This document shows positions 1 through 37,520 of a DNA stretch of 37,520 bases, one piece after another (position 1 is the stretch's first letter; each line of letters starts with the position of its first letter). The notes beneath the pieces were generated by a model. That model saw only the letters and a program-made list of their open reading frames with translations, did not search any database and was not told where the DNA came from. Origin of the DNA: an uncultured Muribaculaceae bacterium (lineage in GTDB: Bacteria; Bacteroidota; Bacteroidia; Bacteroidales; Muribaculaceae); contig CANRCT010000031.1 of NCBI GenBank assembly GCA_947629175.1, positions 1-37,520 of the forward strand. Reading direction: 5' to 3'. The position numbers and the translations under genes were made by a program.

Positions 1-45
1 CCCGTCGGCATGGACGCTATCGCGCCCTCGCCTCCATCGGCTGCG

Positions 46-247
46 GCTCCGAACCGGGGTTACCATATCCCCGCCCCTCCGGGGCTTCTGTCGGTGGGTG
101 TCTGATGCGTGGATGTGTGGAGCTTAGGTCAATGGGCGGATGGCGCGGGGGCGTGGGACTCGGGTCGGTGGGCGGCTGGCGGTCAGGTGAGGTAAGGTGG
201 ATGGGAGCCGCGGAGCGGGCGGAGGGCTGTTATCCCCGGTTCGGAGC
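46..247. repeat. Imperfect inverted repeat pair, about 48 bp arms
   Basis: GCTCCGAACCGGGG at 46-59 recurs exactly, inverted, at 234-247. The similarity extends imperfectly outward to about 93 in the left copy and about 200 in the right copy, so these look like two inverted copies of one small GC-rich element about 140 bp apart. It could be a dispersed intergenic repeat family or the two halves of a folded RNA. Confidence 0.5.
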
Positions 248-592
248 GGGGCGCGGAGCCGGACAACCGCGCCAGCGGATGGACGGGACGCGGCCCGCGG
301 AGACCGGGGCAGAGGCGCACGCATCCCCGCTCGGCCGAGCCCCGGAGGGTGCGGTCCAGGCCGCCCCGCGCCAGCACAGGCCATATATAGAGGGATTCTC
401 AACCAGTGTCGACTGATAGGGTAAAGATGGAGGGTCGGTGGATGAAATGATTGAAACGAGGCTGGTTTAACAGACGTAAACAATTGGCGGGCAGGGGATT
501 TGGTTGGGGATAGTTTGGTTAAACCGCCCGAAACGTTAATAGGGGTTAATTTCAATAGCGAAACCACCACAAAAGTGTTAACAAGATATAAT

Positions 593-600
593 GGGGGGGG
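593..600. repeat. Homopolymer G8 tract
   Basis: Eight consecutive G residues lie in AT-rich non-coding DNA, about 25 bases upstream of the likely lipoprotein promoter. Such tracts are prone to slippage, but nothing here shows that this one has a function. Confidence 0.8.
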
Positions 601-624
601 TAGAGTTAATATTTGTATAATTAC

Positions 625-655
625 TTGTAGGAATGGAGTGTTATGTTGATATTTG
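625..655 (+). promoter_or_regulatory. Candidate promoter of the coiled-coil lipoprotein operon
   Basis: TTG at 625-627, a 20-base spacer, and GATATTTG at 648-655, which matches the Bacteroidetes -7 consensus TAnnTTTG at all fixed positions but the first. Transcription would start near 660, giving a leader of about 100 nt. The leader contains a hairpin at 665-682 (CACCCC / GGGGTG, six-base loop). Confidence 0.4.
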
Positions 656-763
656 CATCGTCATCACCCCTGGAGCGGGGTGAAAGTATTAATACTTGAT
701 AACAAAATAAGGTTTAACTACTCTTAATTAACATAAACTATACCAAATCAAAAACAAGTGATT

Positions 764-2608
764 ATGAAAAAAATGATTTTGCTTGTGTCGATGCTGGCAG
801 GTATTATGACCTTCTCCGGCTGCGTCGACGACAAAGAATCGCCCTCAGTGACGGCGGTTCGCCAGGCCAAGGCAGCTCAGCTCACAGCTCTCGCCGCCCT
901 CTCAAACGCTCAGGCCGCACAGGCTCAGGCTCAAGCCGATAAGATCAAAGCTCTTACTGAAGCTGAAGTCGCCTATAAGCAGGCTCTGGCAGAGTATCAG
1001 CAGGCTCAGGCCGATCATGCTAAAGCACAAGCTCAGGAGAGAATGGCACAGGCTCAGAACGAAATACAGCGTCTTGCCAACGAGCTCGAACTGATGGCTA
1101 TCCAGCATCAGATCGATATGCTTCAAAAGCAGAACGAATATGAGGAAGAGCTGAAGAAAGCCGACGATAAGACTGCTATCCTTCTCGGCGGTCTGTATAC
1201 AGCATATCAGACGGCAGCTACAAATCTCTTCGACGCTCAGAATGATATCGCACAAAAGAAGATAGAACTCGCCCGCATGCAGGCCGGTATCGTGGATGAT
1301 GAAGAGGCTAAAACTATCCTCCTCAATATCCAGAACCGCAAGATCGCTGCTGCTGAGCAGACTATCGCTGAAAACAAGGCTATGCTCGCTGTTTATGAGG
1401 CACTGCAGGCTCCTGACGAGGCTAAGGCTGAACTTGCTACAGCAAGAGGCGAGCTTACCAAACTTCAGAATGCGTCTAAAGCAGCTCTCGAAGCAATAGG
1501 AACAGCATCAACTGATAAGAACAATGCTGTAAATAAGATGAACGCCCAGACCTATAAGAAATATGCAAAGTATTTCGCACAATATCCGGCATCCGCTCAG
1601 AAATTCTTCTTTAATGAAGATGGTTCTCGGTTCATCGATTATATAGCTCTGCAAAACGAAGAGGTATCGGTACTTGGCAAGCCTGTTGCTGCAACCGTTG
1701 GCACATGGTACTTTGAAGCCGTTGACAAAGATGGCAATAAAACCTATACCGAGGTAATGAAAGCTCTTGACACCGAGAGTGTAGATAAATCTATCGCCCT
1801 TGATAACGGTGTGGAGGCTAATGATGACTATGATGCATATATCTCATACTATCAGCTGAATGAGAGCGGTGTTAAGGCTTATATCGACTCCATAGGCGCA
1901 AACATCGAAAACAATGAAGGAGCTGATTTGGAAGATGCACAGGCAGACCTGAAGGCAGCGCAGAAAAAAGTGACGGATCAGCAGAAGAAAATAGCTGATC
2001 TTGAAAAGGCTAATCCGAAAGATGACGCTGCCATTGCAGCTGCAAAGTCAGAGCTCAATGACGTTCTTCAGCCTGCTGTTGCCACTGCTCAGACCAACGT
2101 CAACTTAGCTACAGCTGCTCTTGAGAAAGCTAACGAACAGCTTGCAGCTATTCAGGAAGCTTTTGATTCAATGGCTTCCGAGGCTGAGAACTGGAACGCT
2201 GCTGTCGAGGCAGTCAATGTAGCGAATGAGGCTTACTGTGATGCTGCTCTTGCAAATAGCAAAGCTGGCTATGACGAGAGTGTGCAGCAGCAGAAAGTCA
2301 ACGCATTGAATGCTATTGTAAATGGTATGGTAGTCGGCCCGAATGGAAGTGAATATGATTACACCGGTGCTGCATGGAAGGTTGAAAGCGCTATCTCTGC
2401 TTGCGAGACCAACATCCAGAATGCTATGGATGCCATCCAGGATGCCAATGAGGAGATAATCAAGATCGAGAATCAGGATCTTGACACCTCCATCGCTGAA
2501 CTTGAAAACGAGATTGCGCTCGCCGAGGCTGAAATCCCCGTGCTCCAGGCTATCGCCGACAAGGCCAAGGCTGCTCTTGAGGCCGCTACCGCAGCTCAGG
2601 GCGAGTAA
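764..2608 (+). CDS. Long coiled-coil lipoprotein, function unknown
   Basis: A 614-residue secreted lipoprotein: a lysine-started hydrophobic signal ends in a lipobox with the lipidated Cys at residue 20 (TFSGC). An alternative GTG start two codons upstream (758) is possible, but ATG 764 gives the normal signal peptide. Residues about 30-190 and 380-470 and the last 100 or so are rich in Ala, Gln, Glu and Lys with heptad-like spacing, so they should form long coiled coils; a less repetitive globular part lies between about 240 and 370. I do not recognise the family. It is followed 43 bases later by a beta-barrel protein gene, which suggests a two-gene envelope operon in which the coiled coil spans the periplasm or projects from the outer membrane while the barrel anchors or partners it. 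Function is inference only. Confidence 0.85.
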   Translation: MKKMILLVSMLAGIMTFSGCVDDKESPSVTAVRQAKAAQLTALAALSNAQAAQAQAQADKIKALTEAEVAYKQALAEYQQAQADHAKAQAQERMAQAQNEIQRLANELELMAIQHQIDMLQKQNEYEEELKKADDKTAILLGGLYTAYQTAATNLFDAQNDIAQKKIELARMQAGIVDDEEAKTILLNIQNRKIAAAEQTIAENKAMLAVYEALQAPDEAKAELATARGELTKLQNASKAALEAIGTASTDKNNAVNKMNAQTYKKYAKYFAQYPASAQKFFFNEDGSRFIDYIALQNEEVSVLGKPVAATVGTWYFEAVDKDGNKTYTEVMKALDTESVDKSIALDNGVEANDDYDAYISYYQLNESGVKAYIDSIGANIENNEGADLEDAQADLKAAQKKVTDQQKKIADLEKANPKDDAAIAAAKSELNDVLQPAVATAQTNVNLATAALEKANEQLAAIQEAFDSMASEAENWNAAVEAVNVANEAYCDAALANSKAGYDESVQQQKVNALNAIVNGMVVGPNGSEYDYTGAAWKVESAISACETNIQNAMDAIQDANEEIIKIENQDLDTSIAELENEIALAEAEIPVLQAIADKAKAALEAATAAQGE

Positions 2609-2651
2609 TCGCAACGAACAGTATCACGAAAGCTAATCATAAAGCGAAAAA

Positions 2652-3416
2652 ATGAAGATACGACGACTATTGATGTCGGCCCTTCTTCCCATGACATGCC
2701 TGTGCGCGGCCGCACAGCAGGGTGAAGACAACGCTCCCGCAAAGGGCGACTTCACCGTGGCGGCCACCCTCGGCTACAACAGCTACACCGAAGCCACGGC
2801 TCTGCCGGGCAACCTGACCGACTATAGCGCGGCAGCATTCTCCACCGACTGGAGCAAGAAGAAGCTCACGGTGGGATTCGAGGCAGGCTATTTCGTCAGC
2901 GACAAGTGGAAGCTGAGTCTTGGAGGAGGCATCAATTTCACTCACAATCCCGGCTATGCCGACAAGCCGGGCACCATCGACGCCAACACCCCTGCGGATG
3001 CTGACGGCACGATGGGCGAGATACCCAACTATCGCGCAGTCGCGAGCCAGTATTCCTGCACGTATAATGTGGCAGTGGGCGTTGACCGCTACTTCAACAC
3101 TTCGGTGAAGAACCTGATGTGGTATGGCGGAGTCCGCGCAGGCATGGCCTACAGCCTCAACGAGCAGAAGTATGACGAGTGGACGGCGATGGGCAAGAGC
3201 GTAGGAGAGTCGTGGAGCCTCCGCGGCGCGCTCACCATAGGAGCGGACTACTACGTGCTGAAGGGTATGTATGTGGGAGCATCGGTCGATCCGTTTGCTT
3301 ACACCTACAACATGACATCCTTCCGTCCGCAGGAAGGGCTGGCACGTCTGAGCGCCGACAGCAGCAACTTTGCTATCCTGGCAGCTCCGACGGTAAAAAT
3401 CGGCTTTAGGTTTTAA
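2652..3416 (+). CDS. Small outer-membrane beta-barrel protein
   Basis: The 254-residue product has an N-terminal signal peptide (Lys/Arg-containing start, hydrophobic core, likely cleavage near residue 21 in the Ala-Ala-Gln region). The mature part is rich in alternating aromatic/polar stretches with many Gly, Tyr and Trp residues and ends in a terminal Phe (KIGFRF), the usual C-terminal signature of barrels folded by the BAM complex. Its length fits an 8- to 10-strand barrel (OmpA/OmpW-like size). It lies 43 bases behind the coiled-coil lipoprotein gene with no promoter visible between them, so the two are probably co-transcribed. The hairpin inside the 53-bp repeat 25 bases after its stop may end the transcript. 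The specific role is unknown. Confidence 0.8.
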   Translation: MKIRRLLMSALLPMTCLCAAAQQGEDNAPAKGDFTVAATLGYNSYTEATALPGNLTDYSAAAFSTDWSKKKLTVGFEAGYFVSDKWKLSLGGGINFTHNPGYADKPGTIDANTPADADGTMGEIPNYRAVASQYSCTYNVAVGVDRYFNTSVKNLMWYGGVRAGMAYSLNEQKYDEWTAMGKSVGESWSLRGALTIGADYYVLKGMYVGASVDPFAYTYNMTSFRPQEGLARLSADSSNFAILAAPTVKIGFRF

Positions 3417-3434
3417 GGCACAGATATTACACTG

Positions 3435-3487
3435 ATCGGTAGGCGGCGACGGAGTGATCCGGCGCCGCCTTCGGTGTGTGTATGGGG
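3435..3487. repeat. 53-bp direct repeat, left copy
   Basis: This 53-base segment is repeated without mismatch at 4884-4936, 1449 bases downstream in the same orientation. It contains a hairpin (3442-3469: GGCGGCG, one A/G mismatch, CGGA, loop GTGA, TCCG, CGCCGCC) that could act as a terminator for the barrel gene, although no T-run follows. The two copies bracket the ATPase/STAS-like gene pair. Confidence 0.95.
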
Positions 3488-3531
3488 AACCGTGATCGGG
3501 TAGCGAAAATAAATACTGAGATGGCTATTGC

Positions 3532-3562
3532 TTGCGCATATCGGAAAAAATCTATAGTTTTG
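3532..3562 (+). promoter_or_regulatory. Promoter of the ATPase/STAS-like cassette
   Basis: TTG at 3532-3534, a spacer of exactly 20 bases, and a full TAnnTTTG match (TAGTTTTG, 3555-3562). The start codon is 19 bases after the -7 box. The promoter lies inside the repeat-flanked segment, so the cassette carries its own transcription start. Confidence 0.7.
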
Positions 3563-3581
3563 TAACACAACTATCATTCAC

Positions 3582-4505
3582 ATGGAAATCTCCGATATAA
3601 TCAGTATACCTAACGTCCCTGCCGACACCACGACGGGAGAGCTGATGATGGCACTGTTTTCTGTTATCATAGACTCGGAGCGATGTGATAATGACATAGT
3701 CTGGGATTTTGGGAGAGTGACATCCCTTCATCCGTTTATGATCAGCGCTCTTGCTGTGTACAGAGATTCTTCCAGCAACAAAATATCGCTGTCAAATGTA
3801 AATGGGGCGCTAAAAGCCAAATTAGACGAAATTATGTTTGACGCTCCGTTTGAATCTGCTGATCGGGAAGGATCCGGAACGGATGTGTCATGTCTGTATG
3901 ACAGAAATGTGCCGCCGATCTGCAGGTTCAGTCGTATATGCCCGGATATTGATGCCATTCAGTCAGGACTATTCTCTATAATGGCGCGCAATATCCGTAA
4001 CCGAACCAGAGAATGGAACGCTTCCGGAGCTATCTCATATTTGCTTAGCGAGCTTGTATGCAATATTCAGGAACATTCCCATGCCTCTTGCGGGTATATG
4101 TATATACAGTGTGATGACAATGAAGATTGTATATCCATATGCGTGGCAGATAATGGCGTTACTATCCATGGGTCATATATTGCCGCTCAAAAAACGGCAT
4201 ATTCGTTGCTTGTAGGCGATGATCATGCTGAAGCTCTGCGCTATTCGGTCAAGGGACTGTCAACAAAAAACAGGCCTGACAATGAGTCGAGAGGCTATGG
4301 CCTTTCCACTAATCTGAATATGGTGGTAAACGGATTGGGTGGCAGTTTTATGATGCTTTCAGGCAAGGGTTTTTTCAGATGTGATGAAGATGGAGAGCAA
4401 TTTGTCAATCTTCCCGATGGACTGGCATGGGATGGAACTATGATATTGGTGAGCATCCCTCTCAAACAAAGGGCAGGATTTAATGTTTATAACTATATAG
4501 AATGA
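3582..4505 (+). CDS. STAS-like/HATPase fusion protein (partner-switch-type ATP-binding regulator)
   Basis: The 307-residue cytosolic protein has two parts. Residues about 1-95 resemble a STAS-type anti-sigma-antagonist fold (strand-turn-helix ending in LHPFMISALA). Residues about 145-295 carry a GHKL/histidine-kinase-type ATPase: the N-box SELVCNIQEHSHA (156-168), G1 box DNG (190-192) and G2 box GYGLS (238-242). No phosphoacceptor His domain, receiver or membrane segment is seen, so it is closer to the anti-sigma/serine-kinase type of HATPase than to a sensor kinase. The next gene, 7 bases on, encodes a separate STAS-like protein, which suggests a kinase/antagonist pair. The gene is visibly more AT-rich than the dnaK and barrel genes around it, consistent with acquisition. 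The assignment of fold is from motifs; the regulated process is unknown. Confidence 0.8.
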   Translation: MEISDIISIPNVPADTTTGELMMALFSVIIDSERCDNDIVWDFGRVTSLHPFMISALAVYRDSSSNKISLSNVNGALKAKLDEIMFDAPFESADREGSGTDVSCLYDRNVPPICRFSRICPDIDAIQSGLFSIMARNIRNRTREWNASGAISYLLSELVCNIQEHSHASCGYMYIQCDDNEDCISICVADNGVTIHGSYIAAQKTAYSLLVGDDHAEALRYSVKGLSTKNRPDNESRGYGLSTNLNMVVNGLGGSFMMLSGKGFFRCDEDGEQFVNLPDGLAWDGTMILVSIPLKQRAGFNVYNYIE

Positions 4506-4512
4506 TCAGAAT

Positions 4513-4848
4513 ATGAATGAGATAAGACTGAAAGAAGTGTGTGGCGCGGAAGTGCGCTCGCGGGTCAATGCAAAAAAGTTATATGGTTTGGTTGACTCAA
4601 CGACGGCGAGCGTGGATATGAATGGCGTTGTGTTTATATCCCGATCGGTTGCGGATGAATTATGTAATCTGTCAGACGCTTTTCCTGCATTGCAGTTTAT
4701 AAATATGGCGGAGGATGTGGAGCTTATGCTTACAATAGTCAGGAAAGGAAGGTCAGCCCGAAGAGTATTAAAGCCTCGCTTTCACAAAAGTGTGACTATA
4801 AATTGCACGAATATGGATGATCTTCGTGAAGCTCTTGTTTCGCATTGA
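4513..4848 (+). CDS. STAS-like domain protein (DUF4325 type)
   Basis: The 111-residue protein matches the pattern of the DUF4325 STAS-like family: a short N-terminal strand region, a central strand (VDMNGVVFIS) and the helix-start motif SRSVADEL, then a second strand and helix pair. It has no signal or membrane segment. It follows the HATPase gene by 7 bases and shares its AT-rich composition, so they form one operon. By analogy to STAS/anti-sigma pairs it may be the binding target or phosphorylation substrate of the HATPase; Ser 43 and Ser 45 in the SRSVADEL motif are candidate sites (inference). Such ATPase plus DUF4325 pairs occur in other genomes, but I know of no settled function. Confidence 0.8.
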   Translation: MNEIRLKEVCGAEVRSRVNAKKLYGLVDSTTASVDMNGVVFISRSVADELCNLSDAFPALQFINMAEDVELMLTIVRKGRSARRVLKPRFHKSVTINCTNMDDLREALVSH

Positions 4849-4883
4849 TTCTCTCCAGATTGTTTATTCGGCGTAAAGAAATT

Positions 4884-4936
4884 ATCGGTAGGCGGCGACG
4901 GAGTGATCCGGCGCCGCCTTCGGTGTGTGTATGGGG
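4884..4936. repeat. 53-bp direct repeat, right copy
   Basis: Identical to 3435-3487. It begins 36 bases after the STAS-like gene stop and holds the same hairpin (4891-4918). It could serve as the terminator of the cassette as the left copy may for the barrel gene. Confidence 0.95.
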
Positions 4937-4945
4937 GTTCATCAG

Positions 4946-4979
4946 CCGGTAGGGACGCGATAAATCGCGTCCCTACCGG
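4946..4979. repeat. Perfect 34-nt REP-like palindrome
   Basis: CCGGTAGGGACGCGAT, a two-base AA centre and the exact reverse complement. Short GC-rich palindromes around a GCGAT-ATCGC core occur as dispersed REP-type intergenic repeats in many bacteria. It starts only 9 bases after the right 53-bp repeat. It may also act as a bidirectional transcription block. Confidence 0.85.
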
Positions 4980-5117
4980 ATGGTGAAGCCTTGTGTCGGC
5001 CGGGGCTGCCTCGCGGTGTGTGCAAGTTGGTATCATGCCGGGGCGGCGTGGCAGATGACTGACAGAAATGTCAGCAGGCGTGTCAGTAGCGGAAGGCAAA
5101 TAAAGGGCTTATTTCGA

Positions 5118-5161
5118 TAACTTTAGGCGAGAGCCAACTTTTTTGGCACGCGATTTGTTTG
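5118..5161 (+). promoter_or_regulatory. Candidate dnaK promoter region
   Basis: Two near-consensus -7 boxes are present: TAACTTTA (5118-5125) and TTTGTTTG (5154-5161), each matching TAnnTTTG except at one fixed position. Neither has a clear TTG about 20 bases upstream. I see no convincing heat-shock (CIRCE or sigma-32) element. Confidence 0.35.
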
Positions 5162-5173
5162 TATTAGTGATCG

Positions 5174-5194
5174 CCGGGGGTAAGGAATCCCCGG
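5174..5194 (+). promoter_or_regulatory. Leader hairpin upstream of dnaK
   Basis: CCGGGG (5174-5179) pairs with CCCCGG (5189-5194) around a nine-base loop, 53 bases ahead of the dnaK start and inside the predicted 5' leader. It could affect mRNA stability or act as a simple thermosensitive structure; that is speculative. Confidence 0.4.
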
Positions 5195-5247
5195 GACGAA
5201 AGAAGAAAACAAACATAGAAAATAAAAATAATAAAACCGTTTTAATT

Positions 5248-7152
5248 ATGGGAAAGATTATAGGCATTGACCTCGGCACCACCAACTCGTGTGTAGCCGT
5301 GCTCGAAGGCAAGGATCCGGTAGTGATCCCCAACAGCGAAGGACGCAACACCACTCCTTCGGTAGTGGCTTTTGTCGACGGTGGCGAGCGTAAGGTGGGC
5401 GATCCCGCCAAGCGTCAGGCCATCACCAACCCGAAGCGTACGATCTACTCGATCAAGCGTTTCATGGGCGAGAACTGCCAGCAGGTGGCAAGCGAGATAG
5501 AGCGCGTGCCCTACAAGGTGGTATGCGGCGCCAATGACACTCCGCGCGTCGACATCGACGGCCGCGAATACACTCCGCAGGAGATCTCGGCGATGATCCT
5601 GCAGAAGATGAAGAAGACAGCCGAGGATTATCTGGGACAGGCCGTGACGGAAGCCGTCATCACCGTGCCCGCCTACTTCAACGACTCGCAGCGTCAGGCT
5701 ACGAAGGAGGCAGGCGAGATCGCCGGTCTGACCGTGAAGCGTATCGTCAACGAGCCTACCGCGGCTGCCCTTGCCTACGGTCTCGACAAGACCAACAAGG
5801 ATCAGAAGATCGCCGTGTTTGACCTCGGCGGCGGCACGTTCGATATCTCGATACTGGAGCTGGGCGACGGCGTGTTTGAGGTAAAGTCGACCAACGGCGA
5901 CACCCATCTGGGCGGCGATGATTTCGACCACGTGATCATCGACTGGCTCGCCGACGAGTTCCAGAAGGACGAGGGCGTAGACCTGCGTCAGGATCCGATG
6001 GCGCTGCAGCGCCTCAAGGAGGCTGCCGAGAAGGCCAAGATCGAGCTTTCGAGCGCTACCTCCACGGAGATCAACCTGCCGTATATCATGCCTGTCAACG
6101 GCATACCCAAGCACCTTGTGAAGACGCTGACCCGCGCAAAGTTCGAGCAGCTTGCCGACAAGCTGATCCAGGCCACCATCAAGCCCTGCGAGCAGGCGCT
6201 TAAGGATGCCGGCCTGAAGGCGAGCGACATCGACGAGGTGATACTCGTGGGCGGTTCGACCCGTATCCCCGCCATACAGCAGGTGGTGGAGAAATTCTTC
6301 GGCAAGGCTCCGTCGAAGGGCGTCAACCCCGACGAGGTAGTGGCCGTGGGCGCAGCCATCCAGGGCGGCGTGTTGAGCGGCGACGTGAAGGACGTGCTGC
6401 TGCTCGACGTAGTGCCCCTGTCGGTGGGCATCGAGACCCTCGGCGGCGTGATGACCAAGCTGATCGAGGCCAACACCACCATACCTACCCGCAAGAGTGA
6501 GACCTTCTCGACGGCTGCCGACAACCAGCCTTCGGTAGAGATCCACGTGCTGCAGGGCGAGCGCCCGATGGCCAAGGACGACAAGACCCTGGGTAAGTTC
6601 CATCTCGACGGCATCGCACCCGCTCCGCGCGGCATACCTCAGATCGAGGTGACCTTCGAGATCGACTCCAACGGTATCCTCAACGTATCGGCCAAGGATA
6701 AGGCCACGGGCAAGGAGCAGAGCATCCGCATCGAGGCTTCGAGCGGCCTGACCGACGCCGAGATCCAGCGCATGAAGGACGAGGCTGCCGCCAACGCCGC
6801 AGCCGACGCCAAGGAGAAGGAGCGCGCCGATAAGCTCAATCAGGCCGACTCCCTGATATTCCAGACCGAGAAGCAGCTCAGCGAGCTCGGCGACAAGATC
6901 CCGGCCGACGCCAAGGCTCCCATCGAGACCGCTCTGGCTCGCCTGAAAGAGGCCCACAAGGCTCAGGACATCGCCGGTATCGACTCGGCCATCAAGGAGG
7001 TGGAGAGCGCATTCGGCGCAGCCCAGCAGGCTATCCACAACGCTCAGGCGCAGGCTCAGCAGCAGGCCGGCCCTCAGCCGGGCGCACAGCAGGGCCCTCA
7101 GCCGGGCAACGGCGACGGCGTGACCGACGTGGACTTCGAGGAAGTGAAATAA
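5248..7152 (+). CDS. dnaK: Molecular chaperone DnaK (Hsp70)
   Basis: A 634-residue Hsp70 chaperone that uses ATP to bind and release unfolded polypeptides together with DnaJ and GrpE in the cytosol. The nucleotide-binding domain starts with the phosphate-1 motif [13 protein letters not shown] and includes the [27 protein letters not shown] and VGGSTRIPA motifs; then come the substrate-binding beta domain, the helical lid and a Gln/Pro/Gly-rich tail ending in DVDFEEVK. The open frame extends 35 codons upstream, but the Hsp70 N-terminus (GKIIGIDLG) fixes the start at ATG 5248. dnaJ and grpE are not adjacent, so the gene stands alone as in other Bacteroidales. A strong hairpin follows the stop. 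Confidence 0.99.
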
Positions 7153-7172
7153 GCACTATCAGAAAAAATAGC

Positions 7173-7210
7173 GACCGGCCTCCGGCAGCCCTGACTGTCG
7201 GGGGCCGGTC
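7173..7210 (+). terminator. Strong hairpin between dnaK and the small winged-helix gene
   Basis: GACCGGCC (7173-7180) pairs with GGCCGGTC (7203-7210); the stem continues inward with a T-G wobble, CCG/CGG, a G-T wobble and CAG/CTG around the loop CCCTGA. There is no T-run after it, so it is either a weak terminator or a processing/stability structure separating dnaK from the next gene. Confidence 0.6.
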
Positions 7211-7245
7211 CCTTATAAACAATAATCAATAAAACTGTTTTTGTC

Positions 7246-7422
7246 ATGGACGAAAAAGAGACAATCCTGGCAGCCATGCGCAAGGCCGGCGAGCCGCTCA
7301 ACGCAGGCAAGGTGGCCGAACTGACCGGCCTCGACAAGAAGGTGGTCGACAAGGTGTTCGCACAGCTCAAGAAAGAGGGCGCGATCGTGTCGCCGGTGCG
7401 CTGTAAATATGTCCCCGCTTAA
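7246..7422 (+). CDS. Small winged-helix DNA-binding protein
   Basis: A 58-residue protein: a charged N-terminal helix, then AGKVAELTGLDKKVVDKVFAQLKKEGAI, which reads as the helix-turn-helix plus recognition helix of a winged-helix domain, and a short wing-like C-terminal strand (IVSPVRCKYVPA). It lacks any effector domain. It begins 93 bases after dnaK behind a strong hairpin and ends just before a clear terminator, so it probably shares the dnaK transcript or is expressed as a minor read-through product. It may be a small regulator or a nucleoid-type protein; its targets are unknown. The start ATG 7246 gives the complete first helix and there is no in-frame upstream alternative that improves it. 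Confidence 0.75.
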   Translation: MDEKETILAAMRKAGEPLNAGKVAELTGLDKKVVDKVFAQLKKEGAIVSPVRCKYVPA

Positions 7423-7451
7423 TCCCGGGGGCTGAAGAGATCCGGCATAGG

Positions 7452-7501
7452 AATCCGGGGAGGGAATCTTGTCTGACAAGATCCGCTTCCCGGATTTTTT
7501 T
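7452..7501 (+). terminator. Rho-independent terminator of the dnaK/winged-helix unit
   Basis: AATCCGGG pairs with CCCGGATT and an inner ATCTTGT/ACAAGAT stem closes on a CTG loop; a run of seven T residues follows directly (7495-7501). Confidence 0.85.
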
Positions 7502-7625
7502 CTGTTTTTGCTGAAAAAGAAATTATTTCGTAACTTCGTGGTAGAATCAATTGCATTTGGCTCCATTGGTTCCTTTAAAGCTTTTGTGGAAATAAAACGT
7601 TTAACATATTCTTCAAAAGTTCTCG

Positions 7626-7633
7626 TATTTTTG
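7626..7633 (+). promoter_or_regulatory. -7 box upstream of the two-TM protein gene
   Basis: TATTTTTG is a full TAnnTTTG match, 31 bases before the start codon. No TTG lies at the expected distance upstream. Confidence 0.45.
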
Positions 7634-7664
7634 AGGAAACAAAATAATATATAAATAACCATAT

Positions 7665-8363
7665 ATGAAGCATAAATCTTACTACATCCTGTTTGTTTTT
7701 ATCGTTTTATTCGATTTAATACTGATTTCCATTGGAACAGTAATTGTAATCAAGTTTATTCCATTTGGGGAGTCAGAAAGTGGCATGAATTATGGTAGTT
7801 TTTTGGGGACTTTTATAGGTGTTTGTACTACATTTATTGTTGGATTTCAGATCTTTAACTACATCTATTATGCAAACAAGATGGATGCTTTAGATAAGGA
7901 AATGGAAGCGTTGCATAAGGAAAAGGAAAGCCTTAGCTTGAAAATTAAAGAATTGGAATGTATAAGTATTAAAAGTATGTATTTCAACGCATATACCATA
8001 GGTCGTTCCAGATTCCAGATGGCGGAAGGATACCATTACAAGGTAGATGACAAGAAATATTATTGGAATGCATTGCGGGGCTTGTCTAATGCCTTGAAAT
8101 ATGCTGCTGAGGGAGGGCACGATTTTAATGAGACCTACCAGTCCATTGCTCAAAAAATTTATTCTTCTATTGATTTAATAATAGCAGATGTCAATCATCT
8201 TGTTTATAACTCATCACCAGACTGGATAAAGGAGATTGAATATGAGGTAGACGCATCTCTCAAAAAAATCAAAAAATATATAGAAGCAGACAATAAAAGA
8301 AAAGCCAAATATTATGTATTTATAGACTATTACTTCAAATGGCATGAATTTGTAACGAAATAA
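7665..8363 (+). CDS. Two-TM coiled-coil membrane protein, function unknown
   Basis: The 232-residue product has two predicted transmembrane segments (about residues 7-31 and 45-68) separated by a short acidic loop, then a heptad-like coiled coil (about 70-98, KEMEALHKEKESLSLKIKELE) and a soluble C-terminal domain rich in Tyr, Lys and Ile. I do not recognise the family. The gene and its 5' flank are much more AT-rich than dnaK upstream and the hexosaminidase downstream, and it lies immediately after a terminator, both signs of a later acquisition. The overall architecture (two TM plus cytosolic coiled coil and helical domain) recalls small membrane effectors of accessory or phage-defence loci, but no diagnostic motif supports that. 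Confidence 0.75.
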   Translation: MKHKSYYILFVFIVLFDLILISIGTVIVIKFIPFGESESGMNYGSFLGTFIGVCTTFIVGFQIFNYIYYANKMDALDKEMEALHKEKESLSLKIKELECISIKSMYFNAYTIGRSRFQMAEGYHYKVDDKKYYWNALRGLSNALKYAAEGGHDFNETYQSIAQKIYSSIDLIIADVNHLVYNSSPDWIKEIEYEVDASLKKIKKYIEADNKRKAKYYVFIDYYFKWHEFVTK

Positions 8364-8377
8364 GAGATATATATCTC
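8364..8377. repeat. 14-nt palindrome after the two-TM gene
   Basis: GAGATATATATCTC is a perfect palindrome starting at the base after the stop codon. It may be part of a weak transcript end or a binding site for a symmetrical regulator. Confidence 0.6.
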
Positions 8378-8441
8378 AGAAAAAATGAGATAGGCCACCG
8401 TTTTTTTGTAGCTTTAGCGTTGAATAATAAAAGATTACAAT

Positions 8442-8657
8442 ATGTCGGAAGAGCAGATGAACAGTTATCGGCTGACGTCGATGGAGGAGCCGGGCGACGA
8501 GCGCATGGCTCAGATTATGCGTGAGGTTGCCGAAGACGCTCGCGAAAGCACCCGCCGTGCGGCCGAGCGTGTGGCTGCCGGGATTGAGACAGCTACGCAT
8601 GAGGCACAAGAAAAATGGGGCGATGCCATAAACAGAATAAAGAGTGGCAACAAGTAA
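8442..8657 (+). CDS. Small helical protein, likely antitoxin partner of the zeta-type toxin
   Basis: A 71-residue, charged, Ala/Glu/Arg-rich protein predicted to be almost entirely helical (residues about 17-66, with an AEDARESTRRAAERVAAG core). Its last 14 bases overlap the start of the zeta-toxin-like gene in another frame, the tight coupling typical of toxin-antitoxin operons where the antitoxin comes first. It shows no obvious DNA-binding domain. An antitoxin role is inferred from position and size only. A -7-like box TAGCTTTA (8409-8416) lies 25 bases upstream. Confidence 0.7.
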   Translation: MSEEQMNSYRLTSMEEPGDERMAQIMREVAEDARESTRRAAERVAAGIETATHEAQEKWGDAINRIKSGNK

Positions 8658-9246
8658 TCATCGCCCTGTTCTGATTGTGATTGCCGGACCCAATGGGTCG
8701 GGTAAAACTTCCGTGACCTCCAAGATTCTGCATCATGAGTGGCTGGAGGATTCGGAATACATCAATCCCGACAATGTCGCACGCGATGTATTCGGAGACT
8801 GGAACAATCAGGAGTCTGTTCTGAAAGCCGCCAACTACTGCAATGAATGGAGGGAAAGATGTCTTGCAGAACGCAAAAGCCATATCTTTGAAACCGTGAT
8901 GTCGGCTGCCGATAAGGTTGATTACATTCTCAGAGCGAAAGAAGCCGGATTCTTCATCCGTCTGTTTTTCGTTTCCACTGAATCCCCGACAATCAATGCG
9001 AAGCGTGTCGCTCAACGTGTATTGGATGGAGGACATGATGTGCCAATCCCTAAAATCATATCCCGATATGACAAGTCCATTGCCAACTGCAAAATCCTAT
9101 CCGTGATAGTCGACCGGCTCTATGTATATGACAACTCTATCGAAGACGCGGAAGCCCGGCTTCTGTTCCGATTGAGCGAAGGAGAGCTTGCGAAACGCTA
9201 TGTCGAGGAGCTTCCCGGCTGGGCTTCGACCATCTTTCCGAGATAG
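8644..9246 (+). CDS. Zeta-toxin family P-loop kinase
   Basis: The 200-residue protein fits the zeta-toxin family (UDP-N-acetylglucosamine kinase-like toxins and related P-loop proteins). It has Walker A GPNGSGKT (15-22), the INPDNVARD segment after the first helix, the FETVMSAADK segment typical of the substrate site, and the ARG-rich region around QRVLDGGHDVPIPKI. The start is GTG 8644, inside the end of the upstream gene; this places the P-loop at the normal distance from the N-terminus. Zeta toxins phosphorylate a peptidoglycan precursor and are neutralised by a small helical partner; here that partner is presumably the overlapping 71-residue gene. Whether this member is toxic cannot be judged from sequence. 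Confidence 0.85.
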   Translation: MATSNHRPVLIVIAGPNGSGKTSVTSKILHHEWLEDSEYINPDNVARDVFGDWNNQESVLKAANYCNEWRERCLAERKSHIFETVMSAADKVDYILRAKEAGFFIRLFFVSTESPTINAKRVAQRVLDGGHDVPIPKIISRYDKSIANCKILSVIVDRLYVYDNSIEDAEARLLFRLSEGELAKRYVEELPGWASTIFPR

Positions 9247-9407
9247 AGTACGACAAAGTAACCGATGTCATTCCTATGAACTTGTCATCGGCGAAGCCGC
9301 TTTGCTCCTATAATAATTTTCAATCGCAAAGAAATAAGGAGCACAGAGATATCGGAAACAACAGATGCGGATATCTGACAGCACCCTCACCATCCGGATA
9401 AAAAAGC

Positions 9408-9448
9408 AAGGCGTTGTGTCAAAGTTTTGAATTTTGACACAACGCCTT
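9408..9448. terminator. Bidirectional terminator between zeta-toxin and hexosaminidase genes
   Basis: A perfect 16-bp stem (AAGGCGTTGTGTCAAA, 9408-9423, with its reverse complement at 9433-9448) with A-rich and T-rich flanks serves both converging genes. The stretch between the toxin gene and this stem (9247-9407) holds no gene. Confidence 0.9.
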
Positions 9449-9472
9449 TTTAATGGGTTAATGGATTACGGA

Positions 9473-11791
9473 TCAGTTGATCTCTACCTCGTCGACGAAG
9501 ATGAAGGCGGGTTTGCCTTTTCCTGCATGCCAGTCGGGCATTGATGTCTCGGGCTGCAGGCTGACTTTTACGTAGCGTGCATTGACGGGATCAAAGGCGA
9601 GCGAGTGGGTGACGATGGCGTTGCGGCCTTCGGTCATGCGGGGATACTCCTCCGAGGCTACCTTGGTGAAGCTCTTGCCGTCGGCGCTGACCTCGACGGT
9701 CATCTTGCGGGCGTCGAACACCCAGTCGCCGGTGGCCACGCATGTGCGTACGGTCACGTCCTTCACTGTCTGCTCGCTCTCGAGGTCGATCTCGGCCACG
9801 AGATCCTTGCCGACGATTCCTACCCAGTCGCCGTTGCCGTAGCCGCTGGTGCCGAACTTACCGTCGGTGAGCGTCATGCCTCCCTTGGCTTTGTAGCGGG
9901 GATGGAGCTCGTTGATGAGCTTCACGGGATGGGTGGTGGCGAGGTTGAACGACACGCTGTCGGTGTAGACAGCGCTCGGGCCGTTGGCGCGGATGGTCAC
10001 GGCCTTGATGGTGGAGGTCTTGTCGAGTTTCACGGGGTGCTCGTAGCGTGTCGAGGCCTCGGTGGGTTCGGTGCCGTCGAGAGTGTAATAGATGGGAGCG
10101 TTGTCGACCGTGGAGAGTTCAAGCATGATGGCGTGGCTGACGCTGTCGGGGGTCAGTGTGCCGGCTACATTGAACATGTGGCGGGCGTAGTTGTAGCCGT
10201 TGGCGTCGTACTGCGCGATCATCTGGGGCATGCGCGAAGCGAATGCCTTGTAGTCTTTCGGAGCCTTGCTCCACTGCACCTCGGCGAGAGCCGCCATGCG
10301 GGGGAGCTCCATGTACTGTGCCTGGGCGAATGTGGGGATATACTCCGTCCAGAGGTTGGCCTGTACGCCCTTGATGTGGGCTGCTTCCTCGGGGGTGAGG
10401 TCGGCGGGGAGGGGCTCATAGCTGTAGACGCGCTCCACGGGGAGATATCCGCCGATGGCTATGGGCTCGTTCTCGCGGTCGAGTGTCTGATAGTAGTCGA
10501 AGTAGAGGTAGGAGTTGGGGGTCATGATGACGTCGTGGCCGCGGCGTGCAGCTTCCTTGCCGCCCTCTTCGCCACGCCATGACATGACTACGGCGCCGGG
10601 GGCCAGACCGCCTTCGAGTATCTCGTCCCAGCCGATCATCTTGCGGCCCTTGGAAGCGAGGAAGTCGCTGGCATGATGTATCACGTGGCTCTGGAGCTTC
10701 TCTTCCTTCGATCCGTGCTCGTCGGCCTTGAGACCGAGCTCGCGGATCTTGGCCTGACACTTCTCGCAGGCTGCCCAGCGCACCTTCGGGCATTCGTCGC
10801 CGCCCACATGGATGTATTCCGAGGGGAAGAGATCCACCACTTCGGCGAGAACGTCGTCGATAAACTTGTAGGTGGAGTCGTTGCCGGCGCAGAGCACGTC
10901 CTCGCTCACGCCCCACTGCTGCCACACCTCATACGGGCCGCCTGTGCATCCCAGATAGGGATAAGCCTTGAGGGCGCCGAGCATGTGGCCGGGAAGGTCG
11001 ATTTCAGGGATGACGGTGATATGGCGGTCGGCGGCATACTTGATGATGTCGCGGGCTTCGTCCTGGGTGTAGAAGCCCTCCACGGGGATGGAGTCGTACT
11101 GGCCTGAATTGTGGCCGATGACGGTGCCTCCACGCTTCGATCCGAGCTCTGTCAGTCCCGGACGGCTCTTGATCTCCAGACGCCAGCCCTGGTCGTCGGT
11201 GAGATGCCAATGGAGAGTGTTGATATTGTGGAGCGCCAGCATGTCGATGAAGCTCTTCACGGAGTCGACCGGGAAGAAGTGGCGCGACACGTCGAAGTGG
11301 GCGCCGCGATATGCGAAGCGGGGCTCGTCGGTGATGGTTACGGGCGGGAAGAGCACATTGCTCTCCTCGGCCTGCGGTATCGACTTGCGGAGAGTCTGGA
11401 TGCCGTAGAATGTGCCTGCTGCGGAGGATCCGTTGATCTCTATGGCCGAGGGGCCGACCGTAAGCACGTAGCCTTCGGGGTTTTCGCCGCCGAGATCGTC
11501 GCGGAGACTGATTACGTCGGATTCCGTGGCGGCGTCGGTGACTTTCAGCTCATGCCCGGTCATCTGCCTGAGATATGAGGCCAGAAGCTCGGCATCGTTT
11601 TTCAGAGCCTCGTTGCCTGCGGGATAAGCGATTTTGGTCGAAGAGGTGAGATGAAATCCCTCACCCGCACCCTCCTTCACCTCCTGCGGCAAGGGGATCA
11701 CACTGTAGGAAGCGGTCTGTTCGCTGCGGCTTCCACAAGCAGCCATGACGGCACAGAAAGCCGCCACGGCGAGATACTTGATTTTTTTCAT
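9473..11791 (-). CDS. Beta-N-acetylhexosaminidase, GH20 lipoprotein
   Basis: A 772-residue surface or periplasmic lipoprotein (lipobox Cys at residue 19, VMAAC) that hydrolyses terminal N-acetylhexosamines from glycans such as mucin. Residues about 28-150 are the GH20 N-terminal domain; about 155-500 the catalytic TIM barrel with HLTDDQGWR (196-204) and the catalytic Asp-Glu pair in HVGGDECPK (Asp332, Glu333). Then comes a chitobiase C-terminal-like module (YYTLDGTEPT) and a C-terminal F5/8-type carbohydrate-binding domain ending near the stop. The domain set is typical of Bacteroidales mucin degraders. The gene stands alone, behind a -7 box 55 bases upstream, and shares a bidirectional terminator with the zeta-toxin gene. 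Confidence 0.95.
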   Translation of the reverse strand: MKKIKYLAVAAFCAVMAACGSRSEQTASYSVIPLPQEVKEGAGEGFHLTSSTKIAYPAGNEALKNDAELLASYLRQMTGHELKVTDAATESDVISLRDDLGGENPEGYVLTVGPSAIEINGSSAAGTFYGIQTLRKSIPQAEESNVLFPPVTITDEPRFAYRGAHFDVSRHFFPVDSVKSFIDMLALHNINTLHWHLTDDQGWRLEIKSRPGLTELGSKRGGTVIGHNSGQYDSIPVEGFYTQDEARDIIKYAADRHITVIPEIDLPGHMLGALKAYPYLGCTGGPYEVWQQWGVSEDVLCAGNDSTYKFIDDVLAEVVDLFPSEYIHVGGDECPKVRWAACEKCQAKIRELGLKADEHGSKEEKLQSHVIHHASDFLASKGRKMIGWDEILEGGLAPGAVVMSWRGEEGGKEAARRGHDVIMTPNSYLYFDYYQTLDRENEPIAIGGYLPVERVYSYEPLPADLTPEEAAHIKGVQANLWTEYIPTFAQAQYMELPRMAALAEVQWSKAPKDYKAFASRMPQMIAQYDANGYNYARHMFNVAGTLTPDSVSHAIMLELSTVDNAPIYYTLDGTEPTEASTRYEHPVKLDKTSTIKAVTIRANGPSAVYTDSVSFNLATTHPVKLINELHPRYKAKGGMTLTDGKFGTSGYGNGDWVGIVGKDLVAEIDLESEQTVKDVTVRTCVATGDWVFDARKMTVEVSADGKSFTKVASEEYPRMTEGRNAIVTHSLAFDPVNARYVKVSLQPETSMPDWHAGKGKPAFIFVDEVEIN

Positions 11792-11845
11792 TTGGTATTA
11801 AGTGATAAATATGGATTATTTTGTGTTTCAAATCGGTAGGAGATG

Positions 11846-11853
11846 CAAAGTTA
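11846..11853 (-). promoter_or_regulatory. -7 box of the hexosaminidase gene
   Basis: Read on the minus strand this is TAACTTTG, a full TAnnTTTG match, giving a leader of about 50 nt. No clear TTG lies 20 bases upstream. Confidence 0.55.
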
Positions 11854-11955
11854 GGCATTACTTCCCGCACGCGTCCCATACAAGTACTTAAAAAACCAAA
11901 AAAAGCTTTCGGATTGCATATTTCCGCGCGATCGACACACTGCGTAGCGGCCGGT

Positions 11956-13329
11956 TCAGAACGGGAAATTGATGCCGAGATTGACCGACGCGTTGGAGCT
12001 CAGCGGGAGCCCCTGCTTGGCGAGCTTGCCGAGCGTATGGTCCATGCCGAGGAACATGTTGAATCCTGTCACCTTGACGCTGGTCACCCATCCGAATGAG
12101 CAGCCGAACGTGCCGACGGCGAGATTCGCACCGGCCGAGAAGCATCTGACGGGCTCCACGTTGGCCGAGAGCCTGAACTGCGTCCAGCTGTAATGGCCCT
12201 CGATGCGTGTGGAGTTGAGCAGGCCGAACGACAGCTTGCGGTAGACGGGCAGACGGTATTGCGCGCCGAGATTTAGCGTGGCACCGAGCATGCGGGTGCG
12301 GGTGCCCATGTCGCCTTTGTCGTCGAGCTCGTAAAGTTCGGAGAGCTGGTCGCGCAGCCGGTCGAGCTCGTTGTCAAACGAGTTGGCGGCATCGTCGTCG
12401 ACATTAAAGGTGAAAGCGTCGGTATTGACTGTCTTCAGTCCTCCTGTCGAGGCCCAGCGGGTATTGCCCCAGGATATGAATCCGAGATCGAGCAGAGCTG
12501 CCGAGAAACGCCAGTCGGTCCACTCGTATTCGGCGCCAAGATCGAAAGCCATGCCGAATCCGTTGGGACCGAATCCGTCGAGATCGGCTCCTGAGACGTA
12601 TTCATGGCCTGTATGCTTGTTGATGTCGGTCTCGTAGGTGAGTCCTTTGACAGATGCGTAGAGATCGGCATTGGTGCGTGCGATCCATTCATTCTCGCCG
12701 AGAGTGAGGTCGGCCTGGTGGAAATAGGCATCCACATTGCCCATCCCGACGAGAAATTTCATGGCCGCTCCCACTCTCAGGCCCTTGACCTGAGGGATCT
12801 CGCGCGAATGGTTGAATGCAATCTCGGCATAGGCGTCGGCATGGGCGCGCAGATTGCTTATATCATAGGTTTTGTTGGCCACCCCTTCTTTGGCGAGCGA
12901 GAAGAACGAGCCGGGAATGCCGACCGCCACGTTGGCCACGGCGTTGATGCCTACTGTGTTGTAGCCACCGAATGCTTTGAAGCCGGCATTGAGGATGTTG
13001 AGGCGCAGGTTGGACTGCACCCGGTTGTGGTCATGGAATTTGCTCATTGCCTCCTCTACGCCGATGCCGGGATTGGTGAAGAGCACGGTGCGTCCGTCGA
13101 GATTGTAAATCACCGACGATGTGTGGAGGTTGCCCCGCATGGCCACGTTGACATTGCCCAGTCCGGGGAATCCCACATAGTTGCGGTCGGATCCGAATGC
13201 CGGGTTCATCTGGCTGCGGTAGGTATAGTTGTCGAGGAAATAGCCCGAATAGGTGTTCTGCGCCGAAGCGGCAGCCATGGCCATGAGGCTGACGAGTATG
13301 GCTATGGTTTTCTTGTATGTTGTATTCAT
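11956..13329 (-). CDS. DUF5723-type outer-membrane protein
   Basis: The 457-residue product has a cleavable signal peptide (hydrophobic core then ASAQ) and the YRSQMNPAF-type start followed by glycine- and aromatic-rich strands of a DUF5723-like outer-membrane protein, ending in Phe (NFPF). These proteins are widespread in Bacteroidales and resemble FadL/PorP-like barrels; the substrate is unknown. It is the second gene of an operon, 20 bases after the 582-residue lipoprotein gene, a pairing I associate with this order. A role as a barrel with a lipoprotein partner is likely. Confidence 0.85.
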   Translation of the reverse strand: MNTTYKKTIAILVSLMAMAAASAQNTYSGYFLDNYTYRSQMNPAFGSDRNYVGFPGLGNVNVAMRGNLHTSSVIYNLDGRTVLFTNPGIGVEEAMSKFHDHNRVQSNLRLNILNAGFKAFGGYNTVGINAVANVAVGIPGSFFSLAKEGVANKTYDISNLRAHADAYAEIAFNHSREIPQVKGLRVGAAMKFLVGMGNVDAYFHQADLTLGENEWIARTNADLYASVKGLTYETDINKHTGHEYVSGADLDGFGPNGFGMAFDLGAEYEWTDWRFSAALLDLGFISWGNTRWASTGGLKTVNTDAFTFNVDDDAANSFDNELDRLRDQLSELYELDDKGDMGTRTRMLGATLNLGAQYRLPVYRKLSFGLLNSTRIEGHYSWTQFRLSANVEPVRCFSAGANLAVGTFGCSFGWVTSVKVTGFNMFLGMDHTLGKLAKQGLPLSSNASVNLGINFPF

Positions 13330-13349
13330 TTTGGGAATGCGGCTGATGG

Positions 13350-15098
13350 TTAGAGTTCTTTGGTATAGTTGCCCGACACTTTGCCTCTCACTTTCTTGAG
13401 CACGATGGTCTGCTCGGGCGACAGCGGCGTGGCGCCGTCGGCTTTGACATGGGCCGTAAATCTTATGCCGTCGAGGTTTTTCACGGTCTGGCCCTCTCCG
13501 AGGGTGATGGTGAACGGAAAATCCTTAGCGTTGGCAGGCAGCTCGGCCGACGACAGGTCGGCGTCGATCGTATTGCCGTTCTTGTCGAGCACTACAGCCG
13601 TCAGGCGCACTGCCAGCGGCAGATCGGTCGATGCAAGCGCCGTGACCTCAAACTTCTCTATGGTTATAGCGTCGACATCCTCGTCGCTCCATCCGTCCTC
13701 AGTATCGGTATATATGATGGTGGATCCGTCCTTGAGCGAGAGGGGGGCGAAAAAGTCGTATGTGCCGTCCACTCCCTGTATGTCCTGGCCGAGAGCGAAA
13801 TCTCTCACCTCCTGGAGGGGTATGCACGGATCGTCAAGAGTGATGCCTATGGCCCCTGGCAGGCCGTCGCCCGAAAGTACGTCAGACAGCGATGTGAACG
13901 CCACGTGGGTGAGCTCGCCGGCAGGATAGCCGGGCAGCGGTTTGGCCGGAGCCGAAGGCGACAGACAGTAGTAATAAGGCCCGTTGCCTCTTTCGTGGGT
14001 GATAGGGAAGAACGGATTGTCTATGCCGAAGCTGCCTGTCACCTCTCCTCCGCGTATTGCCGAAAGCGTGAGGCCGGTGCGGCAGTCGAGACCGTCGTCT
14101 CCCACCGGATTGTTGATATTAAGGTAGATCTGCGGATTGACGAGCGCTATATCGGTGCCTTCACCGGCCAGAAAGTCGGGCATGTCTGACAGATCCACGT
14201 CGCTGATCTCCACTCCCGAGAGCCTGTAGTCGATCTCTCCGGAAAAAGAGGTAGTGTATATGTCGCCGAAGTCGTAGGCAGTGGTGAAATCTATAGCTGC
14301 TGGCTGTGAGGCGCTCTCCGCGTCGACAGTGATGACACCGGAAGCGACCTCCACTTCGCCCACATAGGCGAGCGTATGCGTGTCGTAGTCAAGGGTCGAA
14401 CCGTTGGCTTGCATGTCTATTGCGGTGACGGTGACTTTCACCTTCGCTTCCGGACTGTCGGTCATGAGGGAGCCGATCGAGAGGATGCCTGTGGCCGGAT
14501 CGTATTCCCCTGCGTCGCTTGTGGCCGTGAGCCCTTTAGGCATCAGGATGATCAGATCGCTGAATGTCATTGATCTGACATGTCCGCTCAGTCCCGAAAC
14601 CGACAGCGTGAGCACTATATCCATCGGTCTGACTCCTATAGCGCTTACCGAATGGACAGATGCGTCGATATCCGAGATGTCATATGTGAAATCTCTGCCC
14701 GACGGTTTGATGTCATAGCTTGCCGAAGACTGCGCGATTCCGGTGCTCCCGGTGGCCGGAATGCGGTCGATAGCGGTGGTGACCGGTTCCACTTGAGGGC
14801 CTGAGCATGTCATTTCGTCGACATGTACAGGGTCAGAGGTGAAGGTGCCGGTTTCCTGAACGGCATAATACTGTCGGCCTTCGGCGTCCGTGAAGATCTG
14901 GAGTTTGCTGTCCTCTTCGATCTCGATGATGCTTTTCAGCCTGATTTCGTCGAGATTCATCGGCACTGTAAGATCGTTGACCGTGAAACGGCTGGTGGTG
15001 TCAATGTCGGAAAGATCGTATTTGTCATCGATACACCCTGCGGCGGTGGTCAGCAACGCAGACAAAGCCAGTGTCTGACCGGTTTTCAATAATCTCAT
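13350..15098 (-). CDS. Large lipoprotein partner of the DUF5723 protein
   Basis: A 582-residue lipoprotein: signal peptide with lipobox AAGC (Cys22) followed by the acidic IDDKYDLSDIDTTS segment. The rest is Ser/Thr/Asp-rich and predicted to be nearly all beta, with several repeated sandwich-like segments (around residues 100-290 and 300-560) and no enzyme motif. I recognise the N-terminal pattern from Bacteroidales hypothetical lipoproteins but know no function. It is the first gene of the operon with the DUF5723 barrel, so it is likely an extracellular or periplasmic accessory of that barrel. Confidence 0.85.
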   Translation of the reverse strand: MRLLKTGQTLALSALLTTAAGCIDDKYDLSDIDTTSRFTVNDLTVPMNLDEIRLKSIIEIEEDSKLQIFTDAEGRQYYAVQETGTFTSDPVHVDEMTCSGPQVEPVTTAIDRIPATGSTGIAQSSASYDIKPSGRDFTYDISDIDASVHSVSAIGVRPMDIVLTLSVSGLSGHVRSMTFSDLIILMPKGLTATSDAGEYDPATGILSIGSLMTDSPEAKVKVTVTAIDMQANGSTLDYDTHTLAYVGEVEVASGVITVDAESASQPAAIDFTTAYDFGDIYTTSFSGEIDYRLSGVEISDVDLSDMPDFLAGEGTDIALVNPQIYLNINNPVGDDGLDCRTGLTLSAIRGGEVTGSFGIDNPFFPITHERGNGPYYYCLSPSAPAKPLPGYPAGELTHVAFTSLSDVLSGDGLPGAIGITLDDPCIPLQEVRDFALGQDIQGVDGTYDFFAPLSLKDGSTIIYTDTEDGWSDEDVDAITIEKFEVTALASTDLPLAVRLTAVVLDKNGNTIDADLSSAELPANAKDFPFTITLGEGQTVKNLDGIRFTAHVKADGATPLSPEQTIVLKKVRGKVSGNYTKEL

Positions 15099-15188
15099 TA
15101 TCTTGATGGATGATTGATTGGTTTATATTAATGTGATGATATTGTAGTGACAGTACTATGTGGCGAATGCCGTATATGAAGCGTCGTG

Positions 15189-15196
15189 CAAAATTA
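15189..15196 (-). promoter_or_regulatory. -7 box of the lipoprotein/DUF5723 operon
   Basis: On the minus strand this is TAATTTTG, a full TAnnTTTG match 90 bases before the lipoprotein start. It lies in a 244-base divergent region (15099-15342) in which I see no other gene. No TTG is found at the ideal distance. Confidence 0.5.
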
Positions 15197-15342
15197 ATGA
15201 AATTATTGCAAATCGACGTTAACAGACCGGTGTAATCACATCATATGTTGCCATATATTCGACAAAACACCCGGCGTAGATGTTGTTATGAACCGTATTA
15301 GCGCGTCACGCGTTGTAATTCTACAACCAAATCCTCAACATT

Positions 15343-15750
15343 ATGGCATACAAAATTATTGAAATCGAGGGAATAGGCGAACTTTATGAAGCCAAGCTCG
15401 GAGCGGCCGGCATCAACACTACCGAGCAGTTGCTTGAAAAAGGCAAGACCCCCGAAGGCCGCGCCAAGCTGGCCGAAGAGACAGGGATCAGCCCCAAGCT
15501 GATCATGCGTTGGGTAAATCATGCCGATCTTTTCAGAATAAAAGGTGTTGCCGGGCAGTTTGCCGAACTTCTTGAAGCGTCGGGAGTCGATACAGTCAAG
15601 GAGTTCCGTCACCGCGTGCCCTCCAACCTCCACGCCAAGCTCGAAGAGGTCAACGCCGAGAGAAATCTCTGCGGACGCATACCGACCGTCCATGAACTTG
15701 AAAAGATGATAGCGCAGGCCAAGGAACTTGCGCCTGCCGTCACCTACTGA
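15343..15750 (+). CDS. DUF4332 helix-hairpin-helix-like protein
   Basis: A 135-residue cytosolic protein matching the DUF4332 pattern: two tandem helix-hairpin-helix-like units. The first runs IEGIGELYEAKLGAAGINTTEQLLEKG (residues about 7-33), the second FRIKGVAGQFAELLEASGVDTVKEFRHR (about 64-91). The G-I-G and G-V-A-G turns are what HhH units use to bind a DNA or RNA backbone, so nucleic-acid binding is likely but unproven. It is a monocistronic gene followed by a GC-rich hairpin. Confidence 0.85.
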   Translation: MAYKIIEIEGIGELYEAKLGAAGINTTEQLLEKGKTPEGRAKLAEETGISPKLIMRWVNHADLFRIKGVAGQFAELLEASGVDTVKEFRHRVPSNLHAKLEEVNAERNLCGRIPTVHELEKMIAQAKELAPAVTY

Positions 15751-15777
15751 CCCGCATCTCTCTCACTCCCTGCCATC

Positions 15778-15814
15778 GGGGGTTGCCCGTGCCGTATCGC
15801 GGCGGGCAGCCCCC
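15778..15814 (+). terminator. Hairpin terminator after the DUF4332 gene
   Basis: GGGGGTTGCCC pairs with GGGCAGCCCCC (one T-G wobble) and the stem continues with GCCG/CGGC. A T6 run occurs about 20 bases further on. Confidence 0.65.
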
Positions 15815-15864
15815 GCATTGATGTGCTGATGCTTTTTTGATTCCACAGCAATAGAAATACAGCG

Positions 15865-15888
15865 ATTTCTGCTTAACTTTGCAGAAAT
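15865..15888 (+). promoter_or_regulatory. -7 box embedded in a palindrome upstream of the RluA-type gene
   Basis: TAACTTTG (15874-15881) is a full -7 match and lies at the centre of a perfect inverted repeat, ATTTCTGC (15865-15872) and GCAGAAAT (15881-15888). The start codon is 46 bases after it. The symmetry could be an operator for a dimeric repressor. Confidence 0.5.
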
Positions 15889-15927
15889 AAGACACCACCG
15901 CGGCCATCGGGCGGCGGAAAACACGCG

Positions 15928-16674
15928 ATGATGGAAATAATCTACGAGGATAACCATATAATAGCGGTCAACAAGCGGCCCGGCGAGATAGTGCAGGGCG
16001 ACAAGACCGGCGACGAGCCGCTGGTGGAGACAGTGCGCCGCTATATCAAGGAAAAATACGGCAAACCGGGCAACGTGTTCTGCGGGGTGGTTCACCGCCT
16101 CGACCGTCCTGTTGGCGGAGTGGTGCTGTTTGCAAAGACCTCCAAGGCTCTTGCGCGTCTCAACGAGATGCTCCGGCAGGGCGAGATCCGCAAGACCTAC
16201 TGGGCGCTGACCCGCTGCCGCCCGGAGCTGCCGGAAGCACGTCTGGAGGGCTATATCACCAGCGTTGAGCGCAACAACAAGTCGTATCTGTCGTCATCGC
16301 CCAAGGACGGGGCGAAATATTCGGCGCTATCCTACCGGCAGATAGCGCAGGGCGACCATGCCAGTCTGCTTGAGGTGAATCTGGAGACGGGGCGCAAGCA
16401 TCAGATCCGGGTGATGCTCTCGTCGATAGGCTGTCCGGTCAGAGGAGATCTGAAATACGGCGACCGGCGCAGCAATCCCGACGGAAGCATCTCGTTGCTG
16501 GCGCGCCGGGTGGAGTTTGTACATCCCGTGTCGAAAAAAAGGCTCGTCATAGAGGCGCCTGTGCCCGACGAGCGGGTGTGGCGCGAACTCGCGGCGATGG
16601 CCGCCGACAGTTCATCGGCCCTCGCTGCAGGGAGCCACGACGCGGCTGATCCAGTTGGCGAACAGAAGGCGTGA
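15928..16674 (+). CDS. RluA-family RNA pseudouridine synthase
   Basis: The 248-residue enzyme converts uridine to pseudouridine in rRNA or tRNA. It has the RluA motif HRLDRPVGG with the catalytic Asp at residue 59, the GRKHQIRVMLSSIGCPVRGDLKYG segment and the C-terminal FVHPVSKKRLVIEAP strand. No S4 domain is present, so it is a single-domain member like RluA/TruC; which position it modifies is not clear. Two adjacent ATG codons (15928, 15931) make the exact start uncertain by one residue. Its last 63 bases overlap the end of the convergent metA gene; the overlapping tail (Ala/Ser-rich) looks like a dispensable extension. Confidence 0.9.
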   Translation: MMEIIYEDNHIIAVNKRPGEIVQGDKTGDEPLVETVRRYIKEKYGKPGNVFCGVVHRLDRPVGGVVLFAKTSKALARLNEMLRQGEIRKTYWALTRCRPELPEARLEGYITSVERNNKSYLSSSPKDGAKYSALSYRQIAQGDHASLLEVNLETGRKHQIRVMLSSIGCPVRGDLKYGDRRSNPDGSISLLARRVEFVHPVSKKRLVIEAPVPDERVWRELAAMAADSSSALAAGSHDAADPVGEQKA

Positions 16675-17511
16675 GTGGGCCCTCCATCTCACCACGGGCC
16701 CTTTGTCCGGACAATCGTCGCGATAGTAATTGACAGGCACCGACGGGTTCATGCCCCGCTCTGTGTCGCGCCGGTACTCGAAATCGAGTGTCAGCGGCGC
16801 ATACTCCGAGTGTCCGGTGATATACACCTCGCGGTCATCGAATGCCGTAGCCATGTATACTCCCGATTCGGGGTTGTCCGAGATGATCCTGATCCCGGCG
16901 TCGACGGCGGGCTGCAGATCGGCCTGACTCCAGGTGATAAACCGGCTGTTGGGCACATAGAACTCGTCGTCAAACCCTGTCGTAAGCCTGTTGCCTGCGC
17001 CTATCACCCGGTGGGGGAAAACTCCTGAAATTTTGTTTTCGAGCAGTGTTTTGTCGACTCCGTAATGATGATACATGGCTGCGAAGGCCGCCCAGCAGAT
17101 GAAGAGCGACGGGGTGTGGTTGCGCCGCAAAGAGTCGAATATCATAGTTATCTCGGGCCAGTAGCTGACATCTCTGAAGGCTACCCGCTCCAGCGGTGCG
17201 CCGTTGATGATGAATCCGTCGAGACTCCGCTCCATCCCTTCGCTGTAGGGGGTGTAGTGCGCGGCCATATGTTCGGCTGAAGTGTGGCGCGGCACGTGCG
17301 TGCGCAGCGAAATAAGGCTGAATGCTACGGGCAGATCAGTAGCCGAAAGCACCCGCAGCATATCTGTCTCGGCCATCTCCTTGAGCGGCATCAGATTGAG
17401 CAGCCCTATACGCAGGGCTCCTGCAGGAGCGTCCCCGATCGGCAGTATGTCCACTCCCTCGCCTGCCAGGGCTTCCACAGCCGGCAGTGTGTGATCGGCA
17501 AATACTGGCAT
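16612..17511 (-). CDS. metA: Homoserine O-acyltransferase, probably acetyl-specific
   Basis: A 299-residue enzyme that acylates homoserine in the first committed step of methionine synthesis. The MetA core is intact: nucleophile Cys139 (FICWAAFAAMYHHYG), His234 and Glu236 (TGHSEY), and MPLKEMAETD near the N-terminus. The residue equivalent to position 111, known to set acyl-CoA choice (Gly for succinyl, Glu for acetyl), is Glu108 here (GAPLERVAF), so acetyl-CoA is the likely donor despite the family name homoserine O-succinyltransferase. The nucleophile region reads CWAAF where CWGAQ is usual. The gene follows the NlpC/P60 gene by 3 bases and overlaps the convergent pseudouridine synthase by 63. 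I see no SAM riboswitch upstream. Confidence 0.95.
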   Translation of the reverse strand: MPVFADHTLPAVEALAGEGVDILPIGDAPAGALRIGLLNLMPLKEMAETDMLRVLSATDLPVAFSLISLRTHVPRHTSAEHMAAHYTPYSEGMERSLDGFIINGAPLERVAFRDVSYWPEITMIFDSLRRNHTPSLFICWAAFAAMYHHYGVDKTLLENKISGVFPHRVIGAGNRLTTGFDDEFYVPNSRFITWSQADLQPAVDAGIRIISDNPESGVYMATAFDDREVYITGHSEYAPLTLDFEYRRDTERGMNPSVPVNYYRDDCPDKGPVVRWRAHSRLLFANWISRVVAPCSEGR

Positions 17512-17514
17512 ATA

Positions 17515-18447
17515 TCAGTCGAAATAATCGGATATTACTGAGTCGACCTTCTGGTCGATAATTTCTTCAAGCACGCGACGCTTCTTTTCCAAAGCCTTGC
17601 GTGCCGAAGTCTGGTCTTTGCTGTCGGATTTCACGGCGTCAGCCACTGTTGCGACGATGATCTGTCTGCTGCCTGACCCTGTCTGGGCCGCGGCTGAAAC
17701 GTCGCGCTTCACATCGCCGTTCTTGGGACGGTTTCCGGCAAGCAGACGGTCGAGATCCTCGGCCGGCACGCTCACCGGCGATTCGTCGAGACGGCGTTTG
17801 ATCTCTTCTACGGGCTTCTCTTTCCTCCGGTTTTTCTCTTTCTTCTTCTTGACGTCGATCATGGCATAATACCGTTCCACACGCCCCGAGGAGTGATAGG
17901 TGCGCCTGTAATAATCTTCGTCGAGCGAGCTGAGGATCACTCCGCGGCTCGTAGAGGAGTGTATGATCCGGCCGTCGCCCACATACATCCCGACATGACT
18001 GACACCTTTTGAACCTGTGCGGAAAAACACCAGATCGCCCTCCATGAGGTCAGACCGGTCGATCCTGCGGCAATAATCGCTTTGCTGCGCGGAACTGCGC
18101 GGCAGCTTGATCTGAAGCGCGTTTACAAAAATCTGCGACGTAAGGCCGGAGCAGTCTACTCCGCTGCGGCTGTTGCCGCCATAGCGGTAGGCCGTGCCCA
18201 TCCAGCGGCGCGCTTCCTCAAGCAGACGGCGTGTGGCATCAGGCAGCGAGCCCGACACCTCGATGCGCTGGGAGCCGGCACCTGCACCGCCTCCTTTGGC
18301 GACATGCACGCCTGAAGCGCCTCCACGCCGGGCTGTGGAGTGGCGCGAGGAGCCGCAGCCGCTGAGGCCGGCAGCGAGAACGGCCGAAACTGTCAGATAC
18401 ATGAAAACGCGGAAATAAAGCGCAGGGGATAACAATCGGTAGGTCAT
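17515..18447 (-). CDS. NlpC/P60 peptidoglycan endopeptidase lipoprotein
   Basis: The 310-residue lipoprotein cleaves peptide cross-bridges or stem peptides of peptidoglycan in the periplasm. Lipobox LSGC gives Cys31 as the lipidation site; the NlpC/P60 domain (about 72-190) has the catalytic Cys99 in DCSGL, His151 in SHVGMYVG and His163 in IIHSS. A charged Lys/Glu-rich C-terminal tail follows. I keep the start at 18447 because it supplies Arg residues to the signal peptide; an internal Met16 would leave a signal without positive charge. That start lies only 5 bases after a full -7 box, so the mRNA would be leaderless or nearly so. metA follows after 3 bases. Confidence 0.9.
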   Translation of the reverse strand: MTYRLLSPALYFRVFMYLTVSAVLAAGLSGCGSSRHSTARRGGASGVHVAKGGGAGAGSQRIEVSGSLPDATRRLLEEARRWMGTAYRYGGNSRSGVDCSGLTSQIFVNALQIKLPRSSAQQSDYCRRIDRSDLMEGDLVFFRTGSKGVSHVGMYVGDGRIIHSSTSRGVILSSLDEDYYRRTYHSSGRVERYYAMIDVKKKKEKNRRKEKPVEEIKRRLDESPVSVPAEDLDRLLAGNRPKNGDVKRDVSAAAQTGSGSRQIIVATVADAVKSDSKDQTSARKALEKKRRVLEEIIDQKVDSVISDYFD

Positions 18448-18452
18448 GTCAG

Positions 18453-18460
18453 CAAAATTA
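18453..18460 (-). promoter_or_regulatory. -7 box immediately upstream of the NlpC/P60 start
   Basis: On the minus strand this is TAATTTTG followed by CTGAC and ATG. It is a full TAnnTTTG match, and places the transcription start at or next to the start codon. No TTG is seen 20 bases upstream. If the box is real, the alternative is a start at Met16 (18402) with a 45-nt leader. Confidence 0.5.
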
Positions 18461-18577
18461 CTGCATTTCTGTCAGACTTTTTTACATCCATAGAATAAAA
18501 TTCATAAAATCAGGCGCCGGTTTTATTAAATCGCATTAAAAAACACGCCAGAGAATATTCTACATTAAATTTAGCAC

Positions 18578-18585
18578 TATTTTTG
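18578..18585 (+). promoter_or_regulatory. -7 box of the htrA-ruvA operon
   Basis: TATTTTTG is a full TAnnTTTG match 85 bases before the htrA start codon. No TTG is seen at the ideal upstream distance. Confidence 0.5.
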
Positions 18586-18670
18586 CCGTCACAGTACATA
18601 AACCAACCATTCATGACGCGGATATCCCAGCCAGATGTCCGCCTAACCACAGACTAACAGACACAGGAAT

Positions 18671-20209
18671 ATGAACAATCTCACAAAGACTCTCCTGACA
18701 GCATGCGGAGTGGCGATAGCAAGCTCCGTCATCACCGTTGGAGCCTTCAAGGCTTCGGAAAACAACCTGTTCAGACAGACTGACACCGACATGTCACAGA
18801 CCGGACGCACTGCGGCAGGCGGCAAATTCCTTAACGTAGCCCAGACAGCGGCCCTCGAGACCGACTTCACTGCGGCGGCCGAATCGACCATCAACGGCGT
18901 GGTCAGCATCAAGAGCTACGTCACCCTGCGCCAGCGCGCTCAGCAGCAGGACAGCATGTTTGATGATCCGTTTCTTGAATTTTTCTTCGGTACTCCCCGC
19001 CGCAGGCAGCAGGAGCAGCCTCAGCAGCAACAGCCCAAGGAACAGCCGATGGGACTCGGATCGGGCGTGATCATCAGCAGCGACGGACATATCGTCACCA
19101 ACAACCACGTGATAGAGGGAGCCGAGCGGCTTGAGGTGACTCTCAATGACAACCGCACATACGACGCCACAGTCGTAGGCACCGATCCCACCACCGACCT
19201 CGCCCTTATCAAGATCGAGGCCGACAGCCTTCATGTCATTCCGGTAGGCAATTCCGACAATCTTCTCATAGGCGAATGGGTGCTGGCCGTGGGCAATCCG
19301 TTCGGATTCACGTCGACTGTCACGGCAGGCATCGTCAGCGCCAAGGCCCGTGCGATCTCCGACAGCCGTCAGGGACGAATGACCATAGAGTCGTATATAC
19401 AGACCGACGCCGCCGTCAATCCAGGCAACTCCGGCGGCGCGCTCGTCAATCTCAAAGGGGAGCTGATCGGCATCAATGCCGCCATTTACTCCCAGACCGG
19501 CAACTATGCCGGCTACTCTTTCGCCATCCCCACCTCGATCATGGTCAAGGTGGTCACCGACCTCAAGAAATACGGCACGGTGCAGAGGGCTGTGCTCGGC
19601 ATCTCCTACCGTGAGCTCACTCCCGAGATCATCAAGGAGAAGGGCTTCAAGGGCATTAACGACGGAGTGGTAGTGGAAGAGGTGACCGAAGGCGGGGCTG
19701 CGATGAGCGCAGGCGTAAAGCCCAACGACGTCATTGTGGCCATAAACGGCACAGCCGTCCACAACAGGGCGCAGTTCATGGAGCAGATCAGCCGACTGAG
19801 CCCGGGCGACAAGGCCACCCTGAGCATCATCCGCGACGGCAGCCGCAAGGAATTCGAGGTGACGATGCTCAACAACCAGGGCTCCACCCGCATCGTCAAG
19901 GCCCCGACAGTAGAGGCGCTCGGAGCCAAGTTCGCCAAAGTAAGCGAGGACAGACTGCGCGCGCTCAAGCTTCGCAGCGGTGTGCAGGTGACTGAGGTGG
20001 CTGCCGACGGACGGTTCAAGCGCGCCGGCATCCGCGAGGGCTTCATCATATCCGACATCAACAACGGCCGCGTAAGCTCGCCGGAGGATGTGGAGAAGAT
20101 CTACAACGCCATCATGAAAAGCGACGACGGCTACGACAAGGTGATGTTTATCACCGGAGTATATCCCACCGGTAAGAAAATGTATTACGCTGTAGACCTC
20201 GCCGACTGA
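18671..20209 (+). CDS. Periplasmic serine protease/chaperone HtrA (DegP/DegQ type)
   Basis: A 512-residue Do-type protease that degrades or refolds damaged envelope proteins. An N-terminal hydrophobic segment (residues about 6-25) acts as a signal or anchor. The trypsin-like domain (about 65-290) holds the triad His146 (NNHV), Asp176 (TDLAL) and Ser254 (NPGNSGGAL); a Gln-rich stretch (113-125, LA-loop region) precedes the core strand. Two PDZ domains follow (about 300-385 and 410-505). It is the usual two-PDZ layout. ruvA begins in the stop codon (TGATG overlap), so the two are translationally coupled. Confidence 0.97.
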   Translation: MNNLTKTLLTACGVAIASSVITVGAFKASENNLFRQTDTDMSQTGRTAAGGKFLNVAQTAALETDFTAAAESTINGVVSIKSYVTLRQRAQQQDSMFDDPFLEFFFGTPRRRQQEQPQQQQPKEQPMGLGSGVIISSDGHIVTNNHVIEGAERLEVTLNDNRTYDATVVGTDPTTDLALIKIEADSLHVIPVGNSDNLLIGEWVLAVGNPFGFTSTVTAGIVSAKARAISDSRQGRMTIESYIQTDAAVNPGNSGGALVNLKGELIGINAAIYSQTGNYAGYSFAIPTSIMVKVVTDLKKYGTVQRAVLGISYRELTPEIIKEKGFKGINDGVVVEEVTEGGAAMSAGVKPNDVIVAINGTAVHNRAQFMEQISRLSPGDKATLSIIRDGSRKEFEVTMLNNQGSTRIVKAPTVEALGAKFAKVSEDRLRALKLRSGVQVTEVAADGRFKRAGIREGFIISDINNGRVSSPEDVEKIYNAIMKSDDGYDKVMFITGVYPTGKKMYYAVDLAD

Positions 20210-20796
20210 TGATTGAATACATTCACGGCCAGCTGGCCGAACTGACACCTGCCTACGCCGTGGTCGACTGCCACGGCGTGGGCTATCTTCTCGCCATCAC
20301 GCTGACGGCCTATACAGAGCTACAGGACAAGAAGGAGGCCCACCTTCTCGTGCATGAGGCCATAAGGGAGGATGCCTATCAGCTCTATGGCTTCGTCAGC
20401 CGTCAGGAACGCGAACTGTTCCGGGAGCTTATTGGAGTGAGCGGCGTCGGAGCCAACACGGCGCGGATGATACTTTCGTCGATCCCCGCTCCGGAGCTCG
20501 CCGCCGTGATCATCGCCGGCGACCACACCCGCCTCAAGGCCGTCAAGGGCATCGGCGCCAAGACGGCGCAGCGCATCGTAGTGGATTTGCGCGACAAGAT
20601 CAAGCCCGCGGGCGACATGCCGCTGGCGGCAATCGCCGCTCCGGCCATGAGCGAGACGTTCGAAGAGGCCCTGGCGGCTCTCGTGATGCTCGGATTCCCC
20701 CGGCCGGCTGCCCAGAAGACTCTCCGCAAGCTGTTCGAAGCCGATCCGCAGATCAAGGTAGAGCTGGCTATCAAGAAAGCTCTCGCAATGCTCTGA
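20209..20796 (+). CDS. ruvA: Holliday junction helicase subunit RuvA
   Basis: The 195-residue junction-binding subunit, a tetramer that holds four-way DNA junctions and directs the RuvB motor. It shows the N-terminal OB-fold start (MIEYIHGQLAEL), two helix-hairpin-helix motifs (ELIGVSGVGANTARMILSS and AVKGIGAKTAQRIVVDL), and a C-terminal domain III helix set (EEALAALVMLGFPRPAAQKTL). Its start codon overlaps the htrA stop by one base. ruvB is not adjacent in this window. Confidence 0.97.
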   Translation: MIEYIHGQLAELTPAYAVVDCHGVGYLLAITLTAYTELQDKKEAHLLVHEAIREDAYQLYGFVSRQERELFRELIGVSGVGANTARMILSSIPAPELAAVIIAGDHTRLKAVKGIGAKTAQRIVVDLRDKIKPAGDMPLAAIAAPAMSETFEEALAALVMLGFPRPAAQKTLRKLFEADPQIKVELAIKKALAML

Positions 20797-20860
20797 CGCT
20801 ACCGGAGGCGGTTTTCCGGCCCTTCCGGCCGCAAATCTGCGGTTCAAACTTCGCAAAATG

Positions 20861-20891
20861 TTGGCGGATTGTGAAAAAATGCCTAACTTTG
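20861..20891 (+). promoter_or_regulatory. Promoter of rpmE
   Basis: TTG (20861-20863), a 20-base spacer and TAACTTTG (20884-20891), a full Bacteroidetes promoter match. The leader is about 70 nt; ribosomal-protein leaders often carry autoregulatory structures, but I cannot identify one here. Confidence 0.75.
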
Positions 20892-20963
20892 CACCGCCAT
20901 TACAGAATTTGCGCCTTACCAGCGCGATTTATAACGGATTAATCGATTAACAGCATAACAACA

Positions 20964-21218
20964 ATGAAAAAAGACATCCATCCTTCCAACTATCGCGAAG
21001 TTGTGTTCAAAGATATGTCGAATGATGAAATCTTCATCACACGCTCAACTATCGCCGCAAAGGAGACCATCGAGGTAGAGGGCAAGACCTATCCTCTCGT
21101 GAAGCTTGAGATCACAAGCTCCTCTCACCCCTTCTTCACCGGCAAGCAGAAGCTCGTCGACACAGCCGGCCGCGTCGACAAGTTCATGAGCCGCTACGGC
21201 AACCGCAAGAAGAAATAA
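20964..21218 (+). CDS. rpmE: 50S ribosomal protein L31 type B
   Basis: An 84-residue ribosomal protein. The start [17 protein letters not shown] and the [23 protein letters not shown] segment identify L31. It lacks the CxxC zinc ligands of type A L31, so it is the zinc-independent type B form (also called rpmE2), which does not depend on zinc. It is monocistronic with its own strong promoter and a following terminator. Confidence 0.97.
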
Positions 21219-21289
21219 GTCTGCACCCGGCATTCCGGGCACGAGTGCTGCAGCGCTCCGTGCCGCCGAGGTGGATAATCACACATCGA

Positions 21290-21335
21290 GCGGAGGCTCC
21301 GACGCCTGTCAGAGTCTCCGCCCGATGATTTTTTT
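21290..21335 (+). terminator. Terminator of rpmE
   Basis: GCGGAG-G-CTC pairs with GAG-T-CTCCGC around a 12-base loop; a T7 run ends at 21335. It lies only 14 bases before the ogt start codon, and two smaller GC-rich inverted repeats precede it (about 21226-21264). Confidence 0.75.
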
Positions 21336-21349
21336 ACAGACCCGAAGCA

Positions 21350-21877
21350 ATGGGGACTATCGTCACTTCGCCATACGACAGTCCGGTGGGACGCCTTGTG
21401 ATCGGCGCCCTCGGAGATTCAATATGCCTTTGCGACTGGAGCGACGACGGCATCCGTCCGCGCGCGACCGTAGAGCAACGGCTCCGCCGTCGGCTTGCGG
21501 CCCGGATGGAAGAGGGCACGGCGGCCGTAATAGACATGACGCGCCTTCAGCTCGACGAATATTTTGCAGGCAGACGGGAATCTTTTCAGCTGCCTCTGGC
21601 GATGGCCGGAACTGATCTGCAGCTGACAGTTTGGCGGCGCCTCTGCTCCATCCCTTTTGCCTCTTCTGTCAGCTACAGGGAGCTCGCCGACGCTGTCGGC
21701 CGGCCGTCGGCCGTCAGGGCTGTCGCCGCGGCATGCGGAGCCAACGCCATCTCCATAATCGTGCCGTGCCATCGGGTGACCGGCTCCGACGGATCGCTGA
21801 CAGGCTATGCCGGCGGCGTCGAAGCCAAGCGCCGCCTTATCGCCATGGAGCGGCGTGAGCATCTCTCCACCACATAA
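21350..21877 (+). CDS. ogt: Methylated-DNA-protein-cysteine methyltransferase
   Basis: The 175-residue suicide repair protein transfers the O6-methyl group of methylguanine to its own cysteine. It has the active-site IVPCHRV (Cys140), the upstream helix-turn-helix SYRELADAVGRPSAVRAVAAACG (about 108-130) and the GYAGGVEAKRRLIAME tail. The N-terminal domain begins YDSPVGRLVIGA as in Ogt proteins and lacks the Ada regulatory domain. The start codon lies 14 bases past the T-run of the rpmE terminator; I see no separate promoter, so it may depend on read-through. The DUF418 pseudogene follows after 16 bases. Confidence 0.95.
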   Translation: MGTIVTSPYDSPVGRLVIGALGDSICLCDWSDDGIRPRATVEQRLRRRLAARMEEGTAAVIDMTRLQLDEYFAGRRESFQLPLAMAGTDLQLTVWRRLCSIPFASSVSYRELADAVGRPSAVRAVAAACGANAISIIVPCHRVTGSDGSLTGYAGGVEAKRRLIAMERREHLSTT

Positions 21878-21893
21878 TGATAATACGTTTAAC

Positions 21894-22794
21894 ATGAATC
21901 CGATACTCCGACCATCATCACGAATCGAATCAGTCGACGCCCTCAGGGGATTCGCAGTGCTTGCCATACTTCTCGTGCACAACCTCGAACACTTCATCTT
22001 CCCCGTATATCCCGACGATCCTTCGTGGCTCGATGTTATCGACAAGGGGGTGTTCAGCGCCGTCTTCGCCCTGTTTGCCGGCAAAGCCTACGCTATATTC
22101 GCTCTTCTTTTCGGATTCACGTTCTATATCCAGTCGCACAACCAGAGGGTCAAGGGTGAGGATTTATACCCGCGAAGGGAACTTCTGGAAATTCATTGCC
22201 GGCAATATCACCCTCGGACAGAAGGCAAGCCTGCTGTGGGCCGTCAATGCCGGACGATTTTTCCAGACAGCCGGACTTTTTCTCGCCGGACTGTATCTCG
22301 GGCGTCGCGGGCTTTTCGTGCAGTCGCCGGCCAACAACCGCCGATGGATACGCATACTAATAGTATCGGCAGTGGCTTTCGCCCCGCTTTACGCGCTTCA
22401 TGACCTTATCATGGCCGACGGCAGCCCCCTCACCCGGCAGACTGCCGGCACCGCCTTCGACATGTGGCAGAAACTGGCGTTCACATTCGTGCTGACTTCA
22501 TCGTTCATACTGCTCTACAACAGCGAGCGGTTCGCGCGTCTTACAGCTTCGTTGCGCTCCTACGGCCGCATGAGTCTGACCAACTATATCTCGCAGTCGA
22601 TCATTGGAGCTTTCGTTTACTTCCCGTTCGGACTGTTCCTCGCGCGTTACTGCGGCTACACCCTCAGTCTGCTCGTCGGCATAGCCACATTCTTCCTGCA
22701 GATCCGTTTTTCCCGCTGGTGGCTCTCCCGTCACCGTCAGGGCCCGCTCGAAACCCTCTGGCACAAATGGACCTGGATCGGCACCCGCAAATGA
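21894..22794 (+). pseudogene. DUF418 family membrane protein, broken by an internal deletion and frameshift
   Basis: Two frames together spell a DUF418-type membrane protein. The first (from ATG 21894) gives RIESVDALRGFAVLAILLVHN and AIFALLFGFTFYIQSHN, the standard N-terminus. From about 22150-22170 the homology continues in another frame with GNFWKFIAGNITLGQKASL and, near the end, MSLTNYISQSIIGAF and LFLLQIR-like segments of the DUF418 core. From memory, related proteins are about 390-400 residues and have roughly 110 more residues between these parts; here both pieces add up to only about 300 codons. So a deletion of about 330 bases that also shifted the frame is the simplest explanation. 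In-frame expression would give a truncated peptide. Confidence 0.8.
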
Positions 22795-22883
22795 CGCTCC
22801 CCGCCGCCTCGGGGGATAGTAATGTTTTATCATGATTGTGTTTTTTTTCTGCGGCGCATGCCGTAGTCATGGGAAACAATGAC

Positions 22884-22891
22884 TATATTTG
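22884..22891 (+). promoter_or_regulatory. -7 box of the S41 peptidase gene
   Basis: TATATTTG is a full TAnnTTTG match 30 bases before ATG 22922. It overlaps the upstream in-frame ATG (22889), which supports 22922 as the true start. Confidence 0.6.
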
Positions 22892-22921
22892 CACAATCAT
22901 TCACCATTATATCATACAATC

Positions 22922-24550
22922 ATGAGAAAACAGATTCTATTGACATTGGCCTCCGTGGCCGCGATTGCCGCCTCAGCTGCTATTCCGACGCTCCGCACAG
23001 GCCGGGAGTGGCTTGAAATACGCCACGACGGGCGCCGACATTCCTATGCCTGGGTAGTAAACCCGCAGATAGCGGTGGATTCACTTGAATCCTCGGCCCG
23101 CACAGTCACTTTTATCTCCGATATTGACACGATCAATATTACCGGGCTCGATATATATCAGTCGGCTGATTTCGTCGTGGTCACGGCTTCGGGCGATACG
23201 GCAGTCACGCGGGTAGTAAGGATTCCGGAAGTGCTTTACGAGAATCCTCCTGTGCGTCTTCGTCGCCAGGATGGATCTGTCAGGCTCAGCCGTGAGCAGG
23301 CATCGTTCGATCTCGACGCACTGAAGTATGCCTTGAGCCAGATACATCCCGACATCTATTCGGTCGTAGGACAGGAAAAACTTCTGACAGCGTTTAATGA
23401 TGCGAAACACAGTCTGCCTGACTCGCTGACTACAATAGATCTTTACCGCATAGCTGCCCCGCTGGTGAGTATGATCGGTGACGGCCATACATGTCTTGGA
23501 TTTCCTTACAATGATCTCTTCACAAAGGAGCTGAAACGTCTGCCCTTGTCGGTCACGCCTGAAATCGACATGAGCCTGACTGCCTGGAGCTCGCTCGACT
23601 CAATAATCCCTGCAGGATCAAAGATTCTTTCCATCAACGATATCCCGGCATCGGATATGCTTCACGCCATGCTCCCTTTCGTGAGCGGCGAACGCAGGCA
23701 TTTCAAGATAAGCCGTATCAACTATTCTTTCTCAGCCCTGTTCGAGATGCTTTACGGCGGCAAGGAGCACTACACCGTCAGGTACGTGGCTCCGGGAAGC
23801 AAGAAGGAGCAGACAGCTCTGTTGCCGGCGGTCGACTGGGAGCAGCTGAAAGCCAGAGTCAGATCCTCGGCCGGTCAGGCTGGCCGGCGTGAGCCTTACA
23901 GCTACAGCATACGAGGCAATGGCAAGATAGCTGTAATGGAGTTCAACCAGTGTGTCAATCCTGCCGGTATGAAAAATCTGTGCGATTCTATGTTTGCCGA
24001 TTTGCGGTCACGCGGCATCAGAAAACTCATCATAGATGTCCGCAACAACGGAGGAGGCAACTCACAGGTAGGCGACGTTCTGCTCAGATATATAGCCCGC
24101 AAGCCATTCATACAGTTCAGCAAATCCCTTGTTAAAATATCCCCGATGACTGCGAGGATGACAGGCCGCTACGACGGCTGCCCGAGGATAGACTTCTCAA
24201 CTACTCAGGATGAATATTATATCAGGCCGTATGATGCCGATAACGGTCATTTCGACGGCGAAGTGGTGTTGCTGACATCACACAATACGTTTTCATCGGC
24301 TTCGAGCTTCGCTTGGGCATTCAAGGAAGCGGGTGCGGGTAAAACGATAGGAGAAGAGACCGGAGGCATGAATGTGTGCTATGGTGACATACTCACCTGG
24401 AGCGCCCCCGTATCCGGGATCCCCTGCACGATTTCATATAAACGCTTCTGGCAGATGAATGCGGATGAAAACGACATCCACGGAGCGTTGCCCGACGTTG
24501 CCGTCCCGGCCGATAAGGCGCTCGACAAAGCCCTGCGCATGCTGAAATAG
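22922..24550 (+). CDS. S41 family peptidase
   Basis: A 542-residue secreted protein with a signal peptide (RKQILLTLASVAAIAASA). The C-terminal half matches the tail-specific-protease fold of family S41: GKIAVMEFNQC, then KLIIDVRNNGGGNSQVG, the nucleophile motif NTFSSASSF (Ser about 459), and GEETGG near the end. The middle has a PDZ-like region (around residues 210-260, ILSINDIPASDML). The N-terminal 120 residues are beta-rich and do not match a family I recognise. Start 22922 is chosen because the -7 box ends at 22891. It probably degrades periplasmic proteins or peptides; substrates are unknown. Confidence 0.9.
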   Translation: MRKQILLTLASVAAIAASAAIPTLRTGREWLEIRHDGRRHSYAWVVNPQIAVDSLESSARTVTFISDIDTINITGLDIYQSADFVVVTASGDTAVTRVVRIPEVLYENPPVRLRRQDGSVRLSREQASFDLDALKYALSQIHPDIYSVVGQEKLLTAFNDAKHSLPDSLTTIDLYRIAAPLVSMIGDGHTCLGFPYNDLFTKELKRLPLSVTPEIDMSLTAWSSLDSIIPAGSKILSINDIPASDMLHAMLPFVSGERRHFKISRINYSFSALFEMLYGGKEHYTVRYVAPGSKKEQTALLPAVDWEQLKARVRSSAGQAGRREPYSYSIRGNGKIAVMEFNQCVNPAGMKNLCDSMFADLRSRGIRKLIIDVRNNGGGNSQVGDVLLRYIARKPFIQFSKSLVKISPMTARMTGRYDGCPRIDFSTTQDEYYIRPYDADNGHFDGEVVLLTSHNTFSSASSFAWAFKEAGAGKTIGEETGGMNVCYGDILTWSAPVSGIPCTISYKRFWQMNADENDIHGALPDVAVPADKALDKALRMLK

Positions 24551-24618
24551 TGCGAAATAACGTTACTATACTGAAAATGAGGCACATCGGCGCTATGTCT
24601 GATGCATATTGACAAAGG

Positions 24619-24659
24619 CGGCGCAACGCTCGGATCCGGTGACGGATGGCGTTGCGCCG
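24619..24659 (+). terminator. Terminator after the S41 peptidase gene
   Basis: CGGCGCAACGC (24619-24629) pairs perfectly with GCGTTGCGCCG (24649-24659), followed by TTGTTTTATT. Confidence 0.8.
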
Positions 24660-24731
24660 TTGTTTTATTGCAGTGGATTGTTACGTTTGCTCCGATTATT
24701 CCGATTATTCGGATAGCTCCGACAATGTCAG

Positions 24732-25454
24732 TCAGGCGGGGAGGGATGATTCAATGGTGGCGCGGCAGCGGGCTATGAGGTCGGGTAGGTTGTAGGGCGC
24801 GCCGTCGGCCGGAGGATTGATGGCCGGATGGATGGTGAGGGTGATGGTGCCCGGGACGGGGAACTGTTTGAACCGGGGCAGCACGTGGAATGCACCGTCG
24901 ATAGTCAGGGGCACTACCGGCAGGTGGAACTCCTCGGCGAGAAGGAATGCGCCGCGCTTGAAGGATCGGACTTTGCCGTCCCATGTGCGGGCGCCTTCGG
25001 GGAATACTACTACCGACAGGCCGGAGCGGAGCAGACGCTCGGCGCGCTCCATGGTGTGGCGCAGCGACGAGGGCGACGAACGGTCGACATAGATCTGCTC
25101 TATGCGCTCGCAGGCATAGCCGACGAGAGGGATGCGGCGAAGCTCCTGCTTCATCATCCAGCGGAACTGGTGGCCGAGCCAGCCGTAGATTGTGAAAATA
25201 TCGTATGCTCCCTGATGGTTGGCGACGAATATGTAGCTCTGTGAGGGGTCGATGTTGCCGCGGCCATTGACGCGCACTCTGACGAAGGCGAGCCAGCACA
25301 TCAGCCGGCTCCATGCGACTTCGGGATAATATCCCGCCCAGCGTCCGGCCCCGAGCGAGGCGCCGGCGATAGCCGTAAGGGCGGTGAGCACGGTGGCCAC
25401 CAGCATGAGGGGCAGCATCACGCAGATCTGATATACGCGGTAGAGGAAGAGCAT
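24732..25454 (-). CDS. plsC: 1-acyl-sn-glycerol-3-phosphate acyltransferase
   Basis: A 240-residue membrane-associated enzyme that acylates lysophosphatidate to phosphatidate in phospholipid synthesis. It has an N-terminal hydrophobic region (residues about 10-32), the acyltransferase motif NHQGAYD (His80 and Asp85) and FPEGART (151-157). The order of motifs and length fit PlsC. It is last in a minus-strand series: acyl-CoA ligase, prfB, plsC; the gap to prfB is 31 bases. The ligase at the head of the same run also handles fatty acids, so the run probably links fatty-acid activation with phospholipid synthesis. Confidence 0.95.
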   Translation of the reverse strand: MLFLYRVYQICVMLPLMLVATVLTALTAIAGASLGAGRWAGYYPEVAWSRLMCWLAFVRVRVNGRGNIDPSQSYIFVANHQGAYDIFTIYGWLGHQFRWMMKQELRRIPLVGYACERIEQIYVDRSSPSSLRHTMERAERLLRSGLSVVVFPEGARTWDGKVRSFKRGAFLLAEEFHLPVVPLTIDGAFHVLPRFKQFPVPGTITLTIHPAINPPADGAPYNLPDLIARCRATIESSLPA

Positions 25455-25485
25455 TGCAGGGAGTGTATGAAGAGGGTTTATGGGG

Positions 25486-26604
25486 TCAGTTCTGTTCGGT
25501 AGCGGCGAATTCCATCAGATAGGCTTTGATGAATCCGTCGAGGTCGCCGTCCATCACTCCACCGACGTCGGATGTCTGATAGCCGGTGCGGTGATCCTTG
25601 ACGCGGCGGTCGTCGAACACGTAGCTGCGTATCTGCGATCCCCACTCGATCTTCATCTTGCCCGCCTCGATCTTGGCCTGCTCCTGCATGCGGTGCTGGA
25701 GCTCCTTGTCGTAGAGTATGGAGCGGAGCTGACGCATGGCGTTCTCTTTGTTCTTAGGCTGGTCGCGGGTCTCGGTGTTCTCGATGAGTATCTCCTCTTT
25801 TTCGCCCGTATAGGGATCGGTAAACTGGTAGCGCAGGCGCACGCCCGACTCCACCTTGTTGACGTTCTGGCCGCCGGCGCCTCCGCTTCGGAAGGTGTCC
25901 CACGACAGCAGGGCCGGATCGACGCGCACCTCGATGGTGTCGTCGACGAGCGGGGTGACGAATACGGAGGCGAACGATGTCATGCGCTTGCCCTGGGCAT
26001 TGTAGGGCGACACTCGCACGAGGCGGTGCACACCGTTCTCGCTCTTGAGATAGCCGTAGGCGAAGTCGCCCTCGACGTTGATGGTGCATGACTTTATGCC
26101 GGCCTCGTCGCCTTCGAGAAGGTTGGCCATCGATGTCTTGTAGCCGTGGGCCTCACACCATCGCAGATACATGCGCATGAGCATTTGAGCCCAGTCCTGA
26201 CTCTCGGTGCCTCCGGCTCCCGAGTTGATCTTCAGCACGACTCCGAGCTTGTCCTCCTCGCGGCGCAGCATGTTGCGCAGTTCGAGGCGTTCGATCTTTT
26301 CTATGGTGGATGCGTAGAGGGCGTCGAGTTCCGACTCCTCCATGTCGCCGTCCTTGACAAATTCGAATGCTATCGAAAGTTCGTCGACAGCATCGGCCAC
26401 TTCGGCGTAGCCCTCTATCCATGCCTGCAGATCCTTTATCTTCTTCATCTGGGCCTGCGCTTCCTTGGGATGCTCCCAGAAGTCGGGCACGTGAGTGCGG
26501 AGTTCCTCTTCCTCCACTTCGATTTTCTTAGAGTCTATGTCGAGATACCGGCGGAGCGCCTGGGCGCGCTCTGAAGTTTCCTTAAGTTGTTCCTGTGTAA
26601 TCAT
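25486..26604 (-). CDS. prfB: Peptide chain release factor 2
   Basis: The 372-residue RF2 ends translation at UGA and UAA. Domain 1 helices are at about 1-100, followed by the core; the catalytic GGQ is at 244-246. The stop-recognition tripeptide, SPF in E. coli RF2, reads SPY (199-201). The RF2 programmed +1 frameshift site is absent: the codons for ALRRYLDID run in one frame with no internal UGA. The open frame continues 12 codons upstream, but a full promoter (TTTG, 20 bases, TATTTTTG) ends 5 bases before ATG 26604, so that start is favoured and the mRNA is predicted leaderless. The N-terminus MITQEQLKETSERAQALRRYL matches RF2. Confidence 0.95.
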   Translation of the reverse strand: MITQEQLKETSERAQALRRYLDIDSKKIEVEEEELRTHVPDFWEHPKEAQAQMKKIKDLQAWIEGYAEVADAVDELSIAFEFVKDGDMEESELDALYASTIEKIERLELRNMLRREEDKLGVVLKINSGAGGTESQDWAQMLMRMYLRWCEAHGYKTSMANLLEGDEAGIKSCTINVEGDFAYGYLKSENGVHRLVRVSPYNAQGKRMTSFASVFVTPLVDDTIEVRVDPALLSWDTFRSGGAGGQNVNKVESGVRLRYQFTDPYTGEKEEILIENTETRDQPKNKENAMRQLRSILYDKELQHRMQEQAKIEAGKMKIEWGSQIRSYVFDDRRVKDHRTGYQTSDVGGVMDGDLDGFIKAYLMEFAATEQN

Positions 26605-26609
26605 GAATG

Positions 26610-26641
26610 CAAAAATAGTGAAAATCGGCCGAAGCGTCAAA
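26610..26641 (-). promoter_or_regulatory. Promoter of prfB, 5 nt from the start codon
   Basis: On the minus strand: TTTG (26641-26638), a 20-base spacer and TATTTTTG (26617-26610), then CATTC and ATG. Both boxes match the Bacteroidetes consensus exactly. The -33 box overlaps the stop codon of the upstream ligase gene. A second -7-like match, TATGTTTG, lies at 26638-26645. Confidence 0.65.
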
Positions 26642-28436
26642 CATACATGCGCTCAATTTCTTCAGTATAACGTTCGTCAACTGCCTTCCGCTTGATTTTC
26701 AGGGTGTTGGTTAGCTCTCCGCTCTCCATGGTGAACGGCTGGGGCAGAAGAGTGAAGCGTTTGATCTGCTCGAAGGGAGCGAAGTCGGCCAGCAGGCGGG
26801 CGAGCCGCAGCTCATACAGCTCCTGTATGCGCGGATCGGCCACGAGGGCGGCGTTGTCGTCGGAGTCGATGCCGTGGGCGTCGGCGTAGCGGCGAAGCTC
26901 AGCGAAATCGGGCACGATCAGGGCGCTGACAAACTTGCGTCGGTCGCCGATGACGGCCACCTGCTCTATGTACTTGTCCTCGCCCAGCCGGCTCTCGATG
27001 GCCTGAGGCGCGATATATTTGCCGTTGGAGGTCTTGAAGAGGTCTTTCAGACGGTCGGTCAGTATGATGGCTCCGGTGGCATCGATGCGTCCGGCGTCGC
27101 CTGTACGGAACCATCCGTCGGCGGTGAATGCCTCTGCCGTAGCCTCGGGTTTACGGTAATATCCTCTCATGACCGTGGGCCCTTTGACCAGAATCTCGTC
27201 GTCGGGGCCGATCTTTACCTGAACGCGCGGTATCGGGGTGCCGACAGTGCCTATCTCATAGCCTATGCGGGGGAAGCACGACACTGTGGCCGTAGTCTCC
27301 GACAGCCCGTAGCCTATCAGCACGTTGATGCCACAGCAGTGAAAAAACTCGGTGATTGTGGGCGACAGGGGGGCGCCGGCTGTGGGGAATATGTTGCCAC
27401 GCTCCACTCCGATCACTCTCTGCAGCGGCGTGAATACGATCCGGTCATAGAACCTGTAGCGCATTTCAAGCAGCCAGGGGGCGCGCAGTCCCAGGCGCGC
27501 GTAGTCGAGATTGCGGCGGCGTCCGACCTTCTGGGCGCGCCGGGCTATGAAGCGACGCAGCGGGTTCATCTCGGCCATCTTGCTTTCGATGACGGTGTAG
27601 ACCTTTTCCCAGAAGCGGGGCACGGAGCACATGCACGTAGGGCGCCGTTCGCGCAACGTCTGCTGTATGCGGTGTGGGTCGTTGTTGATCGACACCGGTA
27701 TGCCGCTGTAAAGGCAGAAATATGTCCAGGCCCGCTCGAAGATGTGGCACAGCGGCAGGAAACAGACCGAGGAGTCGCGTTCGCTGAGCATGTCGAGCCT
27801 CTCGCGGTGTATCTCTATCGCGGCCGTGAAGCAGGAGTGGGGGAGTACGGCTCCTTTGGATTCTCCGGTGGTGCCGGATGTATAGATTATCGTTGCGATA
27901 TCTTCGGGGAGCGCTTCGCGCGTGCGCCGCGCTGCCTCGGGCAGATATTCTGCCGCGGAGGCTTTCCCGAGCTCCATGAACTGGCTGAATGTCATCGAAG
28001 CAGTGTCGGACGGATCGATATCAACATGGTCGAACGTCACAATCAGGTCGAGTCCAGTGGCCGGCGGGAGCAGCTTGCGCGCAAGCCCGTATTGTTCCTG
28101 CGAGCCGACGAAAAGCAGGCGTATCGAAGCGTCGTCGACGATGTATTTCACCTGTTCCCGGGAGCTGGTGGAGTAGATGGATACCGGGACTGCTCTTATG
28201 GCGAAAGCGGCGAAGTCGACGGCGAGCATCTCCTCGCGGTTGGCCGAGAAGATGCCTATGCGGTCGCCCGGGGCCACTCCGAGAGCAAGCAGCGCTGCGG
28301 CCACGGTGTCGGTGTCGGCGTCAAACTGCCGCCAGCTGATCGAAACCCACTCGTTGCCGTGAAGGCTTGCGAGAGCCTCGCGGTCGCCATATTTTGTCGC
28401 CTGGCGTTTTACCAGGCCGGTCAGTATATTGGTCAT
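26637..28436 (-). CDS. Long-chain fatty acid-CoA ligase (AMP-forming)
   Basis: A 599-residue enzyme that activates long-chain fatty acids to acyl-CoA with ATP. It shows the adenylate-forming family signatures: P-loop IIYTSGTTGESKG (183-195), GYGLSETTA, WFRTGD and the hinge region RLKDLFKTSNGKYIAP, followed by the C-terminal lid domain with KIKRKAV. Its length fits FadD15-type ligases. Start 28436 is chosen: the open frame reaches 28484, but the -7 box (28473-28480) lies within that extension. It is first in the run ligase-prfB-plsC (gap to prfB 32 bases), although prfB also has its own promoter. Confidence 0.92.
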   Translation of the reverse strand: MTNILTGLVKRQATKYGDREALASLHGNEWVSISWRQFDADTDTVAAALLALGVAPGDRIGIFSANREEMLAVDFAAFAIRAVPVSIYSTSSREQVKYIVDDASIRLLFVGSQEQYGLARKLLPPATGLDLIVTFDHVDIDPSDTASMTFSQFMELGKASAAEYLPEAARRTREALPEDIATIIYTSGTTGESKGAVLPHSCFTAAIEIHRERLDMLSERDSSVCFLPLCHIFERAWTYFCLYSGIPVSINNDPHRIQQTLRERRPTCMCSVPRFWEKVYTVIESKMAEMNPLRRFIARRAQKVGRRRNLDYARLGLRAPWLLEMRYRFYDRIVFTPLQRVIGVERGNIFPTAGAPLSPTITEFFHCCGINVLIGYGLSETTATVSCFPRIGYEIGTVGTPIPRVQVKIGPDDEILVKGPTVMRGYYRKPEATAEAFTADGWFRTGDAGRIDATGAIILTDRLKDLFKTSNGKYIAPQAIESRLGEDKYIEQVAVIGDRRKFVSALIVPDFAELRRYADAHGIDSDDNAALVADPRIQELYELRLARLLADFAPFEQIKRFTLLPQPFTMESGELTNTLKIKRKAVDERYTEEIERMYV

Positions 28437-28472
28437 GATACTTGTCGTTTTCCGGTTATGATAGTAATTATG

Positions 28473-28480
28473 CAAATATA
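28473..28480 (-). promoter_or_regulatory. -7 box of the acyl-CoA ligase gene
   Basis: On the minus strand this is TATATTTG, a full TAnnTTTG match, 36 bases before ATG 28436. It decides the start of the ligase gene. Confidence 0.6.
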
Positions 28481-28494
28481 ACAATTCTTCCCGG

Positions 28495-28563
28495 AAAAAA
28501 CGCCGCGTCGGGCGATATTTTCCGGGAATCTGCGGTTTAAGTGAAGCTAAGGATGCGCGGCGT
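28495..28563 (-). terminator. Possible terminator of the receptor-like barrel gene
   Basis: On the minus strand, ACGCCGCG directly after the stop pairs with CGCGGCGT about 48 bases later, followed by six or seven T residues (28495-28500). The large loop makes this uncertain. Confidence 0.45.
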
Positions 28564-28567
28564 GGAG

Positions 28568-31504
28568 TCAGCGCTTCTTCATGTCGAAGCGGTAGATGGC
28601 CGAGAGCATAGCGTAGCGCGGCAGGCAGTTGCGCCAGGTCTCGGTGCGTCCCTGTGCGTTGACTGAGGTGTAGACGTGCTTGGCCGAGCCGAGTATGTCG
28701 TAGGCTGCGAGCTTGAGGGTGAAGCCGCTCTTGGCGAATGTCTTGCTGACGGTGGCGTTCCAGATGTATTCAGTGGTGTTCATCTCCTTGTTCTCATATC
28801 CGCGGCGGAAGTAGGGATTGAACTGCGTGTTGAGGTCGATCTGTGCCGGGAGCTTCAGCAGCAGACGCAGCGACGGATTGTAGGCGTAGCTTGTGCGGTT
28901 GTTGAAGCCTTCGCGCTCGGAGTGCTGGTTTACGATATTCGTGCCGAATCCGACGCCTATCGTCGAGCCGCTCTTGAATGTGTAGTTGAGCGAGGCGTTG
29001 GGATTGAGGGTGGTGGAGAACACGGAGCTGCGCACCGGATTGGCGTCGACTGCCACATAGTCGGTGGAGTTGGCTCCGTTGGCCATCATATGCGCGTTGA
29101 TGCTGAAGTGATCGTCGAGCTGGGTGTTGAAATAGGTGAACAGATTCAGATTCCAGTTGCCTGAAATGTTTTCGGGGCGGCTTACGGTCACGCCGGTGGC
29201 CGGATTATAGGTCTGGGCCATGGATATTGACGATGTCCTGACGTTCCAGCCGCAGTTGACCTGCCATATCGTGCGGCGTTTTCCGCGTGAGAACCGGGTG
29301 AAATAGACATATACGTCGTGGCTCAGCGAGTTGCGAAGGCCGTCGGGGTTGCCGAGCACCACGTTCATCGGGTCGGATGTGTTGCGGTTGTCGACGAGGT
29401 AGCTGAAGAGCGGTGCCGTGTGCGACAGCATGTAGTTGATGCTCACGCTGATGGAGCGCACTTTGTTTTGCGATGCGAATCCGAGGTACACCGAGGGGAG
29501 CAGCCAGTCGTTGTTGCGTTTGAGATGCTGCTCGGTGATGCCCGGTTTTTCGAAATCGTAATGCTCGATATAGTGACGATATCCGAGGTTGAATCCCATG
29601 TTGAACGACGGATTGAGCGTGGAGTCGCCCGGCGCAGTCGGAGTATTGCTGTAGCTGATCCCACCCTGCAGGCGAGGCGAACTTGTGGTCTGGCGCGTAT
29701 AGGGCGAGTTGATCAGATCGGCGATAAGGTACTCGGGCCGGTGCATCGACGGCGGTTCGATCGGATCGGGCAGGCGGTCGGCCGAATAGGTGTGGAAGTC
29801 ACTGTTGTTGTAAGTGAAGTCGTAGATGCCGCGGGCAAACCATTGGAACTTCGTGGTGCGCTTCTCGCCGAATGTCGTGTAGTCGCGCGAGTACTGTACG
29901 TTGGCCTGCGCGGCCTTCTTGTGGATGGCCGAGGTGGTGTAGGTGTCGCGTTTCATCGGATCGGCTGCCGAGGTGTTGGCCGCTCCGATGGCCTGGTTGT
30001 AGAGTGTGCGGGTGTCGACGCTGTTGCGCTCTATGTCGGCGATGAGGTTGACTCTGACAACCCCTTTCCATGAGGCGGGGCGTATGGTGGTCCATGTGTT
30101 GATGCGTCCGTGGAAGTTCTCCGGGTTGTTGACCGACATGCTCTGTAGGCTCGTCAGCAGCTGGCGGCGGAAATCGTTGAGGGTCGGCGTGCGAGAGAAG
30201 AACACCGAGTCGATGGCCTCGCCGCGGAAGTTCTCTACCGGATCTTTGTCGAATGTTGCTGTCAGATCGGTGGTGCGGACTTTATTGCGGTCCCATGTGA
30301 CCGACGGATCGATCGTGAAGCTGAATGATTTGAAGCGGAAGTTGAGGTCGTGGTTGCTGCGGAGGGTGAAGCCTTTGTTGCGTCGGCGCAGTTCGCCGCG
30401 GCGGTAGAGGTCGCCCGACGGGTAGAAACGGGTGACCGACGAGAGCTCATGCTCGCGGATATCGTTGTGGCGGAAGTTGACGTTGCCCGACAGCTCGGTC
30501 TCCTCGCCGTTCTTGTAGCTGTAGTCGATGCCGCCCATTGCCACGCGGTTGATGCCGTTTTCAGAAGTGCGCTCCCACCACTGGCCGCTGTCGCCGGCCT
30601 GCGAGGAATTTCCGGTATTGTTGATGTTGCCGAACACCGATATGCGGAATTTGTCGGTATATCCAAGACCGAAAAGACGCCCCATGTAGCGGTCGCGGGT
30701 GCCGTAGCCGGCTTCGGCGTTGGCCATCCATCCCTTGATATACTCCTTTTTGAGCTGCACGTCCATGACGAGGTTCTGTTCCTCTTCGAGCTTGTCGGCA
30801 TTGGCGTCGGTGTGGGTAAGATAGGCGTCATCATCGGCCTTGTCGTATACCTTGAGGTTCTTGACCGTGTAGGCCGGGAGATTCTGGAGTGCCACTTTGG
30901 GATCGCCCTTGAAGAAGTCCTTGCCGTTGACGAGGAGTTCGTTGATCTTGCGGCCGTTGACCTCGATGACGCCATCGGCTGAGATCGTGGCGCCAGGCAG
31001 CTGGCGCACGAGGGCGTCGAGCATAGAGCCTTCGCCGAGCTGGAAGGCCGCCGCGTCAAACACCACCGTGTCGCCCTTCATCACCATCTTTACGCGGGTG
31101 CCGGTGACGGTCACCTCGTCGAGGGTGCGGTTGAGCTCCTTTTCCATCCTCAGGGTGCGGAGGTATTTGGTGTTCTCGCTGACCGATCCGATACGGAATG
31201 TGGTCGTAGTGGGAGCGTAGCCGTCCTTGTAGAGCGATACGCGGTAGTTGCCGATGCCCGAATGGACGAGGGCGCGCAGCTGGTTGCCCGACAGGGTCTT
31301 GGTGGCGTCGTTGCCGGTGAGAAGCTTGAAGTCCACTTTTACGGTGTCGTCTTTGTAGATCTCAACCTCGCAGGAGTCCACTGAATTCCATTCACGGTCG
31401 TAGACATAGCCTATGAGCATGAACTTCTTGAGGTCGGCCGAGGCCGGAAGAGCGGCGAGAATCACCGCGATGCTGATCAATGCAGTTCTTAAAATGTTGT
31501 GCAT
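28568..31504 (-). CDS. TonB-receptor-like outer-membrane beta-barrel protein
   Basis: A 978-residue outer-membrane protein with signal peptide (NILRTALISIAVILAALPASA). Residues about 25-125 form a carboxypeptidase-regulatory-like beta-sandwich; residues about 130-240 look like a plug domain (VTVTGTRVKMVMKGDTVVFDA, then LVRQLPGATIS and VNGRKINELLVNGKDFFKG); the rest is a large barrel of the OMP_b-brl type with many aromatic, Asn and Gly-rich strands. No SusD partner is adjacent, so it is not an evident Sus-type pair; the substrate is unknown. Start 31504 is the Met before the signal; the frame extends upstream through a non-coding G9 tract and hairpins. Confidence 0.92.
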   Translation of the reverse strand: MHNILRTALISIAVILAALPASADLKKFMLIGYVYDREWNSVDSCEVEIYKDDTVKVDFKLLTGNDATKTLSGNQLRALVHSGIGNYRVSLYKDGYAPTTTTFRIGSVSENTKYLRTLRMEKELNRTLDEVTVTGTRVKMVMKGDTVVFDAAAFQLGEGSMLDALVRQLPGATISADGVIEVNGRKINELLVNGKDFFKGDPKVALQNLPAYTVKNLKVYDKADDDAYLTHTDANADKLEEEQNLVMDVQLKKEYIKGWMANAEAGYGTRDRYMGRLFGLGYTDKFRISVFGNINNTGNSSQAGDSGQWWERTSENGINRVAMGGIDYSYKNGEETELSGNVNFRHNDIREHELSSVTRFYPSGDLYRRGELRRRNKGFTLRSNHDLNFRFKSFSFTIDPSVTWDRNKVRTTDLTATFDKDPVENFRGEAIDSVFFSRTPTLNDFRRQLLTSLQSMSVNNPENFHGRINTWTTIRPASWKGVVRVNLIADIERNSVDTRTLYNQAIGAANTSAADPMKRDTYTTSAIHKKAAQANVQYSRDYTTFGEKRTTKFQWFARGIYDFTYNNSDFHTYSADRLPDPIEPPSMHRPEYLIADLINSPYTRQTTSSPRLQGGISYSNTPTAPGDSTLNPSFNMGFNLGYRHYIEHYDFEKPGITEQHLKRNNDWLLPSVYLGFASQNKVRSISVSINYMLSHTAPLFSYLVDNRNTSDPMNVVLGNPDGLRNSLSHDVYVYFTRFSRGKRRTIWQVNCGWNVRTSSISMAQTYNPATGVTVSRPENISGNWNLNLFTYFNTQLDDHFSINAHMMANGANSTDYVAVDANPVRSSVFSTTLNPNASLNYTFKSGSTIGVGFGTNIVNQHSEREGFNNRTSYAYNPSLRLLLKLPAQIDLNTQFNPYFRRGYENKEMNTTEYIWNATVSKTFAKSGFTLKLAAYDILGSAKHVYTSVNAQGRTETWRNCLPRYAMLSAIYRFDMKKR

Positions 31505-31515
31505 GACTGGTTTAT

Positions 31516-31524
31516 GGGGGGGGG
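31516..31524. repeat. Homopolymer G9/C9 tract in the receptor leader
   Basis: Nine G residues on the plus strand (C9 on the coding strand) lie 11 bases upstream of the receptor-like gene start, right after its likely transcription start. Slippage here would change the 5' leader length. Confidence 0.85.
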
Positions 31525-31531
31525 TAAAATG

Positions 31532-31539
31532 CAAATAAA
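31532..31539 (-). promoter_or_regulatory. Candidate -7 box of the receptor-like gene
   Basis: On the minus strand this is TTTATTTG, one mismatch from TAnnTTTG. Transcription would start near 31525, next to the C9 tract. Confidence 0.4.
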
Positions 31540-31559
31540 AAATAGTCGATCGGTGGCGT

Positions 31560-31607
31560 GAGCCTCCGGCGGAGGCTCCCCGTATATATATGACGCCTTC
31601 GCGGCGT
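31560..31607. terminator. Two GC-rich hairpins after the marC-type gene
   Basis: GAGCCTCCG-G-CGGAGGCTC (31560-31578) and ACGCC-TTCGC-GGCGT (31593-31607). They lie between the MarC-family gene stop and the receptor promoter, both on the minus strand, so they may end MarC transcription; neither is followed by a T-run. Confidence 0.45.
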
Positions 31608-31638
31608 AAATCGTTACATACGGCGTTGAAAAAAATTA

Positions 31639-32292
31639 TTATGATCCGGCCGCGGCCTGGATGGTGCTGATGACGATCGGTTTCAGACCCGCCACGAAGC
31701 ATTCCACGGCGATCACCATCAAGAGCAGTCCCATGAGCCGCATCATCACGTTGTTGCCGGTCTCGCCGATCACTCTGACGAGACGCGTCGATGCGCGCAG
31801 GATGAAGTAGGTGAGCGTGTATATGAAGGCTATCGAGCCGATGAGCACTCCTTTAAGCGCCCATGTGTCGGCGGTGTCCATGAGCATGATGCCGTTGGCT
31901 ATCGCACCGGGGCCGCAGAGCAGCGGTATGGCAAGCGGAGTGACGGAGATGTCGTTGGCGTAAGTCTTTATCTCCTCGTCTTTGAGTTTGGTGTGCGACA
32001 CCCGTGCCTGAAGCATGTCGTAGCCGATCTTAAGGATGACTATGCCGGCCGCGATGCGGAACCCGTTGGTCGATATGCCGAAAAACTTGAAGAGAAACTG
32101 CCCGAGCATAGTGAATACAAGCAGCGTGACGAACGATATTATGGTGGCGCGGCGGACTATGGCGCGGCGCTGAAGATCGGTCATGTCCTGCGTCATGGTG
32201 AGGAATACGGGCATCGTCCCGAGCGGATTGGTGAGCGTGAAGAACGATGTCAGGCATAGAAATGCGAATGCGAGGATTGAAGTGTCGGGCAT
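31639..32292 (-). CDS. MarC family integral membrane protein
   Basis: A 217-residue inner-membrane protein with about six transmembrane segments. The TNPLGTMPVFL motif after the first helix and the PLAIPLLCGPGAIA motif in the middle are the paired half-repeat signatures of the MarC/UPF0056 family. It was once thought to affect multiple antibiotic resistance, but its transport function is not established. The gene stands alone, between the receptor-like gene and asnS, all on the minus strand. Confidence 0.93.
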   Translation of the reverse strand: MPDTSILAFAFLCLTSFFTLTNPLGTMPVFLTMTQDMTDLQRRAIVRRATIISFVTLLVFTMLGQFLFKFFGISTNGFRIAAGIVILKIGYDMLQARVSHTKLKDEEIKTYANDISVTPLAIPLLCGPGAIANGIMLMDTADTWALKGVLIGSIAFIYTLTYFILRASTRLVRVIGETGNNVMMRLMGLLLMVIAVECFVAGLKPIVISTIQAAAGS

Positions 32293-32356
32293 TGTGAGAG
32301 GATTGTGTTTTTTTGGTGTTGTAGAGTGATTGGCTGTGTGTGAGGTAGGAGAAGAT

Positions 32357-32373
32357 ACAGGCCTTACGCCTGT
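32357..32373. repeat. Short hairpin ACAGGC/GCCTGT
   Basis: ACAGGC, loop CTTAC, GCCTGT. It lies between MarC and the asnS terminator hairpin; possibly a second transcript-end structure. Confidence 0.5.
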
Positions 32374-32383
32374 GAAAGGCGCG

Positions 32384-32432
32384 AAAGCCTCATAAATTCA
32401 TCGGTGGGATTGCAGTGAATCTATGAGGCTTT
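32384..32432 (-). terminator. Terminator hairpin of asnS
   Basis: AAAGCCTCATA (32384-32394) pairs with TATGAGGCTTT (32422-32432) and the stem continues with ATTCA/TGAAT after one mismatch, around a 15-base loop. On the minus strand the stem ends in TTT. Confidence 0.65.
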
Positions 32433-32459
32433 TGCGTCGTAATGTCGGGGAAACGCCGG

Positions 32460-33848
32460 TCAGAACTCGGCGTTGTTGGGCGTGCGGGGGAAGGGGATGA
32501 CGTCGCGGATGTTGGTCATGCCGGTGACGAAGAGCACCAGACGTTCGAATCCGAGACCGAATCCGGCGTGGGGCACTGTACCGTAGCGGCGCGTGTCGAG
32601 ATACCACCACATGTCCTTCATCGGTATGTGGAGCTCCTCGATGCGCTGCAGCAGCTTGTCGTAGGATGCCTCGCGCTCCGATCCGCCAATGATCTCGCCG
32701 ATCTTCGGGAAGAGCACGTCCATGGCGCGCACGGTGCGGCCGTCGTCGTTGAGCTTCATGTAGAAGGCCTTGATCTCCTTGGGGTAGTCGGTCAGTATGA
32801 CCGGGCATTTGAAGTGCTCCTCCACGAGGTAGCGCTCGTGCTCGCTCTGAAGGTCGATGCCCCAGGATACGGGGAACTCGAACTTGTGGCCCGACTCCTG
32901 GAGGATCTTCACGCCCTCGGTGTAGGTCAGGCGCACGAACTGCGAGCCGACGATCGAGCGCAGACGCTCTTCGAGCTCGGGATCATACATCTGGCTCAGG
33001 AAGGCGATATCGTCCTTGCAGCGGTCGAGGGCGTAGGAGATGCAGTATTTGATGAAGTCCTCGGCCAGATCCATATTGTCGGCGATGTCGATGAAGGCCA
33101 CCTCGGGCTCGATCATCCAGAATTCCGACAGATGGCGCGGAGTGTTGGAGTTCTCGGCGCGGAATGTCGGTCCGAACGTGTAGATCGCTCCGAGAGCCGT
33201 GGCTCCGAGCTCGCCTTCGAGCTGGCCGCTGACGGTGAGCGCCGTCGGCTTGCCGAAGAAGTCGGCGGTATAGTCTACGCGTCCCTCCTCGTCGCGCGGC
33301 GGATTGGCGATGTCGAGCGTCGTCACCTGGAACATCGCTCCCGCGCCCTCGCAGTCGGAGGCCGTGATGAGCGGCGTGTTGAGGTAGTAGAAGCCGCGCT
33401 CCTGGAAGAACTTGTGGATGGCGAAGGCGAGGGCCGAGCGTATGCGCAGCACGGCGCCGAACGTGTTGGTGCGCGGGCGCAGATGGGCTATCTCGCGCAG
33501 GAATTCGAGCGAGTGGCCCTTTTTCTGCAGCGGATAGGTGGCGGGGTCGGCGGTGCCGAACACTTCGAGCGTCTGCGCCTGTATCTCGCAGCTCTGGCCG
33601 CGGCCCTGCGACTCCACCAGCAGGCCTTTCACGTGGATGGCCGAGCCGGTGGTGACGGGGCGCAGATCGTCGTCGGAGAAGAGAGTCATGTCGAAGACAA
33701 TCTGCACAGAGCGTATGGTGGAGCCGTCGTTGAGGGCCACGAACTGCACGTGCTTGTTGCCTCGGCGCGTGCGCACCCAGCCCATCACGTCGACCTCCTT
33801 GCCGATCATTCCGGGGGCGTAGAGGTCGGTTATCTTGATGCGTTTCAT
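32460..33848 (-). CDS. asnS: Asparaginyl-tRNA synthetase
   Basis: The 462-residue class II enzyme charges tRNA-Asn with asparagine. It has the N-terminal OB-fold anticodon-binding domain (about 1-110, [25 protein letters not shown]) and the class II core with motif 2 [21 protein letters not shown] and motif 3 GFGLGFERL near the C-terminus. The frame extends 22 codons upstream, but the AsnS N-terminus ([10 protein letters not shown]) fixes the start at 33848. The preceding RsuA-type gene ends 58 bases upstream on the same strand; I see no promoter between, so they are likely co-transcribed. Confidence 0.98.
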
Positions 33849-33906
33849 TTGTGTTTCTTCGCTTGATGTGATGTTGTAGAGCGGATCGGTGTCTAATCCG
33901 CGAGGT

Positions 33907-35364
33907 TTATTCAAACGAGCCCATCTTCAGGAAGTTGACCTCCTCCTGTGTCAGGTAGCGCCAGCGTCCGCGCGGCAGGTTCTTCTTGGTCAGTCCGGCG
34001 AAATACACGCGGTCGAGCTTCGTGACGTGGTAGCCGAGGCTCTCGAAGATCCGGCGCACGATGCGGTTGCGGCCCGAGTGGATCTCGATGCCGGCCTGGT
34101 TGCGGTCGGTCTCGGTGGCGTAGGAGATGGCGTCGGCGTGGATGGGACCGTCGTCGAGCTCGATGCCGTCGGCTATGCGCTGCATGTCGTCCTCGGAGAT
34201 GTCCTTGTCGGTCCACACGTGGTAGATCTTCTTCTTGACATATTTCGGGTGGGTGAGCTTCGAGGCGAGGTCGCCGTCGTTGGTGAGCAGGAGCACGCCG
34301 GTGGTGTTGCGGTCGAGGCGGCCTACCGGGTAGATGCGTTCCTCGCATGCGCCCTTGACGATATCCATCACTGTCAGACGTCCGTTGGGATCGTCAGATG
34401 TCGTGACGCAGTCCTTCGGCTTGTTGAGAAGGATGTAGCACTTGTGCTCCAGGGTCACCACCTTGCCGTCGTATTCCACAGTGTCGGAGTGGGTGATCTT
34501 GGTGCCGAGCTCGGTGACGACGTTGCCGTTGACCTTCACCAGACCCTTCTGGATGAATTCGTCGGCCTCGCGGCGCGAGCATATTCCGGCGTTGGCCATG
34601 AATTTGTTGAGACGTATCTGCTCATCGGGATCGGGCAGCGGCATCTCGTATTCCACGCGCTTGGGACGCGGAACGAAGCTCTTGCCACCGCGCGGCATTC
34701 CGAACTGGTTGTGGCGCGGCTGACGCTGCTGGTATCCGCCCTGATTCTGGCGGTATCCTCCCTGCTGGCGCTGCTGATATCCCCCCTGACGGTTCTGGCT
34801 CTGATATCCGCCCTGCTGCTGACGGTATCCTCCCTGCTGACGCTGCTGATATCCGCCCTGCTGCTGACGGTATCCTCCCTGCTGGCGCTGCTGGTATCCG
34901 CCCTGATTCTGGCGGTATCCTCCCTGCTGCTGACGGGGCTGATAGCCTCCCTGCTGCTGACGGTAACCTCCCTGCTGATAGCGCGGACGATATCCGGTGG
35001 CAGGCTGCTGCTCGCCGGTTGCCTCGCCTGCGGCTCCTGTCGTCTCGGCAGAGGCGTCGGTCTCGGGAGTGTTGTATCTGTTACGGTATCCTCCCTGATT
35101 GTAACGGGGCTGATATCCGCCCTGCTGGCGATATCCGCCCTGATTGTAGCGCGGCTGATATCCTCCCTGATTGTAACGGGGCTGGTATCCGCCCTGCTGG
35201 CGCGGACGGTAGCCTGCAGGCCCCTGCTGGTATTCGGGATTGGGCTGCTCGGGGGTTGAATCTGCCGTAAAGTTGGCACGGGGTTCGGTCGACATGTCGC
35301 TGACGGCCGGACGGCTTTCGCCGATGCGGGGGCGTTTTGTCTTCTTGTCGTTGTTGTTGTCCAT
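33907..35364 (-). CDS. RsuA-family rRNA pseudouridine synthase with QGGY-repeat N-terminus
   Basis: A 485-residue enzyme. Residues about 248-300 form an S4 RNA-binding domain ([20 protein letters not shown]); about 308-475 the RluB/RsuA catalytic domain with [20 protein letters not shown] (Asp351). These enzymes make pseudouridine in 16S or 23S rRNA; the form fits RluB/RluF more than RsuA. What is odd is the first 225 residues: 16 GGY units embedded in Gln-, Arg- and Asn-rich sequence, interrupted by an acidic Ala/Glu/Thr stretch (100-118). Normal family members are about 240-300 residues. The tail behaves like an RG/RGG and prion-like low-complexity region. asnS follows in the same operon. 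It has its own promoter at 35543-35573. Confidence 0.92.
34720..35199 (-). repeat. Tandem QGGY-coding repeats
   Basis: About 480 bases encoding 16 GGY units at irregular 5- to 9-codon spacing (plus a non-repeat gap encoding residues 96-123). Many DNA copies are near-identical (TGACGGTATCCTCCCTGCTG-type units on the plus strand), so length can vary by slippage or recombination. Confidence 0.85.
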
Positions 35365-35542
35365 GATGAGTTTGTAGCTTGAGATGAAATGTTATTGATG
35401 CCTCGCGGCGGTTTATGAATTTGAGTTTTCTAACGCAATTCTATGTTTTGACGTTGTATAAGTTTAGATCATATTCTTGTCAACCGGCTGGGTCTGATGC
35501 ATGTTTTCGACCCGGCACCCGGTCAGAGAGCTTATTCAGGTG

Positions 35543-35573
35543 CAAATTTAGTGTTTTTTTTAATCTATAACAA
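35543..35573 (-). promoter_or_regulatory. Promoter of the RsuA-type gene/asnS operon
   Basis: On the minus strand: TTG (35573-35571), exactly 20 bases, TAAATTTG (35550-35543). Both boxes match the Bacteroidetes consensus. It leaves a leader of about 170 nt. Confidence 0.65.
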
Positions 35574-35692
35574 AAAAAATGACGATTTGATGGCGACTGA
35601 CTCCAAACTGGCTTCACTCCGCATATTTGGCAAAAAAATCACAACGCACCGTAATAATAAATAACCATAGGGCTGAAATGCCCGTTTGGCAG

Positions 35693-35700
35693 TAATTTTG
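35693..35700 (+). promoter_or_regulatory. -7 box of the fimbrillin gene
   Basis: TAATTTTG is a full TAnnTTTG match 90 bases before the start codon. No TTG is seen at the ideal upstream position. Confidence 0.55.
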
Positions 35701-35790
35701 CACTCTCATTTACGGTGGATTGCCATAAGTTGAAAAAACACGCGCAAACCGAATTCATACAATTTTAATATTAAGACACACAACCAAACT

Positions 35791-37476
35791 ATGAAAAAAA
35801 CTGTGAATACATTACGACACATGGCGCTCGCCATGACGGCCGCCCTCATGGCCGCCGCGTGCGCCGACGAGACTCCGATGCCCGACGGGGGAGCCGGCGA
35901 GGGGCAGCCGGATGAGCAGGGGGTCTACATGACCGTCAACATCGAGATGCCCAACTCGAAGTACTCCCGTTCGACAACCAATCCCGACGGCAGCGGCGAC
36001 ATCAGCTCCGACGGTACGGAAGTGGGCACCGACGCCGAGAACGCCGTGCAGCGGGTGCTGATAGTGCTCACTGACCGCAACAACAACTACATCACCTACG
36101 GCTATGTAAACCGCGCCGACGAGATCGCCGGAAACGGGGCCGACCGCACCGTCACCGCATCGTTCAACAAGTCGGCCCTGCTCAATTACTACGAGAAGCA
36201 TGCCACCGGCAACGCCGAGGAGCGACGCATGACCAACATCTACGCCGTCATCAACTTCCCCAACTGGGGGCGACCGGGCGAGGGCAAGAACCTCATCGAG
36301 CTTCTCGACGAGGAGGTGGCCGGTCAGCCGGCTAAGGTGATCGACCGCCATTATGCGCTCGACACGAAAGTGAGCGACGGAGTGGAGCACGCATGGGTGT
36401 GGCGCGACAACAATTTCCTCATGACCAACTCGGCCATGGCCACCGCCCACCTGCCGTCGCTCGACGACCTCAACACAGGCCGCTACAATACCCGCGGCGA
36501 TGCCTACAACCTGACGCCCGACCCGATCACGGTGGAGCGCAGCGTGGCCCGCATCGACTATAAGGCCGGCGGCAAGCCCGAGACCTCAGGGGGCAAGACC
36601 CGCTACTTCTACGATCTGCAGCGTATCTCCGACGACGAGAATTCCCCTGTAGGCTTCCGCGGAGAGATCACCCGCCTGGGCATGGTCAACCTCAGCAAGA
36701 ACTTCCATTATTTCCGCCGTGTGGCTCCCGGCCGCGCCGACGCAGCCACGATCGCCGACCTCTCGGCCATCAGTCTGCTTGGCCGAGAGCACTCCACCAA
36801 CTACGTGATCGACACCGACGCCGAGCGCAAGTCGGGCACCATGGCCGGACTGGAGCAGAACTTCTTCTATCCCCTTGTCAAGGAGTATCAGGCCGACGGC
36901 GTGGGGCTCCTCGATCCTACCACATGGTATAAACAGGATATCGACGAAGTGCTTGCCGGACACGCCGACAACTGGGGCAACCGTGAGTATCACCGCTGGC
37001 GCTACGTGTCGGAGAATACCATTCCCGAGGTGTCGCACCAGAAAAACGGCATATCCACCGGACTGATCTTCAAGATCGGACTTTCGGCCACCGAGGCCCT
37101 CCGCGACGTGATGCCCGGCGCATATGCCGCTCTCACCCGCACGTGGACCGTCAGCGACATGAACCAGGCCCCCGTCATCTACGCCTACGGCAACAAGATC
37201 TACGGCACCCGCGAGGACATATCCAGATATTTCGGAAGCTTCACCACTCCTGAGCAGCAGGCTGAGCTTCGCGAGATGCCGGTGTTCCAGGCGTTCATGG
37301 CCTGCACCGCCAATCCGTCGGCCACCGACCGCGACAATCTGCTGACATTCGACACCGACGGATCCTCCAAGGCCGTCAGCCTCGGATTCACCCGTCTGCG
37401 CTGTCTCAACCACACCGACGCACCCGGATACTATATGTATTACTACTACTGGTGCGATAAAATCGCGTTAGTTTAG
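35791..37476 (+). CDS. Mfa1-type fimbrillin lipoprotein, C-terminus apparently truncated
   Basis: A 561-residue lipoprotein precursor (lipobox MAAAC, Cys24) of the type V (FimA/Mfa1) fimbrial family, which is lipidated, cleaved after an N-terminal Arg by a surface protease and polymerised by strand donation. Arg61 in KYSRSTT is a candidate processing site (inference). The AENAVQRVLIVLTD, TNIYAVINFP and ERSVARIDYKA strands fit the fimbrillin N-terminal domain, and FFYPLVKEYQ plus the tyrosine cluster YYMYYYYW fit the C-terminal domain. In Mfa1 proteins this Tyr-Trp motif is usually followed by about 40-50 residues that include the last strands; here the frame ends seven residues later (CDKIALV). 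So the 3' end appears lost or replaced. Confidence 0.85.
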   Translation: MKKTVNTLRHMALAMTAALMAAACADETPMPDGGAGEGQPDEQGVYMTVNIEMPNSKYSRSTTNPDGSGDISSDGTEVGTDAENAVQRVLIVLTDRNNNYITYGYVNRADEIAGNGADRTVTASFNKSALLNYYEKHATGNAEERRMTNIYAVINFPNWGRPGEGKNLIELLDEEVAGQPAKVIDRHYALDTKVSDGVEHAWVWRDNNFLMTNSAMATAHLPSLDDLNTGRYNTRGDAYNLTPDPITVERSVARIDYKAGGKPETSGGKTRYFYDLQRISDDENSPVGFRGEITRLGMVNLSKNFHYFRRVAPGRADAATIADLSAISLLGREHSTNYVIDTDAERKSGTMAGLEQNFFYPLVKEYQADGVGLLDPTTWYKQDIDEVLAGHADNWGNREYHRWRYVSENTIPEVSHQKNGISTGLIFKIGLSATEALRDVMPGAYAALTRTWTVSDMNQAPVIYAYGNKIYGTREDISRYFGSFTTPEQQAELREMPVFQAFMACTANPSATDRDNLLTFDTDGSSKAVSLGFTRLRCLNHTDAPGYYMYYYYWCDKIALV

Positions 37477-37520
37477 AAATCATCAAATAAAGAGAGTTCT
37501 TTGACATTTTGATTTGAATT
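37450..37520. mobile_element. Possible left end of an insertion element disrupting the fimbrillin gene
   Basis: Homology to fimbrillins stops at the Tyr-Trp cluster near 37455. The following AT-rich sequence includes the small palindrome GCGAT-AAA-ATCGC and a TTCTTTGACA string of the sort found ahead of genes in Bacteroidales. The window ends before any transposase can be seen, so this is a guess from the break in homology and composition. Confidence 0.3.

Follow-up and report, generated by a model that had tools for sequence, protein, structure and literature searches.

The 53-bp direct repeat that brackets a two-gene cassette in the DNA analysed here, a 37,520-nt stretch from an uncultured Muribaculaceae bacterium (in the following called the window), is best read as a duplicated target and not as an att site. 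Our favoured account, which we hold with moderate confidence, is that a horizontally acquired gene pair was inserted downstream of an outer-membrane barrel gene and duplicated 53 bp of its target. The pair is probably a defence-type kinase with its partner. Repeats bracketing homologous pairs are well above the level seen at core genes and in adjacent sequence. They are best regarded as a property of defence-type accessory genes in Bacteroidales, this pair being one such case.

The cassette, its proteins and its neighbourhood

The left copy of the repeat (3435–3487) and the right copy (4884–4936) are identical over 53 bp and lie in the same orientation on the forward strand. Upstream, on the same strand, lies the barrel gene (2652–3416; OmpA_like, PF16961, Pfam E=4.4e-88), and the hairpin in the left copy begins 18 nt 3′ of its stop codon; downstream follows dnaK (5248–7152, forward strand; HSP70 E=1e-260). 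Between the two copies we detected only two ORFs, both on the forward strand, at 3582–4505 (gene 1, 307 aa) and 4513–4848 (gene 2, 111 aa), and no transposase ORF. The promoter-like TAGTTTTG at 3555–3562 (forward strand), read from the sequence, is a candidate promoter of the −7 type (Bacteroidetes consensus TAnnTTTG). The cassette has a GC content of 43%, compared with 56% in 1 kb on each side. All of this agrees with the initial annotation, which had described an exact repeat enclosing two genes in an AT-rich segment. Abutting the right copy is a palindrome unrelated to the repeat (4935–4990, assigned to neither strand), with 27-nt arms that are 89% complementary, a folding energy of −49 kcal/mol in 65 nt and, by eye, a REP-like appearance.

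Searching the 2.94-Mb assembly (79 contigs) with the repeat gave 12 matches, which comprised the two copies bracketing the pair and ten matches of 14–19 nt with E > 1. A dispersed repeat is ruled out, as there is no third copy in the assembly, and scattering of the 53-mer at unrelated terminators, which the initial annotation had named as evidence against a cassette, was not found. When a bracketing test was slid along the 37.5-kb window, two of 68 positions scored, both of them owing to the 53-bp repeat, and no other bracketing repeats were detected there. Folded with 10 nt of 3′ context, the repeat forms a strong hairpin, with −32.3 and −28.6 kcal/mol for the two copies, the former value belonging to the left one. 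It had been described as a terminator; the hairpin is indeed strong, but neither copy in the window has a T-run directly on its 3′ side. As a known RNA element it was rejected, both matches lying far below the gathering scores. Elsewhere in the window (8442–9246), a Zeta-toxin-like gene (8644–9246, PF06414 E=2.5e-9) follows a small ORF (8442–8657) that may encode its partner.

Gene 1 resembles VapK and CapK in joining a STAS-like domain to a GHKL ATPase/kinase domain. Its AF2 model (pLDDT 90.7) predicts a STAS-like N-terminal part, called by eye from the fold order, followed by a GHKL ATPase, and Foldseek matches to the model include histidine kinases, GyrB, Hsp90 and SpoIIAB. At the sequence level, HATPase_c was matched below its cut-off (E=6e-4), and the comparison with phrog_3364 gave E=4e-23. 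Nine residues are invariant in 54 aligned sequences (E157, N161, H165, D190, G192, G238, G240, G285 and T286); these include residues of the N, G1 and G2 boxes of GHKL ATPases. We rejected assignment to a known defence family, as PADLOC models matched neither of the two window proteins, though 37 of the 54 aligned gene 1 homologs (alignment A3) match the DrmA model. In three homologs examined singly, the DrmA match lies within positions 76–252 of 1750.

Gene 2 encodes a STAS-like protein of the DUF4325-like and VapS-like type. The predicted structure (AF2, pLDDT 92.9) is a STAS-like fold of 111 aa that lacks a wHTH. Among PDB profiles, Escherichia VapS matches best, though weakly (E=0.064), and the best Foldseek matches are mostly STAS-bearing proteins, none below E=0.05. 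PF14213 (DUF4325) matches 34 of 52 aligned members and does not match the window's own protein. The family carries the conserved motif R44-S45..D48-E49, with each of the four residues present in 99% of 88 rows and S45 invariant in 52; S45 probably corresponds to S48 of VapS.

Among 34 genomes of the genus, an 81-base stretch around the left copy was matched in G000 and G001, and the barrel gene was found in the same two, being 92% identical at the amino acid level in G001, the nearest relative found. In G001, the first 37 nt of the repeat, with one mismatch, come after the barrel gene and give way to different sequence. This partial copy continues into TCTTTTTTT, a T-run, and judged by its sequence it looks like a working terminator. 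Neither cassette gene was matched in G001, which is given as 99% complete. The contig with the barrel gene ends 63 nt past the repeat match, breaking at the junction, and on the dnaK contig homology resumes at window position 5119. G001 thus fits an empty site with one repeat copy, in which the barrel gene and dnaK would be adjacent. The initial annotation had postulated such an ancestral empty site; the lack of a match to the pair and the single partial copy would fit it, and the exact empty junction was not seen, owing to the contig break. Two copies with the genes in place in all relatives, named there as a refuting pattern, were not found, as G001 differs. A GC-rich intergenic stretch of the window (327–383) recurs in G001 near the start of a contig, upstream of dnaK (L012:27–82; 79% over 58 bp), and may represent a dispersed intergenic repeat at which assemblies break.

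Homologs of the pair are present in three of the 34 genus genomes, the window's own included; in the other two congeners they are 36–39% identical and lie beside other genes. The G003 pair lies near a tyrosine recombinase gene and a repressor-like gene, both named by eye. The pair's distribution in the genus and its absence from G001 support the view that it behaves as an accessory cassette, and to this extent the earlier description of a mobile or excisable cassette stands; the part of it that made a terminator the integration site does not, as set out below.

Homologous pairs and their bracketing repeats

Gene 1 homologs were found in 12 of 397 genomes of the family, in four phage records (two of which are the same phage) and in one plasmid record. 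Scanning GTDB species genomes yielded 88 relatives, the best 80 of which we retained, and a further 10 viral contigs, some of them near-identical, came from IMG/VR; together with the window these are the 91 loci analysed in the following. In 89 of them a STAS-like ORF follows the kinase gene, and in the other two the kinase gene is at most 21 and 258 nt from a contig end. We looked for a free form of the element and rejected this candidate: a 25-base core of the repeat had no exact counterpart in viral contigs, which also lacked matches to single-sequence patterns of gene 1, and window positions 3400–5120 had no DNA match among phages and plasmids.

Two Prevotellaceae records carry cassettes that are 98.5% identical over 1367 bp (L068:1581–2946 and L071:2163–3527). 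The shared stretch runs from about 54 nt before the start of the gene 1 match to about 61 nt past gene 2, and the two longest other matches between these records (318 and 199 bp) have 77–80% identity, a pattern that would fit a recent exchange of the cassette alone. In two different loci the pair is followed by a DUF7724 gene (L064:5533–5850 and L130:5659–5961), possibly a partner of the pair. Phage psiM100 contains a distant kinase-STAS pair adjoining 125-bp repeats, within its 'inserted fragment IFa' (L042 4343–7460). We rejected IFa as a parallel insertion, since psiM2 (L204) keeps the ORFD tail and a loss in psiM2 reads better.

At 19 bracketed loci the repeats measure 34–475 bp. Compared with one another at E≤0.01, they gave a sole match of 13 nt (E=0.009), and on this comparison the repeats of different loci are unrelated. 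Where readable, they consist of host DNA, namely 3′ ends of genes, 5′ ends or upstream regions (gene names assigned by eye). Among 3′ ends we recognized the last codons of pheT (L072), 353 bp of carB (L080, where the carB frame runs off the locus), the last 34 bp around the end of ispE (L129), and the ends of an acetyltransferase gene (L126), an XRE-type gene (L077) and a WYL-domain gene (L100, 41-bp repeats). The 5′ ends belong to genes for a UDP-glucose dehydrogenase (L121) and a glycosyltransferase (L120), the upstream region of the next gene is repeated in L081 and L107, and in the window the duplicated stretch is an intergenic hairpin. Where the repeat is coding (eight loci), a long open frame persists in one neighbour, the second copy being a fragment; wherever it can be read, the duplicated stretch spares the neighbouring gene. 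The initial annotation had suggested a terminator hairpin as the integration site, which is not supported by homologous cassettes, whose repeats are unrelated to the 53-mer and in part coding, at 3′ as well as 5′ ends.

In several cases the two copies of a repeat differ, including two cases from isolate records (95% identity in L072 and 92% in L120), so that these pairs are not assembly errors. The right copy in L118 lacks the middle of the gene, as in a gene-plus-flank duplicate with an internal deletion, and could be read as the decay of a longer duplicate; L117, from the same locus, contains this right-hand remnant but lacks a left copy over the sequence available. An exact empty site was seen for none of the loci; for the ispE-rpsP site of L129, ispE was matched in none of 30 S16 loci. 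The ends of the cassettes are no more alike than swapped ends (mean longest inverted word 6.2 versus 5.8), the longest end word common to two loci being 10 nt, which leaves a transposon with inverted ends unsupported.

To count such repeats, we initially compared the 2.5-kb stretch preceding gene 1 with the equally long one following gene 2 and scored direct matches at E≤1e-3. These were present in 26 of the 91 loci, some only 20 nt long, and absent from the other 65, which counts against our preferred account, though old repeat copies would be expected to decay. A fixed rule, with cut-offs picked after inspection of the data, considered 1.5 kb on each side, with at least 1 kb present, and accepted repeats of at least 40 bp and at least 85% identity. 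Under this rule 14 of 74 loci were bracketed, or 13 of 66 non-redundant loci with the window excluded. The 17 loci dropped from the 91 had flanks under 1 kb, bracketed L084 and L110 among them. Ten entries, near-identical or same-locus ones and the window itself, were dropped for the non-redundant set, in which bracketed L118 was kept and its unbracketed same-locus partner L117 dropped; the reverse choice gives 12 of 66. The weak or short repeats of L062, L096 and L119 fail the rule, and those of L100, L107 and L129 lie beyond 1.5 kb and are uncounted.

Controls were the best-scoring loci of at least 3.1 kb, which left 25 of 29 for Abi_2, 23 of 30 for TIR_2, 28 of 30 for C5 DNA methylases and 24 of 30 for ribosomal S16. 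The S16 control yielded no bracketed locus (0/24; p=0.017 against 13/66 for the pair). Of 66 positions beside the pair in the same loci, four had a match at E≤1e-6, and two of these four met the rule (2/66; p=0.005). The accessory controls taken singly gave 3/25 for Abi_2, 2/23 for TIR_2 and 0/28 for the methylases. Pooled, they were bracketed less often than the pair (5/76; p=0.023, and 0.007–0.04 over six cut-offs, which were picked after the data had been seen), an excess that depends on the methylases with their 0/28; with L117 swapped in for L118 (12/66), the accessory comparisons gave p=0.04 and 0.07. Many TIR matches fall in frames longer than 600 aa, in which flanks of 1.5 kb may not reach past the gene, and without these the TIR count is 2/14. 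Against Abi_2 and short-frame TIR genes (≤600 aa) combined, the excess is not significant (5/39; p=0.43), and adding the methylases to these short-frame controls gave 5/67 (p=0.045). Because no significant excess remains over Abi and TIR genes alone, bracketing looks general for defence-type genes. The bracketed Abi_2 and TIR control loci L158, L159, L167, L183 and L196 have direct repeats of 43–481 bp. In L137 (613–1768), a Kinase-PolyVal gene (PF18762, 728–1633, minus strand) is bracketed by a 100-bp direct repeat, so the footprint extends beyond the kinase-STAS pair.

Origin of the repeats

In the account we prefer, a two-gene transcription unit made up of the candidate promoter, the STAS-GHKL kinase gene and the gene for its STAS partner would have been acquired horizontally, and its insertion 3′ of the barrel gene would have duplicated 53 bp of the target, the hairpin included, thereby generating the repeat. 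An insert joined to target position p+n on its left and to position p on its right leaves just the pattern of a duplicated target. Such an event may have come about by a template switch or break repair that resumed upstream of the departure point, by staggered breaks that were filled in, or by the joining of a circle or its entry through a single crossover. Duplicating rather than deleting insertions may have been kept because they spare the neighbouring genes. The initial annotation had offered repeat-mediated duplication as its alternative; this comes nearer to our reading, with the difference that an insertion duplicated the target. That the cassette has moved is likewise deduced from comparing sequences.

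An unlikely competitor takes the 53-mer as attL and attR of a tyrosine-recombinase element, with the integrase lost or acting in trans and the hairpin arms as core binding sites. Duplicated 3′ ends of genes are typical of tyrosine-recombinase integration. L100 (2118–5292) has a tyrosine recombinase gene (PF00589 E=2.9e-18) together with the kinase and STAS genes between its repeats at the 3′ end of the WYL gene, a classical att arrangement which suggests that some relatives travel that way, and the position of the G003 pair near a recombinase gene points in the same direction. However, L100 is the only locus with an integrase inside the repeats, and no such ORF lies between those of the window. 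Two tyrosine recombinase queries, which cover part of the family, found homologs in two of 23 bracketed loci and two of 68 others, and none in ORFs of at least 150 aa in the 37.5-kb window. The repeats, unrelated across the 19 loci, can be as long as 475 bp, with 5′ ends and upstream regions among them, and a word test revealed no motif common to the cassette ends. Repeats that vary by locus do not suit a dedicated recombinase that uses a single att sequence.

We regard it as still less probable that a circle made up of the cassette plus a piece of host DNA was integrated by single-crossover homologous recombination, the repeat being the common homology. A single crossover would account for variable repeat lengths and spared genes, and the right copy of L118 can be read accordingly as a duplicated gene with its flank; yet it leaves unexplained how a host stretch was acquired by the initial cassette at every new locus, and lengths of 34–60 bp are short for RecA. 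Least credible among these alternatives is that the pair is ancestral between the barrel gene and dnaK, that the second hairpin arose via local duplication or gene conversion, and that G001 lost the pair. In its favour, there is a single close relative, whose junction is unassembled, and L117 illustrates that a remnant can adjoin the pair with no second copy nearby. Against it stand the diverged pairs beside other genes in the other two congeners (36–39% identity), the low GC content of the cassette (43% versus 56%) and the recurrence of flanking repeats around homologous pairs.

Insertion with target duplication, our preferred reading, could be extended to the highly speculative idea that Bacteroidales defence-type genes, this pair included, act as minimal selfish units lacking a transposase, which enter at gene boundaries and produce long target duplications, where the pair, if ssDNA-sensing, might favour the repair events that capture it.

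Comparison with known systems

Insertion with long target duplication was reportedly proposed by Nobusato et al. in 2000 for restriction-modification (RM) genes of Helicobacter pylori. The term is used for these genes in three papers (PMC1643837, PMC3031569, PMC3874152). There, the insertions consist of small gene units with long, variable duplications (on the order of 100 bp), and no known mobile element is linked to them. The window agrees in its 53-bp exact direct repeat in two copies and in the lack of a transposase and of terminal inverted repeats, and the arrangement recurs with unrelated repeats in 13 of 66 loci. It differs in its cargo, here a kinase-STAS pair, and in its hosts, which belong to Bacteroidales. 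The DNA methylases, a small control, gave 0/28 here and do not echo the published RM link.

IS1634-type insertion sequences also produce long, variable direct repeats as target duplications. The likeness ends there, since the present cassette has no transposase ORF and no terminal inverted repeats. Of the hallmarks of tyrosine-recombinase elements, an integrase inside the repeats is absent from the window and present in L100, and a common att core is absent. Our literature search, whose coverage excluded most subscription journals, found no paper on similar insertions in Bacteroides or generally, and a search on STAS-like defence found nothing. These results address the question of how single defence-type genes or pairs move with no transposase, integrase or phage attached. 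The kinase-STAS pair has the same footprint as RM genes in about one fifth of the Bacteroidales loci tested, as do Abi and TIR genes, and the ribosomal gene does not. This footprint makes the insertion process countable and testable in strain collections.

At the protein level, the combination of a GHKL kinase with a STAS fold is shared with the partner-switch pairs SpoIIAB/SpoIIAA and RsbW/RsbV; SpoIIAB structures 1til and 1tid rank 23 and 47 among the Foldseek matches of gene 1 (TMt 0.68–0.69), and RsbV 6m36 ranks 8 for gene 2 (E=0.28). In contrast to both systems, the kinase has an extra N-terminal STAS-like domain and the pair is accessory and found in phages too.

Closer parallels come from CapK-CapS and VapKSC. 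According to Chambers et al. 2026, the kinase CapK is activated by ssDNA and phosphorylates CapS; VapK and VapS are proposed to act alike, with VapS releasing the toxin VapC. The same work shows that vapKSC confers protection against a phage (PMC13373217). As described there, the VapKSC arrangement resembles ours in an adjacent STAS-GHKL kinase with no HTH (as VapK), a small STAS protein, and a conserved serine near a helix start of the latter (S45 here). By analogy, the pair may form an ssDNA- or DNA-damage-responsive kinase-substrate module of the VapK/VapS sort with its target encoded elsewhere; we put the chances that it works like VapK/VapS in this way at about even. Unlike CapK-CapS, the STAS protein has no wHTH and no immune operon follows, dnaK being next. 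The third gene of VapKSC, encoding the PIN nuclease VapC, is absent between the repeats, and gene 2 is followed by the right repeat copy and then dnaK; the pair is not a member of VapKSC as defined. The pair looks like a VapK/VapS module that lacks an adjacent toxin, so that one has to ask what it controls.
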